From positions 1 through 64,000 of the forward strand of contig CAMBEZ010000008.1 of assembly GCA_945865885.1 (NCBI GenBank): a stretch of 64,000 nt of DNA, given 5' to 3'. Positions 1 through 64,000 of this stretch are shown here, piece by piece (position 1 is the first letter of the stretch; each line of letters begins with the position of its first letter). The translations under genes and the position numbers were made by a program. The notes beneath the pieces are model-generated. The model saw only the letters and a list, made by a program, of their open reading frames with translations. It made no database searches and was not told where the DNA came from. This stretch comes from Owenweeksia hongkongensis DSM 17368. Lineage in GTDB: Bacteria; Bacteroidota; Bacteroidia; Flavobacteriales; Schleiferiaceae.

Positions 1-51
1 TGCGACGGATCGCACCGCGCGCTGGGACCGGACTGGAAGAAGCCTTATTGA
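1..51 (+). CDS. CDGSH iron-sulfur domain protein, C-terminal fragment (5' end outside window)
   Basis: Frame 1 is open from the window edge to TGA at 49-51 and encodes 16 residues beginning Cys-Asp-Gly-Ser-His. CDGSH is the diagnostic end of the mitoNEET-type 2Fe-2S motif, where this Cys and His are two of the four cluster ligands; the earlier CxC pair would lie left of the window. Small bacterial CDGSH proteins usually end 10-20 residues after the motif, as here. Only the tail is visible, so the call rests on five residues and a fitting stop position. Frame 3 is also open to 95, but its peptide resembles nothing I know. Confidence 0.65.
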   Translation, partial: CDGSHRALGPDWKKPY

Positions 52-83
52 GGGCAACCTTTAGGACATCCGAAGGAAATGCC

Positions 84-91
84 TATCTTCG
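84..91 (+). promoter_or_regulatory. Putative -7 promoter element of the Fic gene
   Basis: TATCTTCG matches the Bacteroidota -7 consensus TAnnTTTG at seven of eight positions. It predicts transcription starting near 96-97, downstream of the first possible ATG (92) and upstream of the second in-frame ATG (113). Confidence 0.5.
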
Positions 92-94
92 ATG

Positions 95-114
95 ATAGCA
101 TCAATTGATACTAT
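95..114. promoter_or_regulatory. 20-bp near-perfect palindrome, operator-like, over the predicted fic transcription start
   Basis: ATAGCATCAATTGATACTAT reads the same on both strands except for one symmetric mismatched pair (C99/A110). It lies directly downstream of the putative -7 element and ends at the ATG at 113. That placement suits a repressor site. Fic proteins of this type carry a C-terminal winged-helix segment that could bind DNA, so autoregulation is possible but only inferred. Confidence 0.45.
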
Positions 115-1111
115 GCATTCCCGTCCGCCCTACCGCCTCACGCCCAAAACGCTGGACCTCCTGCTTCGGCTGCACGAACAAATTGGGGCGGTTCAGGCGT
201 TGGAAACCTCGGCGCTGAATCCGGGGGTGCGTCGGCACAACCGCATCCGAACCGTCCACGCCACATTGCACCTGGAAGGCAACTCCCTGGAATTGAATCA
301 GGCGGAGGCACTGACGCGGGAAGAAGTGGTTTTTGCCAGCAATAGGGACGTACTGGAGTGGCACAACGCATGGTCCGTCTACCAAAAATTGGGCAGCTGG
401 GACGGCACCTCCGTGGACTCCTTTTTGGAGGCCCACCGCCAACTGACCAATGGGCTGGTGGACCGCCCCGGGAAGTGGCGCAATCGCGCCGTGGGGATTG
501 CGCGCGGAAACACCGTGGTGCACGTTGCCCCGCCGGAAGAACGCGTTCCGTATTTGATGCTGGAACTGTTCGACTACCTGCGACACGATCCGGACCCCGC
601 TTTGATCAAAGCTTGCGTCTTCCACTACGAACTGGAATTTGTGCATCCGTTTACCGACGGCAACGGACGCATGGGCCGACTGTGGCAAACCGTCCTGCTG
701 GCGGAGGCCTTTCCCGTTCTGGCCCACGTCCCCGTGGAGGCGCACGTGGCGGCCGATCCAGAGGCGTACTACCGGGTTTTGGCCCTGTGCGACCAGCAGG
801 GTTCTTCCGCGGCGTTTGTGGAATACCAGCTGGGGGTGTTGCTCCAGGGCTTGAACGAGCTGCACCGCAGCCAATTACGGGCCCGACGGTCCACGCCCGA
901 AGAACGACTTTTGATCTACTGGCAAACCGAGACCCCTGAATTTACCCGCAAAGACTACCGTCGGTGCTTTCCGCAACTGAGCACCGCCTCTGCCAGCCGC
1001 GATCTGCAGATGGGTATTGAACAAGGTTTCTGGACGCGTTCCGGCGAAAAAAACCAAAGTACGTACGTGCGGCAAAGCCGTACCGATTACCGGGGCGCCC
1101 AATCCCAGTGA
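113..1111 (+). CDS. Fic family protein AMPyltransferase with built-in inhibitory helix
   Basis: The Fic core motif is complete: His-Pro-Phe-Thr-Asp-Gly-Asn-Gly-Arg-Met-Gly-Arg at residues 185-196 of the longest frame, with the catalytic His first. An N-terminal Thr-x-x-x-Glu-Gly segment (T58 to G63, same numbering) matches the inhibitory alpha-helix motif of self-inhibited class II Fic proteins, so no separate antitoxin is expected, and none is adjacent. The C-terminal 60 residues look like a winged helix. Fic enzymes transfer AMP, or another phosphate-containing moiety, to Tyr/Ser/Thr hydroxyls; the target is unknown. I chose the second ATG (332 aa) because a -7 promoter element ends at 91; the alternative start is 92 (339 aa). 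Confidence 0.85.
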   Translation: MHSRPPYRLTPKTLDLLLRLHEQIGAVQALETSALNPGVRRHNRIRTVHATLHLEGNSLELNQAEALTREEVVFASNRDVLEWHNAWSVYQKLGSWDGTSVDSFLEAHRQLTNGLVDRPGKWRNRAVGIARGNTVVHVAPPEERVPYLMLELFDYLRHDPDPALIKACVFHYELEFVHPFTDGNGRMGRLWQTVLLAEAFPVLAHVPVEAHVAADPEAYYRVLALCDQQGSSAAFVEYQLGVLLQGLNELHRSQLRARRSTPEERLLIYWQTETPEFTRKDYRRCFPQLSTASASRDLQMGIEQGFWTRSGEKNQSTYVRQSRTDYRGAQSQ

Positions 1112-1164
1112 GGCAGGTGGGGTTCCTCGTGCCGAATGTAGATGCGTTCGTCTGGCGATTTCTG

Positions 1165-1172
1165 TACCTTGA
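1165..1172 (+). promoter_or_regulatory. Putative -7 element upstream of the membrane protein gene
   Basis: TACCTTGA resembles TAnnTTTG with two changes at the end. It would give a leader of about 90 nt before the preferred GTG start at 1268, or about 24 nt before the TTG at 1202. Weak evidence. Confidence 0.3.
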
Positions 1173-1267
1173 GCGGGTTTTCATGATGCCTGGGATGCTG
1201 TTTGGATTCCCGTGCAACTTGTTCAATAACAGAAGTTTTATTCAATTCATCCCTCAAAACTCACCCC

Positions 1268-2101
1268 GTGCTTTCCTTCCTCTCCGAACTCAAACTCCGC
1301 AACGAAACGCTCTACTATTTTGGTTGGGCGTGCTTGGTGCTGGCTGTCGTCTTTTTGGTGCTGGCCCGCACCACGTCCACCCAAGTGCTGGGCGTTAATG
1401 CCTGGTACAAGCCCTTCAAATTTGCCTTTTCAACCTTCACCTACGCCTGGGCCATGGGGTGGTACTGCGCCTACTTGCCGGACTTTTCCGTTCGATGGTT
1501 CAACCTCGCGGTGGTGCTCTTGCTGGGGTTTGAGATTGCCTATATCGCCCTACAGGCCGGCAAAGGAGAACTGTCGCACTTCAACATAAGCACCCCCTTA
1601 CACTCCACGCTGTATTCGTTGATGGCCGGAGCGGCGTCCGCCGTCACCCTGTACACGGCCTACGTGGGCTGGCTTTTCTTTACCCAAGACCTGCCGCAGT
1701 TGCCCGCACACTACCTCTGGGCCATCCGCGCGGGCATCCTGCTGTTTGTGGTGTTTTCGTTCGAAGGCTTTGCCATGGGGTCCCGCATGAACCACAGCGT
1801 TGGCGCTTGGAACGACAACTCCAACCTCTTCATTGTGGGATGGAGCCGCACCGTGGGCGACCTTCGGGTGGCGCATTTTTTGGGCATGCACGCCCTGCAG
1901 TTGCTGCCCCTGCTGTCCTTTTACCTGCTCCGATCCACCGGCTGGACGCTCGCTTTGGCCGGAGCCTATGCCCTCTTGGCCACGGCCACCTTGGTGCAGG
2001 CCTTCAACGGCAAACCGCTCTTGCCCGCTGGGCCGGGCGCGGTGGGTGTGGAACAATCCGCAACCGGGGAACCGTCCGCAACAAAACCCAGTAACCGATA
2101 A
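1268..2101 (+). CDS. Conserved polytopic inner-membrane protein of unknown function
   Basis: 277 residues with about seven hydrophobic segments. Recognisable features are an Asn-Ala-Trp-Tyr-Lys-Pro-Phe-Lys-Phe loop after the first helix, a His-Phe-Asn-Ile-Ser-Thr-Pro loop mid-protein and Gly-Met-His-Ala-Leu-Gln-Leu-Leu-Pro near the C-terminus. This pattern recurs in an uncharacterised bacterial membrane family. The conserved His residues in loops could bind metal or haem, but that is a guess. I prefer the GTG at 1268 because the protein then begins MLSFLSELKL, the amphipathic start expected before the first helix; a TTG at 1202 would add 22 unusual residues. A 12-bp terminator hairpin follows the stop. 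Confidence 0.75.
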   Translation: MLSFLSELKLRNETLYYFGWACLVLAVVFLVLARTTSTQVLGVNAWYKPFKFAFSTFTYAWAMGWYCAYLPDFSVRWFNLAVVLLLGFEIAYIALQAGKGELSHFNISTPLHSTLYSLMAGAASAVTLYTAYVGWLFFTQDLPQLPAHYLWAIRAGILLFVVFSFEGFAMGSRMNHSVGAWNDNSNLFIVGWSRTVGDLRVAHFLGMHALQLLPLLSFYLLRSTGWTLALAGAYALLATATLVQAFNGKPLLPAGPGAVGVEQSATGEPSATKPSNR

Positions 2102-2128
2102 GCGCGCTTCCGGTTTCCCCAAAATTAA

Positions 2129-2155
2129 AAAACCCACGATTGCATCGTGGGTTTT
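2129..2155 (+). terminator. Rho-independent terminator after the membrane protein
   Basis: Perfect 12-bp stem (AAAACCCACGAT / ATCGTGGGTTTT) with a TGC loop. The A-run on the left arm and T-run on the right make it usable from either strand. Confidence 0.8.
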
Positions 2156-2164
2156 GATCCGTTC

Positions 2165-2183
2165 TGGGGGAGAGAGCGGGATT
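2165..2183 (-). repeat. Decayed copy of the tRNA-Ser 3' end
   Basis: This segment matches the 3' end of the intact tRNA-Ser (2338-2356), including the encoded CCA, at 18 of 19 positions; the only change is the discriminator base. On the minus strand it reads AATCCCGCTCTCTCC followed by CCCA. The rest of the tRNA is missing. Like the intact gene it is followed, in the tRNA direction, by a 12-bp hairpin with a TGC loop. Likely a relic of tandem tRNA duplication or an old attachment-site scar. Confidence 0.7.
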
Positions 2184-2228
2184 TTTATCGCTCCGCTCAA
2201 AAGATCCCTTGCCGGGGGGGGCTTCAAA

Positions 2229-2297
2229 GCAAAGCCCCCGCGCTCCGCGCGGCTGGGCTTTTTCTTTGCTCCCCACCTCGAATCCGTTCGGGTGGGT
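2229..2297. repeat. Two further strong hairpins in the tRNA-Ser downstream region
   Basis: AAAGCCC..GCGC..GCGC..GGGCTTT (about 2229-2261, followed by a T-run) and CCCACC-CGAA..TTCG-GGTGGG (about 2273-2297). With the terminators at 2129 and 2307 this gives four stable hairpins in 210 bp. There is no plausible coding sequence in 2102-2337. Confidence 0.55.
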
Positions 2298-2306
2298 CCC
2301 AATGAA

Positions 2307-2333
2307 AAAGCCCAACACTGCGTGTTGGGCTTT
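2307..2333 (-). terminator. Rho-independent terminator of tRNA-Ser
   Basis: Perfect 12-bp stem (AAAGCCCAACAC / GTGTTGGGCTTT) with a TGC loop. Read on the minus strand it is followed by a T-run and starts 4 nt after the tRNA CCA end. Confidence 0.8.
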
Positions 2334-2337
2334 GCTT

Positions 2338-2427
2338 TGGCGGAGAGAGCGGGATTCGAACCCGCGATACAGTTCCCCGTATACACACTTTCCAGGCGTG
2401 CTCCTTCAACCACTCGGACACCTCTCC
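2338..2427 (-). tRNA. tRNA-Ser (anticodon GGA)
   Basis: The minus strand gives acceptor GGAGAGG pairing with TCTCTCC, a D arm with GAGTGGTTGAAGGAG, an anticodon loop CTGGAAA with GGA at positions 34-36, a long variable arm as expected for a class II tRNA, a T arm GCGGGTTCGAATCCCGC, discriminator G and an encoded CCA. It reads UCC/UCU serine codons. A -7-like TACCTTCG lies 73 nt upstream and a strong terminator directly downstream. Confidence 0.95.
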
Positions 2428-2499
2428 TAGGTGGCGGATTTGTTCGACCGGAAGGCCGGAAAGGGCTTGGAAAACCCCACAAAACCGCTTTTGGGATTG

Positions 2500-2507
2500 C
2501 GAAGGTA
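2500..2507 (-). promoter_or_regulatory. -7 promoter element of tRNA-Ser
   Basis: TACCTTCG on the minus strand, the same form seen before several protein genes here. It implies a processed 5' leader of about 65 nt. Confidence 0.5.
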
Positions 2508-2553
2508 AGGAAAAGAAAGGAATTCAGAAGCGGTTGGTTTTTGGAATAATTTG

Positions 2554-2561
2554 TACCTTTT
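2554..2561 (+). promoter_or_regulatory. -7 promoter element of the DoxX gene
   Basis: TACCTTTT, with a TTG 17 bp upstream (2534-2536) as a possible -33 element. It lies inside the longest open frame, so the TTG at 2551 cannot be the start. Confidence 0.55.
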
Positions 2562-2592
2562 GAAGACATTAACCCCTAAAAATCACCACATT

Positions 2593-2961
2593 ATGATGAA
2601 TCAACTCCCTTCTTTGGGCAAATGGCTTTACGCTTTGCCCATGGTGGTATTCGGCTTGATGCACTTCGGAGCCGCGGATCAAATGGCCGGGATGGTGCCG
2701 TCGTACTTGCCTGTGGGCGTGGCGTGGGTCTACCTCACCGGCATCGCGCTGGTGCTGGCAGGTGCCGCTGTTTTGGCCGGCAAATATGCCAAATTGGCAC
2801 TGCAGCTGCTGGGCTTGATGCTGGTCTTGTTTGCCGTGATGCTGCACTTGCCCACCCTGATGGCGGGCGGCGACGGCGCTCAAATGGCCATGCCCATGCT
2901 GTTGAAGGATTTGGCTTTGGGCGGTGCCGCTTGGTGGGCGTCTGCCAACGCACCCGAATAA
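2593..2961 (+). CDS. DoxX-like small membrane protein
   Basis: 122 residues with four transmembrane helices: a first segment around YALPMVVFGLMHF, a loop with Pro-Ser-Tyr-Leu-Pro, then three closely spaced helices. This length and topology fit the DoxX/DoxD-like family, whose members are often linked to quinone or redox processes but mostly have no proven reaction. Two adjacent ATG codons (2593 and 2596) lie about 30 nt after a -7 element in an A-rich leader. It has its own promoter, divergent from tRNA-Ser, and ends in a short GC hairpin (2986-3003) before the thioredoxin-like gene. Confidence 0.8.
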   Translation: MMNQLPSLGKWLYALPMVVFGLMHFGAADQMAGMVPSYLPVGVAWVYLTGIALVLAGAAVLAGKYAKLALQLLGLMLVLFAVMLHLPTLMAGGDGAQMAMPMLLKDLALGGAAWWASANAPE

Positions 2962-2985
2962 CACAAGGAGTTCATACAACAGAGC

Positions 2986-3003
2986 GCCTTTGGCGCGGTT
3001 TTT
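2986..3003 (+). terminator. Weak hairpin terminator after DoxX
   Basis: GCGCC-TTT-GGCGC followed by GGTTTTTG. Short stem, so probably leaky. Confidence 0.4.
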
Positions 3004-3017
3004 GGGCCGGATTGGGG

Positions 3018-3623
3018 ATGGAAAAAACCCTGACTCCGGCCTTTCTTTTGTCCACCTGGGACGTCGCGCTGCCTCTGTCCAACTTCCTGGAAGACCTCCT
3101 GGCCACCCCCATTCCGCCGAACCCAACCGGCATGGATCCCTACATTGCCATCAACCAACAGCGCGTGAAGCGCATCAGGAAGACGGTGGAGCTGACGGAC
3201 GCCACCCGTGCTGCCGTGCGTGCAATGCCCAGCGGACTGAAGTGGTTGGTGATCAACGAACATTGGTGCGGCGACGGGGCGCAGATTATGCCGGTGGTAG
3301 AGGCGGTGGAGCAACTCGCTGGGGGCAAAGTGGAGGTTCGGGCGTTGTTCCGGGACCAAAACCTGGAGGTGATGGACGCGTTTCTAACGAACGGTGCACG
3401 CGGAATTCCCAAAGTGGTGGGCATGGACGCCCAAGGCCGGGTGTACGGCACCTTTGGGCCCCGCCCGGAGGAGGCATCGGACTTGGTGAAAGAAATCAAG
3501 GCAGACCCAGACCGCGCGCACACCTACTCGGAAGTGCTGCACAAATGGTACGCCACAGACAAGCAACAGGCCATTCAGCGCGAGTTGGTGCGGGATTTGG
3601 TGGCTGCGGCGTCGGTTGTGTAA
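3018..3623 (+). CDS. Thioredoxin-fold protein with a single active-site cysteine
   Basis: 201 residues. The core reads Asn-Glu-His-Trp-Cys-Gly-Asp-Gly-Ala-Gln-Ile-Met-Pro, then a beta-alpha-beta stretch with Arg-Asp-Gln-Asn-Leu-Glu-Val-Met-Asp and a cis-Pro loop at Gly-Ile-Pro-Lys-Val-Val. This is the Thioredoxin_9-type family common in Bacteroidota. The usual CxxC is reduced to Cys-Gly-Asp-Gly, so there is no resolving cysteine and normal dithiol exchange is unlikely; monothiol chemistry with a partner thiol is possible. Start ATG 3018 follows the DoxX hairpin; the longer upstream frame only overlaps DoxX. Confidence 0.8.
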   Translation: MEKTLTPAFLLSTWDVALPLSNFLEDLLATPIPPNPTGMDPYIAINQQRVKRIRKTVELTDATRAAVRAMPSGLKWLVINEHWCGDGAQIMPVVEAVEQLAGGKVEVRALFRDQNLEVMDAFLTNGARGIPKVVGMDAQGRVYGTFGPRPEEASDLVKEIKADPDRAHTYSEVLHKWYATDKQQAIQRELVRDLVAAASVV

Positions 3624-3652
3624 TTTTTTGGACCTTTCTTCATCCAATGATC

Positions 3653-3892
3653 ATGAGTCAAAAAATTCGACGCTTTCTGTACGGGGCCTTCGTGGTCCTT
3701 GGATTCTACTACCTGGTGCGCCAACAGGCAGGTGAAGCCTTTGCCAACTGGGGCATTGCCCTGGCCTTTGATCCGTTTGACGACCAACAACCGTGGAAGG
3801 AGCGCCCCTCGTGGCAACGCGCGTGGCTGGTGGTCCACTTGGTGGCCTTGTTGGTGGTGGTGGGCATGTGGGGTGTTTTAACATTTCCGTAA
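3653..3892 (+). CDS. Small membrane protein, function unknown
   Basis: 79 residues starting MSQKIRRFLYG, with one hydrophobic segment near the N-terminus and a second at the C-terminus, and a central Phe-Asp-Pro-Phe-Asp motif followed by a Trp/Pro-rich loop. Small proteins of this layout occur in other Bacteroidota without an assigned role. An ATG two codons earlier (3647) is an alternative. It lies 29 nt after the thioredoxin-like gene in the same direction and may be cotranscribed. Confidence 0.65.
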   Translation: MSQKIRRFLYGAFVVLGFYYLVRQQAGEAFANWGIALAFDPFDDQQPWKERPSWQRAWLVVHLVALLVVVGMWGVLTFP

Positions 3893-4017
3893 TAATTTGT
3901 TCACGCAGGGGTGAAGGTGGAATGCCATCTTGAGGACGAATTAAAAATCCCTTCGGGCCGCAGGTCGTGGGGCTTTTTTGTGCGCGAAAAGCCAAAACAT
4001 AACCGTCGAATCGCCCC

Positions 4018-4917
4018 GTGAAAAACAAACGCCTTTTAGACCTTGTGGTGCTCAGCGACCTGCACTTGGGCACCTTTGGGTGCCACGCCAAAGAACTGCT
4101 GTCGTACCTGAAGGGCATTAAGCCGCGGGTGTTGATCCTCAACGGAGACATCATCGACATGTGGAATTTCCGGAAGCGCTACTTCCCCAAAAGCCACTTG
4201 AAGGTGCTCAAACGCATCATCACGTTGGCGCAACAGGGTACGGAAGTGGTGTACATCACCGGAAACCACGACGAAATGCTGCGTCGGTTCGCGGATATGG
4301 ATTTGGGGCTGCTGAAGCTGCGCAACGCCTATTCGGCGGAATTGGGTGGCGAACGCGTTTGGTTCTTCCACGGAGATGTTTTTGACGCCTCCATCCAAAA
4401 CGCCAAGTGGCTCGCTAAACTGGGAGGATGGAGCTACGACGCCCTCATTTGGCTGAACCGATGGATCAATTTGGCCCTAGAACGGATGGGGCGGGAAAAG
4501 TTTTCTTTGTCCAAAAAAGTAAAGGACGGCGTGAAAAAAGCGGTGGCCTTTGTAGCCGATTTTGAGCTGGCCGCCGCCGAATGGGCCTTGGCCCGGGATT
4601 ATCAGCGGGTGGTGTGCGGCCACATCCACCAACCGCAAATGCGCACCATTACCACCAAAAACGGATCGATTTTCTACATGAATTCCGGAGATTGGGTGGA
4701 AAACTGCACGGCTCTGGAGTTCCACAACAACGTGTGGAGTCTGTACACGCACGCCCACGTTTCCCGGACGGTGGAAGAGGACGACGAAAAAGTGGACGCG
4801 AATGCTTCCGAACTGGTTCGGTTGATCTTGGGAACGGATTTGTCTGGCGGAGCATCCGCGCCTGCAGAATCGCCGGAGGAACTACTGCCCCGCGGAAAAC
4901 GCGCCCGGTCCGCCTAA
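4018..4917 (+). CDS. UDP-2,3-diacylglucosamine diphosphatase-like metallophosphoesterase
   Basis: 299 residues. All calcineurin-type metal motifs are present in order: Ser-Asp-Leu-His-Leu-Gly at the N-terminus, Asn-Gly-Asp-Ile-Ile-Asp, Thr-Gly-Asn-His-Asp-Glu, a His in FFHGD, and Cys-Gly-His-Ile-His-Gln-Pro near residue 203. This is the LpxH-related family that hydrolyses UDP-2,3-diacylglucosamine to lipid X in lipid A synthesis; the exact substrate is inferred from the family. The start is GTG (4018). The C-terminal 50 residues are acidic, low in complexity and probably disordered. The 125-bp gap upstream holds a weak hairpin with a T-run (about 3945-3980) and no clear -7 element. Confidence 0.8.
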   Translation: MKNKRLLDLVVLSDLHLGTFGCHAKELLSYLKGIKPRVLILNGDIIDMWNFRKRYFPKSHLKVLKRIITLAQQGTEVVYITGNHDEMLRRFADMDLGLLKLRNAYSAELGGERVWFFHGDVFDASIQNAKWLAKLGGWSYDALIWLNRWINLALERMGREKFSLSKKVKDGVKKAVAFVADFELAAAEWALARDYQRVVCGHIHQPQMRTITTKNGSIFYMNSGDWVENCTALEFHNNVWSLYTHAHVSRTVEEDDEKVDANASELVRLILGTDLSGGASAPAESPEELLPRGKRARSA

Positions 4918-4943
4918 AGATTGGACAAATTCCAAGAAATTTT

Positions 4944-5987
4944 TTATCCTTCGCTCCGTTCTCCCGCCAGATTGCGGGCAAACACGGTTTGGAACGCGTC
5001 GGCCGACAAATCTTGCGCCAACAACCACATGGCCTTTACGAGTGCGGCTTCTAGGGTGGTGTCGCCGGCGCTGAGCACTCCGACTTCCTGAAGGATGCGG
5101 CCGGCGGCGTACTCGGAGGAGCCCACCCCGCCCTTGCGGCAGTGGGAAACTTGAATCAGATGGATTCCCCGTTCGCGGGCCTCCCGAAGGGCTTCGGCCA
5201 GCCACTGCTGGCTGGGAACGTTGCCGGTGCCAAAGGTTTGCAGGAGCACGGCTTTGCGGCCTGAGTTCAAAACGGCGTGCACAAACGTTTCGTCGATGCC
5301 GGGGTAAAAGGGCAGCCAACCCACGGCCGGGTCAAACCGGGTGTGGGGCGCCGCGCCTTCGGCGCGGCGCTGTGCGGCCGCGGCCTGCCGTGCCGCCCCT
5401 TCTTCCACCGACGGTGCAAACACGAGTTTCACACCGGCGGACGCCAAGGCGGGAAAATTGGGACTGTCGAAGGCATTGAAATCCTCCGAACTCTGCTTGT
5501 AGACGCGGTTGCCGCGGTACAACGTGTACTCAAAATAAACCGCAACTTCCCGCAATACCGGCTTGCCGTGCGCGTCCCGGGCGCGGGCTACTTCTACCGC
5601 CGTGATGAGGTTTTCGCGGGCGTCGGAACGAGGAACGCCCATGGGAAGCTGCGAACCGGTGAGCACCACCGGTAAATTCAAGCCCAACAGCGCGAAGCTG
5701 AGTGCCGAGGCGGTGTAGGCCATCGTGTCCGTTCCGTGGAGTACCACGAACGCGTCCGCGTGGGGGGCTTCGGCCCAAATGAGGTCCGCCAAGCGCGTCC
5801 AGTCGCTGGGATGAAAGTCCGACGAGTCCACCAGGGGTTCCAGCACGGAGGTGCAAAAGGTGGCGCCCAAGGCGCCCAATTCCGGCACGCGGTCCAGGAG
5901 GTCGGCAAAATCGTAGGGCACCAGGTCTCCCCGCTCGTTGTGGACCATGCCAATGGTGCCGCCGGTGTAGATGAGGTGCAAACGCAT
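4944..5987 (-). CDS. ansA: Type I L-asparaginase
   Basis: 347 residues. The N-terminal Tyr-Thr-Gly-Gly-Thr-Ile-Gly (7-13) and His-Gly-Thr-Asp-Thr-Met (84-89) are the two active-site threonine motifs, and Gly-Ser-Gln-Leu-Pro-Met...Asp-Ala-Arg-Glu-Asn-Leu is typical of the type I group. It hydrolyses asparagine to aspartate and ammonia; no signal peptide is visible, so it is probably cytoplasmic. The start ATG at 5987 is 17 nt after the tatD stop, making this the last gene of a minus-strand series. It converges with the LpxH-like gene, 26 bp apart. Confidence 0.92.
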   Translation of the reverse strand: MRLHLIYTGGTIGMVHNERGDLVPYDFADLLDRVPELGALGATFCTSVLEPLVDSSDFHPSDWTRLADLIWAEAPHADAFVVLHGTDTMAYTASALSFALLGLNLPVVLTGSQLPMGVPRSDARENLITAVEVARARDAHGKPVLREVAVYFEYTLYRGNRVYKQSSEDFNAFDSPNFPALASAGVKLVFAPSVEEGAARQAAAAQRRAEGAAPHTRFDPAVGWLPFYPGIDETFVHAVLNSGRKAVLLQTFGTGNVPSQQWLAEALREARERGIHLIQVSHCRKGGVGSSEYAAGRILQEVGVLSAGDTTLEAALVKAMWLLAQDLSADAFQTVFARNLAGERSEG

Positions 5988-6004
5988 GGGCACTGCTTCA
6001 GGGA

Positions 6005-6802
6005 TCAGTCCTGCCCGACGGTTCCTCCGTGGGACGGGGCTAAGGTAAAGACCTTTTGGGCGTTGGCCGTGGTGACGGCGTCGATTTCCCGCGCGGTGCA
6101 CCCCAATTGGGCGGCCAAGAAGTCCCGCACCAAGGCCAAGTGGGCGGGTTCGTTGCGTTGTCCGCGCACCGGAACAGGCGCCAAATAGGGGGCATCGGTC
6201 TCCAATACTACCCGATCCAACCCCACCTCGCGCAGAACGTCGATGGCATTAGCGTTTTTGTAGGTGACCACGCCGCCAATGCCCAGGTGCCAACCGGCGT
6301 CGATCACTTCCCGGGCGATTTCCAGGCTTCCGGTGAAGCAGTGGAGTACGCCGCGCACTTGGTTCTTGCGCGGACGGAGAACGTCCAGCAACGGGCCCCA
6401 AGCCTCGCGCACGTGGATGCTCACGGGCTTGTTCCAGCGCACGGCCCAGTCCAACTGACGCTCCAACGCCGCTACCTGCCAATCCAAGGTAGTTTTGTCC
6501 CAGTAGAGGTCCAGGCCAATTTCGCCCACGGCCACCCAACGGTCTGGGTCGGCAGCCAAACGCGCTTCGTAGCGGTCCAAAACTTCCGAAAAATCCGCGC
6601 CCACGTGGCAGGGATGCAGGCCAATCATCAGCCGCAAAAAGTCTGGATGCGCGCGCTCCAGCTCCTCCATGGCGGGCAACGTTTCGTCGTCTACATTGGG
6701 AATCAAGCACTGAGTGACGCCCGCCGCTTCTGCGCGGGAACGCATTTCCAGCCAATCCGCAGCAAACTGCGGGTTGTCCAAATGGGTGTGGGTGTCGATC
6801 AT
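6005..6802 (-). CDS. tatD: TatD family metal-dependent hydrolase (DNase)
   Basis: 265 residues beginning Met-Ile-Asp-Thr-His-Thr-His-Leu-Asp, the HxH metal motif of TatD hydrolases. Further ligands appear as Glu in VGEIGLDLYW, His in VSIHVRE, His in GVLHCFTG and Asp in VLETDAPYL. TatD enzymes are 3'-5' exonucleases acting on damaged DNA or RNA. The start was set at 6802 because the longer frame runs backwards into odhB without homology. It lies 16 nt downstream of odhB. Confidence 0.92.
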   Translation of the reverse strand: MIDTHTHLDNPQFAADWLEMRSRAEAAGVTQCLIPNVDDETLPAMEELERAHPDFLRLMIGLHPCHVGADFSEVLDRYEARLAADPDRWVAVGEIGLDLYWDKTTLDWQVAALERQLDWAVRWNKPVSIHVREAWGPLLDVLRPRKNQVRGVLHCFTGSLEIAREVIDAGWHLGIGGVVTYKNANAIDVLREVGLDRVVLETDAPYLAPVPVRGQRNEPAHLALVRDFLAAQLGCTAREIDAVTTANAQKVFTLAPSHGGTVGQD

Positions 6803-6818
6803 GACCGGAAGGCCGCGC

Positions 6819-8045
6819 TCAACGCAGGCCCAGGGCCTTTTCCGGGTCGCCGCCCATGAGGTGTTCCACGGGGTTCTCCAAGGCCTCCTTGATGGAAACC
6901 AAGGTGCCCACAGACTCCTTGCCATCGATGATGCGGTGGTCGTAGCTCATGGCCACGTACATGATGGGGCGGATCACGATCTGGCCGTCTTTCACCACCG
7001 GACGCTCCACGATGTTGTGCATGCCCAAAATGGCGCTCTGCGGTGGGTTGATGATGGGGGTAGACAGCATGGATCCAAAGACGCCGCCGTTGGTGATGGT
7101 GAATACCCCGCCGGTCATTTCGTCCAGGGTGATTTTTCCGTCGCGCACTTTGGTGGCCAGGTCTTTGATGGCCTGTTCCACACCGGCAAATCCCAATTGA
7201 TCCGCATTGCGCACCACGGGAACCATCAGGCCCTTGGGGCCGCTGACGGCCACGGAGATGTCCAGGGTATCAAAGGTCACGGTGTCTTCGCCGTCGATCA
7301 TGGAGGCCACGGCCGGGAACTGCTGCAGGGCCCGAACGGTGGCCAAGGTGAAGAAGCTCATGAAGCCCAATCCCACGCCGTGCTTAGCTTGGAATGCTTC
7401 TTTGTATTTTTTGCGGAGGTCAAAAATGGGCTGCATGTCCACCTCGTTGAAGGTGGTGAGCATGGCGGTTTCGTTTTTGACGGTCACCAGGCGCTGGGCC
7501 AATTTGCGGCGCAGAGCGCTCATGCGCTGGCGCTTTTCACCGCGCACCGCGGTACCGGCGGCCTGCGTGCCCATGGAAACTTTGGCGTCTACGGCATCCT
7601 GTTTGGTAATGCGGCCATCGCGGCCGGTGCCCACCACGGCGGCGGGGTCCATGCCTTTTTCCGCCAAAACTTTTGCGGCCGCGGGCGACGGGGTTCCGTT
7701 GGCGTAGGAAACGGGCATGGGGTTGGGAGCGGCGGCGGCAGGGGCGGCGGCAGGGGCTGCGGAAGCTGTGGCCGGAGCGGCTGTTTTGGCGCCGCCCGCA
7801 GGTGCGGCGGCAGACGTGTCAATCTTGGCCACCACCTGACCCACGGCTACCGTGGTACCGGGTTCCACCAACAGCTCAATCACCCCGCTGGCTTCCGCCG
7901 GCAAAGCCAAAGTAGCCTTGTCCGAATCTACTTCGGCAATTTCCTGATCTTTCTCCACGTAGTCGCCGGTTTGCACCAGCCAGTTCGCGATTTCAACTTC
8001 GCTGATGGACTCTCCGGGAGAGGGGACTTTCATTTCCAGAATCAT
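6819..8045 (-). CDS. odhB: 2-oxoglutarate dehydrogenase E2, dihydrolipoamide succinyltransferase
   Basis: 408 residues in the usual order: a lipoyl domain (1-78, lipoylated Lys43 in EVDSDKATL), an Ala/Pro-rich swinging linker, an E3-binding domain ([12 protein letters not shown] to ITKQDAV), then the catalytic acyltransferase core ending with Asp-His-Arg-Ile-Ile-Asp-Gly. It transfers succinyl from the E1-bound intermediate to CoA in the TCA cycle. It follows the E1 gene by 19 nt, so the two are surely cotranscribed; E3 (lipoamide dehydrogenase) is not in the window. Confidence 0.96.
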
Positions 8046-8064
8046 GGCAATTCAGATGGGGGGT

Positions 8065-10863
8065 TCAATGGGCAAAAACAGAGTGAATGAGGGCGTGCTG
8101 CAGTTTGTGCGCCGCCTGGTGGGAGCCGGACGCCGGAGCGGCACTGGCCGCAGGCGAAATGCGCTCCAAGCGAATGGGGAAGTGCTCCAATAAAAAGGTC
8201 CAGGCGCCCATGTTGGCGGGCTCTTCCTGCGCCCAAATAAACTGCGTGGCTTTGGGGTAGCGGCTTAATTCCGCCTCTACAGCGGCGCGGTCCAGCGGGT
8301 AAATCTGCTCCAAGCGCACCAACGCCGTAGCGGCGTGGCCGTGCTTTTCGCGCTCTTCCGCCAGTTCGTAGTACAACTTGCCGGAGCAGAAAACCACCTT
8401 GGTCACCTCCTCCGCGCGCACCGCACGGTCTCCCAAGACGGGTTGGAACGTGCCGTCGGACAATTCTGCACGGGTGGAAACGGCCTTGGGGTGGCGCAGC
8501 AAACTCTTGGGCGTCATCACCACCAGCGGTTTGCGGAAAGTCCGCTTCACCTGCCTGCGCAGCAGGTGGTAGTGGTTGGCCGGGGTGGTGGGGTTGCACA
8601 CGATCATGTTCTCTTCGGCACACAACTGCAAGAAACGCTCCAGTCGGGCGGACGAGTGCTCCGCACCTTGTCCTTCGTAGCCGTGCGGCAGGAACAGCAC
8701 CAAGCCGTTTTGCTGGCGCCACTTGTCTTCTGCGGCGGAAAGGAACTGGTCGATGATGATCTGGGCGCCGTTGGCGAAGTCGCCAAATTGGGCCTCCCAA
8801 ACGGTGAGGGTTTCCGGGCTGGCCAGGGCGTAGCCGTAGTCAAAACCCAGTACCGCGTACTCGCTGAGGTGCGAATTGTAGATGGCAAAGCGGCCTTTTT
8901 TGCCGGGAACAGCGTCCACCAAGCACACTTCCTCCTCGGAATCCTCCACCTTGATGATGGCGTGGCGGTGGGAGAAGGTGCCGCGTTCGACGTCCTCCCC
9001 GGAGATGCGCACGTTGAAACCGTCGCGCACCAGGGTGCCGTAGGCCAGCATTTCCGCCAAGCCCCAGTCTATGGAGTCCGCATCAAAAAACATGCGCCGA
9101 CGGTCCTCCACCAAACGAGCAGCCTTGTTGAAGAACTTCTTGCCGTCGGGGAGTTGGGTCAGGGCGCCGGCTACCGCAGCCAAATCGGCCGCGGGAAGTG
9201 CGGTGTCCACCGTTAGGAAGGAGTCGCCGAGGCGGGCGGCCGGGTAGGGTGCCCATTCGTCCAGCATGAAGGGCGTAATGACGTTCTTTTGGATGGTTTT
9301 GGCTTCGGTAAAATCGCCTTCCAACATGGCGCGGAATTCCGTTTCCATTTCCTTCACCAAAGTGGCCTCCACATCGCCCTGCGCTACCAACTTTTGGCTG
9401 TAGATCTCTCGTGGGTTGGGGTGTTTGGAGATTTCCTTGTAGAGCAACGGCTGCGTGAAACGGGGCTCGTCGCCTTCGTTGTGGCCGTATTTGCGGTAGC
9501 ACAGCAGGTCAATGAAGACGTCGCGGCCGTACTTCTGGCGGTATTCCACTGCAAAACGCATGGCGTGCACGCAGGCTTCCACGTCGTCTCCGTTGACGTG
9601 CAAAACGGGAGCCAAAACGGTCTTGGCCACGTCCGTGCAGTAGGTGGAGGAGCGGGCGTCCAGGTAGTTGGTGGTGAAGCCCACTTGGTTGTTGATGACC
9701 AGGTGGATGGTGCCGCCGGTGGCGTAGCCGTCCAGGCGTTCCATTTGCAAGACTTCGTACACAATGCCCTGACCGGCCACCGCGGCGTCGCCGTGGATGA
9801 GGATGGGCAACACCTTGCTGCGGTCCATGCCGTAGTCCGTGTTTCCCTTGGCGCGGGCAATGCCCTCCACCACCGGGTCTACCGCCTCCAGGTGGGACGG
9901 ATTGGGTGCCAAATTCAATTTGATGGGCAGGCCGTTGAACAGCGTTTGCGTGGCGGTGTGGCCCAGGTGGTACTTCACGTCGCCGTCAAAACCGTCGTAG
10001 CCGTCTGCCTCAAATTCTTTGCCTTCAAACTCGGAAAACACCTGCTTGTGCGGTTTTCCAAAGACGTTGGTGAGTACGTTGAGTCGGCCCCGATGCGCCA
10101 TGCCCAAAACCACTTCCTGTACGCCGCGCTCAGCAGCGCGCTGGAGCAAAAAGTCCAATCCGGGAATCAAGGCCTCACCGCCCTCAATGGAGAAGCGCTT
10201 TTGGCCCACGAATTTGGTGTTCAAGAAGCCCTCAAAAGAGACTGCTTGGTTCAGTTTGTGCAAAATTTGACGCTTTTCCACCAAACTCAACGCTGGGGAG
10301 TTGTCGTTCTGGTGGATGAATTCTTTGATCCAATCCAGCACTTCCGGCTGGCGGATGTACATGTATTCCACCCCGATGGAGCGGCAGTAGATGGCATCCA
10401 GGTGAATAATGATTTCGCGCAAGGGAGCGGGGCCGGGCAAACCTACTTCGGTAGCGGCAGCAAAAACGGTGTTCAGGTCCTGTTGGGCCAGCCCAAAGTT
10501 CTCCAACGCCAAGGTGGGTTGGTAGGTGCGGCGGGCGCGGACGGGGTTGGTGGCCGTAAACAGGTGGCCGCGGGTGCGGTAGCCGTTGATCAGGTTCAAA
10601 ACCTTGAACTCGGTGCGCACGGTGTCCGGTAGAATTGCGGCGGCGGAAGAACCGGCCGCAGATCCAGCAGCTGAAGCAGCGGGGCGGTTTACCTCGGCAT
10701 ACACCTCATCCAACAGGTCTCCGTAGTCTGAGCGGGAGAAGTCGTAGCCTTGGAAAAACGCACGCCAACTGGGTTCCACCGCGTCGGGCTGGGCCACGTA
10801 CTGCCGGTAGAGGTCGTCAATAAACTCGATGTGGGCACTGCCCAGAAAGGAAAAACGGTCCAT
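8065..10863 (-). CDS. sucA: 2-oxoglutarate dehydrogenase E1 component
   Basis: 932 residues, normal for this thiamine-diphosphate enzyme. Signs include the N-terminal E2-interacting start (SFLGSAHIEFIDDLYRQY), an Ala/Ser-rich linker, Gly-Met-Ala-His-Arg-Gly-Arg-Leu-Asn-Val, His-Leu-Gly-His, the ThDP motif region with Ile-His-Gly-Asp-Ala-Ala-Val-Ala-Gly-Gln-Gly, and a C-terminal transketolase-like domain with LPHGYEGQGAEHSSAR. It decarboxylates 2-oxoglutarate and feeds E2. A -7 element TACCTTTA lies 22 nt before the ATG, so sucA-odhB has its own promoter inside the longer gene series. Confidence 0.97.
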   Translation of the reverse strand: MDRFSFLGSAHIEFIDDLYRQYVAQPDAVEPSWRAFFQGYDFSRSDYGDLLDEVYAEVNRPAASAAGSAAGSSAAAILPDTVRTEFKVLNLINGYRTRGHLFTATNPVRARRTYQPTLALENFGLAQQDLNTVFAAATEVGLPGPAPLREIIIHLDAIYCRSIGVEYMYIRQPEVLDWIKEFIHQNDNSPALSLVEKRQILHKLNQAVSFEGFLNTKFVGQKRFSIEGGEALIPGLDFLLQRAAERGVQEVVLGMAHRGRLNVLTNVFGKPHKQVFSEFEGKEFEADGYDGFDGDVKYHLGHTATQTLFNGLPIKLNLAPNPSHLEAVDPVVEGIARAKGNTDYGMDRSKVLPILIHGDAAVAGQGIVYEVLQMERLDGYATGGTIHLVINNQVGFTTNYLDARSSTYCTDVAKTVLAPVLHVNGDDVEACVHAMRFAVEYRQKYGRDVFIDLLCYRKYGHNEGDEPRFTQPLLYKEISKHPNPREIYSQKLVAQGDVEATLVKEMETEFRAMLEGDFTEAKTIQKNVITPFMLDEWAPYPAARLGDSFLTVDTALPAADLAAVAGALTQLPDGKKFFNKAARLVEDRRRMFFDADSIDWGLAEMLAYGTLVRDGFNVRISGEDVERGTFSHRHAIIKVEDSEEEVCLVDAVPGKKGRFAIYNSHLSEYAVLGFDYGYALASPETLTVWEAQFGDFANGAQIIIDQFLSAAEDKWRQQNGLVLFLPHGYEGQGAEHSSARLERFLQLCAEENMIVCNPTTPANHYHLLRRQVKRTFRKPLVVMTPKSLLRHPKAVSTRAELSDGTFQPVLGDRAVRAEEVTKVVFCSGKLYYELAEEREKHGHAATALVRLEQIYPLDRAAVEAELSRYPKATQFIWAQEEPANMGAWTFLLEHFPIRLERISPAASAAPASGSHQAAHKLQHALIHSVFAH

Positions 10864-10884
10864 GAAAGGCCTGAAATTACGCCG

Positions 10885-10892
10885 TAAAGGTA
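10885..10892 (-). promoter_or_regulatory. -7 promoter element of sucA-odhB
   Basis: TACCTTTA on the minus strand in the 51-bp gap after the prenyl synthase gene. The leader is about 16 nt. Confidence 0.55.
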
Positions 10893-10914
10893 CGCCACAA
10901 CGGCGTCGATGCGG

Positions 10915-11877
10915 TTAAAATTTGCGGTCCCAGAGGGCCTGCGCAAAGGCGCGTAGGGCAGAATCTTCCAGTCCGGCATCGTCCAACGCCAGGAGTGCAT
11001 CCGCGAAGTGTTTGGCCCGCTCGGCTTCTACCGATGCCCGCACCCCGGTTTGCTCCAGCAACGCACACAATGCCTGTACTTTAGCATCCGAATCAACGTC
11101 CGGTTGGAGCCAAGGCTGAGCAGCCTCCGGCGCGGCCGCCAACAGCCGCAGAAAAAGCATCGTCTTCTTATGCGCCAAAAGGTCTCCGCCCACTTGCTTG
11201 CCCACGGCACCGGGCTCACCAAAGGCGTCCAAGAGGTCGTCGTGAATCTGAAAGGAAGTTCCCAAGGACAAACCAAAGCGGTAGAGCGCCTCGCTGCGCT
11301 CGGCGCTGGCCCCCGCCACCAAGGCCCCCAGTTGCAGCGCGCACCCAAGTAATACACTCGTTTTGTACTGAATCATTCGGAGGTAATCCGCTTCGCTGAT
11401 GCCCGATTGGGTCTCAAACTCCATGTCCCACTGCTGGCCTTCGCACACTTCCAACGCCGTGCGGTTGAAAATTTGGAGCGCTTGAGGCAGCGCGGACGCC
11501 GGCAATTTTGCCAAAGCCTGGTACGCCAGCACCAGCATGGCATCGCCGGACAGAATGGCCGTGTTGGTGTCCCATTTGGTGTGAACTGTGGGTTGGCCGC
11601 GGCGCAGGGGCGCCGCATCCATGATGTCGTCGTGCAGGAGCGAAAAGTTGTGGAACAGTTCAATGGCGTGTGCCGCGGGAAGGGCGGCGCGCGGGTCTCC
11701 ACCGCAGGCCTGAGTGCCCAACAAAACCAAAACCGGACGCAGCCTCTTGCCGCCCAGATTCAGCAGATAACGTTGGGGGGCGTAGAGTCCGTCTGCCGGA
11801 CCGTTGAGTGCGGGCCCCACGAGTTCTTGGGCCAAATAATCCGCGTACAAGCGGGTCAGGTCGTTCAGTTGCTGCAT
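10915..11877 (-). CDS. Short/medium-chain polyprenyl diphosphate synthase
   Basis: 320 residues. Gly-Gly-Lys-Arg-Leu-Arg-Pro, the first aspartate-rich motif Asp-Asp-Ile-Met-Asp and the second Asp-Asp-Leu-Leu-Asp are all present, followed by the Lys-Lys-Thr stretch. The residue five before the first motif is Phe (NFSLLHDD), a bulky side chain often associated with farnesyl to geranylgeranyl length products; product length cannot be fixed from sequence alone. A second, different synthase is at 38144. It lies 13 nt after rfbA. Confidence 0.88.
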   Translation of the reverse strand: MQQLNDLTRLYADYLAQELVGPALNGPADGLYAPQRYLLNLGGKRLRPVLVLLGTQACGGDPRAALPAAHAIELFHNFSLLHDDIMDAAPLRRGQPTVHTKWDTNTAILSGDAMLVLAYQALAKLPASALPQALQIFNRTALEVCEGQQWDMEFETQSGISEADYLRMIQYKTSVLLGCALQLGALVAGASAERSEALYRFGLSLGTSFQIHDDLLDAFGEPGAVGKQVGGDLLAHKKTMLFLRLLAAAPEAAQPWLQPDVDSDAKVQALCALLEQTGVRASVEAERAKHFADALLALDDAGLEDSALRAFAQALWDRKF

Positions 11878-11890
11878 GGTGGTTAAATCC

Positions 11891-12751
11891 TTAGCCGAGC
11901 AAACGGTTCAGGTAGGCGCCGTAACCGCTTTTGAGCAAAGGCTGGGCCAGAGCCGCCAGCTGCTCGTTGGAGATGAATCCCTTCCGCCAGGCGATTTCCT
12001 CAATGCAGCCCACTTTGAGGCCTTGGCGGGCTTCCAGCACCTGCACGTATTGGCCGGCTTGCATGAGGCTGTCGAAGGTGCCGGTGTCCAACCAGGCAGT
12101 GCCGCGGTCCAGGATGGCCACGTGGAGCTCCCCCTGTGCCAGGTAGGCGCGGTTGACGTCCGTGATCTCGTACTCGCCGCGGGCGCTGGGTTTCAGGTTG
12201 CGGGCTAGGTCCACCACGCGGTTGTCGTAGAAGTACAGGCCGGGCACGGCGTAGTGGCTCTTGGGGTGTTCCGGCTTCTCTTCAATGCTCAGGGCCTTGC
12301 CCGCGGCGTCAAATTCCACCACGCCGTAGCGCTCGGGGTCGGACACACGGTAGGCGAAGACCACGCCGCCTTGCGGGTTGACGCTGCTTTCCAGCAAGCC
12401 GCCCATGGCGGAGCCGTAGAAGATGTTGTCGCCCAACACCAGGGCTACAGAATCCTGCCCAATGAAGTCTGCGCCCAACACAAAGGCCTGCGCCAAGCCG
12501 TTGGGCTCGTGCTGCACCTTATATTCAAACCGACACCCCAGACGGGACCCGTCGCCCAAGAGTTGCCGAAACAAGGGGGCGTCGTGCGGGGTGGTGATGA
12601 TCAGAATTTCCCGAATACCGGCCTCCAGAAGGGTAGACAGCGGGTAGTAAATCATGGGCTTGTCGTACACCGGCATGAGCTGCTTGCTCACGCTCAGCGT
12701 CAGGGGGTGGAGCCGGGTGCCGGAGCCGCCGGCCAGGATGATGCCTTTCAT
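11891..12751 (-). CDS. rfbA: Glucose-1-phosphate thymidylyltransferase
   Basis: 286 residues with the nucleotidyltransferase signature [11 protein letters not shown], followed by [18 protein letters not shown] and LGDNIFYG, all diagnostic of RfbA/RmlA. It makes dTDP-glucose, the first step of dTDP-rhamnose and related envelope sugars. The other rml genes are not adjacent. Its start overlaps the stop of the RND gene by one base (TGATG), implying translational coupling. Confidence 0.95.
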
Positions 12752-15129
12752 CAGTTCAGGATTTTGGGTCCTTCCTCCGCCGGTAAGTCGTCTTCCGTCA
12801 TGGGGAACACTCCTTCAAATTCCTTGGGACCGATAAACGAGTCTAAGGTCATGAGCATGGACGGCAGAAGGACCAAATTGCTGATCATGGCGAAGAGGAG
12901 GGTCAGGGAAATCAAGAGGCCCAAGGCCTGCGTGCCGCCAAAGTCAGACGCCAAAAAGACAGCGAAGCCGGTGAAGAGTACCACGGAGGTATAGAACATG
13001 CTGACGCCGGTTTCGCGGATGGCCGTGAGTGCCGCTTCCGCAATGCGTCCGTCCGAATTCTTGAGTTCCTGGCGGTATCGGGCCAAATAATGCAGCGTAT
13101 CGTCCACAGAAATACCGAAGGCAATGGAGAATACCAACAAGGTGGACGGCTTCAGCGGAATGTTGAAGTAGCCCATGATGCCCGCCGTCATGATCAACGG
13201 CACCAAATTGGGTATTAACGAAATCACCACCATACGGGGCGTTTTGAACAGCAGGGCCATCAAAATAGACGTTACCGCAATGGCAAAAACCAAACTTTGC
13301 AATAAGTTGTTTACCAGGTATTTAGTGGTTTCCAGCAGCAAGACGGCCGCGCCCGTAACGGATACCGTGTACCGGTCCGACGGAAAAATCTCTGCAGTGG
13401 TTGCCTTAACCCGATCCAATACTCCCTTCAGCTCTTGCGTGGGCAAATCTTGCGACTGCACCGTAATGCGCAACTTTTGGTGGGTGGTGTCCATCAACGA
13501 GCGGAGTAAATCCGATCCCATGGTGGTGGTTCCTTCCGGCAAATAAGCAGCCATCATCATTCGCTCCTGGCTGTTGGGCAGTGCGTAGAAATCCGGGTTG
13601 CCTCCGTAAAAAGCCTGCCGGCCAAACGCTAGAAAATCTGCGGCACTGATGGATCTGCTGAACTCCGGAAAAGAATCCAAACGGCTCTGCAATTCCGCCG
13701 TTCGCTTGAGGACCGCTCCCTTTTCGGCTCCGCCGGGCTCCTTGGTGTCAATGATGATCTCCATGGGAACTACCCCGTTGAATTCTCGTTCCAAAAAAGT
13801 GAGTTGCTGCATGACGGGGTCCTCCCGTTTGAAATCAGCCGTTAGGTTTCCGTTGGTCTGAATCTTGGAAATTCCGTAAATCCCCAGCAAAACCAAGGTG
13901 GCCGAAACCACATATACTTCCCGACGTCGGTTTTCCACCAAATCCAAGATTACCGCAATCATTCCCTTGATCCACGGCTGTTCCAAATGCGCATAGTGCT
14001 TTTCCTTAGGCGGGGTAAGCCAACTGTACACAATGGGAATCACACTCAACGAGAGGAGAAAAGCCACCAAAATGTTCAAGGATGCGGTTACACCAAATTC
14101 CACCAAACTGGCGCTGGAGGTGATGATGAACGTGCCAAAGCCCAAGGCCGTGGTGGCGTTGGTCATGAAGGTAACGACGCCGATTTTCTTGATGACGTTG
14201 TGCAGTGCCTCCGTTACGTCCTGCGTTTCTCGGTACTCTGCGTGGAATTTATTGATCAAGAAAATGCAGTTGGGCACCACAATGACGATCATCAAAGGGG
14301 CCACCATGCTCAGCAGAAGCGTGATTTCAAAACCGAGGGCAGCCATGGTGCCAAACGAGCTCAAAACGCAGGCCAAAACCACCAACAAGGCAATGACCGC
14401 AGCCCGCATGCTCCGCAAAAAGGCCAACATGATCAACAAGGTAAACGCCCCGGTCATGCACAGAAACAAGAGTATCTCTCGTTGAATGATCTTGGCATTG
14501 GCCATCCGCAAAAAGGGCAAACCGGAAATATTGACGTCTTCACCGGTGTTGGCCTCAAAAATCTCGACTTCCTCCTTGATGGCGTCGAGCGCGCTCAAAA
14601 TCTCTTTGTCGTACAGCACCTCATTTTTCAGGGAAACGGACATCAACTGGGTGTAGCCGTCGTCGGAAATCAACATGCCCTTGTAGAAGGGGAGTTCTTT
14701 GAGCCGACGCTTGACCGCAAAGGCCTCACCGGGGGAGGTTACTTCACCCGACATGAGGGGTTGTGTTTGCATGGCTTGCGCGGAGTCTGTAAGCACCAGG
14801 TCCACTGCATTGTGCACCGCCAGAACGGCCTTCACTTCCGGCCGCTTTTCCAAACGCAAGGCCAATTCACGCCATTCGTTCAGCAATCCCGGACGGAAAA
14901 AATCAACGTCTTTTACGCCCAAAACCACCGCGTTGCCGGCCGACGCAAACTCGCTTTTGAATTCCTCATACGCCACGTTTACGCTGTCGTCTTCGGGCAG
15001 CATGCGCAAAAACTTATACGACACCTTGGATTGCGTTGTAAAAAACGCCATTACCAAAACGTACACCACCCAAAATCCCACCACCAGGCGGCGATTTCGG
15101 AATAAAAATTCAGCTACACGGTCCCACAT
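12751..15129 (-). CDS. RND/MMPL-family membrane transporter
   Basis: About 792 residues with the duplicated RND plan: TM1 near the N-terminus ([15 protein letters not shown]), a large periplasmic domain, a five-helix bundle, a second TM and periplasmic domain, and a final bundle. The Gly-Ile-Ser-Val-Asp-Asp-Thr-Leu-His motif in the second bundle resembles the sterol-sensing/MMPL proton-relay helix. Members export lipids or hydrophobic molecules; the substrate is unknown. A perfect -7 element TAACTTTG ends one base before the ATG at 15135 and 7 nt before the ATG at 15129, so the second ATG is the likelier start and the mRNA may be leaderless. Confidence 0.88.
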
Positions 15130-15135
15130 GGGCAT

Positions 15136-15143
15136 CAAAGTTA
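15136..15143 (-). promoter_or_regulatory. -7 promoter element of the RND gene
   Basis: TAACTTTG on the minus strand, an exact TAnnTTTG match. It fixes the translation start at 15129 or 15135 and separates this series from the upstream cyclase gene. Confidence 0.65.
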
Positions 15144-15196
15144 CGCTATTTCTTTGGGGTGAATTTTTCGCGGCACGCCGGGTTCGTGCCCCTGCC

Positions 15197-16012
15197 TCAG
15201 TGCCATTCCAGGGGGTAAATGACCGGCCGCGAGGGTACGGCGTCGTTGGCCAGCGGGGCAAGCTGCAGGTTTAGGGCGTACCAACCGTCTGGGCAGTGCC
15301 CCGGGAAAAAAGCAAGTTCCGTGAGCAGCGCCTGGGGCCGCTCGGCGCGTTCAACCTCTGTTTCCCCCGGCTCTAAACCCCAAAAAACGCGGTGCGCCGC
15401 CAGGGCGCCCTCGTCTTCCTCCCGGTCCACGCTGGGCTCCTCCACCAGCAACCAGTCTACCCCCGTTTGCACCAATGCCTCCATCGCTTCTGGGGTCCAG
15501 TAGGGGGAATTGGCGCGGGAATGTTGCCGCTGCAAGCGTGCTTCGCGGTCTGCCGCGCCGGTGCGCAGGGCCACCGCCGGCTTTTGATCCGCCCAGTGCA
15601 GGCCACCGGCCGCCTCCAACGCAGCCAGCAAGGCTGAGGCCTCCACCGTTTGGTCACCGTTGGTTTGCTGGAGCGGTTCCACGGTGGACAAGAGCATCAG
15701 CACCCAGCCGGGTTGCTCCGCCACCGAAAGGTCCACGCGTTCGCGGGTTACGTGCCCCAAACATTCCGTGTGCGTTCCTTGACCGTGCGGGTTGAGGGCT
15801 AGGTCCGTAAAATTGACGCTGCCGCCCAGTTCCACCGATCCCACCCATTCGTCCCAGCGTACGGGGGTTCGCACCACAGGGCCCACGTACCAGGCCCGCC
15901 CGCCCCAGGGGGCGTCCGTAAAGCGGAGGCTGCAGTCCGTAGCGCGGTCCAAACGAACCTCGGCGGAACGTCCGTTCCAATCCAATACAAAGGTTTGTGG
16001 CGTGTTGGGCAT
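15197..16012 (-). CDS. Cyclase family protein (kynurenine formamidase-like fold)
   Basis: 271 residues. His-Gly-Gln-Gly-Thr-His-Thr-Glu around residue 76 matches the HxGTHxD/E metal motif of the cyclase/KynB superfamily, and later His-Cys-Pro-Asp-Gly-Trp matches the C-terminal end of the fold. Members hydrolyse amide or ester bonds, as in N-formylkynurenine; no kyn gene is nearby, so the substrate is open. The start ATG at 16012 is 5 nt after the HemW-like stop, giving a three-gene unit with the kinase and HemW-like genes. Confidence 0.8.
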   Translation of the reverse strand: MPNTPQTFVLDWNGRSAEVRLDRATDCSLRFTDAPWGGRAWYVGPVVRTPVRWDEWVGSVELGGSVNFTDLALNPHGQGTHTECLGHVTRERVDLSVAEQPGWVLMLLSTVEPLQQTNGDQTVEASALLAALEAAGGLHWADQKPAVALRTGAADREARLQRQHSRANSPYWTPEAMEALVQTGVDWLLVEEPSVDREEDEGALAAHRVFWGLEPGETEVERAERPQALLTELAFFPGHCPDGWYALNLQLAPLANDAVPSRPVIYPLEWH

Positions 16013-16017
16013 AATCG

Positions 16018-17235
16018 TTATACCAAAAATAAGTCTTGTGCGAGTTGGTCCGACCACAGCCAGCCATCGTCCGTGGGTGCAAATCCAGAGTCGTTGGGCA
16101 GCCGATGCACCCAACCTTGTGTTCCAGCCTGAAGCAGCACCGGCGCGGCGTGGGCCTTCCATCGTTCTGCTTCTCCCGCCAAAACGGCGGGAATTTGGGA
16201 CCAAACCAACCCGGCCGAGGTGCGCAGGGACGTCATGACCCACTCGTTCCAGCGTTCGGCGTTGGAGAGCACTTCTACTTCCCAAGCCGTACGCTCTGCG
16301 GCATGCGGCTCGTCCCACCGTTGGGGACGACGGTCCTCCGCGCCAGACCAGTAGCGCTGGTACACCGCATTGTTGGAAACGTTGGCACGGCGCGTGCGGT
16401 GGCCGTCAAAGGCGTGGGCGCCGGGGCCAATGCCCCAGTAGGGCGCACCGGTCCAGTAGCGTTTGTTGTGCACGGCTTCCCAGCCCGGCTGCGCCAGATT
16501 GGACACCTCGTACGCCGCCCAGCCCGCTTCGCGGGCGCGGCGACGCAGTAAGGATGCCTGCTGCGCAACGTCCTCGTCCGGCGGCAACACCAAACTCCGG
16601 TTGCGAACGGCGTACGCTAAGGCGGTTTTGGGCTCCACCGTCAGCGCATACGCACTCAAATGCGGCACGCCCAAGGCCAAAGCCTCCTCCCAGGTGTGTT
16701 CCCAAGAGCCAAAAGGCAAGCCGTAAATCAAATCCACGCTGAGGTTGGTGAACCCGGCGTCCTGCGCACGGAGTATTGCAGAACGGGCTTCTTCCCCGGT
16801 GTGGAGCCGGTTCATGGCCTGCAAATCGCGGTCGTCAAAAGACTGGATGCCCAGGGAAAAACGGTTGAACCCCAGGGTGCGCCACAAGCGAATGTTCTCC
16901 ACCGTGGCGTCCTCCGGATTTACCTCCAGCGTAACCTCCGCGGATTCCGGCCAGTCAAAATGCGTGCGCACGGCATCCATCAAACGGAGCCATTGGGCCT
17001 CCGTCAGTACGGACGGGGTTCCCCCTCCGGCGTAGACGGTGGCAACGCGCTTGTGCGGAACCACCGAGGCCGTCCACTGCAACTCCTGAACCATGGCGTC
17101 CACCACCGCGTCTCTGCCGTCCAACTGCGTGGAAAAGTGAAAATTGCAGTACGTACAGGCCCGTCGGCAAAAAGGAATGTGGAGGTAGAGCGACGGCACT
17201 TGCTCCCGTGAATCCAGCGTGGGGAGCACGCTCAT
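16018..17235 (-). CDS. hemW: HemW-like radical SAM protein
   Basis: 405 residues. The radical SAM cluster motif Cys23-x3-Cys27-x2-Cys30 sits in HIPFCRRACTYCNF, followed by a Gly-Gly-Gly-Thr-Pro-Ser SAM-binding loop. The C-terminal domain contains YWTGAPYWGIGPGAHAF, typical of the HemW/HemN-like family. HemW is a haem chaperone that was long annotated as coproporphyrinogen III oxidase; the residues needed for true HemN activity cannot be judged here. Its start overlaps the kinase stop by 4 nt. Confidence 0.9.
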   Translation of the reverse strand: MSVLPTLDSREQVPSLYLHIPFCRRACTYCNFHFSTQLDGRDAVVDAMVQELQWTASVVPHKRVATVYAGGGTPSVLTEAQWLRLMDAVRTHFDWPESAEVTLEVNPEDATVENIRLWRTLGFNRFSLGIQSFDDRDLQAMNRLHTGEEARSAILRAQDAGFTNLSVDLIYGLPFGSWEHTWEEALALGVPHLSAYALTVEPKTALAYAVRNRSLVLPPDEDVAQQASLLRRRAREAGWAAYEVSNLAQPGWEAVHNKRYWTGAPYWGIGPGAHAFDGHRTRRANVSNNAVYQRYWSGAEDRRPQRWDEPHAAERTAWEVEVLSNAERWNEWVMTSLRTSAGLVWSQIPAVLAGEAERWKAHAAPVLLQAGTQGWVHRLPNDSGFAPTDDGWLWSDQLAQDLFLV

Positions 17236-18419
17236 GGGGCCGGAACTTCGCGCAAGGTGAGCCTAAAGGTGGTGCCGATTCCCGGCGCGGTGCGCAGGAC
17301 CACCAACCGCCCTCCGTGTTGTTCGTGCGAAATGCGCTGAGACAAAGACAGTCCCAAGCCCCAACCGCGGGCTTTGGTGGTGAATCCGGGCCGAAAAACG
17401 CTTTGCGCCACGGCCGGCGTCATTCCTTTGCCGGTGTCCGTTACGTCCAGATGAATTTCTTTACCCTGCCGGCGCACCGTAAACGTGAGCAAACCCTTGC
17501 CGTCCATGGCGTCGGTGGCGTTGCGTACCAAATTCTCCACAACCCATCCCAGCAGTACCGGCGACGCACGCACCCAGTAGGCGGAACCGTCGGGCACCCA
17601 ATGCACGTCCACGGCTGTCGGCAAACGCTTGGACCAGTACCCCAAAACCTCCGTCAGCCAGTGCTGCACGCAAAGCGGTTCCATGGGGCCGGTGGAACCC
17701 ATCTTGGAAAACCGATCCGCAATCACCTGCAAGCGCTCCACGTCCCGCTCCATCTCCGCCACGGTGGCGGGAGCGGTGTTTTCTTCCTTCAATAAGGTGA
17801 GCCAACCCAGCAATGCCGAAATGGGGGTGCCCAATTGGTGGGCGGTTTCTCGCGCCATGCCGGTCCAAACACGGTCTTGTTCCGCCCTGCGCGCCCGCGA
17901 AAAAGCCCAATAGGCCAGCACCACAAACAAGAACATGATGCCCAAAAGCACGCGGGGATAAATGCGCAATCGGTGCAGCACCACGCTCTCCAAGCGGTAT
18001 ACGTACTGGTATTGACCGGGAGCAATCTCTGCGGCAATGGGTTGGGCAAAACGCTTCATGGACTCCAACGTTCGTTCCAGGTCCTGCACGGTTTGGGACT
18101 GACGCTCGGTCAGGTTGCGGTACGCCATGATGCGCCCCTGACCGTCCACCAGCATCACCGGGATGCTCGTATTTCCCTCCAAAACGCGGTTTACAAACTG
18201 CAAGTCACCGGAAAATTCAGGATCCACCACGGCTGCAGTGGCGTCTGCCCACAACCCCACGCGGGACTCTTCGTCCGCCCGCAGCTGCGTCGCAAACCGC
18301 TCCGTGTAGCCCAAGGTCAATGCCGAAATGGCCACTGCACCCAGCAAAATAAGCCCCTTCCAATACTTCTTGGCGGAATAAGCGTCTTGCAGCTTGAAAA
18401 ATAATGCGTTTGTTGCCAA
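17232..18419 (-). CDS. Membrane sensor histidine kinase, no adjacent response regulator
   Basis: About 395 residues. Order: TM1 (GLILLGAVAISALTLGY), an extracytoplasmic sensor of about 120 residues, TM2 (LLGIMFLFVVLAYWAF), the phospho-acceptor box Ala-Arg-Glu-Thr-Ala-His-Gln-Leu-Gly-Thr-Pro-Ile-Ser, then the ATPase N box Glu-Asn-Leu-Val-Arg-Asn-Ala, G1 Asp-Thr-Gly-Lys-Gly-Met and G2 Gly-Trp-Gly-Leu-Gly-Leu. The signal is unknown. The start is uncertain: the longest frame begins at 18458, upstream of a -7-like TACCTTGC (18441-18448), so I prefer the TTG at 18419. It overlaps the HemW-like gene by 4 nt. Confidence 0.88.
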   Translation of the reverse strand: MATNALFFKLQDAYSAKKYWKGLILLGAVAISALTLGYTERFATQLRADEESRVGLWADATAAVVDPEFSGDLQFVNRVLEGNTSIPVMLVDGQGRIMAYRNLTERQSQTVQDLERTLESMKRFAQPIAAEIAPGQYQYVYRLESVVLHRLRIYPRVLLGIMFLFVVLAYWAFSRARRAEQDRVWTGMARETAHQLGTPISALLGWLTLLKEENTAPATVAEMERDVERLQVIADRFSKMGSTGPMEPLCVQHWLTEVLGYWSKRLPTAVDVHWVPDGSAYWVRASPVLLGWVVENLVRNATDAMDGKGLLTFTVRRQGKEIHLDVTDTGKGMTPAVAQSVFRPGFTTKARGWGLGLSLSQRISHEQHGGRLVVLRTAPGIGTTFRLTLREVPAP

Positions 18420-18490
18420 AAGTGGGCCGAAATTTGCTCGGCAAGGTACGCACAGCAAAAACCATTCCCTCCTATTTACGTTAAGCCCCC

Positions 18491-19723
18491 ATGCGCTCTC
18501 CCCTCTTCCTCCTGTTTCCTCTGGTCCTGTACGTACTGATTGATCTCTACGTATACCCCAGTTTTAAAGCCTTGGACTTGGGCCGATGGTCCCGCCGAGC
18601 GTGGTGGATTGTACACGGCCTCGTCTACGCCTACCTCCTATGGGGTTTCTTTTCGTACACCGCCACCAACGACACCAACGGCATGAAAAAGGGCGTGCAC
18701 GGCTTCATGATCCTCACCGTCTTGCTGTACATACCCAAATTCATACCGCTCTTCTTTGGCTTGTTGGAAGATTTGGTGCGCTACCCGGCCTCCCTGGCCA
18801 CCGGCACCGTGGCCGAGCGCAGAAAATTCCTGCACACCGTGGCGTGGAGCCTGGCGGCCGTTCCCTTTGCGGGCATTTTGCACGGCGTGCTGCGCGGGCG
18901 GTGGGCGTACCGAACGGTGGTGCAAAAAATGTACCTACCGGGCCTGGACGCCGCCTTTGAAGGCTACCGAATTGCCCAGATATCGGACATCCACAGCGGC
19001 TCCTTTACCGATCCGGACGAAGTACAAGCAGGAATCGACGAATTATTGGCCGCTCGTGCCGACGCCGTGGTATTCACCGGAGACTTGGTCAACAACACCG
19101 CCGACGAAATGGAGCCCTGGATGGACGCCTTTCGGGTCATCGCAGAAAAAACACCGGACGGCGTCTACTCCATCTTGGGCAACCACGACTACGGGGACTA
19201 TTGGCAATGGCCTTCAGAAGAGGTCAAGCGCGCCAATTTGGCCCGACTCAAGGCCACCCACGCCGCATTGGGCTGGCGCCTGCTTTTGAACGAAGCGTTG
19301 GTCCTCAAGCGCGGCACCGGTCAATTGGACTTGGTGGGCGTTGAAAACTGGGGGCTGCCTCCTTTTCCGCAGTACGGAAACTTGGAACGCGCGTTGGAAG
19401 GTCTGGACCCGCAGCAACCCAAAATTTTATTGAGCCACGACCCCTCTCACTTTGACGCCGTGGTGAAAAAGCACCCCGCCAACATTGGACTCACCCTCAG
19501 CGGACACACCCACGGAATGCAGTTTGGCATTGAAATTCCGGGCTGGATTCAGTGGAGCCCCGTGAAGTGGAAGTACCCCAAATGGGCCGGCCTCTACCGG
19601 GACAACGCCAGCGGCAAGACCCTGTACGTCAACCGCGGGTTTGGTTACTTGGCGTTCCCCGGCCGCGTGGGCATCTGGCCGGAAATCACGGTGTTGGAGT
19701 TGACCGCCAAACCGCTATCTTAG
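18491..19723 (+). CDS. Membrane-anchored metallophosphoesterase (YkuE-like)
   Basis: 410 residues. The first 145 carry three or four hydrophobic helices; the rest is a calcineurin-fold domain with Ser-Asp-Ile-His-Ser-Gly, Thr-Gly-Asp-Leu-Val-Asn, Gly-Asn-His-Asp-Tyr-Gly, Ser-His-Asp-Pro and Ser-Gly-His-Thr-His-Gly, so every metal ligand is present. Members include YkuE and UDP-diacylglucosamine pyrophosphatase LpxG; the substrate here is not determinable. It is divergent from the kinase gene, with only about 70 bp between the chosen starts. Confidence 0.85.
   Translation: MRSPLFLLFPLVLYVLIDLYVYPSFKALDLGRWSRRAWWIVHGLVYAYLLWGFFSYTATNDTNGMKKGVHGFMILTVLLYIPKFIPLFFGLLEDLVRYPASLATGTVAERRKFLHTVAWSLAAVPFAGILHGVLRGRWAYRTVVQKMYLPGLDAAFEGYRIAQISDIHSGSFTDPDEVQAGIDELLAARADAVVFTGDLVNNTADEMEPWMDAFRVIAEKTPDGVYSILGNHDYGDYWQWPSEEVKRANLARLKATHAALGWRLLLNEALVLKRGTGQLDLVGVENWGLPPFPQYGNLERALEGLDPQQPKILLSHDPSHFDAVVKKHPANIGLTLSGHTHGMQFGIEIPGWIQWSPVKWKYPKWAGLYRDNASGKTLYVNRGFGYLAFPGRVGIWPEITVLELTAKPLS
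19694..19723 (+). promoter_or_regulatory. Promoter of lipoprotein 1, inside the phosphoesterase C-terminus
   Basis: TTG (19694-19696), 19-bp spacer, TATCTTAG (19716-19723). The -7 box ends 5 nt before the ATG, predicting a leaderless mRNA. Confidence 0.5.
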
Positions 19724-19727
19724 TCCC

Positions 19728-20234
19728 ATGGTACGTAAACTATTCTTAGCTGTAGCAGTGCTGGGCGCACTGACCAGCTGCAAAAAACCCACTCTAGCGG
19801 ACAAACTGGAAGGCACTTGGCAAGTCAACGACATCTCTGCAAACGGCACAATTACCGTTGGCGGTCAAACGTTGCCCGTGGTGGCGGACGACAAGACCAT
19901 TGATCCCACTTCCGTGTTCACTTTGGTGAACGCCACCAAGAACACCCCCAGCGTCATCAACTACAACTTCAACGCCACGATGTCCGTCAACGCCATCACG
20001 CAGGTGATTGACTTTCCTTTTTCCAACAGCGGCTCCGGCAGTTGGTTGGTGAAGGAAGGCGAGGCCACGGTATTGGACTCCGTCATCGTTACTGCAGCCG
20101 ACGGCACCACCACGCGCTACGCTGTTTTGCTGTTGAACGAGAGCCTGGTGCGTTTGCGCACACGCCAGATCATTGATTTTCAAGGCCAAGGGGTGAACGC
20201 GCAAATTGAGTTTGGATTCATCCGTCAAGAGTAA
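19728..20234 (+). CDS. Lipocalin-like lipoprotein 1 of a tandem pair
   Basis: 168 residues. The signal peptide ends in a lipobox Leu-Thr-Ser-Cys (Cys18), so the mature protein should be lipid-anchored. After a Lys-Lys-Pro linker comes Asp-Lys-Leu-Glu-Gly-Thr-Trp, the usual entry to small lipocalin-like beta-barrels of Bacteroidota. It aligns along its length with the next gene (Lys-Pro-Thr-Leu near the Cys, Asp-Lys-Thr-Ile-Asp-Pro-Thr-Ser-Val mid-protein). Function unknown. A strong terminator at 20255 separates the two copies. Confidence 0.75.
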   Translation: MVRKLFLAVAVLGALTSCKKPTLADKLEGTWQVNDISANGTITVGGQTLPVVADDKTIDPTSVFTLVNATKNTPSVINYNFNATMSVNAITQVIDFPFSNSGSGSWLVKEGEATVLDSVIVTAADGTTTRYAVLLLNESLVRLRTRQIIDFQGQGVNAQIEFGFIRQE

Positions 20235-20254
20235 ACTTTTGTTTCATAGAATGC

Positions 20255-20284
20255 AAAAGCCCCGCCTGCAGCGGGGCTTTTTTT
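20255..20284 (+). terminator. Rho-independent terminator after lipoprotein 1
   Basis: AAAAGCCCCGC / GCGGGGCTTTTTTT with a 5-nt loop. Confidence 0.9.
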
Positions 20285-20395
20285 GTTCGGGCACTGCCGG
20301 TTGCACGCCACCAGCCGGGGTTGCATTTTGCCGTAAATAGTCCGCCTATCTTGGTTAATTCTGCAAACGATCGCGGGAACTGGCGCAATTTTTGC

Positions 20396-20403
20396 GAACT
20401 TTG
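20396..20403 (+). promoter_or_regulatory. Probable -7 element of lipoprotein 2
   Basis: GAACTTTG ends 6 nt before the ATG; one mismatch to TAnnTTTG. A second candidate, TATCTTGG, is at 20347-20354 and would give a leader of about 50 nt. Confidence 0.4.
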
Positions 20404-20408
20404 AAGCT

Positions 20409-20918
20409 ATGAAGAAAAACATGATGACCGTTGCGATCGCCCTGGTGGGGTTGGGCGCAACCTTGACCTCCTGCTCCAAGCCCAGCTTGGAAGAGCAACT
20501 GGCCGGTTCCTACAGCGTAACCAACTACGACCAAAACGCCACGGTAAGCGGTATCAACTTGACCATCACGGACCAGTTGATTGATCCTGCTACCGTCATC
20601 AACATGCCTTTGGGCGAGGAGGGAATGACCAATCCACTGTCTGGTGTTTTGAAAATAGACATCCGCATTTTGGCGGCCCCCTTCATTGACGAAACCGACG
20701 TGATCGATGAAACACTGACCGGCACCTGGATGGCGAAAAAGGCCGGCGACACCGGTTTGGACTCCTTGATTTGGACGGACACCGACGGCTTGAAGACCCG
20801 TTTTGGCATCCAATCTTGGGACAAGACCACCTTGGTATTGAAAGGCACGTTGACGGAAGTAGATCCGGACTTGGGTCCCGTGACGCTGAACCAAGACGTT
20901 ACTTTGGTGAAGAAGTAA
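20409..20918 (+). CDS. Lipocalin-like lipoprotein 2 of a tandem pair
   Basis: 169 residues with the same lipobox Leu-Thr-Ser-Cys (Cys22) and the same plan as the previous gene: Lys-Pro-Ser-Leu-Glu-Glu-Gln-Leu-Ala-Gly-Ser-Tyr after the Cys, Asp-Gln-Leu-Ile-Asp-Pro-Ala-Thr-Val mid-protein, and a beta-rich C-terminus. The Gly-Thr-Trp of copy 1 is Gly-Ser-Tyr here, so the pair has diverged substantially. Probably an outer-membrane or periplasm-facing lipoprotein of unknown role with its own promoter and terminator. Confidence 0.75.
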   Translation: MKKNMMTVAIALVGLGATLTSCSKPSLEEQLAGSYSVTNYDQNATVSGINLTITDQLIDPATVINMPLGEEGMTNPLSGVLKIDIRILAAPFIDETDVIDETLTGTWMAKKAGDTGLDSLIWTDTDGLKTRFGIQSWDKTTLVLKGTLTEVDPDLGPVTLNQDVTLVKK

Positions 20919-20942
20919 TTCAAACGTGCTTAGCACGATGAA

Positions 20943-20974
20943 GGGGCCGTCTCGTTGTGAGACGGCCTTTTTTT
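20943..20974 (+). terminator. Rho-independent terminator after lipoprotein 2
   Basis: GGCCGTCTC / GAGACGGCC with a GTTGT loop and a T7 run. Confidence 0.9.
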
Positions 20975-21034
20975 GTGCCCTGGCTTGGCGTTGCACTGTC
21001 TCTGCGCCGGCGGTCTCTTGTTCCCGTCGGACTC

Positions 21035-21068
21035 AAAAAAAAGGGCCGCTATCCAAAGGAAGCGGCCC
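21035..21068 (-). terminator. Rho-independent terminator of the trhO-hmgA-hppD operon
   Basis: On the minus strand GGGCCGCT / AGCGGCCC followed by T8, 34 nt past the hppD stop. Convergent with the lipoprotein 2 terminator. Confidence 0.85.
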
Positions 21069-21101
21069 CGTCGTTTCAAGGGTCAGAGAAACGTGTGCGG
21101 T

Positions 21102-22193
21102 TTAGAGCGTGCCGCGCAGAGCTTGCTCGCGCTCGATGGATTCAAACAAGGCCTTGAAGTTGCCTTTGCCAAAGCTCTTGGCGCCGCGTCGCTGGATGAT
21201 TTCAAAAAATACCGTGGGGCGATCCATGATGGGCTTGGTGAACAACTGCAGTAAGTAGCCGTCTTCGTCCCGGTCAATCAAAATGCCCAGGCGCTGAAGC
21301 GGCTCCAGATCTTCTTCGATGGGACCCACGCGCTCCAAAATGTCTTGGTAGTACGTATTGGGGACGTACAGGAATTCCACGCCGCGCTCCTTGAGGGCCG
21401 TGACGGTTTCCACAATGTTGTCTGTGGCTACGGCAATGTGCTGAACACCGGAACCGCGGTAGAAGTTGATGTACTCCTCAATCTGGGATTTTTTCTTGCC
21501 TTCGGCGGGCTCGTTGATGGGGAATTTCACGCGGCCGTTGCCGTTGCTCATGACCTTGGACATGAGGGCGGTATAGTCCGTGGAGATGTCCTTATCGTCG
21601 AAGGAGATGAGCTGGGTGAAGCCCATGACACGTGCATAGAAGTCTGCCCATTTGTTCATTTCGCCCCAGTTCACGTTGCCCACCATGTGGTCAATGAATT
21701 TTAGGCCCACGGGGGCGGGCTGGTGCTCGCGGTTCAAGGGCTTGTAGCCGGGAAGGAATGCGCCGCGGTAGTTGTTGCGCTCCACAAACACGTGCACGGT
21801 GTCTCCGTAGGTCTTGATGCCGCTGAGGACCGCGGTGCCGTGCTCGTCGGAGATTTCGTAGGGTTCAAAGGCACTTTCGGCACCGCGCTGGGTGGTCTCT
21901 TCCCAGCTCTTGCGGGCGTCGTCTACCCAGAGGGCGATGTTCTTTACGCCGTCGCCGTGCTGACGCAGGTGGTCGTGCAGGGGGGATTCGGGGATCAAGG
22001 GGGACGTGATCACGAGGACGATCTTGTCTTGACGCAGCACGTAGGAGGTGCGGTCTTGAACGCCGGTCTCCAATCCAGCGTAGGCCAGGTCTTGGAAGCC
22101 GAAGGCCGTTTTGTAGTAGTGCGCAACTTGCTTGGCATTGCCCACGATGAATTCAACGTGGTCCGTGCCGTTCAGGGGGAGGAAATCTTCCAT
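21102..22193 (-). CDS. hppD: 4-hydroxyphenylpyruvate dioxygenase
   Basis: 363 residues with two vicinal-oxygen-chelate repeats. Metal-ligand regions are visible at Phe-Ile-Asp-His-Met-Val-Gly (first His) and Ser-Gly-Val-Gln-His-Ile-Ala (second His), and Phe-Phe-Glu-Ile-Ile-Gln-Arg near the C-terminus holds the Glu ligand. It converts 4-hydroxyphenylpyruvate to homogentisate in tyrosine breakdown. It follows hmgA by 20 nt, which carries out the next step. Confidence 0.96.
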   Translation of the reverse strand: MEDFLPLNGTDHVEFIVGNAKQVAHYYKTAFGFQDLAYAGLETGVQDRTSYVLRQDKIVLVITSPLIPESPLHDHLRQHGDGVKNIALWVDDARKSWEETTQRGAESAFEPYEISDEHGTAVLSGIKTYGDTVHVFVERNNYRGAFLPGYKPLNREHQPAPVGLKFIDHMVGNVNWGEMNKWADFYARVMGFTQLISFDDKDISTDYTALMSKVMSNGNGRVKFPINEPAEGKKKSQIEEYINFYRGSGVQHIAVATDNIVETVTALKERGVEFLYVPNTYYQDILERVGPIEEDLEPLQRLGILIDRDEDGYLLQLFTKPIMDRPTVFFEIIQRRGAKSFGKGNFKALFESIEREQALRGTL

Positions 22194-22213
22194 TTGGAGG
22201 GGCAGCTTGGGGT

Positions 22214-23371
22214 TTATTCTTTCCAGGAAAGGTAGTATTCGGGGTCTTGGAGGTGCAGCGCCTGAGGCGTCAGCCAGAGGGGCTTAAAGGTATCGATCAT
22301 GACGGCCAATTCCAGGGTCTCTTTTTGCCCGATGGAGCGCTCGTAGGCACCGGGGTGCGGGCCGTGCGGAATGCCGCCGGGGTGCAGGCTGAAGAATCCT
22401 TTTTCCACGTGGTTCCGGCTCATGAAATCGCCGTCGACGTAGTACAAAACTTCGTCGGAGTCGATGTTGGAGTGGTTGTAGGGCGCGGGGATGGACTTGG
22501 GGTGGTAGTCGTACAGGCGTGGGGCGAAGGTGCAGATGACGAAATTGTGTCCTTCAAACGTTTGGTGCACGGGCGGCGGCTGATGAATGCGGCCGGTGAT
22601 GGGTTCAAAGTCGTGCGCAGAAAAGGCGTACGGGTAGTTGTAGCCGTCCCAACCCACCACGTCGAACGGATGGGTTTCGTAGACGGCGGTGTGCAGGACG
22701 CCTTGCTTCTTGATTTTGAGTACGAACTCGCCCACTTCGTCGTGGGTCTCCAGGTTTTGGGGCTTGCGGATGTCCCGCTCGCAGTAGGGGCTGTGCTCCA
22801 GGAGCTGGCCAAATTCGTTGCGGTAGCGCTTGGGCGTAACCACGGGGCTGTGGCTCTCCGTGATCATCAAACGGTTGTCTTCGGTGTCGAAGTCGATCTG
22901 GTAAATCATGCCGCGCGGCACCACCAAGTAATCGCCGTAGGAAAAGGTGAGGTTGCCCAGGAAGGTGCGCAGGGTGCCGGTGCCTTTGTGGACGAAGATG
23001 ACCTCGTCCGAATCGGCGTTTTTGTAGAAATAGGAGCGCAGGGACTGGCGCGGGGCAGCCGCGGCGATGATGAGGTCGTGGTTGAAGAGCAAGGGCACGC
23101 GGGCCTCCAGGTAATCGTTGGCGGGGGCGACGTCCCATCCGCGGAGCATGCGGCTTTGGATGGATTTCTCTACGGCCAGTTGCGGCGCCACGTTGACGGG
23201 CTCGCCCAGGGCCGCAACGCGGGTGGGACGGTGGACGTGGTAGAGCAAGGAGCTCATGCCGTGAAAACCTTCGGTTCCAAACAATTGCTCGTAGTAGATG
23301 CCGCCGTTGGGCTTCTCAGAAATCGTGTGTCTTTTGGGCGGGATGTTTCCCAGGGAGTGGTAGATGGGCAT
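22214..23371 (-). CDS. hmgA: Homogentisate 1,2-dioxygenase
   Basis: 385 residues in the corrected frame starting MPIYHSLG. Family signs are HGTGTL-like cupin strands (Phe-Val-His-Lys-Gly-Thr-Gly-Thr-Leu), Asp-Ser-Asp-Glu-Val, His-Pro-Gly-Gly-Ile-Pro-His-Gly-Pro-His-Pro and a Glu ligand region. It opens the homogentisate ring to maleylacetoacetate. The start at 23371 is 11 nt after trhO; the longer frame has no support. Maleylacetoacetate isomerase and fumarylacetoacetase are not in the window. Confidence 0.94.
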   Translation of the reverse strand: MPIYHSLGNIPPKRHTISEKPNGGIYYEQLFGTEGFHGMSSLLYHVHRPTRVAALGEPVNVAPQLAVEKSIQSRMLRGWDVAPANDYLEARVPLLFNHDLIIAAAAPRQSLRSYFYKNADSDEVIFVHKGTGTLRTFLGNLTFSYGDYLVVPRGMIYQIDFDTEDNRLMITESHSPVVTPKRYRNEFGQLLEHSPYCERDIRKPQNLETHDEVGEFVLKIKKQGVLHTAVYETHPFDVVGWDGYNYPYAFSAHDFEPITGRIHQPPPVHQTFEGHNFVICTFAPRLYDYHPKSIPAPYNHSNIDSDEVLYYVDGDFMSRNHVEKGFFSLHPGGIPHGPHPGAYERSIGQKETLELAVMIDTFKPLWLTPQALHLQDPEYYLSWKE

Positions 23372-23382
23372 GGTGTTCGGTT

Positions 23383-24438
23383 TTAAATCGCTGCAGGACG
23401 TGAGCGGTGAAAGCGTTTGGCTTTTCCGGCGTTGGCTTGGGCCTGAGCGCGTTGGGCTTCTTCGCGTTGATCTTCCGGCAGGTGGAGGATGGATTGGCAC
23501 TTCGGCGAGCAGGTTCCTTCGTGGGCGTCGGCGCAGGCCGGGCACTGGAGGAACAGAAGGTTGCAGGCCGTGTTTTGGCAGTTGGTGTGGCGGTCCGACG
23601 GTCCTCCGCACTGGTGGCAATGGGAAATTACTTCGCCGGAAATGGACTCGCCCAGGCGGTCGTCGAACACAAAATTTTTGCCGTGGAATTTGTTGGGCAG
23701 GCCTTGTTCCTGAATCTGTCGGGCGTAATCAATGATGCCGCCGTGCAACTGGTTGACGTTTTTGAAGCCGTGGTGCTTCAGGAAACTGGAGGTCTTTTCG
23801 CAGCGGATGCCGCCGGTGCAGTAGAGCAAAACCGGGGCTTCTTCCTGGCCTTGGAGCAGATCCAGCACCTCCGGGAGCTCCTCGCGGAAGGTTTCTGCCT
23901 GCGGGGTAAGGGCTCCTTCAAACCGACCGATCTCGCTTTCGTAGTGGTTGCGGATGTCCACCACCACCGCATTGGGATGCTCCATGAGCTCGTTCCACTC
24001 GGCGGCGGTGACGTGGCGGCCGACGTCCGTGACGTCGTAGGTGCCCAAGGGAAGGCCGTCGGCCAGAATGTGGGGACGGGTTTTAACCTGCAGCTTGAGG
24101 AAGCTTTTGCCGTCGTCTTCCACGGCGATTTTGAGGGGCACGCCCGCGAATTCCGGCCAGGCGTTCAGTTCTTCCACGAAGCGGTCCCAGTGGTGTGCCG
24201 GAACGTTCATTTGGGCGTTGATGCCTTCGTGCGCTACGTAGATTCGGCCCAAACACTGCAGCGCATCCCATTGGGCGTACAAGCGGTCCCGAACCTCGGC
24301 AGGCTCGTTCAGGTAGACGTAGCGGTAAAAGCTGAAGGTGCGTCGGGCAAAGGGCTCCGCATCAAGCCGTGCCTGCAGGGTTTCGCGGTTGTATTTGTTG
24401 GCCAAATGCCTTCCGGACTGTGGGAAATTTTCCACCAT
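23383..24438 (-). CDS. trhO: tRNA uridine(34) hydroxylase, rhodanese family
   Basis: 351 residues: an N-terminal acylphosphatase-like domain, a rhodanese domain with catalytic Cys207 in Tyr-Cys-Thr-Gly-Gly-Ile-Arg-Cys, and a C-terminal Cys-rich domain (Cys-His-Gln-Cys...Cys-Gln-Asn-Thr-Ala-Cys...Cys-Pro-Ala-Cys) that may bind metal. TrhO makes 5-hydroxyuridine at the tRNA wobble position. The first ATG (24456) encodes MQYLCT, but that DNA contains the -7 element TACCTTTG; the start is therefore the ATG at 24438, 5 nt past the element. Confidence 0.92.
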   Translation of the reverse strand: MVENFPQSGRHLANKYNRETLQARLDAEPFARRTFSFYRYVYLNEPAEVRDRLYAQWDALQCLGRIYVAHEGINAQMNVPAHHWDRFVEELNAWPEFAGVPLKIAVEDDGKSFLKLQVKTRPHILADGLPLGTYDVTDVGRHVTAAEWNELMEHPNAVVVDIRNHYESEIGRFEGALTPQAETFREELPEVLDLLQGQEEAPVLLYCTGGIRCEKTSSFLKHHGFKNVNQLHGGIIDYARQIQEQGLPNKFHGKNFVFDDRLGESISGEVISHCHQCGGPSDRHTNCQNTACNLLFLQCPACADAHEGTCSPKCQSILHLPEDQREEAQRAQAQANAGKAKRFHRSRPAAI

Positions 24439-24442
24439 TGTA

Positions 24443-24450
24443 CAAAGGTA
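24443..24450 (-). promoter_or_regulatory. -7 promoter element of trhO-hmgA-hppD
   Basis: Exact TACCTTTG on the minus strand, 5 nt before the trhO ATG. Predicts a leaderless mRNA. Confidence 0.7.
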
Positions 24451-24546
24451 CTGCATTCAATTTGAGGAAAATTTGACTTTTGTCAGGTTGCGAAGTGGGG
24501 ACAGGATTCTCGCGGTTTGAGGCGCTCGCCAACCTTCGGGGTGCCG

Positions 24547-24554
24547 TACCTTTG
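24547..24554 (+). promoter_or_regulatory. -7 promoter element of the DAHP synthase operon
   Basis: Exact TACCTTTG ending 5 nt before the ATG at 24559. Predicts a leaderless mRNA and excludes the earlier in-frame start at 24517. Confidence 0.7.
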
Positions 24555-24558
24555 GTTC

Positions 24559-25668
24559 ATGAAAGCATTGCCCTGGAAATCCAAACCCGGCCAACCCTTG
24601 GTGGTGGCCGGTCCGTGCAGCGCAGAGAGCGAAAGCCAAGTGGTGGAAACGGCCCTTGCCTTGGCGGCCTCCGGCCGCGTGGTAGCCTTCCGAGCCGGGG
24701 TTTGGAAGCCGCGATCGCGTCCGGGTTCTTTTGAAGGAATTGGCATCAGCGCCTTGCCGTGGTTGGTGGCGGCTCGGGAAGCTTCCGGCTTGCCGGTCAT
24801 GACGGAAGTGGCCAACGCCCAACACGTGGAGGCCTGTTTGAAGGCCGGATTGGACGCCCTTTGGATTGGTGCCCGCACCACGGTCAATCCTTTTTACGTG
24901 CAGGAAATAGCCGAAGCATTGCGCGGCGTGAACATTCCGGTTTGGGTCAAAAACCCCATTCATTCGGATTTGGGGCTGTGGATTGGCGCGCTGGAACGCT
25001 TGGACGCGGTGGGCATTGGATCCGTGGCGGCCGTGCACCGCGGATTTTACGCAGACCGCCCGGAACCGTTCCGAAACGAACCCAAATGGGAGTTGAGTTT
25101 TGCTTTGCGCTCCCGGGTGCCGGACGTTCCCATTGTCTGCGACCCCAGCCACATTGCGGGCAAGCGGTCCCTGGTGGAACAAGTGGCGCGAACCGCCCTG
25201 GATCTGCAGCTGGACGGCTTGATGGTGGAATCGCACACCAACCCAGACAAGGCCTTGAGCGACGCTGCGCAGCAGTTGACCCCGGACGCCCTGAATGCCC
25301 TTTTGGAGGGATTGGACGTGCGCCGCGGAACGCCGGAAGACGCCGAAGCCCTTCGCGTACTCTCCGAATTGCGGTCTACCCTAGATGGTTTGGACAGCGA
25401 ATTGGTGCACCTATTGCAAGCGCGCATGGATTTAGTGGCCGCCATCGGTCATTTGAAGGCCAAGCACGGCATGACCGTGTTCCAATTGGACCGTTTTCGG
25501 CACATTTTCCAGGCACGCGGCGAAGAAGCGGCGGCCCTGGGGGTTCACCCGTCGTTGATCGACGAGCTGTTTCAAGTAGTGCACAAGTACTCCGTCCAAA
25601 AACAAATTGAAGTGCGCCATCAGGCACCCCTTTGGGGCGATGCCGCGCTGCCAGCCGCTAAGCAATGA
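24559..25668 (+). CDS. Bifunctional DAHP synthase / chorismate mutase
   Basis: 369 residues. The N-terminal two thirds is a KDO8P-type DAHP synthase barrel: Val-Ala-Gly-Pro-Cys-Ser-Ala-Glu, Phe-Arg-Ala-Gly-Val-Trp-Lys-Pro-Arg, Ile-Gly-Ala-Arg and Cys-Asp-Pro-Ser-His-Ile-Ala-Gly. The last 95 residues form a helical AroQ-type chorismate mutase domain (Leu-Arg-Ser-Thr-Leu-Asp-Gly-Leu-Asp, then Arg-Met-Asp-Leu-Val...Ile-Gly-His-Leu-Lys). This fusion order is characteristic of Bacteroidota. It begins the shikimate pathway and also makes prephenate, giving a point for feedback control. The stop overlaps the recJ start (ATGA). Confidence 0.93.
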   Translation: MKALPWKSKPGQPLVVAGPCSAESESQVVETALALAASGRVVAFRAGVWKPRSRPGSFEGIGISALPWLVAAREASGLPVMTEVANAQHVEACLKAGLDALWIGARTTVNPFYVQEIAEALRGVNIPVWVKNPIHSDLGLWIGALERLDAVGIGSVAAVHRGFYADRPEPFRNEPKWELSFALRSRVPDVPIVCDPSHIAGKRSLVEQVARTALDLQLDGLMVESHTNPDKALSDAAQQLTPDALNALLEGLDVRRGTPEDAEALRVLSELRSTLDGLDSELVHLLQARMDLVAAIGHLKAKHGMTVFQLDRFRHIFQARGEEAAALGVHPSLIDELFQVVHKYSVQKQIEVRHQAPLWGDAALPAAKQ

Positions 25669-27509
25669 GCCATTTGGCCGTGGAACGCGTGTGGTTGTGG
25701 CCCGGAAGCGAGGGCACTGGGAACGGTGCTCTGGATCCGACGGCACCCGGTGACGCTTCCGCGGTGGGGAATTCCGCGGCACAGGAGGCCGCTGCCTCAG
25801 ATGCCACACCGTGGGCGGAATTGGCCCATGAATTGGGCGGAGAAACGGCATTGGCCCAGGTATTTTGGAACCGCAAATTGTACGGTTTGGCCGCGGTTCG
25901 CGCGGCGTATCCTCCTTTGAATTTGGATACCGACGCCATGGAGGCAGATTTGCAACCGTGGGCATTGGCGGACATGGATGCCGCAGTTGCCGGTTTGCTG
26001 GGCGCGCGCGAAGCCGGTGAACTGGTAACCGTGTACGGAGACTACGACGTGGACGGAACGACGTCCGTTGCACTGGTGGCGCATTTTTTGCGCACCCACG
26101 GTTGGCCGGTACGCACCTACATTCCGGACCGCACCAAGGAAGGGTACGGCTTGGGATCTATTGGGGTTGAGGCCGCCGCCGAAGGCGGCGGTTCTTGGCT
26201 GGTGGCGCTGGATTGCGGCATCAAATCCCACAAGGAAATTGCCTTGGCCAATTCCTTGGGTCTGCGCGTGGTGGTGTGCGACCACCACACCCCAGACGCC
26301 ACCCTGCCGGATGCCGTTGCCGTTCTGAACGCCAAACGCGCGGACGACCACCACCCCTTCAAAGAATTCAGCGCCTGCGGCGTGGGGTTCCTTCTGTGTT
26401 TGGCCCTGGCCCAACGCCTGGAAGGTTTGGGTAGTGCCGACGTGCGCAAAGAATTGTGGCATTGGGTAGACCTGGTGGCCGTCAGCATTGGCGCGGATCT
26501 GGTTCCCGTCGTGGGGTTGAACCGTCGGCTCGTGCAAATGGGCCTGCACCGCATGAACCACGCCCCGCGACCCGCTTGGACCACCCTCCTGCGCAGCAGA
26601 CGCCGGGCCGTCCTCACGCTGGAAGACGTCGGTTTTGGAATTGCTCCGCGCATCAATGCCGCTGGCCGGATGGCCCACGGACACTTGGCTGTGGATTTGC
26701 TCACCGCGCCCACCGAAGAAGTGATGGAGCAGGTGGCGGGCTTGGTGGAGGCCCACAACGAAGACCGAAAGTCCACGGACCAAAGCATTTTGGTGGAGGC
26801 TCTGGAGCAAGTGGAAGCATTTGACGCCGACGCCGGCGTGGTGCTGTTTGCCCCCCACTGGCATAAAGGCGTGGTGGGCATTGTGGCACAGCGCGTGGTG
26901 GAAGACGTGTACAAACCGACGGTGGTCTTGACGCAGTCCGGGGAGGTATTGGCCGGCAGCGCCCGCAGCGTAGAAGGGTTTGATTTGTACGCGGCCTTGC
27001 TGGCGTGCAGCCCGCACTTGATTCAATTTGGCGGGCATCGGGCCGCTGCCGGCATGACCCTCAAACCGGAGGATTTGGATGCTTTTCGGGCGGCGTTTGC
27101 GGCGTATTGCGAACAACAACTGCGGCCGGAACAACGTCGGCCCCGCCTGCGGTTGGATGCAGAGGTTCGGCTGCACGAATTGACCCCCCGAACGGAACTG
27201 ATGCTCTCCCGCATGGCCCCCTTTGGCGTGCAGAACGAGGCAGTGGTTTGGGGCGTTCGCGGGGTTCGGCTGCGGTACGCAAGGCCCGTGGGCGCCGACG
27301 GCAAGCATTTGAAAGCGGTCTTGGAAGACCCGGCTTCCGGCGCGCGCTTGGATTGGATTGGATTCGGTTGGGGGCACTTTCTGGAAGCTGCGCAAAATCC
27401 CGATCTTCTTTTTGATGCCGCCTTTCACTTGGAACGCAACGATTACCAAGGGAACGTGGCCCTGCAAGGCAAGGGCGTTGGACTGCGCGTGCACCCACTG
27501 GGTTCCTAA
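25665..27509 (+). CDS. recJ: Single-stranded-DNA-specific exonuclease RecJ
   Basis: 614 residues. DHH phosphoesterase motifs are present: Asp-Tyr-Asp-Val-Asp-Gly-Thr (motif I), Ala-Leu-Asp-Cys-Gly-Ile (II), Cys-Asp-His-His (III) and the DHHA1 signature Gly-Gly-His-Arg-Ala-Ala-Ala-Gly-Met. A C-terminal OB-fold region follows. It degrades ssDNA 5' to 3' in recombination and mismatch repair. Residues 14-50 form a Gly/Ala/Ser/Asp-rich segment between the first strand and the conserved Trp-Ala-Glu-Leu that I do not recognise from the family. Overlaps the DAHP synthase gene by 4 nt. Confidence 0.94.
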   Translation: MSHLAVERVWLWPGSEGTGNGALDPTAPGDASAVGNSAAQEAAASDATPWAELAHELGGETALAQVFWNRKLYGLAAVRAAYPPLNLDTDAMEADLQPWALADMDAAVAGLLGAREAGELVTVYGDYDVDGTTSVALVAHFLRTHGWPVRTYIPDRTKEGYGLGSIGVEAAAEGGGSWLVALDCGIKSHKEIALANSLGLRVVVCDHHTPDATLPDAVAVLNAKRADDHHPFKEFSACGVGFLLCLALAQRLEGLGSADVRKELWHWVDLVAVSIGADLVPVVGLNRRLVQMGLHRMNHAPRPAWTTLLRSRRRAVLTLEDVGFGIAPRINAAGRMAHGHLAVDLLTAPTEEVMEQVAGLVEAHNEDRKSTDQSILVEALEQVEAFDADAGVVLFAPHWHKGVVGIVAQRVVEDVYKPTVVLTQSGEVLAGSARSVEGFDLYAALLACSPHLIQFGGHRAAAGMTLKPEDLDAFRAAFAAYCEQQLRPEQRRPRLRLDAEVRLHELTPRTELMLSRMAPFGVQNEAVVWGVRGVRLRYARPVGADGKHLKAVLEDPASGARLDWIGFGWGHFLEAAQNPDLLFDAAFHLERNDYQGNVALQGKGVGLRVHPLGS

Positions 27510-27520
27510 ACGCCGTTCCG

Positions 27521-27528
27521 TACCTTCG
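27521..27528 (+). promoter_or_regulatory. -7 promoter element of trmB
   Basis: TACCTTCG ending 5 nt before the ATG; within the 23-bp gap after recJ. Predicts a leaderless mRNA. Confidence 0.6.
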
Positions 27529-27532
27529 CGCC

Positions 27533-28234
27533 ATGGGCAAGGGCAAGCTGAAAAAATTCGCCGAGCTGGAAACCTATCCGTTTGTGGTGCAACCCGAGCG
27601 CGAAGAAGTTTTGGCCGGACTGAACCTCAAAGGAAAGTGGAAATCGGAGTTCTTCAAAAACGACGCTCCCTTGGTATTGGAAATCGGTTGCGGCCGCGGG
27701 GAATATACCGTTGCCTTGGCGCGTCGAACCCCGGGAGTCAATTACTTGGGTATTGACATCAAGGGCAACCGACTGGCGCAAGGGGCTCGGTTCATTGCGC
27801 AGGAAAACCTGAACAACGCCGGATTTTTGCGCACCCGCGTAGAACTTCTGGACCGCTGCTTTGCCCCGGGCGAGGTGGACGAAATCTGGATCACGTTTCC
27901 GGATCCGCAAATCAAGCACGGCCGAGCGAAACACCGGTTGACGGGCTCCGCCTTTTTGCAGCGGTATGCTCAATTTCTCAAACCCAACGGTGTGGTTCAC
28001 CTCAAGACGGATTCTGAGTTTTTGCACGGCTACACCGTAGGGTTGTGCGAGGCGCTGGGGCATTCGGTGGAGGAAGCCTACTACGATTTGGACAAGCAGC
28101 TGAAAACCAACTTCCCCAACCACTTGCTGCTGGAAATCAAAACCTACTACGAGCAGCTGTTTGCCGGCAAGGGCAAAACCATTACGTACGTTCGTTTTCG
28201 TTTGCATTCCCAGCCGTTGAATTCCCAGCCGTGA
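27533..28234 (+). CDS. trmB: tRNA (guanine-N7-)-methyltransferase
   Basis: 233 residues. SAM-binding motif Leu-Glu-Ile-Gly-Cys-Gly-Arg-Gly-Glu, then Gly-Ile-Asp-Ile-Lys-Gly-Asn-Arg and the TrmB signature Thr-Phe-Pro-Asp-Pro-Gln with a following Lys-His...Arg-Leu-Thr. It methylates G46 in the tRNA variable loop. The C-terminus (HSQPLNSQP) is a short repeat not needed by the family. The stop overlaps the next GTG by 4 nt (GTGA). Confidence 0.94.
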   Translation: MGKGKLKKFAELETYPFVVQPEREEVLAGLNLKGKWKSEFFKNDAPLVLEIGCGRGEYTVALARRTPGVNYLGIDIKGNRLAQGARFIAQENLNNAGFLRTRVELLDRCFAPGEVDEIWITFPDPQIKHGRAKHRLTGSAFLQRYAQFLKPNGVVHLKTDSEFLHGYTVGLCEALGHSVEEAYYDLDKQLKTNFPNHLLLEIKTYYEQLFAGKGKTITYVRFRLHSQPLNSQP

Positions 28235-28611
28235 GCAAACTGCCGCCGGATTTCTACGAACGGGTGTACGCGCTGGTGCGCTGCATTCCATTGGGCCGCG
28301 TGACGAACTACGGTGCGTTGGCGCGGGCCTTGGGCGCGGACGGCGCGGCGCGAACGGTGGGCTACGCGCTCAATGCGTGCCACTCCGATTCCAGCATCCC
28401 GGCGCATCGGGTGGTGAACCGAAACGGTCTCTTGACCGGTAAATTTCATTTCGGCGGGCTTTCTGCGATGCAGCAGCAGTTGGAAGCGGAGGGCATCCGG
28501 GTGGAAAACGACGCCGTGGTGGACTTTGATCGCCATTTTTGGGATCCGTCGGAACAAACGACGCGCGCAAAAAGCTCTGAAAACGAACCCCTTATGTCCA
28601 AACGTTTATGA
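28231..28611 (+). CDS. Alkyltransferase-like (ATL) DNA repair protein
   Basis: 126 residues resembling the C-terminal DNA-binding domain of O6-alkylguanine-DNA methyltransferase (Ile-Pro-Leu-Gly-Arg-Val-Thr-Asn-Tyr-Gly, then Arg-Val-Val-Asn-Arg-Asn-Gly). The active-site Pro-Cys-His-Arg is Pro-Ala-His-Arg here, so it cannot accept alkyl groups. ATL proteins bind alkylated guanine and recruit nucleotide excision repair. It has a GTG start and 4-nt overlaps with both neighbours. Confidence 0.88.
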   Translation: MSKLPPDFYERVYALVRCIPLGRVTNYGALARALGADGAARTVGYALNACHSDSSIPAHRVVNRNGLLTGKFHFGGLSAMQQQLEAEGIRVENDAVVDFDRHFWDPSEQTTRAKSSENEPLMSKRL

Positions 28612-29552
28612 AAAAGTGGATTGCCAAGGCATTGGTTCAGAAGGTGCTGTCTTTGCTTCCGGGCGCCCACCGCTGGAACAAGTGGTTTCAGAAATACGTC
28701 ACCCGGGGGTACTGGTTGACGCCCGATTTGTTTGCGCGCAAGCGGCACCACGCCCAGGAACACTTGGATTCGTACAAACGTTTGCGCACGACTTCGGGTG
28801 GTTCCGCATCTGTGCCCAAAACCGCTTTGGAAATTGGAACGGGCTGGTACCCGGTGGTGCCCCTGAGCTTGATTGCGGCCGGTGTGGAACGCGTGTATTC
28901 AGTGGACATCGTTTGGCTGTGCACCCGGGAGCAGTTGGAGCGCACCCTGGATCTGTTTTTGCAAGAACCACAACTGGACGCCGCCGTTCGGGACCGGTTT
29001 GCGGAAGTTCGCAGCCGCGTTGGCCTGCAGCCGCTGCACCAAAGTTTGGAGGACTTGGGCATCCACTACTTGATTGGCGACGCGCGTCGGCTGGACCTGC
29101 CCGCGGACTCGGTGGACCTGATTCACTCCAACAACACCTTCGAACACATTCCGGAACCTATTTTGGAGGGAATTCTTTCTGAATTTGAGCGGGTTTTGCG
29201 CCCCGGGGGCGTTCAGGCGCATTTTGTGGACCTCACGGACCACTTTGCTCATTTTGACCGTTCCATTACCCCGTACCACTTTTTGCAGTTCTCGGACCGC
29301 GCTTGGCGTTGGATCGACAACGGCATCCAGCCCATGAACCGAATGCGTCAATCCGATTACCTGCGGATGTACGAGCGCGTGGGCATCCGGCCCGTGGAGC
29401 ACACCTGGGAGCCGGGCGACCTTCAGGCCCTGGCGCAGGTCCGTCGGTCCGAACGGTTTGCCGCCTACAGCGCAGAGGACGCCGCCGTGACCCACTGCCG
29501 AATCACCTCCACGAAGACCGCCCTGGATTCCGCAAAAAACACCGCGCTGTGA
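28608..29552 (+). CDS. Class I SAM-dependent methyltransferase, target unknown
   Basis: 314 residues. A basic/aromatic N-terminus of 70 residues precedes the SAM domain: Ala-Leu-Glu-Ile-Gly-Thr-Gly-Trp-Tyr-Pro (motif I), Val-Tyr-Ser-Val-Asp-Ile, Asp-Ala-Arg-Arg-Leu-Asp-Leu-Pro and Ser-Asn-Asn-Thr-Phe-Glu-His-Ile, then Leu-Arg-Pro-Gly-Gly. The His-Ile/Leu-Arg-Pro-Gly-Gly pattern is of the Methyltransf_11 type acting on small molecules or lipids. ATGA overlap with the ATL gene and GTGA overlap with the next gene imply coupled translation. Confidence 0.8.
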   Translation: MKKWIAKALVQKVLSLLPGAHRWNKWFQKYVTRGYWLTPDLFARKRHHAQEHLDSYKRLRTTSGGSASVPKTALEIGTGWYPVVPLSLIAAGVERVYSVDIVWLCTREQLERTLDLFLQEPQLDAAVRDRFAEVRSRVGLQPLHQSLEDLGIHYLIGDARRLDLPADSVDLIHSNNTFEHIPEPILEGILSEFERVLRPGGVQAHFVDLTDHFAHFDRSITPYHFLQFSDRAWRWIDNGIQPMNRMRQSDYLRMYERVGIRPVEHTWEPGDLQALAQVRRSERFAAYSAEDAAVTHCRITSTKTALDSAKNTAL

Positions 29553-29935
29553 CGCCCGCAGATCTTTGGACGTGGGGGGAATCCCTCCCAATGGCAACCG
29601 CCTCGTTTCCGTTTGACGAGCACACGTTGGTCCTGAAGGTTGCCGGCGAAAAAATGTTCTGCGTGGTGCCCCTGGACCGATCCGACGACGCTCCGCAAAT
29701 GGTCCTGAAATTTCCCCAAGACCAACTGGAAGAACTTCGCGCACAGCACCCGTGCCTCATTCACGCCAGCCACTTCAACAACCACCACTGGAGCGGCGTG
29801 CTGTTGGACGGGTCCGAATCCGCCCTTTTGCTGCAGGACTGGGTTCTGCAATCCTACAACCTGGTGCTCGCCGGGATGCCCAAGCGTCGTGTGGCGGAGT
29901 TGGGTTTGGCGCCCTTGCCGCGGAGGGCTATTTAG
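29549..29935 (+). CDS. MmcQ/YjbR family protein
   Basis: 128 residues in a CyaY-like fold: Leu-Pro-Met-Ala-Thr-Ala-Ser-Phe-Pro-Phe-Asp near the N-terminus, a Lys-Met-Phe-Cys-Val-Val strand, Leu-Lys-Phe-Pro-Gln-Asp, and a His-Phe-Asn-Asn-His-His-Trp-Ser-Gly-Val motif followed by a helix with Ser-Tyr-Asn-Leu-Val. These match the MmcQ/YjbR family, which is proposed to bind DNA. GTG start overlapping the methyltransferase stop by 4 nt; last gene of the overlapping chain. Confidence 0.82.
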   Translation: MTPADLWTWGESLPMATASFPFDEHTLVLKVAGEKMFCVVPLDRSDDAPQMVLKFPQDQLEELRAQHPCLIHASHFNNHHWSGVLLDGSESALLLQDWVLQSYNLVLAGMPKRRVAELGLAPLPRRAI

Positions 29936-29981
29936 GACTCGCTGCGCGGCCATCTCAACCACTTCGCGGGGGAAGAATTCG

Positions 29982-29989
29982 TACCTTTC
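29982..29989 (+). promoter_or_regulatory. -7 promoter element of the DUF502 gene
   Basis: TACCTTTC, 25 nt before the ATG at 30014. Confidence 0.5.
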
Positions 29990-30013
29990 CCGCTCCAAAC
30001 CCCCTCTGTTTCA

Positions 30014-30619
30014 ATGAAAACCCTATTGCGTCTGTTCCTGCAAGGACTGTTGTACCTCGCTCCCATAGCCGGAACCGTTTACGTGCTGTACACCGCCTTC
30101 GGCTTTTTGGACGGCTTGGTGCCCACCCCCTACCCGGGCCTGGGATTGCTGCTGTCCGTAGTGGCCATTACGGCCGTGGGCTTTTTGGGGCAGTACTTGC
30201 TGCGGCTTCCTTTGGTGGGCTTGGTGGACGACACCCTGGAACGACTCCCGTTGATCAAATTGATCTACTCCTCCATCAAGGACGTCATGAAGAGTTTTAC
30301 GGGCCAGAAAAAGGGCTTCAAGAATCCGGTTCTGCTGCATTTGAACCCCGCCACACCGGTCTACCGCATCGGTTTTGTGACGGACGAAGACCTGACGGAC
30401 CTCATCAGCGGCGACGCCGCTCACTTGGTGGCCGTTTACGTGCCGCACAGCTTTGCCATCTCCGGCCAGCTCTACGTGGTGGATCCGTCGGTTTTGAAAC
30501 CCGTACGCAGCGGCGGAACGGACGTGATGAAGTACATCCTCGCCGGGGGCATTACCGGCAGTGGCGACGACCACGATCCCGAAGAACCCACCGTCTCCGA
30601 ACCAACGAGTGCCTCTTAA
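30014..30619 (+). CDS. DUF502 family membrane protein
   Basis: 201 residues with two N-terminal transmembrane helices (LLYLAPIAGTVYVLYTAF and LGLLLSVVAITAVGFLG), then the family-typical Leu-Pro-Leu-Ile-Lys-Leu-Ile-Tyr-Ser-Ser-Ile-Lys-Asp-Val motif and a soluble domain with Val-Pro-His-Ser-Phe. The DUF502 role is not established. The acidic, His-containing tail (GSGDDHDPEEPT) is low in complexity. The secreted PNGase F gene starts 13 nt downstream, so the two may share a transcript. Confidence 0.87.
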   Translation: MKTLLRLFLQGLLYLAPIAGTVYVLYTAFGFLDGLVPTPYPGLGLLLSVVAITAVGFLGQYLLRLPLVGLVDDTLERLPLIKLIYSSIKDVMKSFTGQKKGFKNPVLLHLNPATPVYRIGFVTDEDLTDLISGDAAHLVAVYVPHSFAISGQLYVVDPSVLKPVRSGGTDVMKYILAGGITGSGDDHDPEEPTVSEPTSAS

Positions 30620-30632
30620 CAGCGTTCCTGCG

Positions 30633-32609
30633 ATGAAAAGATTGATCTTTTTGGCCCTGTTGGCCGCCGGCTTGGGCCGTGCAGCGGCGCAATCGCCAGA
30701 CACCACGGTGGTGTCCGCGCTGGTCAACAAGCAGATGACGTGGTACGGTGCCTACAGCAGCACCGCAGCTTTTCCGGCGTCTGGGCAAACGTTTGGACGC
30801 ATTTGGATGAAGTACACCCTGGGCTGCGCCACCGGCGGCTGCTCCGATTGGGACTACACCACCACCGTCCGCGTGCACAAAAACAGCAAGGTGTGGGAAT
30901 TGGGACGCGTCATCACCCCCTACGGCAGCTACATGCGCACCTCCGCCAACGGATTTTCCCCGCAGTGGAGCCACGACTACTGGTTTGACGTCACGGACTA
31001 CGTCTCCCTGCTGCAAGATTCCACCCAGGTGAGTGTTTTTTACAGCGGCTACTCCAGCGGTTTCAGCGCCAACGTAACCTTTTACTTCGTCGACGGCACC
31101 CCCACCCGGGAGGTTTTGAAAATAGACCAGGTGTACACCGGCTACGCCAACTACCTGAACACCGCGCAATTTGAATCCACCGTCACCCCCGCCAAGAAGG
31201 TGGACCTCCTGCCCGCCGCGGAGCAAGTCCGCTTCAAGTTCACCCCCACCGGCCACGGTTTTGTGAACGCCCTGAACTGCGCGGAATTCTGCGAAAAGAA
31301 CTACACCGTCAAGGCCTTCGACACCACCTGGGCCACCCAAGCGATGTGGCACGACGACTGCGGCCTGAACCCCATTTACCCCCAGGGCGGCACCTGGCTC
31401 TACGACCGCGCCAACTGGTGTCCGGGCAGCGCCGCCACCACCTACCAACACCTGTTGCAGCGCAACGGTGCTTCGTTCCCGGATTCGTTGAAAATAGACC
31501 TGGACGTAGAGCCGTACACCTACACCGTTCCCGCCGGCGAAACTCCCGCCGGCTACCAATTGGAAGGGCACGTCATTCAGTACGGACCCTACACCGGCAT
31601 CCCGTGGGGCAGCGGAACCGTCGACTTCGTTGATTTTGAAGTGACCGAGATTGTCTCCCCGTCCGAAGATCCGCGCTTTGTGCGGGACAACCCCACCTGC
31701 AGCCGGGCGATCGTCAAAATCAAAAACAACACGGATCAAACCATACCCCACACCCCCACCGTGCGGTACGGACTGTGCAACGCCCAAGGCGACTGGCTGG
31801 ACACCAACCAAACCTACACTTATCTGGACGGAACCGGCAATTATGTGTGGAAAGCGCTGGAGGAACGCACCTGGAAATTGCCCATGGGTCAACTATCGCA
31901 GTGGTTGGGATTGGGCGACACAGGCTTTTTCCGGGTGGAATTTGAAGAACTAAATTCCCAAGGGACTCAGGATTTCAATCCCTACAACAATTTTAAAATC
32001 AGTCGGTTCTTACGCCCACTGGTGCTTCCCACCTCCACCGTACTCACCACCCGTACCAATTTGGCGGCGTCGGAAACGCATTGGTACTTGTGGAACGGGA
32101 CCGGACAGTTGCTGCGCAGCCGAGACAACTTGCCCAACAATTCGTTTGTGTACGACACCCTCAACCTCCCCACGGGTTGCTATGTTTTGGACCTCTACGA
32201 CCGCGAAAAAGACGGCATGAGTTTTTGGGCCAACACAGACGGCGACGGGTATTTGCGCTTCCGCAACAACGGCGGCTCGCTCTACCAACGCCAGCTGCCC
32301 AAGGATTTTGGCACCAGCTACCGTTTGGAATTCACCACCGGCGCCCCCTTGGGCCAATCCGAACCGCGTGCGCTGCAGGCTTGGACCCTGTACCCCAATC
32401 CGGCCAACGAAACGGTGGATTTAAGCGGACTTCCCGAGGGCGCGGAAGTGCACGCCACCAACACATGGGGGCAACGCATTTCGGTGGAATGGATTGATTT
32501 GCAGTACCGCATGGACGTCAGCGGCTGGTCCGGAGGGATTTACTGGATCCGTTGGACCACCAAGGACGGCGCGCAAGGCACCGTTCAGCGGCTGGTGGTA
32601 GCGCACTGA
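30633..32609 (+). CDS. Secreted peptide-N-glycosidase F-like enzyme with type IX sorting domain
   Basis: 658 residues. Sec signal peptide 1-19 (MKRLIFLALLAAGLGRAAA), then a PNGase F catalytic region of two eight-stranded domains: Gly-His-Gly-Phe with Cys-Ala-Glu-Phe-Cys-Glu-Lys, and Pro-Gln-Gly-Gly-Thr-Trp...Arg-Ala-Asn-Trp-Cys-Pro-Gly, the hallmark of this amidase. The last 80 residues form a type IX secretion C-terminal domain (Leu-Tyr-Pro-Asn-Pro-Ala-Asn-Glu, Gly-Ile-Tyr-Trp-Ile-Arg). The enzyme family removes N-glycans from glycoprotein asparagines; surface or extracellular location is expected. ATG 30633 was chosen because it begins the signal peptide. Confidence 0.9.
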   Translation: MKRLIFLALLAAGLGRAAAQSPDTTVVSALVNKQMTWYGAYSSTAAFPASGQTFGRIWMKYTLGCATGGCSDWDYTTTVRVHKNSKVWELGRVITPYGSYMRTSANGFSPQWSHDYWFDVTDYVSLLQDSTQVSVFYSGYSSGFSANVTFYFVDGTPTREVLKIDQVYTGYANYLNTAQFESTVTPAKKVDLLPAAEQVRFKFTPTGHGFVNALNCAEFCEKNYTVKAFDTTWATQAMWHDDCGLNPIYPQGGTWLYDRANWCPGSAATTYQHLLQRNGASFPDSLKIDLDVEPYTYTVPAGETPAGYQLEGHVIQYGPYTGIPWGSGTVDFVDFEVTEIVSPSEDPRFVRDNPTCSRAIVKIKNNTDQTIPHTPTVRYGLCNAQGDWLDTNQTYTYLDGTGNYVWKALEERTWKLPMGQLSQWLGLGDTGFFRVEFEELNSQGTQDFNPYNNFKISRFLRPLVLPTSTVLTTRTNLAASETHWYLWNGTGQLLRSRDNLPNNSFVYDTLNLPTGCYVLDLYDREKDGMSFWANTDGDGYLRFRNNGGSLYQRQLPKDFGTSYRLEFTTGAPLGQSEPRALQAWTLYPNPANETVDLSGLPEGAEVHATNTWGQRISVEWIDLQYRMDVSGWSGGIYWIRWTTKDGAQGTVQRLVVAH

Positions 32610-32622
32610 GGCGACAGAAGAA

Positions 32623-33027
32623 TTAAGGACGGAGGGAAACCGGCGGTTTGGGTCGCTGCAATCGCTCCATAACCGCACTCAATGCGGAAACCACCACGCT
32701 CATGACCACGGCAGCCGTAAAATCCCGCAGAGCGAAGCCGTCGATCCAACGGTCCGCCAATACCACCACGATTCCGTTGATGACCAACAAGAAAATACCC
32801 ATGGTGAACAAGGTCAGCGGGAGGGTCAACAGGATCAGCAGGGGTTTGACGGTGGCGTTGAGCACGCCCAAAACCACGGCCACCCAAATGGCGGTGGTGA
32901 ATCCATCTACCTCCACGCCGGGAACCAAATAAGCAGTTAAAAATACGGCCAGCGTGCGCACAATGAGCCGCACGTACCAAGGCACCAGCGGACGGTCTCC
33001 CGAAGAAAATGACGCTTTAAACTGCAT
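32623..33027 (-). CDS. Phage-holin-like small membrane protein (four-helix family)
   Basis: 134 residues with four hydrophobic helices: FLTAYLVPGVEV, AIWVAVVLGVLNATVKPLL, LTLFTMGIFLLVINGIVVVLAD and AAVVMSVVVSALSAVM. The Asn-Ala-Thr-Val-Lys-Pro-Leu and Asn-Gly-Ile motifs match the phage holin family 4 superfamily 2 found on many bacterial chromosomes outside prophages, so a lysis role is not implied. A TAGCTTCG element lies 8 nt before the ATG. Convergent with the PNGase F gene, 13 bp apart. Confidence 0.82.
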   Translation of the reverse strand: MQFKASFSSGDRPLVPWYVRLIVRTLAVFLTAYLVPGVEVDGFTTAIWVAVVLGVLNATVKPLLILLTLPLTLFTMGIFLLVINGIVVVLADRWIDGFALRDFTAAVVMSVVVSALSAVMERLQRPKPPVSLRP

Positions 33028-33034
33028 GACGGTG

Positions 33035-33042
33035 CGAAGCTA
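33035..33042 (-). promoter_or_regulatory. -7 promoter element of the holin-like gene
   Basis: TAGCTTCG on the minus strand, 8 nt before the ATG. Only 13 bp separate it from the M1 peptidase element on the other strand. Confidence 0.45.
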
Positions 33043-33055
33043 CCTAAAAATGCAA

Positions 33056-33063
33056 TTACTTTG
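33056..33063 (+). promoter_or_regulatory. -7 promoter element of the M1 peptidase gene
   Basis: TTACTTTG (one mismatch to TAnnTTTG), ending 5 nt before the ATG at 33068. Supports that start over upstream ATGs. Confidence 0.45.
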
Positions 33064-33067
33064 GGGC

Positions 33068-34933
33068 ATGGCTCAAATCGCTTCCCTCTCTGCCGGCGCG
33101 GCCCTCTTGTTGGCTACCGCTTGCGCCCCAAATGCCCCCAAAATGGCCACCAAAAAAGACGTACACACCTTTGCGCAACCGGATCAAGCCCGGGTGCACC
33201 ACCTAAATTTGGCGTTGGATGTTGATTTTGATGCCAAACAACTGCGGGGCGTTGCTTTGTGGAACGTTACGGCAGAAGCCAACGCGGACACCCTCATTCT
33301 GGATACGGACCGACTGTCCGTGCAGAGCGTTCGGGTGAACGGGGAGACCACTGCCTATGTGCTGGGTGCCCCAGACGCCATTCTGGGTACTCCCCTGCGC
33401 ATTGCCCTGCCCAAACACGGACCGGAAGACACGCTTCGGGTGGAAGTAGCTTACCAAACGCATCCGGAAGCCGGCGCTTTGCAGTGGCTTTCCGCCGAAC
33501 AAACCAACGGAAAAACGCATCCTTTTTTGTTCACCCAGAGCCAGGCCATTTTGGCCCGAACCTGGATTCCGTGCCAAGACGGCCCGGGGATTCGCTTCAC
33601 CTACAACGCCACCGTACAAGTCCCCTCCCACTTGATGGCGGTCATGAGCGCAGAAAATCCGCAAACCAAAACCGCAGATGGAACGTATTCGTTCCGAATG
33701 CCCCAGGCCATTCCCAGCTACTTGATGGCATTGGCCGTGGGCGATTTGGCCTTTGCCCCCCTTTCCGAACGAACCGGCGTGTATGCAGAGCCGTCGTTCT
33801 TGAGCGCCTGCGCCAACGAATTTGTGGACGTCGAGAAGATGGTTCAAGCGGCGGAATCCCTGTATGGCCCCTACGCCTGGGGACGCTACGACCTCCTGGT
33901 TTTACCCGCCTCCTTCCCCTTTGGAGGCATGGAGAACCCGCGCCTAACCTTTGCCACCCCCACCATTGTGGCGGGCGACCGGAGCTTGGTTTCCTTGGTG
34001 GCGCACGAACTGGCCCACAGCTGGAGCGGCAACCTGGTCACCAACGCCACCTGGAACGACTTCTGGCTGAACGAAGGCTTTACGGTCTACTTTGAAAACC
34101 GGATCATGGAGGCGGTTTACGGAAAAGAGTACGCAGACATGCTGGCCACGCTCTCCCACCGCGAGTTGCTGGAAACGGTAGACGAATTCATGCAAAGTGC
34201 CCCCAACGACACCAAGTTGGCGATTGATTTGACCGGACGCAACCCGGACGACGGCGTTACGGCGATCGCCTACGAAAAGGGCTTTCACTTCCTGTTGCTG
34301 ATTGAAAAAACCGTAGGCCGACCCCGCTGGGACGCGTTCCTCAACGGTTATTTTGAACAAAACGGTTTTGGTACGGTCACCACGGAACAGTTTGAAAAGC
34401 GCATCACCACGGAGCTTTTGTCGGACGAGGAGGCCGCACAAATCAACCTGGACGAATGGATTCACGGCACCGGACTCCCCAAAAATTGCCCCGAACCTAC
34501 CGCCACACGCTTTGACCGGGTGGATGCTTTGGCCAAAGAATTCAAGGCCAACGGCACCAACGCCACCCTAACGGCGGCCTGGGCGGAGTGGAGCACCCAC
34601 GAGCGTTTGCGGTTGTTGCAGTCCATTGAAGGGGCTCCAGCAGATGCATTGCGCGCTTTGGACGCGGCACTTCGCCTGACCGAAACCACCAACGCTGAGT
34701 TGGCCGCGCAATGGCTCCAAACGGCCGCCAAAGCACGCCTGCAAACCCCGGAGTTGGCCGCCGCAACGCGTTCCTTCTTGGTACGGGTTGGGCGCCGGAA
34801 ATTCCTAACGCCTACCTACGAGGCCTTGTTGAAAAACGGTCAAGCGGAGCTGGCGCGTTCCATCTACCGCGAAGCGCGTCCGGGGTACCACGCCGTAGCG
34901 CGCGGAACGTTGGACGCTTTGCTGAACGAGTAA
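33068..34933 (+). CDS. M1 family aminopeptidase, lipoprotein
   Basis: 621 residues from the ATG at 33068, which begins a lipoprotein signal peptide ending Ala-Thr-Ala-Cys (Cys19). The M1 features are Gly-Gly-Met-Glu-Asn-Pro (substrate exopeptidase motif), the zinc site His-Glu-Leu-Ala-His-Ser-Trp-Ser-Gly-Asn and the third ligand in Trp-Leu-Asn-Glu-Gly-Phe. The domain order resembles leukotriene A4 hydrolase-type aminopeptidases, with a C-terminal helical domain. It trims N-terminal residues from peptides, here probably at the membrane on the periplasmic side. Upstream in-frame ATGs lie before the -7 element. Confidence 0.9.
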   Translation: MAQIASLSAGAALLLATACAPNAPKMATKKDVHTFAQPDQARVHHLNLALDVDFDAKQLRGVALWNVTAEANADTLILDTDRLSVQSVRVNGETTAYVLGAPDAILGTPLRIALPKHGPEDTLRVEVAYQTHPEAGALQWLSAEQTNGKTHPFLFTQSQAILARTWIPCQDGPGIRFTYNATVQVPSHLMAVMSAENPQTKTADGTYSFRMPQAIPSYLMALAVGDLAFAPLSERTGVYAEPSFLSACANEFVDVEKMVQAAESLYGPYAWGRYDLLVLPASFPFGGMENPRLTFATPTIVAGDRSLVSLVAHELAHSWSGNLVTNATWNDFWLNEGFTVYFENRIMEAVYGKEYADMLATLSHRELLETVDEFMQSAPNDTKLAIDLTGRNPDDGVTAIAYEKGFHFLLLIEKTVGRPRWDAFLNGYFEQNGFGTVTTEQFEKRITTELLSDEEAAQINLDEWIHGTGLPKNCPEPTATRFDRVDALAKEFKANGTNATLTAAWAEWSTHERLRLLQSIEGAPADALRALDAALRLTETTNAELAAQWLQTAAKARLQTPELAAATRSFLVRVGRRKFLTPTYEALLKNGQAELARSIYREARPGYHAVARGTLDALLNE

Positions 34934-34939
34934 CGGGCT

Positions 34940-36952
34940 TTAAACCACCCGGTTCAACTCCGTGTTGATCCGGTTGCGCAGCGCGCTGTAGGTCATGATT
35001 TGGCGCATCAAATGATCCCGTTCCTCGGGAACGTCGGTATGCTCCAAGGCATCTGTAGCTTTTAGGACCAAACGTTCCAAATGGACGGTTTTGAACCGAA
35101 GAACGGCTTGGTGCACAAAAGAAGCCAAATAAACTTCCTTTTCCGCAACAAAGACGTCGCGCAGTTTCCAATTGGCCAGGGTGTGCGTTTCCGTCATGAG
35201 GTCTGTAGCGGCGCGCACCACTTCCGGATCTTCGCTGCGTACAAAATGGGCGCCGGACAACACCGAACCCGCGCTCCAGGCCTCGGAAAACGCCACAAAC
35301 ATCCTTTGGTACACCGGGTGTTCAAAGGTCAACTGATCGTTGTTCAGATCCTCTAGAATCAGTGCGGCCACGGGGCTGCTCTGGGTTTGGCCTTCGTCGT
35401 CCGTCCAGGCCACCGGTTCCGCACTGTGGTTGAGCAAGGTGCGCATGAGGTCAGACTCCACCGCGAGCGGTTGACCCGCAGCACCTATTTGCAGGGCCGT
35501 GGCTCCGTCCAATGGGGGTTCCTCTCCCGGATACGCGTAGGGGTCTTGGCCGGGACCGGCTGGCGCGGGGTCGTTGGGGCGCACCACCGTCAACCCGGCG
35601 CGCTGTTGGTCTGCCGCGGCAGACCGCTGGGATTCGTTGGCCAACCGCGTCAGGGTCAGCTGCAGTTCTTGGTTCAAGACCCGCTCGTCCATGCCCAAAA
35701 CCGTAGCGCACTCGCGCAAATAAACGTCCCGCAACAGCAAATCTTGCACGCGGGCTACGCTTGAAATCAGGTCTTTGGCCAACAACGCGCGCTTGATGGG
35801 GTCCTCCGCAGCATCCTTGGCCAGTACCTCGGCTTTGAAGCGGATGAAGTCCGTCTCGTGCGATTGCAGGTAGGTGCGAAGCGCTTCCGGTGCTAGGGCG
35901 CGCGCAAAGGAATCGGGATCTTCGCCGTCCGGAAACAGCAAAACCCGAACCTTCAGGCCCTGCTCCAGCAGCAAATCAATGCCGCGGAAAGACGCGCGAA
36001 TGCCGGCAGCGTCGCCGTCGTACAACACCGTCACCTGGTCCGTGTACCGTCGGATTAAACGAATTTGGTCTACGGTGAGGGCCGTGCCGGAGCTGGACAC
36101 CGCATGGGTGATGCCGGACTGGTGCAGGCGAAGCACGTCCGTGTAGCCCTCCACCAGCAAACACTTGTTCTCCCGAACAATGCTCTGGCGTGCTTGGTAC
36201 AAGCCGTAGAGCGTTTTGGACTTGCTGTAGAGTTCCGACTCCGGACTGTTGACGTATTTAGCCGCCTTGGCGTCCGAACGCAGTATCCGGCCGCCAAAGC
36301 CCAAAACGCGTCCACTCTGGGACAAAATGGGGAACATGACCCGTCCGAAGAAACGGTCTGCCCACGAGCCGTTCTCTCGCTGCAAGCACAACCCGGTCTT
36401 CTCCAAAAACTCCGACTGGTAGCCCTTGGAAACGGCGGATTGGTACAAGGCGTCGCGGTCTTCCAAACTGAAGCCCAACTGGAACGTTTTGAGGGTGGCA
36501 TCGGTAAAGCCGCGCTCCCGGAAATAGGCCAAGCCAATGGCTTGTCCCTTGGGGTGATCCCAAAGCCATTCCGCAAACTGACCGGCCGCAAACTCATTCA
36601 CCCGCTGGAGGCTTTCGCGCTCCGTGTTCTGCTGCTGCTGTTCGGTGGTGACCTCTTCCTCTTGTACCTCGATGTTGTACTTCTTGGCCAACCAACGCAA
36701 CGCCTCCGGGTAGGTAAACTGCTCGTGCTCCATCAAGAACGTCACGGCGCTGCCCCCTTTGCCGGAGGAAAAGCACTTGAAAATCTGCTTGGAAGGCGAA
36801 ACGTAAAAGCTTGGCGTTTTCTCCTGCGTGAAGGGGCTCAGGCCTTTTAGGCTGGATCCGCTCTTCTTCAAATTCACAAATTCCCCTACCACTTCCTCAA
36901 TCCGGACGGTGTCCAAAATGCGGTCTACGGTTTCACGGGGAATGCGCGCCAT
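34940..36952 (-). CDS. dnaG: DNA primase
   Basis: 670 residues: an N-terminal zinc-ribbon-fold domain, a TOPRIM catalytic core (Leu-Val-Glu-Gly-Tyr-Thr-Asp-Val, Asp-Gly-Asp-Ala-Ala-Gly) and a C-terminal helicase-binding region. In the ribbon three of four zinc ligands are lost: Gly-Leu-Ser-Pro-Phe-Thr and Phe-Lys-Cys-Phe-Ser-Ser replace the usual CxxH and CxxC. I recall the same loss in other Bacteroidota primases, so it is probably not decay. A -7 element TACCTTTC ends 5 nt before the ATG. Confidence 0.95.
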   Translation of the reverse strand: MARIPRETVDRILDTVRIEEVVGEFVNLKKSGSSLKGLSPFTQEKTPSFYVSPSKQIFKCFSSGKGGSAVTFLMEHEQFTYPEALRWLAKKYNIEVQEEEVTTEQQQQNTERESLQRVNEFAAGQFAEWLWDHPKGQAIGLAYFRERGFTDATLKTFQLGFSLEDRDALYQSAVSKGYQSEFLEKTGLCLQRENGSWADRFFGRVMFPILSQSGRVLGFGGRILRSDAKAAKYVNSPESELYSKSKTLYGLYQARQSIVRENKCLLVEGYTDVLRLHQSGITHAVSSSGTALTVDQIRLIRRYTDQVTVLYDGDAAGIRASFRGIDLLLEQGLKVRVLLFPDGEDPDSFARALAPEALRTYLQSHETDFIRFKAEVLAKDAAEDPIKRALLAKDLISSVARVQDLLLRDVYLRECATVLGMDERVLNQELQLTLTRLANESQRSAAADQQRAGLTVVRPNDPAPAGPGQDPYAYPGEEPPLDGATALQIGAAGQPLAVESDLMRTLLNHSAEPVAWTDDEGQTQSSPVAALILEDLNNDQLTFEHPVYQRMFVAFSEAWSAGSVLSGAHFVRSEDPEVVRAATDLMTETHTLANWKLRDVFVAEKEVYLASFVHQAVLRFKTVHLERLVLKATDALEHTDVPEERDHLMRQIMTYSALRNRINTELNRVV

Positions 36953-36956
36953 GTCC

Positions 36957-36964
36957 GAAAGGTA
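36957..36964 (-). promoter_or_regulatory. -7 promoter element of dnaG
   Basis: TACCTTTC on the minus strand, 5 nt before the ATG. Predicts a leaderless mRNA. Confidence 0.55.
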
Positions 36965-37053
36965 CGAAATCCGCCCGTGGCGCAGGTTTCCGACGGTTGC
37001 AAAAAATGCGAAAAAAAACTGCGGAATTTACTCGCATATCTCGTAAAACTTGC

Positions 37054-37061
37054 TAGCTTAG
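37054..37061 (+). promoter_or_regulatory. Putative -7 element of the small TM protein gene
   Basis: TAGCTTAG, the same ending as TATCTTAG upstream of lipoprotein 1. About 42 nt before the chosen ATG. Confidence 0.35.
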
Positions 37062-37102
37062 TGGAAGTTACAAATCAAACCCCTGTGACTGCCCTGCACG
37101 AA

Positions 37103-37294
37103 ATGCCCCAAGACAGAGACCGACGTCCGTCCGACTACGTTCGCCGTATGCGGGAGCGCATTGCGCAAAGGGATCGAATTGCCCGGGGGGAAAACGAGCC
37201 CAAACCCATGCGCAACAACCTCCAAATCGGTTTCATCTTGCTGGTCATCGCCGCCATTGTGGTGTTTGCCATCGTGATGTCTTCCAAAATTTAA
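37103..37294 (+). CDS. Small single-pass membrane protein, unknown
   Basis: 63 residues: a strongly basic, Arg-rich first half (Arg-Asp-Arg-Arg-Pro-Ser-Asp-Tyr-Val-Arg-Arg) and one transmembrane helix near the C-terminus (IGFILLVIAAIVVFAIVM). The charge distribution predicts the N-terminus inside the cell. GTG at 37085 is an alternative start. I do not recognise a family. It precedes the TerB-DnaJ gene by 48 nt. Confidence 0.55.
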   Translation: MPQDRDRRPSDYVRRMRERIAQRDRIARGENEPKPMRNNLQIGFILLVIAAIVVFAIVMSSKI

Positions 37295-37325
37295 AACGGT
37301 CCGCTTCCTGCCGGAACGCGTGTTG

Positions 37326-37333
37326 TACCTTCG
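37326..37333 (+). promoter_or_regulatory. -7 promoter element of the TerB-DnaJ gene
   Basis: TACCTTCG, 10 nt before the ATG. Confidence 0.55.
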
Positions 37334-37342
37334 GGGCTCAAT

Positions 37343-38125
37343 ATGCGTTGGTTAACCTGGTTGGGAGGAGGCGTGGGATGGGCCTTGAGTGGACCCATTG
37401 GAGCTCTTTTTGGCGCCGCTTTAGGCAAAGCCGTTAGCGATTTACTGTCCCCGGATGCTCCGGACGTGCGCACGCGCCGCGCTGCCGGCGGAGGGCCCCG
37501 CATCACCACCGAAACTGATTTTCGCGCCAGCCTCTTGGTTTTGGCCGCTTCCGTCATCAAGTCCGACGGCCAAGTAGACCAACGCGAGCTGGACTACGTT
37601 CGGCAGAGTTTTGTGCGCCTTTTTGGCAAAGAAGCGGCCAACGAGTCCTTCCGGCTCTTCAAGAAAATCGTGGGCACGGAGGTGGAATTGGAGACCGTCG
37701 CTACCCAAATTAGGCAAAACATGCCGCTGAGCGGACGGTTGCAACTCCTGCACTTTTTGTTTGAGTTGGCCGTGGTGGACGGACTGGCCGACGCGCGCGA
37801 AATTCAGCAAATCTCCCACATTGCTCGCCTTTTGGGCATTCCTCGTGCGGACTTTCTGCGGGTTGCTGCGCTGCACGGTGTTGCGGAAGGCGGCAGCCGC
37901 GGCAGCTACCAGCGTGCAGCACAGGAGGATCCGTACCAGGTGCTGGGACTCAGCACTTCGGCCAGCAACGAGGAAGTCAAGAAAGCCTACCGTCGGCTCG
38001 CCAAACAGTACCATCCGGACGCCCTGGCCAGCATGGGCAAAGAGGTCTCCAAAGAAGCAGAGGCGCAGTTTCGCAAAATCAACGATGCCTACAACCGCCT
38101 GTGCAAGGCCAGAAACATGGCTTAA
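37343..38125 (+). CDS. DjlA-like protein: TerB domain plus DnaJ domain
   Basis: 260 residues. A Gly-rich hydrophobic N-terminus ([21 protein letters not shown]) could insert into the membrane; a TerB-like helical domain follows ([12 protein letters not shown], later Val-Val-Asp-Gly-Leu-Ala-Asp). The last 65 residues are a J domain with Tyr-His-Pro-Asp. This order matches DjlA, a membrane-linked Hsp70 co-chaperone. DnaK itself is elsewhere. The prenyl synthase gene begins 18 nt downstream and is probably cotranscribed. Confidence 0.87.
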
Positions 38126-38143
38126 TCCCGGCTTGGCATTCCC

Positions 38144-39112
38144 ATGAAACACTACACAGACCCCATCCAAGCCGATCTCCAGGCGTTTGAATCTCATTTC
38201 AAGTCCACGCTGCGGAGCCCGATTCCGTTGCTGGACATCATCTTGCGGTACCTGGTGAAGCGCAAAGGGAAGCAACTGCGCCCGGCCTTGGTGTTTTTGA
38301 CGGCCCGGCTCACCGGCTTGCCCATCACGGAGCGCACCCACCGCGGCGCCGCACTGGTGGAATTGATGCACACCGCCACCCTGATCCACGACGACGTGGT
38401 GGACGACTCCCCCATTCGCCGCGGCTTTTTCTCCATCAACGCCCTCTGGAAAAACAAAGGCGCCGTCCTGGTGGGGGACTACCTCCTCTCCCGCGTGCTG
38501 CTGCTGGCTGTGGAGCACCAGGACCACGACCTGCTTTACCACGTCAGCTCGTCCGTCAAAGCCATGAGCGAAGGCGAACTGCTGCAGTTGGAGAAGGCCC
38601 GACGGCTGGACATTGTGGAGTCCGTTTACTACGAAATCATCGAGAAAAAAACCGCATCCTTGATGGCCTCCTGCTGCGGTGTGGGCGCTGCCTCCACCGG
38701 GGCCGACGCAGCTGCCGTTGAAGCCGTTCGTCGCTTTGGCTTGGCGCTGGGCATGGCCTTCCAGATTCGGGACGACCTCTTGGATTACCGCCAGTACGAC
38801 CAAACCGGCAAGCCCAACGGCATCGACATCAAGGAGCACAAGATGACCCTCCCGCTCATCTACGCCCTGCAGCAGGCAGACCCAGCCGAACGCAAATCCA
38901 TGATCCGCACCGTGAAGAAAGACGCAGACCGGCCGGACCGTGTTCAGGCCCTGATGGACCGGGTGGTGGCGCTGGGCGGCGTGTCCTATGCGGAAGCCAC
39001 CATGCACCGGTACAAAGAGGAAGCGGTGGAACACCTCAACCACTTCCCAGACAGCGACGCCAAGGAGGCCTTGCGCTTGCTGGCGGAGTTTGTGGTGGCG
39101 CGCAAGAAGTAA
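38144..39112 (+). CDS. Long-chain polyprenyl diphosphate synthase
   Basis: 322 residues. Gly-Lys-Gln-Leu-Arg-Pro, first aspartate motif His-Asp-Asp-Val-Val-Asp-Asp, second Arg-Asp-Asp-Leu-Leu-Asp-Tyr, and Lys-Met-Thr-Leu-Pro. Ala-Thr precedes the first motif at the chain-length positions (TATLIHDD), where small residues allow a long product, so an octaprenyl-type chain for menaquinone is likely. It differs clearly from the synthase at 10915. A bidirectional terminator follows. Confidence 0.88.
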   Translation: MKHYTDPIQADLQAFESHFKSTLRSPIPLLDIILRYLVKRKGKQLRPALVFLTARLTGLPITERTHRGAALVELMHTATLIHDDVVDDSPIRRGFFSINALWKNKGAVLVGDYLLSRVLLLAVEHQDHDLLYHVSSSVKAMSEGELLQLEKARRLDIVESVYYEIIEKKTASLMASCCGVGAASTGADAAAVEAVRRFGLALGMAFQIRDDLLDYRQYDQTGKPNGIDIKEHKMTLPLIYALQQADPAERKSMIRTVKKDADRPDRVQALMDRVVALGGVSYAEATMHRYKEEAVEHLNHFPDSDAKEALRLLAEFVVARKK

Positions 39113-39162
39113 ACCCAACCGCACCGCCATCCAAGCACGTTCGCTGCGCGCACGGAGGGCAC

Positions 39163-39195
39163 AAAAAAGGCCGGCACTCGCGTGCCAGCCCTTTG
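39163..39195. terminator. Bidirectional terminator between the prenyl synthase and nrdA
   Basis: AAAAAAGG...GGCAC-TCGC-GTGCC...CCTTTG; A-run on one side and T-run on the other, between convergent genes. Confidence 0.7.
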
Positions 39196-39213
39196 TTTAT
39201 CTAGTGCTAATTA

Positions 39214-41781
39214 CTAGGAGCCGCAGGCCAAACAACCGTCTGGATCGTCCAAACTGCACGTGATGGCATCCTGATCGGAATACTCCGTTGCGGCGGGCGC
39301 AACCGGCGTAAACTGCATTTCCGGCAATTCGTTGGTCACGGAAACGGGTGCTGCGGCAGCAACCACTGCGGCAGGGGCGGCAAATGCAACCGATGCAGCA
39401 ACTACCTCACCAACAGCCTGTGCAACCGGAGGAGCGGATACCGCAGAAACGGCAACTTCCGCCGGCGCAAATCCTGCTTCAACTTCTTGAACCTGAGGAG
39501 CCTCCTCTGCCTTCTTGGTCACCGTAAACTTGATGGCCGCCGAAGCTGCCTTGGTGCGCAGGTAGTACATGCCGGTCTTCAGGCCTTTCTTCCAAGCGTG
39601 GAAGTGCATGGAGGTCAATTTGCCCATGTTGGGCGCTTCCACAAACAAATTCAAGGACTGAGACTGGTCAATGAACAGCCCGCGATCCGCCGCCATGTCA
39701 ATGATGTCCCGCATGGACATTTCCCAAACCGTCTTGTACAACTCCTTGATGTTGTCCGGAATGGCGTCGATGCTTTGTACCGAACCGTTGCTCGCCATGA
39801 TGGCGTTCTTCATCTCGTCGTTCCACAGACCCAATTTCACCAGATCCAGCAGCAAGTGCTTGTTGACCACAATAAACTCTCCGGAAAGTACCCGACGCGT
39901 GTAAATGTTGGTGGTGTACGGCTCAAAGCACTCGTTGTTGCCCAAGATTTGACTGGTGGATGCCGTGGGCATGGGCGCTACCAATAAGGAGTTGCGCACG
40001 CCGTGTGCTGCAATTTCTTGGCGAAGCGCTTTCCAGTCCCAACGCCCGCTCAACGCATCTTCGCTGACGCCCCACATGTTGAATTGGAATTCACCCTTGC
40101 TGATGGGCGAACCTTCGTAGGACTCGTACTTGCCGTCCACTTTGGCCAAATCGCAGCTAGACTTCAGCGCAGCAAAGTAGATGGTCTCAAAAATGTCTTT
40201 GTTCATCTGCCGCGCCTCGTTGGAGGTGAACGGGTAGCGCAGCGCAATGAACGCGTCGGCCAATCCCTGCACGCCCAAGCCCACCGGACGGTGGCGCATG
40301 TTGGAGTTGCGGGCTTCTGCCACCGGATAGTAGTTGCGGTCAATAACCTTGTTCAGGTTCTTGGTGACTTTGTAGGTCACCTCGTACAGCATCTGGTGGT
40401 TGAACTGACCGTCCTCAATGAAGCGCGGGAGCGCAATGGACGCCAGATTGCAGACGGCCACTTCGTCTGGAGCGGTATACTCCAAAATCTCCGTGCACAG
40501 GTTGGACGAACGAATGACGCCCAGGTTCTTCTGGTTGCTCTTGGCGTTGCAGGCGTCCTTGTACAACATGTACGGGGTGCCCGTTTCAATTTGAGCTTCC
40601 AAAACTTTATGCCACAATTCGCGTGCTTTGATGGTCTTGCGGCCCTTTCCTTCGGACTCGTACTTGTGGTATTGCGCCTCAAAATCAGCTCCGTAGGTGT
40701 CGTACAAGCCAGGGCATTCGTTGGGACACATGAGGGTCCAGGTGCTGTCTTCCTCCACGCGCTTCATGAACAAGTCCGGAATCCACAAGGCATAGAACAA
40801 GTCACGAGCACGCGATTCTTCCTTTCCGGTGTTCTTTTTGAGGTCCAAAAAGTCAAACACATCTGCGTGCCACGGTTCCAAGTAGATGGCAAATGAACCT
40901 TTGCGCTTGCCACCCCCTTGGTCTACGTAGCGGGCCGTATCGTTGAAGACGCGCAACAAGGGGACAATGCCGTTGGAGGTACCGTTGGTGCCCCGGATGT
41001 AGGAACCGGTGGCGCGGATGTTGTGGATGCTCAAGCCTATCCCGCCGGCGGACTGCGAAATGCGCGCGGTCTGCTTCAGCGTGTCGTAAATGCCGTCGAT
41101 GGAGTCGTCTTTCATCTGCAGCAAAAAGCAGCTAGACATCTGAGGCTTGGGCGTTCCGGCGTTGAATAGCGTGGGCGTGGCGTGGGTAAATAAACCCTTA
41201 GACATCATGTTGTAGGTCTCCACGGCCGCGTCAATATCGTCCTTGTGGATGCCCACGGATACCCGCATGAGCATGTGCTGGGGACGCTCGGCTACCTTGC
41301 CGTCTATCCGAAGCAAATAACTGCGCTCCAGGGTTTTGAATCCAAAATAATCGTAGTTGAAGTCGCGGTCGTAAATGGCGGCGGAATCCAAGCGCTCGGC
41401 ATGCTGCTCAATGATCTCCATGACGTCGTCTGCGATCATGGGCGCCGCTTTGCCGGTCTTGGCGTTGACGTAGGTGTAGAGGGAGCGCATGGTCTCGCTG
41501 AACGACTTGGTGCTGTTCTTGTGCAGGTTGCTCACCGCCACACGTGCTGCGAGTTGTGCGTAATCCGGGTGGCGAACCGTCATGGACGCAGATACTTCAG
41601 CTGCCAGGTTGTCCAACTCGGAAGTGGTTACGCCGTCGTACAGACCCTCAATGACGCGCATGGCCACGGCAACGGGATCCACCAACGGGCTCAGTCCGTA
41701 GCAGAGTTTTTGAATCCGCGCGGTGATTTTGTCGAACTTGACCTCTTCGCGGTGGCCGTCGCGTTTAACTACATGCATCAT
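39214..41781 (-). CDS. nrdA: Class Ia ribonucleotide reductase, large subunit
   Basis: 855 residues. An N-terminal ATP-cone (Val-Val-Lys-Arg-Asp-Gly-His) gives allosteric control; the catalytic barrel has Asn-Leu-Cys-Thr-Glu and the radical-transfer end Pro-Met-Pro-Thr-Ala-Ser-Thr. The C-terminal redox pair is Cys-Leu-Ala-Cys, 3 residues from the end. Between the barrel and this tail lies an Ala/Val/Pro-rich tether of about 80 residues (from about 758), longer than in most NrdA proteins. It reduces ribonucleoside diphosphates. It follows nrdB by 52 nt. A second ATG is one codon in. Confidence 0.97.
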
Positions 41782-41833
41782 GGGGGGTACTTTCTGATCG
41801 GTGGGCTAATGGGATGAAGGGTGCGCAGGCTTC

Positions 41834-42826
41834 TTAGAAGTCCGCGTCTAAATTGAAGGCGGCGTCTGCAGCGGCTTCCTCTTTGGTGCCAACGCCGGCT
41901 TTGCGGTACTCGGCCACGCGCTTTTCAAAGAAATTCGTTTTGCCTTCCAAGGAGATCATCTCCATGAAGTCAAACGGATTCTCGGAGTGGAACATTTTCT
42001 CGCACTTCAGCTCGGTCAAGAGGCGGTCGGCCACAAATTCCAAGTAGCTAACCATGAGCCGACTGTTCATGCCGATCAAGTCCACAGGAAGGGATTCTGT
42101 GATGAACTCGCGCTCAATGGCCAAGGCCTCTACGATGATCTGTTGGATGCGCTCCTTGGGGACTTTGTTGACCAGGTGGTTGTTGTGCAGGTGCACGGCA
42201 AAGTCGCAGTGCATCCCTTCGTCGCGGGAAATCAGCTCGTTGGAGAAGGTCAATCCGGGCATGAGGCCGCGCTTCTTGAGCCAGAAAATAGAGCAGAACG
42301 CCCCGCTGAAGAAGATACCTTCTACGGCGGCGAACGCAATCAGTCGTTCCGCAAAGGAGGGAGAATCAATCCAGCGCAAAGCCCAGTCTGCCTTCTTCTT
42401 GATCGCGTCGAAGGTGTCTATGGCGTGGAACAGTTTGTCGCGCTCGGCGGGGTCCTTGATGTAGGTATCAATCAACAACGAATACGTTTCGCTGTGGATG
42501 TTCTCCATCATGATTTGGAACCCATAAAAGAACTTGGCCTCGGTGTACTGCACTTCGTTCACGAAATTCTCCGCCAGGTTTTCGTTGACGATTCCGTCCG
42601 ATGCGGCAAAAAATGCCAAAATGTGTTTGATGAAGTACTGTTCTTCCGCGGTTAGTTTGGTTTCCCAATCCACCAAATCCTGACTCATGTCAATTTCTTC
42701 CGCCGTCCAAAAGCTCGCTTCTGACTTCTTGTAGATGTTCCAAATATCGTGGTGTTCAATGGGGAAAAGCACAAATCGGTTGCGGTTATCGCGAAGTATG
42801 GGCTCGTCGTCGTGGGGCGTGTGCAT
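41834..42826 (-). CDS. nrdB: Class Ia ribonucleotide reductase, small subunit
   Basis: 330 residues. Diiron ligands are visible in Ala-Ser-Asp-Gly-Ile-Val-Asn-Glu, Glu-Asn-Ile-His, Glu-Gly-Ile-Phe-Phe, and Arg-Asp-Glu-Gly-Met-His; the radical tyrosine is present in Ile-His-Ser-Glu-Thr-Tyr-Ser-Leu-Leu. It therefore looks like a normal tyrosyl-radical subunit. It is transcribed as nrdB-nrdA; the upstream 236 bp hold paired repeats described separately. No exact TAnnTTTG lies near the ATG; TCCCTTCG at about 42866-42873 is a weak candidate. Confidence 0.96.
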
Positions 42827-43062
42827 ATTTGGTAACTTTATGGAAATCAGTACTTTAGGTTTTTTCGAAGGGACAGGCAGTCCTGCAGGCGGTCTTCTGC
42901 TCTACAAATTTTGTGAATCAATCGGGGCCCCGCAAGCGGTAGATTTTAACATTCGGTGGTAGTTTTCAACACCCCCTCCGGAAGTCCGGAGCAGCAAAGC
43001 CGCGCGGGCGTTGGTATTTGAATTGCGCAAGCCCCTTGCCAGCTATTTTGCGAAAAACTAAT
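42827..43062 (-). promoter_or_regulatory. nrdBA upstream region with paired repeats and hairpins
   Basis: The 236-bp gap between DUF3109 and nrdB contains no convincing gene. Visible structure: two 16-bp direct repeats (42936-42951 and 42956-42971), a perfect 10-bp palindrome CGGGGCCCCG (42923-42932) and a 6-bp-stem hairpin CTCCGG-AAGT-CCGGAG (42977-42992). This suits control of nrdBA, but no NrdR-box consensus is recognisable. Confidence 0.5.
42936..42971. repeat. Two 16-bp direct repeats exactly 20 bp apart upstream of nrdB
   Basis: GCGGTAGATTTTAACA and GTGGTAGTTTTCAACA match at 13 of 16 positions and start 20 bp apart, i.e. about two helical turns, placing them on the same DNA face. Resembles paired transcription-factor sites. 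Confidence 0.55.
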
Positions 43063-43650
43063 TCACACTGCATCCGGAGAATTGTTGATAAACTCACCCA
43101 CTTCGGACAGCTCCGCGTACCACGCTTCACCGTAGGCCCGAATCAGCGGCTCCTTGAGGAACTTGTAGATTGGAACTTTCAGTGATTCACCCAGTTGGCA
43201 CGCCGGTGCGCAGACGCTCCAGCGATGGTAATTCAGCGCATCATACGATCGATAACGGGTTACGCGGATGGGGTACAGGTGGCAAGACAACGGTTTCTTA
43301 AAGGAAACGGCGCCGTCCTGGTGCGCTTGTTCAATAGCGCACAAAGCGGTGCCGCGGTCGTCAAAAACAACATAGGCACATGCGCCCCCGGGAGCTACCA
43401 AAGGAGTGACTTTTTCGCCGTCTACATCCGTCACCCAAGCGCCCTCGCGCGCCAGAGCGGCGCGCCCTTCTTCGTTCAGGTACGGATCCACTGCCGCTTG
43501 AATGGAATCCAACACGGCGCACTCGTCGTCGGACAAGGGCGCACCACTGTCGCCTTCAATGCAACATGCCCCCTTGCACGCCGTTAAATCACAGACAAAT
43601 GCGTTGCTGAAGACAGACTCTGCCACAATGGTTTTTCCCACCTCTACCAT
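43063..43650 (-). CDS. DUF3109 family cysteine-rich protein
   Basis: 195 residues. Conserved cysteines occur in Cys-Asp-Leu-Thr-Ala-Cys-Lys-Gly-Ala-Cys-Cys-Ile, Gly-Gly-Ala-Cys, Leu-Cys-Ala-Ile-Glu, Leu-Ser-Cys-His-Leu-Tyr-Pro-Ile and Cys-Ala-Pro-Ala-Cys, a layout like the YkgJ-type metal or Fe-S proteins. Function unknown. The longer frame's first starts are excluded by an exact -7 element TACCTTTG 6 nt before the ATG at 43650. It lies upstream of nrdBA on the same strand. Confidence 0.85.
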   Translation of the reverse strand: MVEVGKTIVAESVFSNAFVCDLTACKGACCIEGDSGAPLSDDECAVLDSIQAAVDPYLNEEGRAALAREGAWVTDVDGEKVTPLVAPGGACAYVVFDDRGTALCAIEQAHQDGAVSFKKPLSCHLYPIRVTRYRSYDALNYHRWSVCAPACQLGESLKVPIYKFLKEPLIRAYGEAWYAELSEVGEFINNSPDAV

Positions 43651-43655
43651 AGGTT

Positions 43656-43663
43656 CAAAGGTA
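43656..43663 (-). promoter_or_regulatory. -7 promoter element of DUF3109
   Basis: Exact TACCTTTG on the minus strand, 6 nt before the ATG. Faces the marC element 10 bp away. Confidence 0.65.
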
Positions 43664-43673
43664 GGAGATGAAG

Positions 43674-43681
43674 TACCTTTG
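43674..43681 (+). promoter_or_regulatory. -7 promoter element of marC
   Basis: Exact TACCTTTG, 10 nt before the ATG at 43691. Forms an inverted repeat with the opposing DUF3109 element. Confidence 0.65.
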
Positions 43682-43690
43682 CGAGGCATT

Positions 43691-44266
43691 ATGGGATTCT
43701 CATTCTCGGAAATACTTTCGGCCACCATGGTCTTGTTTGCGGTGATAGACATCGTGGGGAGCATTCCCTTGATTGTCTCCCTCCGCGAGCGGGTAGGCCA
43801 CATTCAATCCGAAAAAGCTACGGTGGCGTCGGTGGTCATCATGGTGTTGTTTTTGTTCTTTGGAGACTCTTTCCTGCATCTTTTTGGCGTAGACATCCAC
43901 TCCTTTGCTGTTGCCGGATCCTTTGTCCTGTTCTTCTTGGCCATGGAAATGATCTTGGGCATTCGCATCTACCGAGACGCCGAACCCGAATCTGCCAGCA
44001 TTGTGCCCATTGCCTTTCCGTTGGTGGCAGGCGCGGGAACCCTCACCACCTTGGTCTCTATAAAAAGCCAATTTGCAGCCATCAACATCTTGATTGCCAT
44101 TCTTTTAAATGCAATTCTGGTGTACTTAGTTTTGAAAAATTCCAAACGCATTGCGGACGTAATCGGCAAAAATGGAATCAACATACTGCGCAAAGTGTTC
44201 GGTATTGTGCTGCTCGCCATTGCGGTCCGACTCTTCACCTCCAATTGGTCAACCTTACTCGCATGA
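43691..44266 (+). CDS. MarC family membrane protein (UPF0056)
   Basis: 191 residues with six hydrophobic helices. Family signs are Phe-Ala-Val-Ile-Asp-Ile-Val-Gly-Ser-Ile-Pro at the first helix, Gly-Ser-Phe-Val-Leu-Phe-Phe-Leu-Ala-Met-Glu-Met and Ile-Ala-Phe-Pro-Leu-Val-Ala-Gly-Ala-Gly. MarC proteins are integral membrane proteins without a proven function; the old link to multiple antibiotic resistance was not confirmed. The start at 43691 follows the -7 element; the stop overlaps the glyS ATG by 4 nt. Confidence 0.88.
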   Translation: MGFSFSEILSATMVLFAVIDIVGSIPLIVSLRERVGHIQSEKATVASVVIMVLFLFFGDSFLHLFGVDIHSFAVAGSFVLFFLAMEMILGIRIYRDAEPESASIVPIAFPLVAGAGTLTTLVSIKSQFAAINILIAILLNAILVYLVLKNSKRIADVIGKNGINILRKVFGIVLLAIAVRLFTSNWSTLLA

Positions 44267-45807
44267 GCCTTACCCCCGAAGATCGCTTCAAAGCGGTCGT
44301 AGCCCACGCCAAAGAATACGGCTTTGTCTTCCAAAGCTCCGAGATCTACGACGGACTGGCCGCCGTATACGACTACGGTCAAAACGGTTCGTTGTTGAAA
44401 AACAACCTCAAAGAGTACTGGTGGCGCTCCATGGTGCAGCTCCACGAAAACATAGTGGGCATTGACTCCGCCATTTTCATGCACCCCACCACCTGGAAAG
44501 CCTCTGGGCACGTGGACGCCTTCAACGACCCCTTGATCGACAACAAGGACAGCAAGAAGCGCTACCGCGCAGACGTCCTGGTGGAAGAATACGTCGAGAA
44601 AATTCGCCAAAAAGCAGAAAAGGAAGTGGCCAAGGCCGCCCAACGGTTTGGGGAAACGTTTGACGAGGCCTTGTACCGCCAAACCAACCCCCGGGTGGTG
44701 GAATACCTCACCAAGGCAGACGCGGTGATGGCGCGCTTTGTTCAGGCCCTGGAGGCAGGTGATTTGGACGCCGTACGTCAAGTCATTCTGGACGAAGGCA
44801 TTGCGTGCCCCGTAAGCGGAACCAAAAACTGGACCGAGGTGCGCCAGTTCAACCTGATGTTCGGCACCAAAATGGGCAGTGTGGCGGAAGGCTCAACGGA
44901 CCTCTACCTCCGCCCAGAAACCGCACAAGGGATTTTTGTCAATTTTCTGAACGTCCACAAAACCGGACGTACCAAAATTCCGTTTGGCATTGCCCAAATT
45001 GGAAAGGCCTTCCGAAACGAAATCGTTGCACGGCAATTCATTTTCCGCATGCGCGAGTTTGAACAAATGGAAATGCAATATTTTGTTGCGCCGGGCACCG
45101 AGATGGAGTGGTACGAAGCTTGGAAGGAAAAACGCATGGCGTGGCACCGCAACCTGGGATTCTCCGCGAGCAAGTACCGCTTTCACAACCACGACAAGCT
45201 GGCGCACTACGCCAACGCTGCGGCAGACATTGAGTTTGAGTTTCCGTTTGGATTCAAAGAATTGGAGGGAATCCACAGCCGCACTGATTTTGACTTGCGC
45301 AACCACGAAGCATTTTCCGGTAAAAAACTTCAGGTCTTTGATCCGGAGTCCAATACTTCGTACATCCCCTTCGTGGTAGAAACCTCCGTCGGTTTGGACC
45401 GTCTCTTCTTGGCGGTACTTTCCACGGCCTACGACGAAGAGACGCTGCCGGACGGATCCGTGCGCACGGTGCTTCACTTGCCCCCTGCACTCGCTCCCAC
45501 CAAAGCGGCTATTCTGCCGTTGGTCAAAAAAGACGGTTTGCCGGAGCTGGCGCACGAGCTCTTGAATTCGCTGAAATTTGACTTTCACGTGGCCTACGAC
45601 GAGAAAGATGCCATTGGCCGACGGTACCGCCGCCAGGACGCGTTGGGTACGCCCATTTGCATCACCGTGGACCACGAAAGCCTTACGGACGGCGCGGCCA
45701 CGCTCCGTTACCGAGACAGCATGCAACAAGAACGTTTGCCCTTTGCTGCTATCCCCGCGAAAATCAGGGAAGTGGCCAGCATGGAAGTACTTTTGAAACA
45801 ATTATAA
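44263..45807 (+). CDS. glyS: Glycine--tRNA ligase (homodimeric type)
   Basis: 514 residues, class II synthetase: motif 2 region Phe-Arg-Asn-Glu-Ile and motif 3 Gly-Leu-Asp-Arg, with Phe-Met-Phe-Gly-Thr-Lys-type and Leu-Arg-Pro-Glu-Thr-Ala-Gln-Gly segments typical of the dimeric enzyme shared by Bacteroidota, Gram-positives and eukaryotes. A C-terminal anticodon-binding domain follows. The ATG overlaps the marC stop (ATGA); a TTG at 44245 gives a longer, unsupported N-terminus. Confidence 0.96.
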   Translation: MSLTPEDRFKAVVAHAKEYGFVFQSSEIYDGLAAVYDYGQNGSLLKNNLKEYWWRSMVQLHENIVGIDSAIFMHPTTWKASGHVDAFNDPLIDNKDSKKRYRADVLVEEYVEKIRQKAEKEVAKAAQRFGETFDEALYRQTNPRVVEYLTKADAVMARFVQALEAGDLDAVRQVILDEGIACPVSGTKNWTEVRQFNLMFGTKMGSVAEGSTDLYLRPETAQGIFVNFLNVHKTGRTKIPFGIAQIGKAFRNEIVARQFIFRMREFEQMEMQYFVAPGTEMEWYEAWKEKRMAWHRNLGFSASKYRFHNHDKLAHYANAAADIEFEFPFGFKELEGIHSRTDFDLRNHEAFSGKKLQVFDPESNTSYIPFVVETSVGLDRLFLAVLSTAYDEETLPDGSVRTVLHLPPALAPTKAAILPLVKKDGLPELAHELLNSLKFDFHVAYDEKDAIGRRYRRQDALGTPICITVDHESLTDGAATLRYRDSMQQERLPFAAIPAKIREVASMEVLLKQL

Positions 45808-45824
45808 AAAAATATTCACGACCC

Positions 45825-45854
45825 TTGTTGAAGTGTTGAAAATTCCTACCTTTG
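45825..45854 (+). promoter_or_regulatory. Full promoter of the small acidic lipoprotein
   Basis: TTG (45825-45827), 19-bp spacer, exact TACCTTTG (45847-45854). A 44-nt A-rich leader (AAAAAAACAAAACAAAA before the ATG) follows, the form linked to strong translation in Bacteroidota. Confidence 0.7.
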
Positions 45855-45897
45855 TTCCGGATTTCGAGCTTAACTCACCCAAAAAAACAAAACAAAA

Positions 45898-46086
45898 ATG
45901 AAAAAAGTTGCCTTCTTCATGAGCGCTTTCGCTCTGGTGGCTTTGGTTGCTTGCAATGGCGCCGAAGAAACTGCAAACGACGCAACAGCTGTTGACACTA
46001 TTGTTGACGCTGCCGTTGATACTGCTGCTGCTGCTGCTGACACTACGGTTGACGCTGCTGCTGACGCTGAAGCTACTGCTGAATAA
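45898..46086 (+). CDS. Small Ala/Asp/Thr-rich lipoprotein
   Basis: 62 residues. The signal peptide ends in the lipobox Leu-Val-Ala-Cys (Cys19); the mature 44 residues are almost entirely Ala, Asp, Thr, Val and Glu in Val-Asp-x-Ala-like units, highly acidic and probably unfolded. The DNA includes five consecutive GCT codons and prefers GCT, GTT and ACT, unlike its neighbours. A full consensus promoter, an A-rich leader and a perfect terminator suggest high expression. Similar tiny lipoproteins are widespread in the phylum, and their role is unknown. Confidence 0.8.
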   Translation: MKKVAFFMSAFALVALVACNGAEETANDATAVDTIVDAAVDTAAAAADTTVDAAADAEATAE

Positions 46087-46108
46087 TTTAGCACTGCACA
46101 ACGCAAAG

Positions 46109-46134
46109 AAAGCCGCCCTTGGGCGGCTTTTTTT
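46109..46134 (+). terminator. Rho-independent terminator after the small lipoprotein
   Basis: AGCCGCCC-TT-GGGCGGCT followed by a T7 run. Confidence 0.9.
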
Positions 46135-46161
46135 ATGCGCCGAAGCGGCGAAAAATTTGCT

Positions 46162-47625
46162 TTAAGGACGCGCGCTCTTCAATAGAGCCAGCGCTGCATC
46201 TACGGCGTAGTCTCGCGTCAATTGCAACTCCAGGTAGGCTTGAGCACCGCGTTGAAAGCGTATTTGCTCCAACGTCAAGGCAAACCGAATCCACTCCATG
46301 TCTTGTTCGGTCATGGAGGCCACCGCCTCTTCCAAGCCGGCTTCTGCCAGGAACTGCCACAAGCGTTCGTCTGTCACCCATACTTCCTGGGTCCTGCCTC
46401 GGTCTGATTCTGCCCAAGCAAAGGTCAGTTGGTCAAAGACCTCCAATTGCCGCACAGACCCCAGCCAATGCGGCCCGTATAACGTGTCCAGGGACAATTC
46501 AACATTCGGACGCAATCCGCCCGTTCCATCGCCCGCGGCGCCTTTGCCCAAACGTTGGATGTTTTTCTTTTTGGGCGTGAGGTAAACCGCCGTTGTCAGG
46601 CGCAAGCGAGAACCGTCGCGCAACACCCGCTCGTCCTGAACCAGGCCTTTTCCAAAGGTGTTTTTTCCCATCAGCGGTGCCCGACGGTGGTCCTGCAGCG
46701 CCGCGGCAAAAATTTCCGCCGCAGAAGCTGTTTCGCCGTCCACCAAAACCACTACGGCCCCTTTTTCAAACGATCCGCCAGCAGTAGCTACCGTGCGCTC
46801 GGGCGGCCCGGTACGGCCAACGGTCCACACCACGGTTTTGCCCGCAGACAAAAACTCATCCGCCGCAGCCACCCCGGATGCCAAAAAGCCACCGCCGTTG
46901 CCGCGCAAGTCCACCACCACGCCGGAAAGGCGCTCCCGTTTCGCTTGGCGCAAGAAACTCCGAACCTCCTCCGGCGTGTGCTCGCCAAATCGTTCAATGC
47001 GCACGTAACCCACGCGGCCGGAGTCTAGCCGGGCCGCACGAACACTGGGCACCGCAATGGACGCTCGTTGAACCGTCACTTGACGGACGGTTTTGGCGCG
47101 TGGAGACCATACGGAAACCTGAACAGAAGATCCGGCGGGTCCTTTCAAAACACCCACCAAACTGTCTGAGGACCAGCCCACCACGGGCACCCCGTCCACG
47201 GCGATCAACCGATCGCCCGGCCGCAGTCCTTTCTTGCGCGCCGGCCCCCGCACGGAAACCACCGCCACGGTATCCCGAATCCACCGGTACTCCATTCCAA
47301 TGCCCTCGTAAGCGCCCGCCAATTCTTCATCCAAACGCAGAGCGTCGGATTGCGGCAAATAAACAGAATGAGGGTCTAGTCTGCCCAGAACATCGTTGAA
47401 GGTGACCTCCACCAAGGAGTCAACCGCCACCGGGTGGACGTACTCGTCCGCAACAATACCCAAAAATTCCTGGAATTTGCGCGCCGCCCGAGCTTCCGGG
47501 CCGGTTTCCCAAGACATTCCACGGCTTCCCAGCCAGATCCCGGCACCCAAACCCAAGAGCAAGCAAGCGCCCGCTACCATGGCCCACCGCGCTGTTCTAG
47601 AAATAGTTTTTTGTTTTGGCGGCAT
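46162..47625 (-). CDS. C-terminal processing peptidase (S41 family, PDZ domain)
   Basis: 487 residues. N-terminal membrane anchor (WAMVAGACLLLGLGAGIWLG), then the S41 N-domain, a PDZ domain (Gly-Ile-Gly-Met-Glu-Tyr to Gly-Leu-Arg-Pro-Gly-Asp) and the catalytic core with Ser in Gly-Glu-Thr-Ala-Ser-Ala-Ala-Glu and Lys in Gly-Lys-Asn-Thr-Phe-Gly-Lys-Gly. It cleaves C-terminal tails of periplasmic proteins. It starts 3 nt after the dCMP deaminase stop, so the pair is cotranscribed. Confidence 0.93.
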   Translation of the reverse strand: MPPKQKTISRTARWAMVAGACLLLGLGAGIWLGSRGMSWETGPEARAARKFQEFLGIVADEYVHPVAVDSLVEVTFNDVLGRLDPHSVYLPQSDALRLDEELAGAYEGIGMEYRWIRDTVAVVSVRGPARKKGLRPGDRLIAVDGVPVVGWSSDSLVGVLKGPAGSSVQVSVWSPRAKTVRQVTVQRASIAVPSVRAARLDSGRVGYVRIERFGEHTPEEVRSFLRQAKRERLSGVVVDLRGNGGGFLASGVAAADEFLSAGKTVVWTVGRTGPPERTVATAGGSFEKGAVVVLVDGETASAAEIFAAALQDHRRAPLMGKNTFGKGLVQDERVLRDGSRLRLTTAVYLTPKKKNIQRLGKGAAGDGTGGLRPNVELSLDTLYGPHWLGSVRQLEVFDQLTFAWAESDRGRTQEVWVTDERLWQFLAEAGLEEAVASMTEQDMEWIRFALTLEQIRFQRGAQAYLELQLTRDYAVDAALALLKSARP

Positions 47626-47628
47626 AGC

Positions 47629-48072
47629 TCAACCCAAATCGGTTGCGTGCTCGTCTTCAAATGGAAGGTAGTCCAACTGCACTCCGGCCTTGGCCAAAAA
47701 ATCCAAGCCCGTTGTGTCTTTATAGTTGTCTGCGTACACCACCCGCACCATTCCAGACTGGTAAATTAATTTGCTGCAATCGCGGCACGGACTCATCGTT
47801 AGGTAAAGTGTGGCGCCCGAGCAACTTTGGGTGGAGGAAGCAACTTTTAAAATAGCGTTGGCTTCTGCGTGAAGCACGTACCATTTGGTGTCTCCCAAGT
47901 CTTCCTCGCAGGGATTCTCAAATCCCGTGGGGGTTCCGTTGAATCCGTCGGAAATGATGGTGCGGTCGCGAACAATGAGCGCGCCCACTTGCCTTCGCGA
48001 ACAGTGGGAGAGTGAGGCCCACTCTCTGGCCATCCGGAGGTATGTCCGGTCGTAACGCTCTTGCTTGGTCAT
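47629..48072 (-). CDS. Deoxycytidylate (dCMP) deaminase
   Basis: 147 residues starting MTKQERYDRTYL. Zinc and catalytic motifs: His-Ala-Glu-Ala-Asn-Ala and Pro-Cys-Arg-Asp-Cys. It converts dCMP to dUMP for thymidylate synthesis, complementing the ribonucleotide reductase 5 kb away. The longer frame is excluded because it runs back through tRNA-Leu. The ATG is only 12 nt from the tRNA 3' end, with no terminator or separate promoter visible, so its mRNA probably arises from a tRNA-mRNA precursor. Confidence 0.93.
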   Translation of the reverse strand: MTKQERYDRTYLRMAREWASLSHCSRRQVGALIVRDRTIISDGFNGTPTGFENPCEEDLGDTKWYVLHAEANAILKVASSTQSCSGATLYLTMSPCRDCSKLIYQSGMVRVVYADNYKDTTGLDFLAKAGVQLDYLPFEDEHATDLG

Positions 48073-48084
48073 GATAGCGTCTTG

Positions 48085-48165
48085 TGCCCAGGGCGGGAAT
48101 CGAACCCGCACACCAGAGGTACACGAGTTTGAGTCGTGCGCGTCTACCAATTCCGCCACCTGGGC
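48085..48165 (-). tRNA. tRNA-Leu (anticodon CAA)
   Basis: Minus strand: acceptor GCCCAGG pairs with CCTGGGC, D arm with GGCGGAATTGGTAGACGCG, anticodon stem CACGA/TCGTG with loop CTCAAAC, T arm GCGGGTTCGATTCCCGC, discriminator A. CCA is not encoded (CAA follows), unlike tRNA-Ser. Reads UUG codons. A -7 element lies 15 nt upstream. Confidence 0.94.
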
Positions 48166-48179
48166 TGGTGTTACGTGGG

Positions 48180-48187
48180 CAAAAGTA
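48180..48187 (-). promoter_or_regulatory. -7 promoter element of tRNA-Leu
   Basis: Exact TACTTTTG (TAnnTTTG) on the minus strand, 15 nt before the tRNA 5' end; 14 bp from the opposing prs element. Confidence 0.6.
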
Positions 48188-48201
48188 AAACAAAAAATTC
48201 A

Positions 48202-48209
48202 TACATTTG
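48202..48209 (+). promoter_or_regulatory. -7 promoter element of prs-rplY-pth
   Basis: Exact TACATTTG, followed by a 20-nt leader ending in ACGAAACAAAA before the ATG. Confidence 0.7.
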
Positions 48210-48229
48210 CACCCCCGAACGAAACAAAA

Positions 48230-49165
48230 ATGATGGAACCCGTTGCCAAGCTGTTTTCTGGTCGCCTCACGCAAGAGTTGTCCCAGCGCATCGCAGATGC
48301 GTACGGTCAGCCTTTGGGTAAGGTGGAGATTACGCAGTTTGCGGATGGTGAATTTCTTCCTTCATTTGAAGAAACGGTGCGCGGTGGACGGGTTTTCTTG
48401 ATCCAATCCACCAACCCGCCGAGCGACAATCTTTTTGAGTTGTTGCAGTTGTGCGATGCTGCAAAGCGCGCCTCCTCAAAACACATCACGGCCGTCCTTC
48501 CTTATTTTGGCTACGCGCGTCAAGACCGTAAAGACAAACCGCGCGTGCCCATTACCTCCAAGTTGGTTGCAAAAATGCTGGAAACGGCAGGCGCCACGCG
48601 CATCATGACCATGGACCTGCACGCAGATCAAATCCAAGGATTTTTTGAAGTGCCCGTGGACCACCTCTATTCCTCTTCTTTGTTCCTCCCGGACATAGAG
48701 GCCTTGGGGTTGGAGAATTTGACCATCGCGTCCCCAGACATGGGCGGCTCCAAGCGGGCCAATGCCTACGGCGGTAAATTGGGCGCTGAAGTGGTGATTT
48801 GCTACAAGCAACGCAAAAAAGCCAACATCATCGACAAAATGACCGTCATTGGCGAGGTGAAAGATCGCCACGTGATTTTGGTGGACGACATGATCGACAC
48901 CGGGGGTACTTTGGTGAAGGCCGCAGATATGCTCATGGAAAAAGGTGCGTTGAGTGTACGCGCCTACTGTACGCACGGGGTTCTTTCCGGCGATGCTATT
49001 GAAAAAATTGAAAATTCGGCCATGACGGAACTGGTGATTACAGACACCATTCCGCTGCGCCGTCCCTCCTCTAAAATTCGAGTAATCAGCGTGGCGCCGT
49101 TGTTTGCTTCTGTGATGCGCGCCGTTCACGCCCACGAATCCATCAGTGGGCACTTTTTGATGTAA
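48230..49165 (+). CDS. prs: Ribose-phosphate pyrophosphokinase
   Basis: 311 residues from the ATG at 48230 (an adjacent ATG at 48233 is possible). Signs are Leu-Pro-Tyr-Phe-Gly-Tyr-Ala-Arg-Gln-Asp-Arg-Lys, Asp-Leu-His-Ala-Asp-Gln-Ile-Gln-Gly-Phe-Phe and the PRPP loop Val-Asp-Asp-Met-Ile-Asp-Thr-Gly-Gly-Thr. It makes PRPP for nucleotide, His and Trp synthesis. The longest frame extends into the tRNA-Leu antisense strand and is excluded by the promoter. Followed 21 nt later by the L25 gene. Confidence 0.96.
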   Translation: MMEPVAKLFSGRLTQELSQRIADAYGQPLGKVEITQFADGEFLPSFEETVRGGRVFLIQSTNPPSDNLFELLQLCDAAKRASSKHITAVLPYFGYARQDRKDKPRVPITSKLVAKMLETAGATRIMTMDLHADQIQGFFEVPVDHLYSSSLFLPDIEALGLENLTIASPDMGGSKRANAYGGKLGAEVVICYKQRKKANIIDKMTVIGEVKDRHVILVDDMIDTGGTLVKAADMLMEKGALSVRAYCTHGVLSGDAIEKIENSAMTELVITDTIPLRRPSSKIRVISVAPLFASVMRAVHAHESISGHFLM

Positions 49166-49186
49166 AACACCGTTAATTCCCTTTCC

Positions 49187-49780
49187 ATGAACTCCGTTCA
49201 CATCCAAGGCACCCTCCGCACCGAGCTCGGAACCAAGTATGCCAAAGCCCTTCGCGCAGAAGGTCAAGTTCCGTGTGTTATTTACGGCGGCGAAGCCCCC
49301 GTCCACTTCTCAGCCCCCATCTTGGGATTCCGTAGCCTAGTCTACGTACCGGAGGTGAACCTAGCGGTTATTGAGTTAGACGGCAAAAAATACGAAGCCG
49401 TTATCAAAGAGATGCAGTTTGACGTGTTGAAAGACACGCTGACCCACATCGACTTCATTCAAGTAGTCTTGGGCAAACCCGTTACGGTTGACGTGCCGGT
49501 TAAATTGACCGGTAATGCCGCAGGCGTGCGCTTGGGTGGTAATTTGAAGATCGTAATGCGCAAAGTAAAAGTGAAGGGCATCGTTACCGAAATCCCGGGA
49601 ACGATTGAGCACGACATTACCGCTTTGAAAATAGGTGAATCTCTGCGCGTCAACGAAATCAAAGAAGGCAAGCCCTTCGAGATTTTGTCCCAAGATTCCG
49701 GCGTTATTGCCACCATCAAAACCACACGTAATGTGGTTGTTGGCGCCGTGGAAGAAGAGACCGAGGAGGCTGAGGCCTAA
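49187..49780 (+). CDS. rplY: 50S ribosomal protein L25 / Ctc type
   Basis: 197 residues: the L25 beta-barrel (Gly-Thr...Arg-Ala-Glu-Gly-Gln-Val-Pro-Cys-Val-Ile-Tyr-Gly-Gly) plus the longer Ctc/TL5-type C-terminal domain (Val-Pro-Val-Lys-Leu-Thr-Gly-Asn-Ala-Ala-Gly-Val) and an acidic tail. It binds 5S rRNA. prs, L25 and pth form a unit; the gap to pth is 5 nt. Confidence 0.95.
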   Translation: MNSVHIQGTLRTELGTKYAKALRAEGQVPCVIYGGEAPVHFSAPILGFRSLVYVPEVNLAVIELDGKKYEAVIKEMQFDVLKDTLTHIDFIQVVLGKPVTVDVPVKLTGNAAGVRLGGNLKIVMRKVKVKGIVTEIPGTIEHDITALKIGESLRVNEIKEGKPFEILSQDSGVIATIKTTRNVVVGAVEEETEEAEA

Positions 49781-49785
49781 TCGGC

Positions 49786-50358
49786 ATGAACGGCGTTCGA
49801 AAGTTCCTCGTGGTGGGGTTGGGAAATCCCGGCCAAGAATACGCAGGAACTCGCCACAACATTGGATACGACGTAGTGGATGCCTGGGCTCAGGCGTCCA
49901 CTGCTCGTTTTAGCCCGGACCGCTACGGCGACCGCGCCCAAATCACGCTCAAAGGGAGAACCATCGTCTTGATTAAGCCCAATACCTTCATGAATTTGAG
50001 CGGCAAAGCCGTACGGTATTGGCTGGAAACGGAGAAAATTCCGTTGGAAAACGCGGTGGTGGTGGTGGACGAATTGGCCCTGCCGTGCGGCACCACCCGC
50101 CTCAAATTAAGCGGATCCGACGGCGGCCACAACGGTCTCAAAAGCATTCAAGAAGTCTTGGGGAAGCAGGATTACCCCCGCCTCCGTTTTGGCATTGGGG
50201 CAGACTTCGCCAAAGGGCACCAAATAGACTATGTTTTGGGACCCTGGAACGCAGACCAGCACGAACCTGTAAAATTGGGCATTGAGCGTTCCATCAAGTT
50301 CCTGGAAAGCTTTGTCTTGGCCGGCGCCGCAACGGCGATGAACCAGTACAACCAATAG
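49786..50358 (+). CDS. pth: Peptidyl-tRNA hydrolase
   Basis: 190 residues with Val-Gly-Leu-Gly-Asn-Pro-Gly...Tyr-Ala-Gly-Thr-Arg-His-Asn-Ile-Gly (catalytic His), Lys-Pro-Asn-Thr-Phe-Met-Asn, Val-Val-Asp-Glu-Leu-Ala-Leu-Pro and Gly-Gly-His-Asn-Gly-Leu-Lys. It recycles tRNA from dropped-off peptidyl-tRNA. End of the prs-rplY-pth unit, convergent with the next gene. Confidence 0.96.
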   Translation: MNGVRKFLVVGLGNPGQEYAGTRHNIGYDVVDAWAQASTARFSPDRYGDRAQITLKGRTIVLIKPNTFMNLSGKAVRYWLETEKIPLENAVVVVDELALPCGTTRLKLSGSDGGHNGLKSIQEVLGKQDYPRLRFGIGADFAKGHQIDYVLGPWNADQHEPVKLGIERSIKFLESFVLAGAATAMNQYNQ

Positions 50359-50371
50359 TTTGGTTTATGTT

Positions 50372-50941
50372 CTACAGTCGGTACAAAACCCCGATTGAAA
50401 CTTGGCCAAAATGGTCTTGTTCGCCCAAATCGTAGCGCCCGATTCCCTGAATATTCAAGGCCATCCGTTCCGGAGCCAACCAAATGTTAAGTCCTGCACC
50501 CACTACGGCTAAATTGCTGGTAGGATTCGCCAAATAACTCCGCGTACTAACGCCCAAACCGGCCCGCATTGTAGCATTGCAGACACTCCCTAAAAATTCA
50601 AAAGTTGTGGAGGAGTATTCTCCAGTTAAATCCGCCGCGGCAATTCTTCCGGCTTTCAAACTGCCGCCGGATAAGGTAACGTTAACGCCTGCCAATGCGC
50701 CTTTATTGCCAACTTGAACTAAAGGGAAGTTAATGCCAACCGTATTGGGAATCAAAGTCAAGCCTGGGAGCTCAACACCAAGGGGTGTTTTCGAACCGTT
50801 GTCGTCAATGAATGCATAACCCAGTACAAAGGCCTTTGGCAAACCCGTACTCTTGGAGGAACCATTCTGCGCAAAGGCGGCGCTTGTTGTTAACCAAGCA
50901 AAAAGTACCAGAAAAAAAGATGGGTTGAACCTAGTGGACAT
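50372..50941 (-). CDS. Secreted beta-rich protein, possibly small outer-membrane barrel
   Basis: 189 residues from the ATG at 50941. Signal peptide ending Ala-Phe-Ala-Gln; the rest alternates hydrophobic and polar residues with frequent Gly, and ends in Val-Ser-Ile-Gly-Val-Leu-Tyr-Arg-Leu, a terminal strand suited to outer-membrane assembly except that the last residue is Leu rather than Phe. I do not recognise a specific family. A TACCTTGG element and a 22-nt A-rich leader precede it. Confidence 0.65.
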   Translation of the reverse strand: MSTRFNPSFFLVLFAWLTTSAAFAQNGSSKSTGLPKAFVLGYAFIDDNGSKTPLGVELPGLTLIPNTVGINFPLVQVGNKGALAGVNVTLSGGSLKAGRIAAADLTGEYSSTTFEFLGSVCNATMRAGLGVSTRSYLANPTSNLAVVGAGLNIWLAPERMALNIQGIGRYDLGEQDHFGQVSIGVLYRL

Positions 50942-50963
50942 GATTTCTATTTGTTTATTTGCA

Positions 50964-50971
50964 CCAAGGTA
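50964..50971 (-). promoter_or_regulatory. -7 promoter element of the secreted protein gene
   Basis: TACCTTGG on the minus strand with TTTG 17 bp upstream; A-rich leader to the ATG at 50941. Confidence 0.5.
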
Positions 50972-51007
50972 CACTTAATTTCCGCAAACAAAGACCCGGA
51001 GAGGTGA

Positions 51008-52849
51008 TTACTCCACCGTAACCGACTTGGCCAAGTTGCGCGGTTGGTCCACATTACAACCGCGCAGAACGGCAACGTGGTAGCTCAGCAACTGCAAGGG
51101 AATGGTCGTCAAAAGCGGAGACAAACATTCTGAGGAAGGCTGGATTCCAATGGTGTCTTTGGCCATGGATCTGATTTCCGTGTCGTCCTCGTCCACAATG
51201 GCAATGATTTGGCCCTTGCGCGCCAAGACTTCCTGGACATTGGAAACGATCTTGTCGTAGTGGCCGCTCTTGGGGGCAATGACGATTACCGGCATGTGCT
51301 CGTCAATCAAAGCAATGGGGCCGTGCTTCATTTCCGCTGCAGGATACCCCTCCGCGTGTATGTAGCTAATTTCTTTAAGCTTCAGGGCTCCCTCCAGGGC
51401 CACCGGGAAGTTGTAGCCGCGGCCCAAATACAAAGCGTTGGTGCTGTCCTTAATCTTTTTGGCAATGGCCACCGTTTGCGCATCGCTTTGAAGCATGGAC
51501 GCTATTTTGTCTGGGATTCCGGCCAATTCCTGGCACAAATCCAGGTACCGCTTTTCTGCCAAAGTACCTTTTGCACGTCCCAGCCACAGGGCAATTAACG
51601 TAAAGACGGTTACCTGGGCAGTAAATGCTTTGGTGGAGGCCACGCCAATTTCCGGGCCCGCATGGGTGTACGCGCCGGCGTGCGTCTCGCGCGCTATGGA
51701 ACTGCCCACCACGTTGCAAATGCCAAAAATCGTAGCGCCTGCTTCCTTGGCCATCTTAATAGCAGCCAAAGTATCCGCTGTTTCGCCGGATTGGGACACG
51801 GCAATAACCACGTCTTTGGCCGTTAACACCGGATTTCGGTAGCGGAATTCCGAAGCATATTCTACTTCAACCGGAATGCGCGCCAAATCTTCAATTAAGT
51901 ATTCTCCTACCAAACCGCTGTGCCAAGACGTGCCGCAGGCCACCACCAAAATGCGGTCTGCTGCCAGCAACTGCTCGCGAATTTGGTCCAAGCCTTCCAT
52001 GCGGATGATGCCCTCGTCCGGTAGCAGTCGGCCGCGGAACGTGTCCTGAATGGCTTTGGGTTGCTCGTAAATTTCCTTGAGCATAAAGTGGTCGTATCCG
52101 CCCTTCTCAATGCTCTCCAAATCCATTTTCAGTTGGTGGATGTGCGCATCAACCGTCGCGGAAGTGGCAATCGAACTGACGCGTACCCCTTTGTTGCGGT
52201 GCACCACGGCCATTTCACCGTCTTCTAAATAGATGGCGCGTTTGGTGAATTCCAAGAACGGCGTGGCGTCGGACGCCACGAAATATTCTTCTTGGCCCAG
52301 GCCAATGACCAGCGGACTGCCCATTTTGGCCACCACCAACTTATTGCTCTCCTTGCGGGACATCACCACAATGGCGTACGCACCCACTACCTCGCGCAAG
52401 GCGCGGCGCACGGCTTCCTCCAATTTGACGTCTTCCAGCTGCTGAACGTAGTGGATAAAATTCACCAGCACCTCCGTGTCTGTGTCTGAAGAAAACGTGT
52501 AGCCCTTGGTTTGCAGCAAAGACTTCAGCGCGGCGTAGTTCTCAATGATGCCGTTGTGCACCAGAACCAAGTCTCCGTCTTCGCTGGAATGCGGGTGGGA
52601 ATTTCGGTCCGACGGTTCTCCGTGGGTGGCCCATCGGGTATGGCCCATACCGGCCGTGGCGTGGGTGTCTTGGTTGCCCACCAAGTCCACCAAATCGGCG
52701 ACCTTGCCTTTTTTGCGAAATACCCGAAGGGCATCGTTGGACAAGCAGACACCGGCGGAGTCGTATCCGCGGTATTCCAGCCTTTTCAAGCCGTTGATGA
52801 TGATCGGGTATGCCTCACGGGCGCCGATGTATCCTACAATTCCACACAT
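51008..52849 (-). CDS. glmS: Glutamine--fructose-6-phosphate aminotransferase
   Basis: 613 residues. The N-terminal nucleophile Cys2 is in Met-Cys-Gly-Ile-Val-Gly-Tyr-Ile-Gly; the glutaminase domain (about 1-240) is followed by two SIS sugar-isomerase domains (Cys-Gly-Thr-Ser-Trp-His-Ser, Ser-Gln-Ser-Gly-Glu-Thr-Ala-Asp) and the C-terminal Ala-Lys-Ser-Val-Thr-Val-Glu. It makes glucosamine-6-phosphate for peptidoglycan and LPS. It lies 64 nt downstream of the DUF4270 gene. No glmS ribozyme-like sequence is apparent upstream. Confidence 0.97.
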   Translation of the reverse strand: MCGIVGYIGAREAYPIIINGLKRLEYRGYDSAGVCLSNDALRVFRKKGKVADLVDLVGNQDTHATAGMGHTRWATHGEPSDRNSHPHSSEDGDLVLVHNGIIENYAALKSLLQTKGYTFSSDTDTEVLVNFIHYVQQLEDVKLEEAVRRALREVVGAYAIVVMSRKESNKLVVAKMGSPLVIGLGQEEYFVASDATPFLEFTKRAIYLEDGEMAVVHRNKGVRVSSIATSATVDAHIHQLKMDLESIEKGGYDHFMLKEIYEQPKAIQDTFRGRLLPDEGIIRMEGLDQIREQLLAADRILVVACGTSWHSGLVGEYLIEDLARIPVEVEYASEFRYRNPVLTAKDVVIAVSQSGETADTLAAIKMAKEAGATIFGICNVVGSSIARETHAGAYTHAGPEIGVASTKAFTAQVTVFTLIALWLGRAKGTLAEKRYLDLCQELAGIPDKIASMLQSDAQTVAIAKKIKDSTNALYLGRGYNFPVALEGALKLKEISYIHAEGYPAAEMKHGPIALIDEHMPVIVIAPKSGHYDKIVSNVQEVLARKGQIIAIVDEDDTEIRSMAKDTIGIQPSSECLSPLLTTIPLQLLSYHVAVLRGCNVDQPRNLAKSVTVE

Positions 52850-52913
52850 AATTCAAAAGGTTTGGTCCGCAAAGGTCGCAAACATGCCGCCACAGTTGCA
52901 GATCTTTTTGGCC

Positions 52914-54227
52914 CTACTTGGTTCTCGTTAGGTACAAATTCAACCGCGCCGGCTCCGACGGGTGCAAGTTGCCGTTGAGCACCACCCGCTGGGCGTTGCC
53001 GCTTGGATTGGAGGGCAGCAAGATCAGTCGGTCCATTTTGGCGTCCTTTCCGTTCAGCACGCGCTGCACGTGGCGCGTGATGTTGAACCGGTACACCTGC
53101 TGGTCCAACACGCCCACCACGCGCGTAGAATCCCGCAAAGATTGCAATCCTCCGCCTGGGCTGCCGCCTTGGTAGTCGTTGATCAAAAAGTTCTTCTCAC
53201 CGCGGGCCACCAACAACGTCAGTGCCTTGGGCTTGTTCAATCCCAAACTGGCCACCGCGTCCACTGGAATTTCGAGCTCGGCGTAATTAACTAAGAAATT
53301 CGAATCCCGGAGCGGAGCCAGCCCCTTCAACCGAATGGAGGTCACCGCGCCGCCCAAACTTTGGGTGTAGGAGCGAAAACTGCCGTAGGTGGTGTCTTGT
53401 GCCGCTAAATCAAACGCCGCTTGCTCAAAACGATGTTCCGCGTGGAAGGCGTACTTGATCTTATCTCCCAAGGCCAAATCGTACCGAACGGATTTGGCGG
53501 TGGTGGTGTCGTTGGACAGGTACACTACCAGCTTGGAATCCGTGCCGACGGGCGTCAAGGAAAGGAGCGACTGGGCCGCCGCAGTGGATTTCAGGCGAAA
53601 TCCCTTAAACGTCTTCACGAATTCTGTAGTGGAGACCAGCGCAGCCGTGTCCAGCAGCAAAAACTCTTGGGTAAACCACTGAGGATCCAACGCCAGGCGC
53701 AACACGCCTTTGGTTGCGGCCACTTCCTTGAACTTACGGGTGCGGCCAAAATACGGGTTGAAGGTGGTGTCTGCCACCGGATCCCCTGCGGCAAACTGGT
53801 CCTTGGCGGTGTACGAACTGTCTGCCACCAAGGCGTCCAAGAGGGGCTGCACCACGATGCGGATGGGGGCTACCGTGTCTCCATAACGTTCGGTGACCGG
53901 CAAGAACAAAAAGACCGAATCCGCCCGGGGGTTGTCTCCAAAGCGCGGGTTGATGCGGCCCAATGCAACTTGGGTAACGCCGTAAGCGTCCACGCGACCA
54001 AATGTGGCATCGGCAAACCCTCCAACCGGCAAAATTCCGGTATTGGAGGTCAGTAAGGTGTCGTAGGTTTCGGTGCTGGTCACGATGGGCACGAACTTCA
54101 AGGCTCCTGTCTTGAATTCACCGGCGCCAATAAGATCCAAACCAACGGTCCCCAGGTCTTTTTCGCAGGAAACAGAAAGGAAGAAAGCGCCGCACAGCGC
54201 TAGCGAAATCAATGCTTTACGCACCAC
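52914..54227 (-). CDS. DUF4270 lipoprotein
   Basis: 437 residues. Signal peptide with lipobox Ser-Val-Ser-Cys, then Glu-Lys-Asp-Leu-Gly-Thr-Val-Gly-Leu-Asp, the hallmark start of DUF4270, and long beta-rich repeats (Phe-Gly-Arg-Val-Asp-Ala-Tyr-Gly, Asp-Ser-Val-Phe-Leu-Phe-Leu). The role is unknown, but I recall it placed between a GT5 synthase and glmS in many Bacteroidota. GTG start chosen at 54227, 4 nt after the GT5 stop; another GTG is one codon later. Confidence 0.87.
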   Translation of the reverse strand: MVRKALISLALCGAFFLSVSCEKDLGTVGLDLIGAGEFKTGALKFVPIVTSTETYDTLLTSNTGILPVGGFADATFGRVDAYGVTQVALGRINPRFGDNPRADSVFLFLPVTERYGDTVAPIRIVVQPLLDALVADSSYTAKDQFAAGDPVADTTFNPYFGRTRKFKEVAATKGVLRLALDPQWFTQEFLLLDTAALVSTTEFVKTFKGFRLKSTAAAQSLLSLTPVGTDSKLVVYLSNDTTTAKSVRYDLALGDKIKYAFHAEHRFEQAAFDLAAQDTTYGSFRSYTQSLGGAVTSIRLKGLAPLRDSNFLVNYAELEIPVDAVASLGLNKPKALTLLVARGEKNFLINDYQGGSPGGGLQSLRDSTRVVGVLDQQVYRFNITRHVQRVLNGKDAKMDRLILLPSNPSGNAQRVVLNGNLHPSEPARLNLYLTRTK

Positions 54228-54231
54228 GAAA

Positions 54232-55035
54232 TCAGGCAAAAAGAGATTCGTAGAATGCTTTCAGTCCGGAAGGATCTGCGGCAAAAGGACGTCCGTCGGA
54301 CACGGGAACACCCAACTCTTGGGCGGCTTTCACAGCGTGCTCAGACGGCGAATCCGTCATGGTCAGGACGGCGTCTGCAAAACGGACGGCGCCGCACTGC
54401 AGATTTTCGTAGGTAGGTTGTTCAAAGGCGTCCATGGACTGGGCTCCGTCGTAGTGCATGCCGGAAGAAAGCTTGGGGCCCAATTGACCCGCAAATGCAT
54501 CCGTATCGTAGAGCGACACCACCACTTTAACATCCGCAAAATGTGCGTCCGTTGCGTTGAATTGCTTGATGTACAGGGGCATGGGCGAACACATCCAACC
54601 CATTACGTGGACCACATCCGGCTTCCAACCCAATTTTTTGATGGTTTCAATAACACTCTTGGAAAAAAAGAGGGCCCGCTCGTCGCTGTCTTCGTACAAA
54701 GTTCCCGCGGCATCCACTAAATCGCCCTTGCGCTTGAAGTATTCGTCGTTATCGATGAAATAAACTTGGAGGCGCGCTTGGGGAATGGACGCCACTTTGA
54801 TGATCAAGGGTTGGTCCATGTCGTTGATGACCACGTTCATGCCGCTCAGCCGGATGACTTCGTGCAGTTGGTGGCGGCGCTCGTTGATGTTTCCATAACG
54901 AGGCATGAACACCCGAACCTCGTTGCCGAGCTCGTTCATTCGCTTGGGAAACGCCAAGGCGTGATCTGCCAAGATGGTCTCCGACAAATACGGATGCATC
55001 GATTGGGCGACGTACAAAATGCGCTTTGGCTCCAT
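54232..55035 (-). CDS. Glycogen/starch synthase N-terminal (GT5) domain protein
   Basis: 267 residues from the ATG at 55035. It corresponds to only the first Rossmann half of GT5 glycogen synthases (Ala-Leu-Ala-Phe-Pro-Lys-Arg-Met...Val-Arg-Val-Phe-Met-Pro-Arg-Tyr-Gly; Asp-Val-Val-His-Val-Met-Gly-Trp). The C-terminal half, which supplies most catalytic residues, is missing, as in the short form common in Bacteroidota. Classical glycogen synthase activity is therefore doubtful. An exact TAATTTTG element lies 19 nt before the ATG; divergent from panC. Confidence 0.85.
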   Translation of the reverse strand: MEPKRILYVAQSMHPYLSETILADHALAFPKRMNELGNEVRVFMPRYGNINERRHQLHEVIRLSGMNVVINDMDQPLIIKVASIPQARLQVYFIDNDEYFKRKGDLVDAAGTLYEDSDERALFFSKSVIETIKKLGWKPDVVHVMGWMCSPMPLYIKQFNATDAHFADVKVVVSLYDTDAFAGQLGPKLSSGMHYDGAQSMDAFEQPTYENLQCGAVRFADAVLTMTDSPSEHAVKAAQELGVPVSDGRPFAADPSGLKAFYESLFA

Positions 55036-55053
55036 AAGTTGCGGTACAGTCCG

Positions 55054-55061
55054 CAAAATTA
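55054..55061 (-). promoter_or_regulatory. -7 promoter element of GT5-DUF4270(-glmS)
   Basis: Exact TAATTTTG on the minus strand, 19 nt before the ATG at 55035. Confidence 0.6.
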
Positions 55062-55091
55062 CGCATTTTTACGGCGCAAAACGCACTTTTT

Positions 55092-55952
55092 ATGGAGATT
55101 GTATCATCCCAAGCCGCGCTGCGGAACATGCTTGCGCGCTGGAAACAAGGCGATTCGGTCTCTGTAGGCTTTGTACCCACCATGGGGGCGCTCCACGATG
55201 GGCACCTGGCTTTGGTGCGCGCAGCTCAAACAGAAAACTCCCGCGTGGTGGTCAGTATTTTCGTGAATCCCACCCAATTCAACAACCCCCACGATTTTGC
55301 GTCCTATCCGCGCACCTCAGACGCGGATTGCGCCGTATTGGAGGCTTTGGGGACGGACGCCGTCTACTTTCCGGTTGCCGACGAGTTGTACCCCAACGGC
55401 ATGCAGGCGGCCCACTACAATTTGGCGGGACTGGACACGCGCATGGAAGGTGCGGCGCGGCCGGGTCATTTTCAAGGCGTTGCCACGGTAGTGGACGCCC
55501 TGTTTGAGCACGTGGAACCGGATCGCGCTTATTTTGGCGCCAAGGACTTCCAGCAGGTGGCGGTGATTCGGCAGTTGGTGGCCCTCCGCGGAGGATTGCC
55601 CCAAGTGGTGGCGTGCGCGACGGTTCGGGAGGCCGACGGCTTGGCCATGAGCAGCCGGAATTTGTTGTTGACGCCGGCGCAACGGGCGGCGGCGCCCCGC
55701 ATTTATGCGGGGCTGCGGCAAGCCGCAGCGGCGTTGCGCACCGGCGCAACGCCCGCCGCCGCCCGTTTGCAGTTTGAAAAGCACGTCCACCAATCCCCAG
55801 AATTGGAGGTGGAATACCTGGACTTGGCCCATCCGCTTACCTTGGAATTGCTGCCGGATCACCAAGTTTTGAGCGCGGAAAGCTCCGCCCATTATTTTGC
55901 CGTAGTACGCGCTGGAAACGTCCGCCTCATCGACAACTTTCCAGTGGAATAA
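55092..55952 (+). CDS. panC: Pantothenate synthetase
   Basis: 286 residues. Val-Pro-Thr-Met-Gly-Ala-Leu-His-Asp-Gly-His-Leu (ATP motif), Phe-Val-Asn-Pro-Thr-Gln-Phe, Phe-Gly-Ala-Lys-Asp-Phe-Gln-Gln and Ser-Ser-Arg-Asn are all present. It joins pantoate and beta-alanine. Normal length. panD, which makes beta-alanine, follows by 15 nt but has its own promoter element. Confidence 0.96.
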   Translation: MEIVSSQAALRNMLARWKQGDSVSVGFVPTMGALHDGHLALVRAAQTENSRVVVSIFVNPTQFNNPHDFASYPRTSDADCAVLEALGTDAVYFPVADELYPNGMQAAHYNLAGLDTRMEGAARPGHFQGVATVVDALFEHVEPDRAYFGAKDFQQVAVIRQLVALRGGLPQVVACATVREADGLAMSSRNLLLTPAQRAAAPRIYAGLRQAAAALRTGATPAAARLQFEKHVHQSPELEVEYLDLAHPLTLELLPDHQVLSAESSAHYFAVVRAGNVRLIDNFPVE

Positions 55953-55954
55953 CC

Positions 55955-55962
55955 TACCTTTG
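55955..55962 (+). promoter_or_regulatory. -7 promoter element of panD
   Basis: Exact TACCTTTG, 3 nt after the panC stop and 6 nt before the panD ATG. Predicts a leaderless panD mRNA. Confidence 0.6.
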
Positions 55963-55967
55963 CCGCC

Positions 55968-56318
55968 ATGTTGCTGGAATTGCTCAAATCCAAAATCCAC
56001 CGCGTGCGCGTCACGGGAGCGGACCTCAATTACATCGGTTCCATCACCATAGACCGCTCCTTGATGGCTGCTGCTCAGCTCGTTGAAGGGGAAAAAGTCA
56101 GCATCGTCAACATCAACAACGGCGAGCGATGGGACACCTACACCATCCCGGGTCCTGCCGGTAGCGGATCCATCACGTTGAATGGGCCCGCAGCCCGAAA
56201 AGTCCAAACCGGTGACCTCATCATCATCATGGCCTACTGCCACGTAGACGCAACAGAGGCAGCGTCGCACACACCCATCTTGGTTTTCCCAGACGAACAG
56301 ACCAACCTCTTGAAATAA
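55968..56318 (+). CDS. panD: Aspartate 1-decarboxylase
   Basis: 116 residues. The self-cleavage site Gly-Ser in Tyr-Ile-Gly-Ser-Ile-Thr-Ile-Asp gives the pyruvoyl enzyme; Asn-Gly-Glu-Arg and Asn-Gly-Pro-Ala-Ala-Arg are conserved. It forms beta-alanine for PanC. It has a -7 element directly before it, so it can be expressed apart from panC. Confidence 0.96.
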
Positions 56319-56350
56319 TCCGCATCCCTGCGTTGAGCAGGATCCCACCT

Positions 56351-57391
56351 ATGGCCAAGCAAATCATCAAAACACTGGTCCTGCTGGGACTGACCGCCGG
56401 GCTTTTGGCCTTTGCCTTCCAAGGTATGGATCCGCGGGAACTTTGGGACGGCATGCGCAAAGCCAATCCCTATTTGGTGGCGGTGAGCATCGGCTTGGGC
56501 TACTTGGCGGTGGTGTTTCGCGCCTACCGTTGGCGCATTGTGCTCCGCTCCATCGAACACCCGGTCAGCGCCCCAGCGGCGGTGCACTCGGTAGCCTTGT
56601 CTTATTTGGTCAACTTGGTGGTTCCCCGCGGCGGCGAAGTGGCCCGGTGCACGGCCATTCAGCAGACCGGTGGCGTTCCGGTAGACAAAGCCTTGGGTAC
56701 GGTGGTCATGGAACGCATCATTGACTTGATCATGTCCCTGGTACTCGTGGCCGTTGTTTTGGGGTTGAACTGGACCGAACTTCAAGCCTTGCCAAACGCC
56801 GTTGCTGAATTTGGCCGCACCAATGGAGCTGCGGACAACACATCTTCTGCGGCAGAAACGGGCGTCGTTGCTTCTGCCGGATTTCCCGCCTGGGGATGGT
56901 TGCTGTTGGCACTTGCCGCGGTTGGCGCTGCAGCCTTTTGGGCCGTGCGCCGGTGGGGCTGGGTTCAAATTAAAAGCAAAGTATTTGATTTTGTGCAAGG
57001 GCTGCTCGCCGGGCTCCGTTCCGTCGCCCGGCTGGACAACCCCGCCGGATTTTGGGGACACACCCTGGCGATCTGGGCCTGTTACTTTTTGATGGTTTAC
57101 CTCATGTTTTTTGCGTTGCCGGCAACGTCCAACATCACCGTGGCACACGCCCTCTTTGTGATGATGTCCGCCACGTTCAGCTACATTGTACCGGCGCCCG
57201 GAGGCTTTGGAACGTACCACGTTTTCGTAACCTCAGCCTTGTGGGTCACCGGAGTTCCTATGGCCGACGGACTCGTATTTGCGACGGTGGTTCACTCGTC
57301 TCAAACCGCCATGATGCTGTTGTCCGGCACCGTCGGTTTTGCGGGCTTGGCCTTCCTGCGCAAAAAAACCAGCGAACGTGGCCAAGGTTAA
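56351..57391 (+). CDS. Lysylphosphatidylglycerol synthase transmembrane-domain protein
   Basis: 346 residues with about eight hydrophobic helices. Features include Phe-Arg-Ala-Tyr-Arg-Trp-Arg after the second helix, Val-Pro-Arg-Gly-Gly-Glu-Val-Ala-Arg and Pro-Ala-Pro-Gly-Gly-Phe-Gly-Thr-Tyr near the C-terminus, matching the LPG_synthase_TM (UPF0104) family. The lysyl-transferase domain of MprF is absent, so a lipid flippase-like role is more likely than lysine transfer. The ATG at 56351 was chosen over a TTG at 56333. Overlaps radA by 14 nt. Confidence 0.87.
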   Translation: MAKQIIKTLVLLGLTAGLLAFAFQGMDPRELWDGMRKANPYLVAVSIGLGYLAVVFRAYRWRIVLRSIEHPVSAPAAVHSVALSYLVNLVVPRGGEVARCTAIQQTGGVPVDKALGTVVMERIIDLIMSLVLVAVVLGLNWTELQALPNAVAEFGRTNGAADNTSSAAETGVVASAGFPAWGWLLLALAAVGAAAFWAVRRWGWVQIKSKVFDFVQGLLAGLRSVARLDNPAGFWGHTLAIWACYFLMVYLMFFALPATSNITVAHALFVMMSATFSYIVPAPGGFGTYHVFVTSALWVTGVPMADGLVFATVVHSSQTAMMLLSGTVGFAGLAFLRKKTSERGQG

Positions 57392-58742
57392 GAAGGCCTG
57401 GATGTGTCAGGCGTGCGGCACCGCCCACGCCCAATGGCAGGGACAATGCAAAAGCTGCCGTGCTTGGAACACCTTGGTGGAGGAGATTACGGAAACAGTA
57501 GACTCGCGCACCCCTCGTTTTGTAGATCCGGATTCCGGCAAACGAAGCGTTCCCCGGCCGCTTTCTGAAGTTACTTTGGGCCTGGAGGTACGAACCGCTA
57601 CTGGCGACGCCGAATTGGACCGCGTACTGGGTGGCGGATTGGTTCCCGGTTCTTTGGTGCTGCTTGGAGGCGAACCCGGAATCGGCAAATCTACTCTGAT
57701 GCTCCAGCTCGCCTTGCGTCTGCCGCAACGCGTTCTCTACGTTTCCGGGGAAGAAAGTGCACAGCAAATTCGCATGCGGGCAGACCGTATTGGCTTTGAA
57801 GGCGACGGTTGTTCCATCTTGACGGAAACCTCAACCTCGTCCATTCTGGAACACGCAGAAAAAATGCGTCCGGAGGTCTTGGTGATTGACTCCATTCAGA
57901 CCCTGCACAGTCCGGCATTGGAAGCCGCGCCCGGCAGCGTTTCCCAAATTCGGGAGAGTGCCGCAGAGTTTTTGCGCTACGCCAAGAGCCACAACGTGCC
58001 GGTTTTGCTCATTGGGCACATCACCAAAGAAGGAACCCTGGCGGGTCCCAAAGTTTTGGAGCACATGGTGGACGTTGTTTTGCAATTTGAAGGCGACCAA
58101 AACCACCTGTACCGACTCCTTCGCGCCCACAAAAACCGATTCGGTTCCACGGCAGAAATTGGCTTGTACCAAATGGACGCCGCGGGATTGGTGCCCGTAT
58201 TGAATCCGTCGGGTTTCCTGCTTTCCCAACGATCCGAAGAGTTGAGCGGGACGGCCGTTGGCGTGATGATGGAAGGCGCTCGCCCTCTGTTGCTGGAGGT
58301 TCAAGCCTTGGTCAGTACAGCGGTATACGGTACACCGCAACGATCTTCCACCGGTTTCGATGCCCGTCGGCTCAACATGCTGCTGGCAGTCTTGGAAAAA
58401 CGATGCGGATTTCGCTTGGGGTCCAAAGACGTATTCCTCAACATCACGGGCGGGCTCCGCGTGGACGACCCCGCTTTGGACTTGGCCGTTGTTGCGGCCA
58501 TCCTCAGTTCCGACACGGACCAAGCCTTGCCCAAAGGCGTTTGCTTTGCGGGCGAAGTAGGTTTGGCGGGTGAAATTCGTGCGGTACAGCGGCTGGATCA
58601 GCGCGCCGCAGAAGCCCAAAAACTGGGCTTTGACACCTTGTTTACCGCAGCCCAGCCCGGACTCAAGTCCAATGCCTTCCCCGGCTTACTGGTGGTTCCC
58701 GTTCAGAAAATGGAGCACCTGGTCAGCGCCCTTTTTGGGTAA
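57378..58742 (+). CDS. radA: DNA repair protein RadA
   Basis: 454 residues: an N-terminal zinc finger (Cys-Gln-Ala-Cys...Cys-Lys-Ser-Cys), a RecA-type ATPase with Walker A Gly-Glu-Pro-Gly-Ile-Gly-Lys-Ser-Thr, the RadA signature Lys-Asn-Arg-Phe-Gly, and a C-terminal Lon-protease-like domain without the catalytic pair needed for proteolysis. It promotes branch migration in recombination. GTG start inside the end of the preceding gene. Confidence 0.95.
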   Translation: MAKVKKAWMCQACGTAHAQWQGQCKSCRAWNTLVEEITETVDSRTPRFVDPDSGKRSVPRPLSEVTLGLEVRTATGDAELDRVLGGGLVPGSLVLLGGEPGIGKSTLMLQLALRLPQRVLYVSGEESAQQIRMRADRIGFEGDGCSILTETSTSSILEHAEKMRPEVLVIDSIQTLHSPALEAAPGSVSQIRESAAEFLRYAKSHNVPVLLIGHITKEGTLAGPKVLEHMVDVVLQFEGDQNHLYRLLRAHKNRFGSTAEIGLYQMDAAGLVPVLNPSGFLLSQRSEELSGTAVGVMMEGARPLLLEVQALVSTAVYGTPQRSSTGFDARRLNMLLAVLEKRCGFRLGSKDVFLNITGGLRVDDPALDLAVVAAILSSDTDQALPKGVCFAGEVGLAGEIRAVQRLDQRAAEAQKLGFDTLFTAAQPGLKSNAFPGLLVVPVQKMEHLVSALFG

Positions 58743-58750
58743 GTACCGCC

Positions 58751-59743
58751 TTACTTTTTGGGAGCCGACGGCTGCACCAAGTTGGCCAATGCGTCCAAAC
58801 GCGGGCTGATGATGATTTCCGTACGTCGGTTTTTCGCTTTGTTTTCCGGAGTTTCGTTGGGCACCAGCGGCTGAAATTCACCACGACCCACGGCACTGAC
58901 GCGCGCCGCATCCACTCCTTTTCCGGTCAAAATCTTGGTCACTGCGGTGGCCCGCATCACAGACAAATCCCAGTTGTCCAAAACTTGTCCGGCACCGCGG
59001 TAGGCATCGTTGTCCGTATGGCCTTCCACCTCAATCCGAACGTCTTTGTTGGACGCCAGAACCTTGGCCAATCGCTCCAAGGCCAGGCGACCTTTGTCTT
59101 GTACGGTCCAGCTTCCGCTGTTGAACAACAAGGAGTTGTCCATGGACACATATACTTTTCCATTTTTCAAAGAAACCGTTAGACCTTGACCTTGGAAACC
59201 CAGGAGGGCGTCTGCCACGCTCTTTTGAACGTACTGCACCAAGGAATCCTTGCGGGCAATCTCAGACTCCAATTCCACCACCCGTCGTTCGCGGGATTGC
59301 AGTGCAACGGCCACTTCCTCCAAGCGCGCTTGTTCCGCCTTCAGGGCTTCTTCCTTTTGCTCCAGCTCAGACTGCAAGCGTTCCATCCGCACCAACATGG
59401 CCTTTGTTTCGTTCAAATTTGCTGAACTCAACCGGTCTTTGTTTTTGGTGAGGTAATCAAAGTTCGCTTCCAAATCGGTCAGCGAACGACGTGTTTTGCG
59501 CACATCGGAGGCCAAACGAGCGGTGTCTTCTTGAAGGGTTGTAGCCAATTGCTGCGCGGTGCGCAGATTGGATTGGGTTTCCGTGAGGCGCACTTGGAGC
59601 ACGTCGGACTGCGTGCGCAAAGCGTTGTTCTCGGTTTGCAAAACTTCTGCGCGGGTTTGCAGTTCGGTATGCACCGCAGGTGCAACACACGCCGTTGCGG
59701 CAAGGACGGTCAAGGCGCTTGAAAACAGTCGGAAGTAATTCAT
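58751..59743 (-). CDS. OmpA family lipoprotein with coiled coil
   Basis: 330 residues. Lipobox Ala-Thr-Ala-Cys (Cys19), a long heptad-rich coiled coil of about 150 residues (Gln-Thr-Glu-Asn-Asn-Ala-Leu-Arg to Ala-Arg-Lys-Asp-Ser-Leu), then an OmpA C-terminal domain with Val-Glu-Gly-His-Thr-Asp-Asn and Asn-Arg-Arg-Thr-Glu-Ile-Ile that binds peptidoglycan. It probably tethers the outer membrane to the wall. An exact TATCTTTG ends 5 nt before the ATG. Confidence 0.92.
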   Translation of the reverse strand: MNYFRLFSSALTVLAATACVAPAVHTELQTRAEVLQTENNALRTQSDVLQVRLTETQSNLRTAQQLATTLQEDTARLASDVRKTRRSLTDLEANFDYLTKNKDRLSSANLNETKAMLVRMERLQSELEQKEEALKAEQARLEEVAVALQSRERRVVELESEIARKDSLVQYVQKSVADALLGFQGQGLTVSLKNGKVYVSMDNSLLFNSGSWTVQDKGRLALERLAKVLASNKDVRIEVEGHTDNDAYRGAGQVLDNWDLSVMRATAVTKILTGKGVDAARVSAVGRGEFQPLVPNETPENKAKNRRTEIIISPRLDALANLVQPSAPKK

Positions 59744-59747
59744 GGTT

Positions 59748-59755
59748 CAAAGATA
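59748..59755 (-). promoter_or_regulatory. -7 promoter element of the OmpA-family gene
   Basis: Exact TATCTTTG on the minus strand, 5 nt before the ATG. Predicts a leaderless mRNA. Confidence 0.65.
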
Positions 59756-59774
59756 AACAAACGTTGCGGGTAGA

Positions 59775-60539
59775 TCATTGGCCGGACCACTCCGCCCGTA
59801 CGGGGCAGTGATCGGAGAGGAGCGCCAGCGGAAGGTGCCTGCAATCCTGCAACTTTTGGGCCAAAGCGGGAGCTAGCCAAGCGTAGTCTATGCGCCAACC
59901 GGCATTTCGCTCGCGCGCACCTCCGTATGCGGACCACCAGGTGTACGCGTGTGCGGCTTGCGGATTCAGCGCGCGAAAACCGTCCACCCAACCGGCGGCG
60001 GCCCATTGGTCCATCCAGGCCGACTCCTCTGCGTTGAAGCCCGGAATGCCCCACATTCGTGCGGGATTGTGGATATCCATAGGGCCATGGCATACGTTGA
60101 AATCGCCCAAAACGGCAGTGGGCTGCTCCAACCACCCGCGTTTTTCCGAAACGGTGGCAAAATCGGTCAAAAAGTCCAGTTTGGCTCCTTGGCGTTCCGC
60201 TGAAGAGGCTCCGCTGGGGAAGTAGGCAGATACCACCCGAGTTGTTCCCCATCGGGCCTCCAAAACGCGTCCCTCAGCGTCCCACCGATCCACGCCCATG
60301 CCTAAACAGACCTCATCCGCAGGCAATTTTGACCACAGCGCCACGCCGCTGTACCCCTTGCGTTCCGCCGGAAAAAACTGCCAATGGCCGTTTTCCAACA
60401 ACTCCGCGGGCACCTGCTCCGGCAGCGCACGCACTTCCTGAAAAGCAATTATATCTGCCTGTAAAGCAGACATCCACGCCGCCAACCCCTTCCGGTTGGC
60501 GGCGCGGATGCCGTTTAAATTAAGGGATGCGACCCGCAC
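59775..60539 (-). CDS. xth: Exodeoxyribonuclease III
   Basis: 254 residues. Ser-Leu-Asn-Leu-Asn-Gly-Ile-Arg, Phe-Gln-Glu-Val-Arg, Gly-Asp-Phe-Asn-Val-Cys-His, Arg-Ile-Asp-Tyr and Leu-Ser-Asp-His-Cys-Pro cover all EEP-family active-site motifs. It acts as an AP endonuclease and 3' exonuclease in base excision repair. GTG start, 10 nt after the coiled-coil gene stop, so probably cotranscribed with it. Confidence 0.95.
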   Translation of the reverse strand: MRVASLNLNGIRAANRKGLAAWMSALQADIIAFQEVRALPEQVPAELLENGHWQFFPAERKGYSGVALWSKLPADEVCLGMGVDRWDAEGRVLEARWGTTRVVSAYFPSGASSAERQGAKLDFLTDFATVSEKRGWLEQPTAVLGDFNVCHGPMDIHNPARMWGIPGFNAEESAWMDQWAAAGWVDGFRALNPQAAHAYTWWSAYGGARERNAGWRIDYAWLAPALAQKLQDCRHLPLALLSDHCPVRAEWSGQ

Positions 60540-60549
60540 GGGGCCTCCC

Positions 60550-61422
60550 TCAATTCAGAACCACCTTGGCCTCACCCAACTTGCGACCCTCCGAGAAGAG
60601 TTCCAAAGTGTAGGCGCCTTTGACCAATGTTGATTTAATGTCCATGGAAGCGCACGCTTGCGTGGCGTCGCCGTTGAAACTCATCTCAGACTTGCTGGAA
60701 AACAACTGCTCCTTACCGTCAACGGTAAAGGTGTTGTCTCCCGAACCGGCCAATACGCGGTTTTCCGGGGTGTTCACGCGGAAATAAACGGTGTGGTTGC
60801 CCTTTTTGGCCAACGCATTGGCGCCCACAGTAAAGCAAACCTTGAACCGGTTCACCTTGCTTGCAGCCGTGGATTCCTTCTCCTCGCCGGATTTCTTCAC
60901 CACCATGCCCATTCCTTCGATGCCGGACAACTTCAAGCGAGCGCCTTCGGCGCGGTCCTTGGACAAACGATCGTTGGACTGGGTCAATTCCTCGTTCTTG
61001 GTACGTTCCTTGGAGAATTCGCCTTCCAAATTGACTTTCTCTACATTCAAAACACCGTAGGCTCGGTTGACGCTGTCCACCTGGCCGCGCAAACGGTCCA
61101 CCGTTTTGCGCAAAGTGGCTACTTGGGAGCGCAATTCCGCCATGGCACGCGTGTTCGTGGCGTTGGTGCTTTTGGCCTTAGCAATCAAATCGTTCAAACG
61201 AGCCGTCTCGTCCAAAATGTACGAATTCAGGGAGTCGTTCTGGGTAGTTTGTGCCATCAAATCGGCCTTAGCATCTTCCAATTGACTGATCAACAACTCT
61301 TTGTCCGAGGTAATCACCTGAACTTCGGTCTTGGTGTTGTACAGTTGGTAGGCCAGTACCGCTACGACCAAAAGCAAAATGCCAATGATGGCTTTTGCGG
61401 TGTTAGACGTTTTTCCGCTCAT
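60550..61422 (-). CDS. Membrane-anchored coiled-coil protein, function unknown
   Basis: 290 residues. One N-terminal transmembrane helix (AIIGILLLVVAVLAYQLY), a coiled coil of about 130 residues (Asp-Lys-Glu-Leu-Leu-Ile-Ser-Gln-Leu to Ser-Asn-Asp-Arg-Leu-Ser-Lys), and a C-terminal beta-rich domain of about 110 residues with two Cys (Val-Cys-Phe-Thr-Val; Gln-Ala-Cys-Ala-Ser). Similar proteins occur in Bacteroidota without an assigned role. TACATTTG lies 18 nt before the ATG; xth follows by 10 nt. Confidence 0.72.
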   Translation of the reverse strand: MSGKTSNTAKAIIGILLLVVAVLAYQLYNTKTEVQVITSDKELLISQLEDAKADLMAQTTQNDSLNSYILDETARLNDLIAKAKSTNATNTRAMAELRSQVATLRKTVDRLRGQVDSVNRAYGVLNVEKVNLEGEFSKERTKNEELTQSNDRLSKDRAEGARLKLSGIEGMGMVVKKSGEEKESTAASKVNRFKVCFTVGANALAKKGNHTVYFRVNTPENRVLAGSGDNTFTVDGKEQLFSSKSEMSFNGDATQACASMDIKSTLVKGAYTLELFSEGRKLGEAKVVLN

Positions 61423-61439
61423 AATCGACTAATTTGCCG

Positions 61440-61447
61440 CAAATGTA
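61440..61447 (-). promoter_or_regulatory. -7 promoter element of the coiled-coil protein and xth
   Basis: Exact TACATTTG on the minus strand, 18 nt before the ATG. Confidence 0.6.
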
Positions 61448-61504
61448 CCGCATTTCTTGGTGCGCTGCACCCCTATTCTCTCCCACATCAATCGTTTCTG
61501 TACC

Positions 61505-62206
61505 GTGAAACCGCTTTTGCCTACCCCTTTGACCGTGCTGCGCACCCGCGCGCATACCCTGTTCCACGGCGTGGAAACCGCCCTCTTTCCTGCCTCTTGC
61601 CCTGCGTGCGGCTTCCTCCCGTTGCCTCCAAACGCCCAGTGGTGCACCCAATGCGACGATGCGCTCCCGTGGCGTCCGTTGGCTGCCGGGCCGCCGTCTG
61701 CTTTATTCACCCCCCTGCGCGCGGCCTTGGACTTCCGAGCGGGCCCCACCCGCACCCTACTCCACCACCTGAAGTACCGCAATCGACCGGAACTGGCCTT
61801 CGCTTTGGGCCAGGCCGCAGCTCGTCGGTTTACTCCGCCGCCCCCAAAAGCCCTGCTGATTCCCGTGCCCATAACCCCCGAAAAATACCGACGTCGGGGG
61901 TACAACCAAGCCGAACGTTTTGCAGCCGGATTGGCGTCCGTTTGGCATGTGCCGGTAGACCAGTCGGTGTTGGTTCGACGCGTTCAGCACCAATCGCTGA
62001 CGGAACTGGATCGCTCCACCCGTCTTCAGGAAGCGCACGTTGCCTTTTCTTTGGCGGACGGCGCCCTAAACCGAGCACGAGGCGAGCACTGGGTATTGGT
62101 AGACGATACGTTGACCACGGGAGCAACCCTGCACGCCTGCGCCGTTGCTTTGACCCGGATTCGGCCAAGCGGCGTGGAAGGATTTTGTGCCGCCTGGGCG
62201 CCTTAG
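61505..62206 (+). CDS. comF: ComF family phosphoribosyltransferase-like protein
   Basis: 233 residues from the GTG at 61505. N-terminal zinc-finger-like cysteines (Cys-Pro-Ala-Cys-Gly and Cys-Thr-Gln-Cys), then the ComF core Leu-Lys-Tyr-Arg, Pro-Val-Pro-Ile-Thr...Arg-Arg-Gly-Tyr-Asn-Gln-Ala, and the PRPP-loop-like Val-Leu-Val-Asp-Asp-Thr-Leu-Thr-Thr-Gly-Ala-Thr. ComF is needed for DNA uptake in naturally competent bacteria; competence here is not shown. An upstream GTG/ATG-rich extension has no support. Confidence 0.9.
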   Translation: MKPLLPTPLTVLRTRAHTLFHGVETALFPASCPACGFLPLPPNAQWCTQCDDALPWRPLAAGPPSALFTPLRAALDFRAGPTRTLLHHLKYRNRPELAFALGQAAARRFTPPPPKALLIPVPITPEKYRRRGYNQAERFAAGLASVWHVPVDQSVLVRRVQHQSLTELDRSTRLQEAHVAFSLADGALNRARGEHWVLVDDTLTTGATLHACAVALTRIRPSGVEGFCAAWAP

Positions 62207-62256
62207 CGCTTGAGCACGGCAACGTTACTTGGGGATTCGGTGCACCACTTTTCGAG

Positions 62257-62264
62257 TACCTTTG
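62257..62264 (+). promoter_or_regulatory. -7 promoter element of the Ig-like lipoprotein gene
   Basis: Exact TACCTTTG, 6 nt before the GTG at 62270. Lies downstream of the first ATG of the frame (62210), excluding it. Confidence 0.6.
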
Positions 62265-62269
62265 AACTT

Positions 62270-63460
62270 GTGCGCATTCGCTCCACCATCCTAATCATCG
62301 CTGCGGCTGCTGGGTTCATTGCCCTGCACGGCTGTGCTCTGCCGGCCGCTCCAACCGGCGGTCCCAAAGACGAGACCCCACCCCAAATTACCCAATCGGA
62401 GCCTGCCCACACCCAAGTTCGGGTCAGCCCACAAGAAATTAGCATCCAGTTCAATGAGTTCGTGGCCTTGGGGAGCAACGGCGGCAGGCCCATCTCCTCC
62501 CCTCCCTTGCCGGGCACAGTACGCGTAACCCTCCAAGGCAAATCCGCTCGGATCCGTTGGGACGGCGGCCCGCTCCTGCCCGACGCTACCTATTCCTTGG
62601 CGCTGGGCGGATGCTTCAAAGACATTACCGAAGGCAACTTGTTGCCGGCCACCGCCCTGGTTTTCGCAACCGGAAATCAATTGGACTCGCTGTACTGGGC
62701 CGGACGGCTGCACGACGCCCGCTCCGGAAAGCCGCTGGCCGATTGGGCCGTGGGGCTTTGGCCCGCCGATGCCCCAGATTCCGCCGCTTACCTGGGCCTG
62801 CCCCGCTACACCTCACGCACGGACGACGACGGTCGGTTTGCCTTAAATTATTTGCCCGCCGGACCCTTTAGGCTGCTGGCCTTCGAAGATGCCGACGGCA
62901 ATTCCAAGGTCAACCAAGGCGAGAAACCGCGTTGGGCGTGGGAAGCCAACCCCATTGCGCCGCGTTCCACCCAGGATTCTTCAGAAACGAGCTCGTTGTG
63001 GGCCGGACCGCTCGCCTTGGCGGACAGCAGTGCACCGTGGTCCAACAGCATGGACCCAGAAAAATCCGGAACGGTACGATTAAAATTGACCCCAAGCCCA
63101 ACCACCTTGGCCGGCCACCCCGTGGTGGAATGGACGGATGCGGCAGGGGTGGTGCGGTGGACGCGCCGCCTGTCCGTTCCCTTGGACACGGTCTTTAGCA
63201 ACATTGCGCCCGGCCGCAGCTCGCTGCGCGTTTACTTGGACCGGAACCAAGACGGAACCTATTCGCCCGGGGACTTTTGGCTGGGCCAACAACCGGAACG
63301 GGGTTGGGACGGACCAACCGTAGAGGCAAAAGCCAATTGGGAGACGGAAACCGTTTGGGACCTCAATGAGGCAGTGTCAACTCCCGAACGTCCTGCAAAA
63401 AAGGCAGCTTCCGACGGATCTCGTGCAGGGATTCCGGACGCACTTCGACGACGACGCTAA
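62270..63460 (+). CDS. Ig-like domain lipoprotein
   Basis: 396 residues from the GTG at 62270. Signal peptide with lipobox Leu-His-Gly-Cys, then Pro-Thr-Gly-Gly-Pro-Lys-Asp-Glu-Thr-Pro-Pro, a signature of Bacteroidota lipoproteins with an SbsA/Big_5-type Ig-like domain (Ser-Pro-Gln-Glu-Ile-Ser-Ile-Gln-Phe-Asn-Glu-Phe-Val). Later beta domains include Asp-Ala-Asp-Gly-Asn-Ser-Lys-Val and Asp-Arg-Asn-Gln-Asp-Gly-Thr-Tyr calcium-site-like loops. The ATG at 62210 lies upstream of the promoter element. The last 33 residues overlap the nitrilase gene on the other strand. Confidence 0.82.
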   Translation: MRIRSTILIIAAAAGFIALHGCALPAAPTGGPKDETPPQITQSEPAHTQVRVSPQEISIQFNEFVALGSNGGRPISSPPLPGTVRVTLQGKSARIRWDGGPLLPDATYSLALGGCFKDITEGNLLPATALVFATGNQLDSLYWAGRLHDARSGKPLADWAVGLWPADAPDSAAYLGLPRYTSRTDDDGRFALNYLPAGPFRLLAFEDADGNSKVNQGEKPRWAWEANPIAPRSTQDSSETSSLWAGPLALADSSAPWSNSMDPEKSGTVRLKLTPSPTTLAGHPVVEWTDAAGVVRWTRRLSVPLDTVFSNIAPGRSSLRVYLDRNQDGTYSPGDFWLGQQPERGWDGPTVEAKANWETETVWDLNEAVSTPERPAKKAASDGSRAGIPDALRRRR

Positions 63461-64000
63461 TCGCCTCGTTCCGGGGTACCTCCGATACGCTTTCTCCCAT
63501 AGGGCTCCAGACTCCGCTGGCACCGCTGTGCGCCACCCCGTGGTGGTCCGCCCCAACTCGGTTCAATCCCAGCACGTAGGCCTGATTCTCAATGGCGCGT
63601 GCCGGCAGCAGGGCCTCCCAGTGGGCAATGCGGCGGTCCGGCCAGTTGGCCACAAAACACAACAAATCGTAGTCCGCCCGGTCCGCTTGGGCGGGCCAAG
63701 AATTCCGGTACGACTCCGGAAAGCGCAAGTCGTAGCACACTGCAGCCGCCAAACGCCACCCCTTCCACTCCAAACGCAGCGGTTGGTTGCCGGCCACAAA
63801 ATGACGGTCTTCACCGGCCAAACCGAAGAGGTGCATCTTGTCCGCCGACTCCACCGAGCCGTCGGGAAAAACGGCGAACAAACGGTTGGCAAAACGGAAG
63901 TCAACCGGGCTCAAACGAACCACGAGCGAGGTCAAAAAAACCGCACCAGATTCCCGCGCCCAGGCCTGAAAAACAGGAAGGTAGGGTGCTCCAGAGGCGT
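63363..64000 (-). CDS. Carbon-nitrogen hydrolase (nitrilase family, omega-amidase-like), 5' end cut by window
   Basis: About 212 residues visible; the frame stays open to the window edge, so the TTG at 63935 is not the true start. Conserved parts: Arg-Phe-Ala-Asn-Arg-Leu-Phe, Asp-Lys-Met-His-Leu-Phe (catalytic Lys), Val-Cys-Tyr-Asp-Leu-Arg-Phe-Pro (nucleophile Cys), Val-Ala-Asn-Trp-Pro and Leu-Pro-Ala-Arg-Ala-Ile-Glu-Asn. The catalytic Glu should lie off the window. It resembles YafV-type omega-amidases that hydrolyse alpha-ketoglutaramate and similar amides. Confidence 0.88.
   Translation of the reverse strand, partial: ASGAPYLPVFQAWARESGAVFLTSLVVRLSPVDFRFANRLFAVFPDGSVESADKMHLFGLAGEDRHFVAGNQPLRLEWKGWRLAAAVCYDLRFPESYRNSWPAQADRADYDLLCFVANWPDRRIAHWEALLPARAIENQAYVLGLNRVGADHHGVAHSGASGVWSPMGESVSEVPRNEAISVVVEVRPESLHEIRRKLPFLQDVRELTLPH

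Follow-up and report, generated by a model that had tools for sequence, protein, structure and literature searches.

The 3′ ends of tRNA genes are classic landing sites for integrases. MITEs and REP/BIME-type palindromic repeats form families defined by sequence and are not known to target tRNAs, and for the attC sites of integrons we know of neither a four-way junction nor a tRNA-end target. In the mitochondria of sponges, repetitive hairpin-forming elements that recur in structure, invade intergenic regions and diverge between lineages are described in the abstract of PMC2800124. The locus considered here lies in a 64-kb stretch of DNA, the whole of which is referred to below as the window. 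Our preferred interpretation, to which we assign a probability of roughly three in four, is that a gene-less element defined by its shape inserts at tRNA ends, and that one such unit of 173 bp is present at the 3′ end of tRNA-Ser(GGA) in the window.

The tRNA-Ser(GGA) locus

The features of the locus, in the direction of tRNA transcription, are as follows.

2338–2427, minus strand: host gene tRNA-Ser(GGA) (ARAGORN and Rfam RF00005)
2338–2356, minus strand: proximal copy of the 3′-end duplication, from the T-loop A to CCA, attL-like (18/19 repeat; duplication of the own tRNA elsewhere)
2184–2356, minus strand: whole inserted unit, 173 bp, gene-less (match to covariance model R1)
2327–2339, minus strand: outer stem, 5′ arm, starting in the encoded CCA (13-bp arm pair, 100% complementary; fold)
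2305–2333, minus strand: hairpin 1 with T-run, intrinsic-terminator-like (perfect 12-bp hairpin; fold)
2254–2314, minus strand: hairpin 2, long arm, with T-run/A-run pairs at its opening (24-nt inverted repeat, 83% complementary; MFE fold)
2238–2252, minus strand: hairpin 3, short arm (MFE fold)
2225–2237, minus strand: outer stem, 3′ arm (13-bp arm pair; fold)
2209–2224, minus strand: C-rich linker (sequence; likewise C-rich in several relatives)
2178–2208, minus strand: distal hairpin GGGATC...AATCCC (kept in genome G002 and genus g6)
2165–2183, minus strand: most likely the displaced original tRNA-Ser 3′ end, attR-like (18/19; aligned with the tRNA-Ser end of genome G074)
2129–2164, minus strand: probable original trailer with terminator hairpin at 2129–2155 (directly at the tRNA-Ser end in G074)

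Sequence comparison bears out the original prediction that the tRNA 3′ end is repeated 173 bp away, 2165–2183 being identical to 2338–2356 at 18/19 positions. With up to three mismatches allowed, the 19-mer occurs at only two places in the window (0.04 expected; two occurrences in 0/100 shuffles). In the 17-nt end test described below, the site scores 16/17 for its own tRNA-end copy, and it stands outside the 90 sites tested there because it was missed by the scan. Perfect 12-bp hairpins with a TGC loop, also predicted, are indeed present after each copy, at 2307–2333 and 2129–2155. The common loop looks like a coincidence, because in G002, a genome of the same genus, the distal hairpin is identical and the proximal hairpin has another stem and loop.

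Two further strong hairpins had been placed between the copies. Strong structures do exist there, although as parts of one larger fold rather than as separate units. The segment 2222–2341 folds with −71.2 kcal/mol (z = −8.1) on the tRNA-sense strand, a stability equalled in 0/200 shuffles. The insert forms a four-way junction, composed of the outer stem and three hairpins, followed by the distal hairpin. Hairpin 1 and the outer stem have their 5′ arm in common, and the displaced tRNA end begins with the very AATCCC that closes the distal hairpin. Covariance model R1, which was built without the window copy and includes the orthologous G002 copy as 1 of its 14 sequences, matches 2217–2339 with 38.7 bits (E = 2.4e-8).

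The 154 bp between the two 3′ ends are too short for an integrase or an island, for which the original prediction had suggested searching in close relatives. The alternative that it offered, tandem duplication of tRNA and terminator followed by decay, is not supported in the window, where the repeat extends only from AATCCC onward and the two trailers differ. The second copy, taken for a decayed one, is real; in all likelihood, however, 2165–2183 is where tRNA-Ser(GGA) originally ended, and 2129–2155 is its former terminator.

Comparison with related genomes

Across 1.7 kb around the site, G002 is 91% identical to the window. It retains the linker, the distal hairpin, the displaced tRNA end and the old terminator, with 97.6% identity over the 84 nt from the distal hairpin on. 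The four-way parts of the two genomes have an aligned identity of 57% (shuffles 47 ± 3%; reached by 0/200), and G002 forms the same junction as the window, with z-values of −8.5 and −8.1, respectively. In G001, the third genome of the genus, tRNA-Ser(GGA) is followed by a plain terminator and there is no model match.

In G074, from another genus of the same family, the distal trailer and terminator of the window are located directly at a tRNA-Ser end. This tRNA is split over two contigs, with 77 of its bases on contig C1, so that the empty arrangement is read across an inferred join at the contig break. Since G074 has this trailer and terminator at a tRNA-Ser end, the alignment suggests that 2129–2183 would represent the ancestral 3′ terminus of the tRNA together with the terminator belonging to it; what now serves the tRNA as end, trailer and terminator was probably brought in by the insert.

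The window genome (G000) contains a second four-way fold, of different sequence, behind tRNA-Ser(UGA), after which the tRNA end, trailer and terminator are directly repeated over 62 bp. No such fold was seen by eye at 27 other tRNA loci of this genome (30 loci read among 34 tRNAs; 2 at a contig edge). The genes for tRNA-Ser(GCU) and one tRNA-Arg(ACG) are situated at contig edges (ends of C4 and C33), where a strong fold or repeat may have caused the assembly to break. The copy behind tRNA-Ser(GGA) of G089 (L043) is collapsed; it lacks hairpins 2 and 3 but still has both the linker and the distal hairpin, along with the ends of the outer stem. The fold is also found behind tRNA-Ser(GGA) in a complete genome of 4,000,057 bp (L020/L356, G005:C1).

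Occurrence at tRNA and tmRNA ends

The first relatives were reached via the distal motif, which at up to three mismatches is present in 18/88 genomes (reversed-pattern control, 0). They belong to genus g6 and are positioned behind tRNA-Ser(UGA), tRNA-Ser(GGA) and tRNA-Arg(ACG). R1 comprises 14 copies, 12 behind tRNA-Ser and 2 displaced. At E ≤ 0.001 it matches 54/88 genomes and 12/19 genera of the family Schleiferiaceae, at 108 distinct sites with at most five found per genome. Where the scan gave rows on both strands at one place, the weaker was dropped to arrive at the 108 sites; in 2 of the rows kept, the scored strand is opposite to the tRNA. With its strict filters, model scanning missed the window copy and in G000 yields only the Ser-UGA copy; site counts are therefore lower bounds, and absence is weak evidence. 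Related species contribute orthologues to both the sites and the aligned sequences, so that the counts do not represent independent events.

For 92/108 of these sites, the start lies no more than 30 nt away from a tRNA or tmRNA 3′ end (at −9 to +19 nt), with tRNAs of 12 anticodon kinds among the hosts. The hosts are Ser-UGA (20 sites), Gln (12), Leu-UAG (8), Ser-GGA (7), Arg-ACG (7), Val (6), Pro (6), tmRNA (6), Met (5), Ser-GCU (5), Cys (4), Gly (3) and Arg-UCU (3). Among the 16 remaining sites, 12 were checked for a tRNA-end sequence immediately preceding them on the scored strand, which was found at 13/17 or better in 8/12 and was lacking in four weak ones. The last four of the 16 are tandem copies behind tRNA-end copies (two in G065, one in G081) and a copy in G091. 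The G091 element is 2.6 kb from its tRNA, behind a tRNA-end-like repeat, with another insertion in between; the idea that it might be a self-transposing unit was rejected on account of this insertion. G092 resembles G091, its tRNA being off the contig. Presence is patchy within genus g12 (9/27 tRNA-Ser loci, read by eye), and in g6 the members at tRNA-Ser(UGA) look vertically inherited, the fold being retained at this position across species.

Members elsewhere in the phylum are sparser than in Schleiferiaceae. At E ≤ 1e-4, 52 of 395 genomes of the order match, 8 of them outside the family. Fifteen loci were retrieved from these eight, and at every one a tRNA (Pro, Ser, Met, Arg, Val, Ala or His) immediately precedes the first copy. 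Nine of 395 genomes of the phylum match. Five loci were read in other orders or classes; four of them have a tRNA (Pro, Arg, Leu or Cys) ahead of the copy, and in G433, from another class, the copy follows a tRNA-Ser-like end without a called tRNA.

Conservation of the fold

Covariation was evaluated in alignment A4 (79 rows from 60 chosen loci), from which 14 antisense rows were removed to leave 65 sense copies with a median pairwise identity of 47%. Across 52 pairs in these copies, 92% of the cells are standard pairs, compared with 41–49% for slid partners, and at 45/52 pairs a minimum of three Watson-Crick types is represented, each by at least two sequences; A4 is fitted to the model, which biases these pair counts toward it. 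Folding without such fitting gives z < −3 for 65/65 copies, with a mean of −7.4 (40 shuffles each). The family thus appears to be defined by its fold and not by its letters, the shape being kept while the sequence has been almost wholly changed.

In 60/65 copies the sense strand is more stable than the antisense strand, a result that is favoured by the use of a sense-strand model to find the copies, and G-T pairs outnumber A-C pairs (107 vs 56). Because of these two observations, the modelled folds point to the sense strand as the probable folded strand, either as RNA or as single-stranded DNA.

CTTG, closed by a G-C pair, very frequently forms the apical loop of hairpin 2, for instance as CAAGCTTGCTTG in 15/65 copies. 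A CTTG loop with this closing pair is exceptionally stable in RNA.

Duplicated tRNA ends and tandem arrays

Downstream sequence was sufficient at 90/92 sites. For each of these, the own 17-nt tRNA end was matched against positions +110 to +480, with 60–88 ends of tRNAs for other amino acids per site as comparison set. A copy of the own tRNA or tmRNA end at 14/17 or better is present behind the element at 17/90 sites, and at none of these 17 does any of the 60–88 foreign ends equal the own match. The duplications span Val, Ser, Met, Pro, Gln, Cys and tmRNA. Among element-free tRNAs from the loci examined, an end copy was found in 0/58 (best 12/17). A clear copy is missing at 73/90 sites, notably at most g6 sites, which we assume to reflect decay.

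The trailer after the second copy differs from that after the first at 12/17 sites and is the same at 5/17 in a gapped comparison (13 and 4, respectively, when ungapped); two of the 12 differing pairs, in G072 (Met) and G093 (Ser), are weakly alike.

Tandem arrays, in which a tRNA-end copy recurs between units of about 172–202 bp, are formed by three units in G065 (Val; spacing 172 bp), two in G081 (Ser-GCU; about 200 bp) and four in G310 (Pro; 172–174 bp). The Ser-UGA array of G123 has four model matches and six tRNA-end places at 13/17 or better, including that of the tRNA itself. Repetition is confined to hairpin 2 and what follows it in G099 (Arg) and at some family f3 loci. At the tRNA-Arg locus of G099 (L053/L077), partial units from hairpin 2 to the distal hairpin form an array in which the distal motif occurs four times in about 0.6 kb. 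The distal hairpin was also considered as a mimic of the host T-stem, a resemblance that is good by eye; this was rejected, the own T-stem being strictly best at 1/26 sites.

As for the attachment-site reading in the original prediction, the recurrent duplication of the site's own tRNA 3′ end, the 0/58 controls and the G074 arrangement support an element of this kind. They do not describe a mere scar, because the stretch between the two ends is a conserved structured unit, catalogued at 108 sites in the family.

Alternative explanations and possible mechanism

The main rival to an inserted element is a cis-acting non-coding RNA with a cellular job, i.e., a structured 3′ trailer for maturation, termination or insulation of tRNA and tmRNA, held under RNA selection and spread by duplication or gene conversion. 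The greater stability of sense folds (60/65) and the excess of G-T over A-C pairs would suit such an RNA, although the sense-strand model favours both, and so would the terminator-like hairpin 1 and the persistence of the Ser-UGA fold across g6 species. Against this, transcription should stop at hairpin 1, ahead of the remaining fold, presence is patchy within the single genus g12, and a trailer RNA has no need for duplications of the own tRNA end or for tandem arrays. On balance, we consider a trailer RNA unlikely. The remnant of a larger island integrated at a tRNA end is a very improbable origin. It could draw on the g6 tRNA-Ser ends, at which insertions with integrase genes close by are found, but random remnants are not expected to covary at 45/52 pairs, nor to present one compact fold behind tmRNA as well as 12 kinds of tRNA, and again in other families. 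A simple tandem duplication of tRNA and terminator with decay of the second tRNA, which the trailers common to both copies in 5/17 cases (e.g., 62 bp at tRNA-Ser(UGA) of G000) might suggest, is likewise very improbable given that the trailers differ at 12/17 sites and that the window repeat starts only at the T-loop, with a structured unit as spacer.

Under our preferred interpretation, a gene-less element inserted at the tRNA end, the insert would supply a replacement 3′ end (T-loop to CCA) together with a new trailer and terminator, and would also carry the four-way junction, the C-rich linker and the distal hairpin. The own end, trailer and terminator of the host would be displaced downstream and remain at 2129–2183. 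Movement may occur by site-specific recombination in the T-arm/3′ end of the tRNA, and the form recognised may be the folded sense strand, as RNA or single-stranded DNA. A tyrosine recombinase could perhaps help in trans, and such a helper is plausible because insertions with tyrosine-recombinase genes use the same tRNA-Ser end in g6, where these genes adjoin repeats of that end at some loci. The presence of integrase genes is by itself uninformative in this genus, because genes of the phage-integrase family are found in 25/25 of its genomes; among those examined, we identified none as a dedicated mobiliser of the elements. In the genomes analysed, we saw no excision, circle or strain-level pair with and without the element. 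Searches with the exact distal motif found no carriage by viral contigs, and searches with one g6 copy found none by plasmids and phages.

Serial modules with tRNA-end-like repeats at their termini were observed at tRNA-Ser(UGA) in four g6 loci, L169 (G103:C47), L170 (G104:C56), L171 (G100:C118) and L175 (G110:C319), and some of these modules adjoin tyrosine-recombinase genes. The tRNA-Ser(UGA) end of g6 looks like an integration hotspot.

Tentatively, we propose that these elements may represent a new class of mobile element, which would be gene-less, inherit its shape, travel in folded form (RNA or single strand), target the T-arm/3′ end of tRNA and tmRNA genes, renew the end and terminator, and accumulate in tandem.

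Comparison with known systems

At gathering score, Rfam gave only tRNA and tmRNA in the window and in sets of six and eight loci, with no family over the element, and membership in an Rfam family was rejected for this reason. Searches of open-licence PMC papers, of limited coverage and with narrow multi-term filters, found no description of such elements. A family of about 170 bp that occupies integrase sites, is gene-less and recognisable by fold only, and did not turn up in Rfam suggests a layer of mobile or structured elements unseen by sequence-based annotation. It raises the questions of whether a mobile element can be conserved by structure despite near-total sequence replacement, and whether the folded strand is RNA or DNA. 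The elements are also relevant to annotation because such inserts can be mistaken for terminators, remnants of tRNAs or scars of islands. By its anatomy the kind of element is provisionally new, the comparisons below with MITEs, REP and attC being based on general descriptions of these systems.

Similarities to the sponge mitochondrial elements (PMC2800124) are noted in the recurrent hairpin structures in intergenic regions and their divergence between lineages. The sponge elements are mitochondrial, and the abstract names neither a tRNA-end target nor a duplication of the tRNA 3′ end.

In analogy to integron attC sites and gene-less cassettes, structure is kept as sequence varies, insertion at one site is serial and the palindromes are imperfect. 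The attC core RYYYAAC (R′/R″, RYYYAAC ... GTTRRRY) occurs six times at the window locus, with 6.9 expected. Two of the six matches are in the two arms of hairpin 1, where the motif is absent from the consensus of 14 relatives.

As for MITEs and REP/BIME-type repeats, the element is short, non-coding, hairpin-forming and presumably mobilised in trans. Unlike these repeats as generally described, its letters diverge (47% median identity), at most five sites per genome were found, and it is tied to tRNA ends. Neither the terminal inverted repeats nor the short target-site duplication of a MITE are present; the outer stem lies inside the unit and its sequence is not constant from site to site, and the duplication is the tRNA end itself.

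With integrative elements (ICEs, IMEs, prophages and satellites) the element has in common the target at tRNA and tmRNA 3′ ends (92/108 sites within 30 nt), the restored tRNA, the displaced copy of its end and the accretion in tandem. The direct repeat on the far side is present at 18/19 positions in the window and at 17/90 sites, 73/90 being without a clear copy. Unlike ICEs, IMEs, prophages and satellites, the element is only about 170 bp long, carries neither genes nor an integrase of its own, the 173-bp insert being too short for such a gene, and has a conserved four-way fold. The unit works like a miniature tRNA-targeting integrative element minus the defining integrase.
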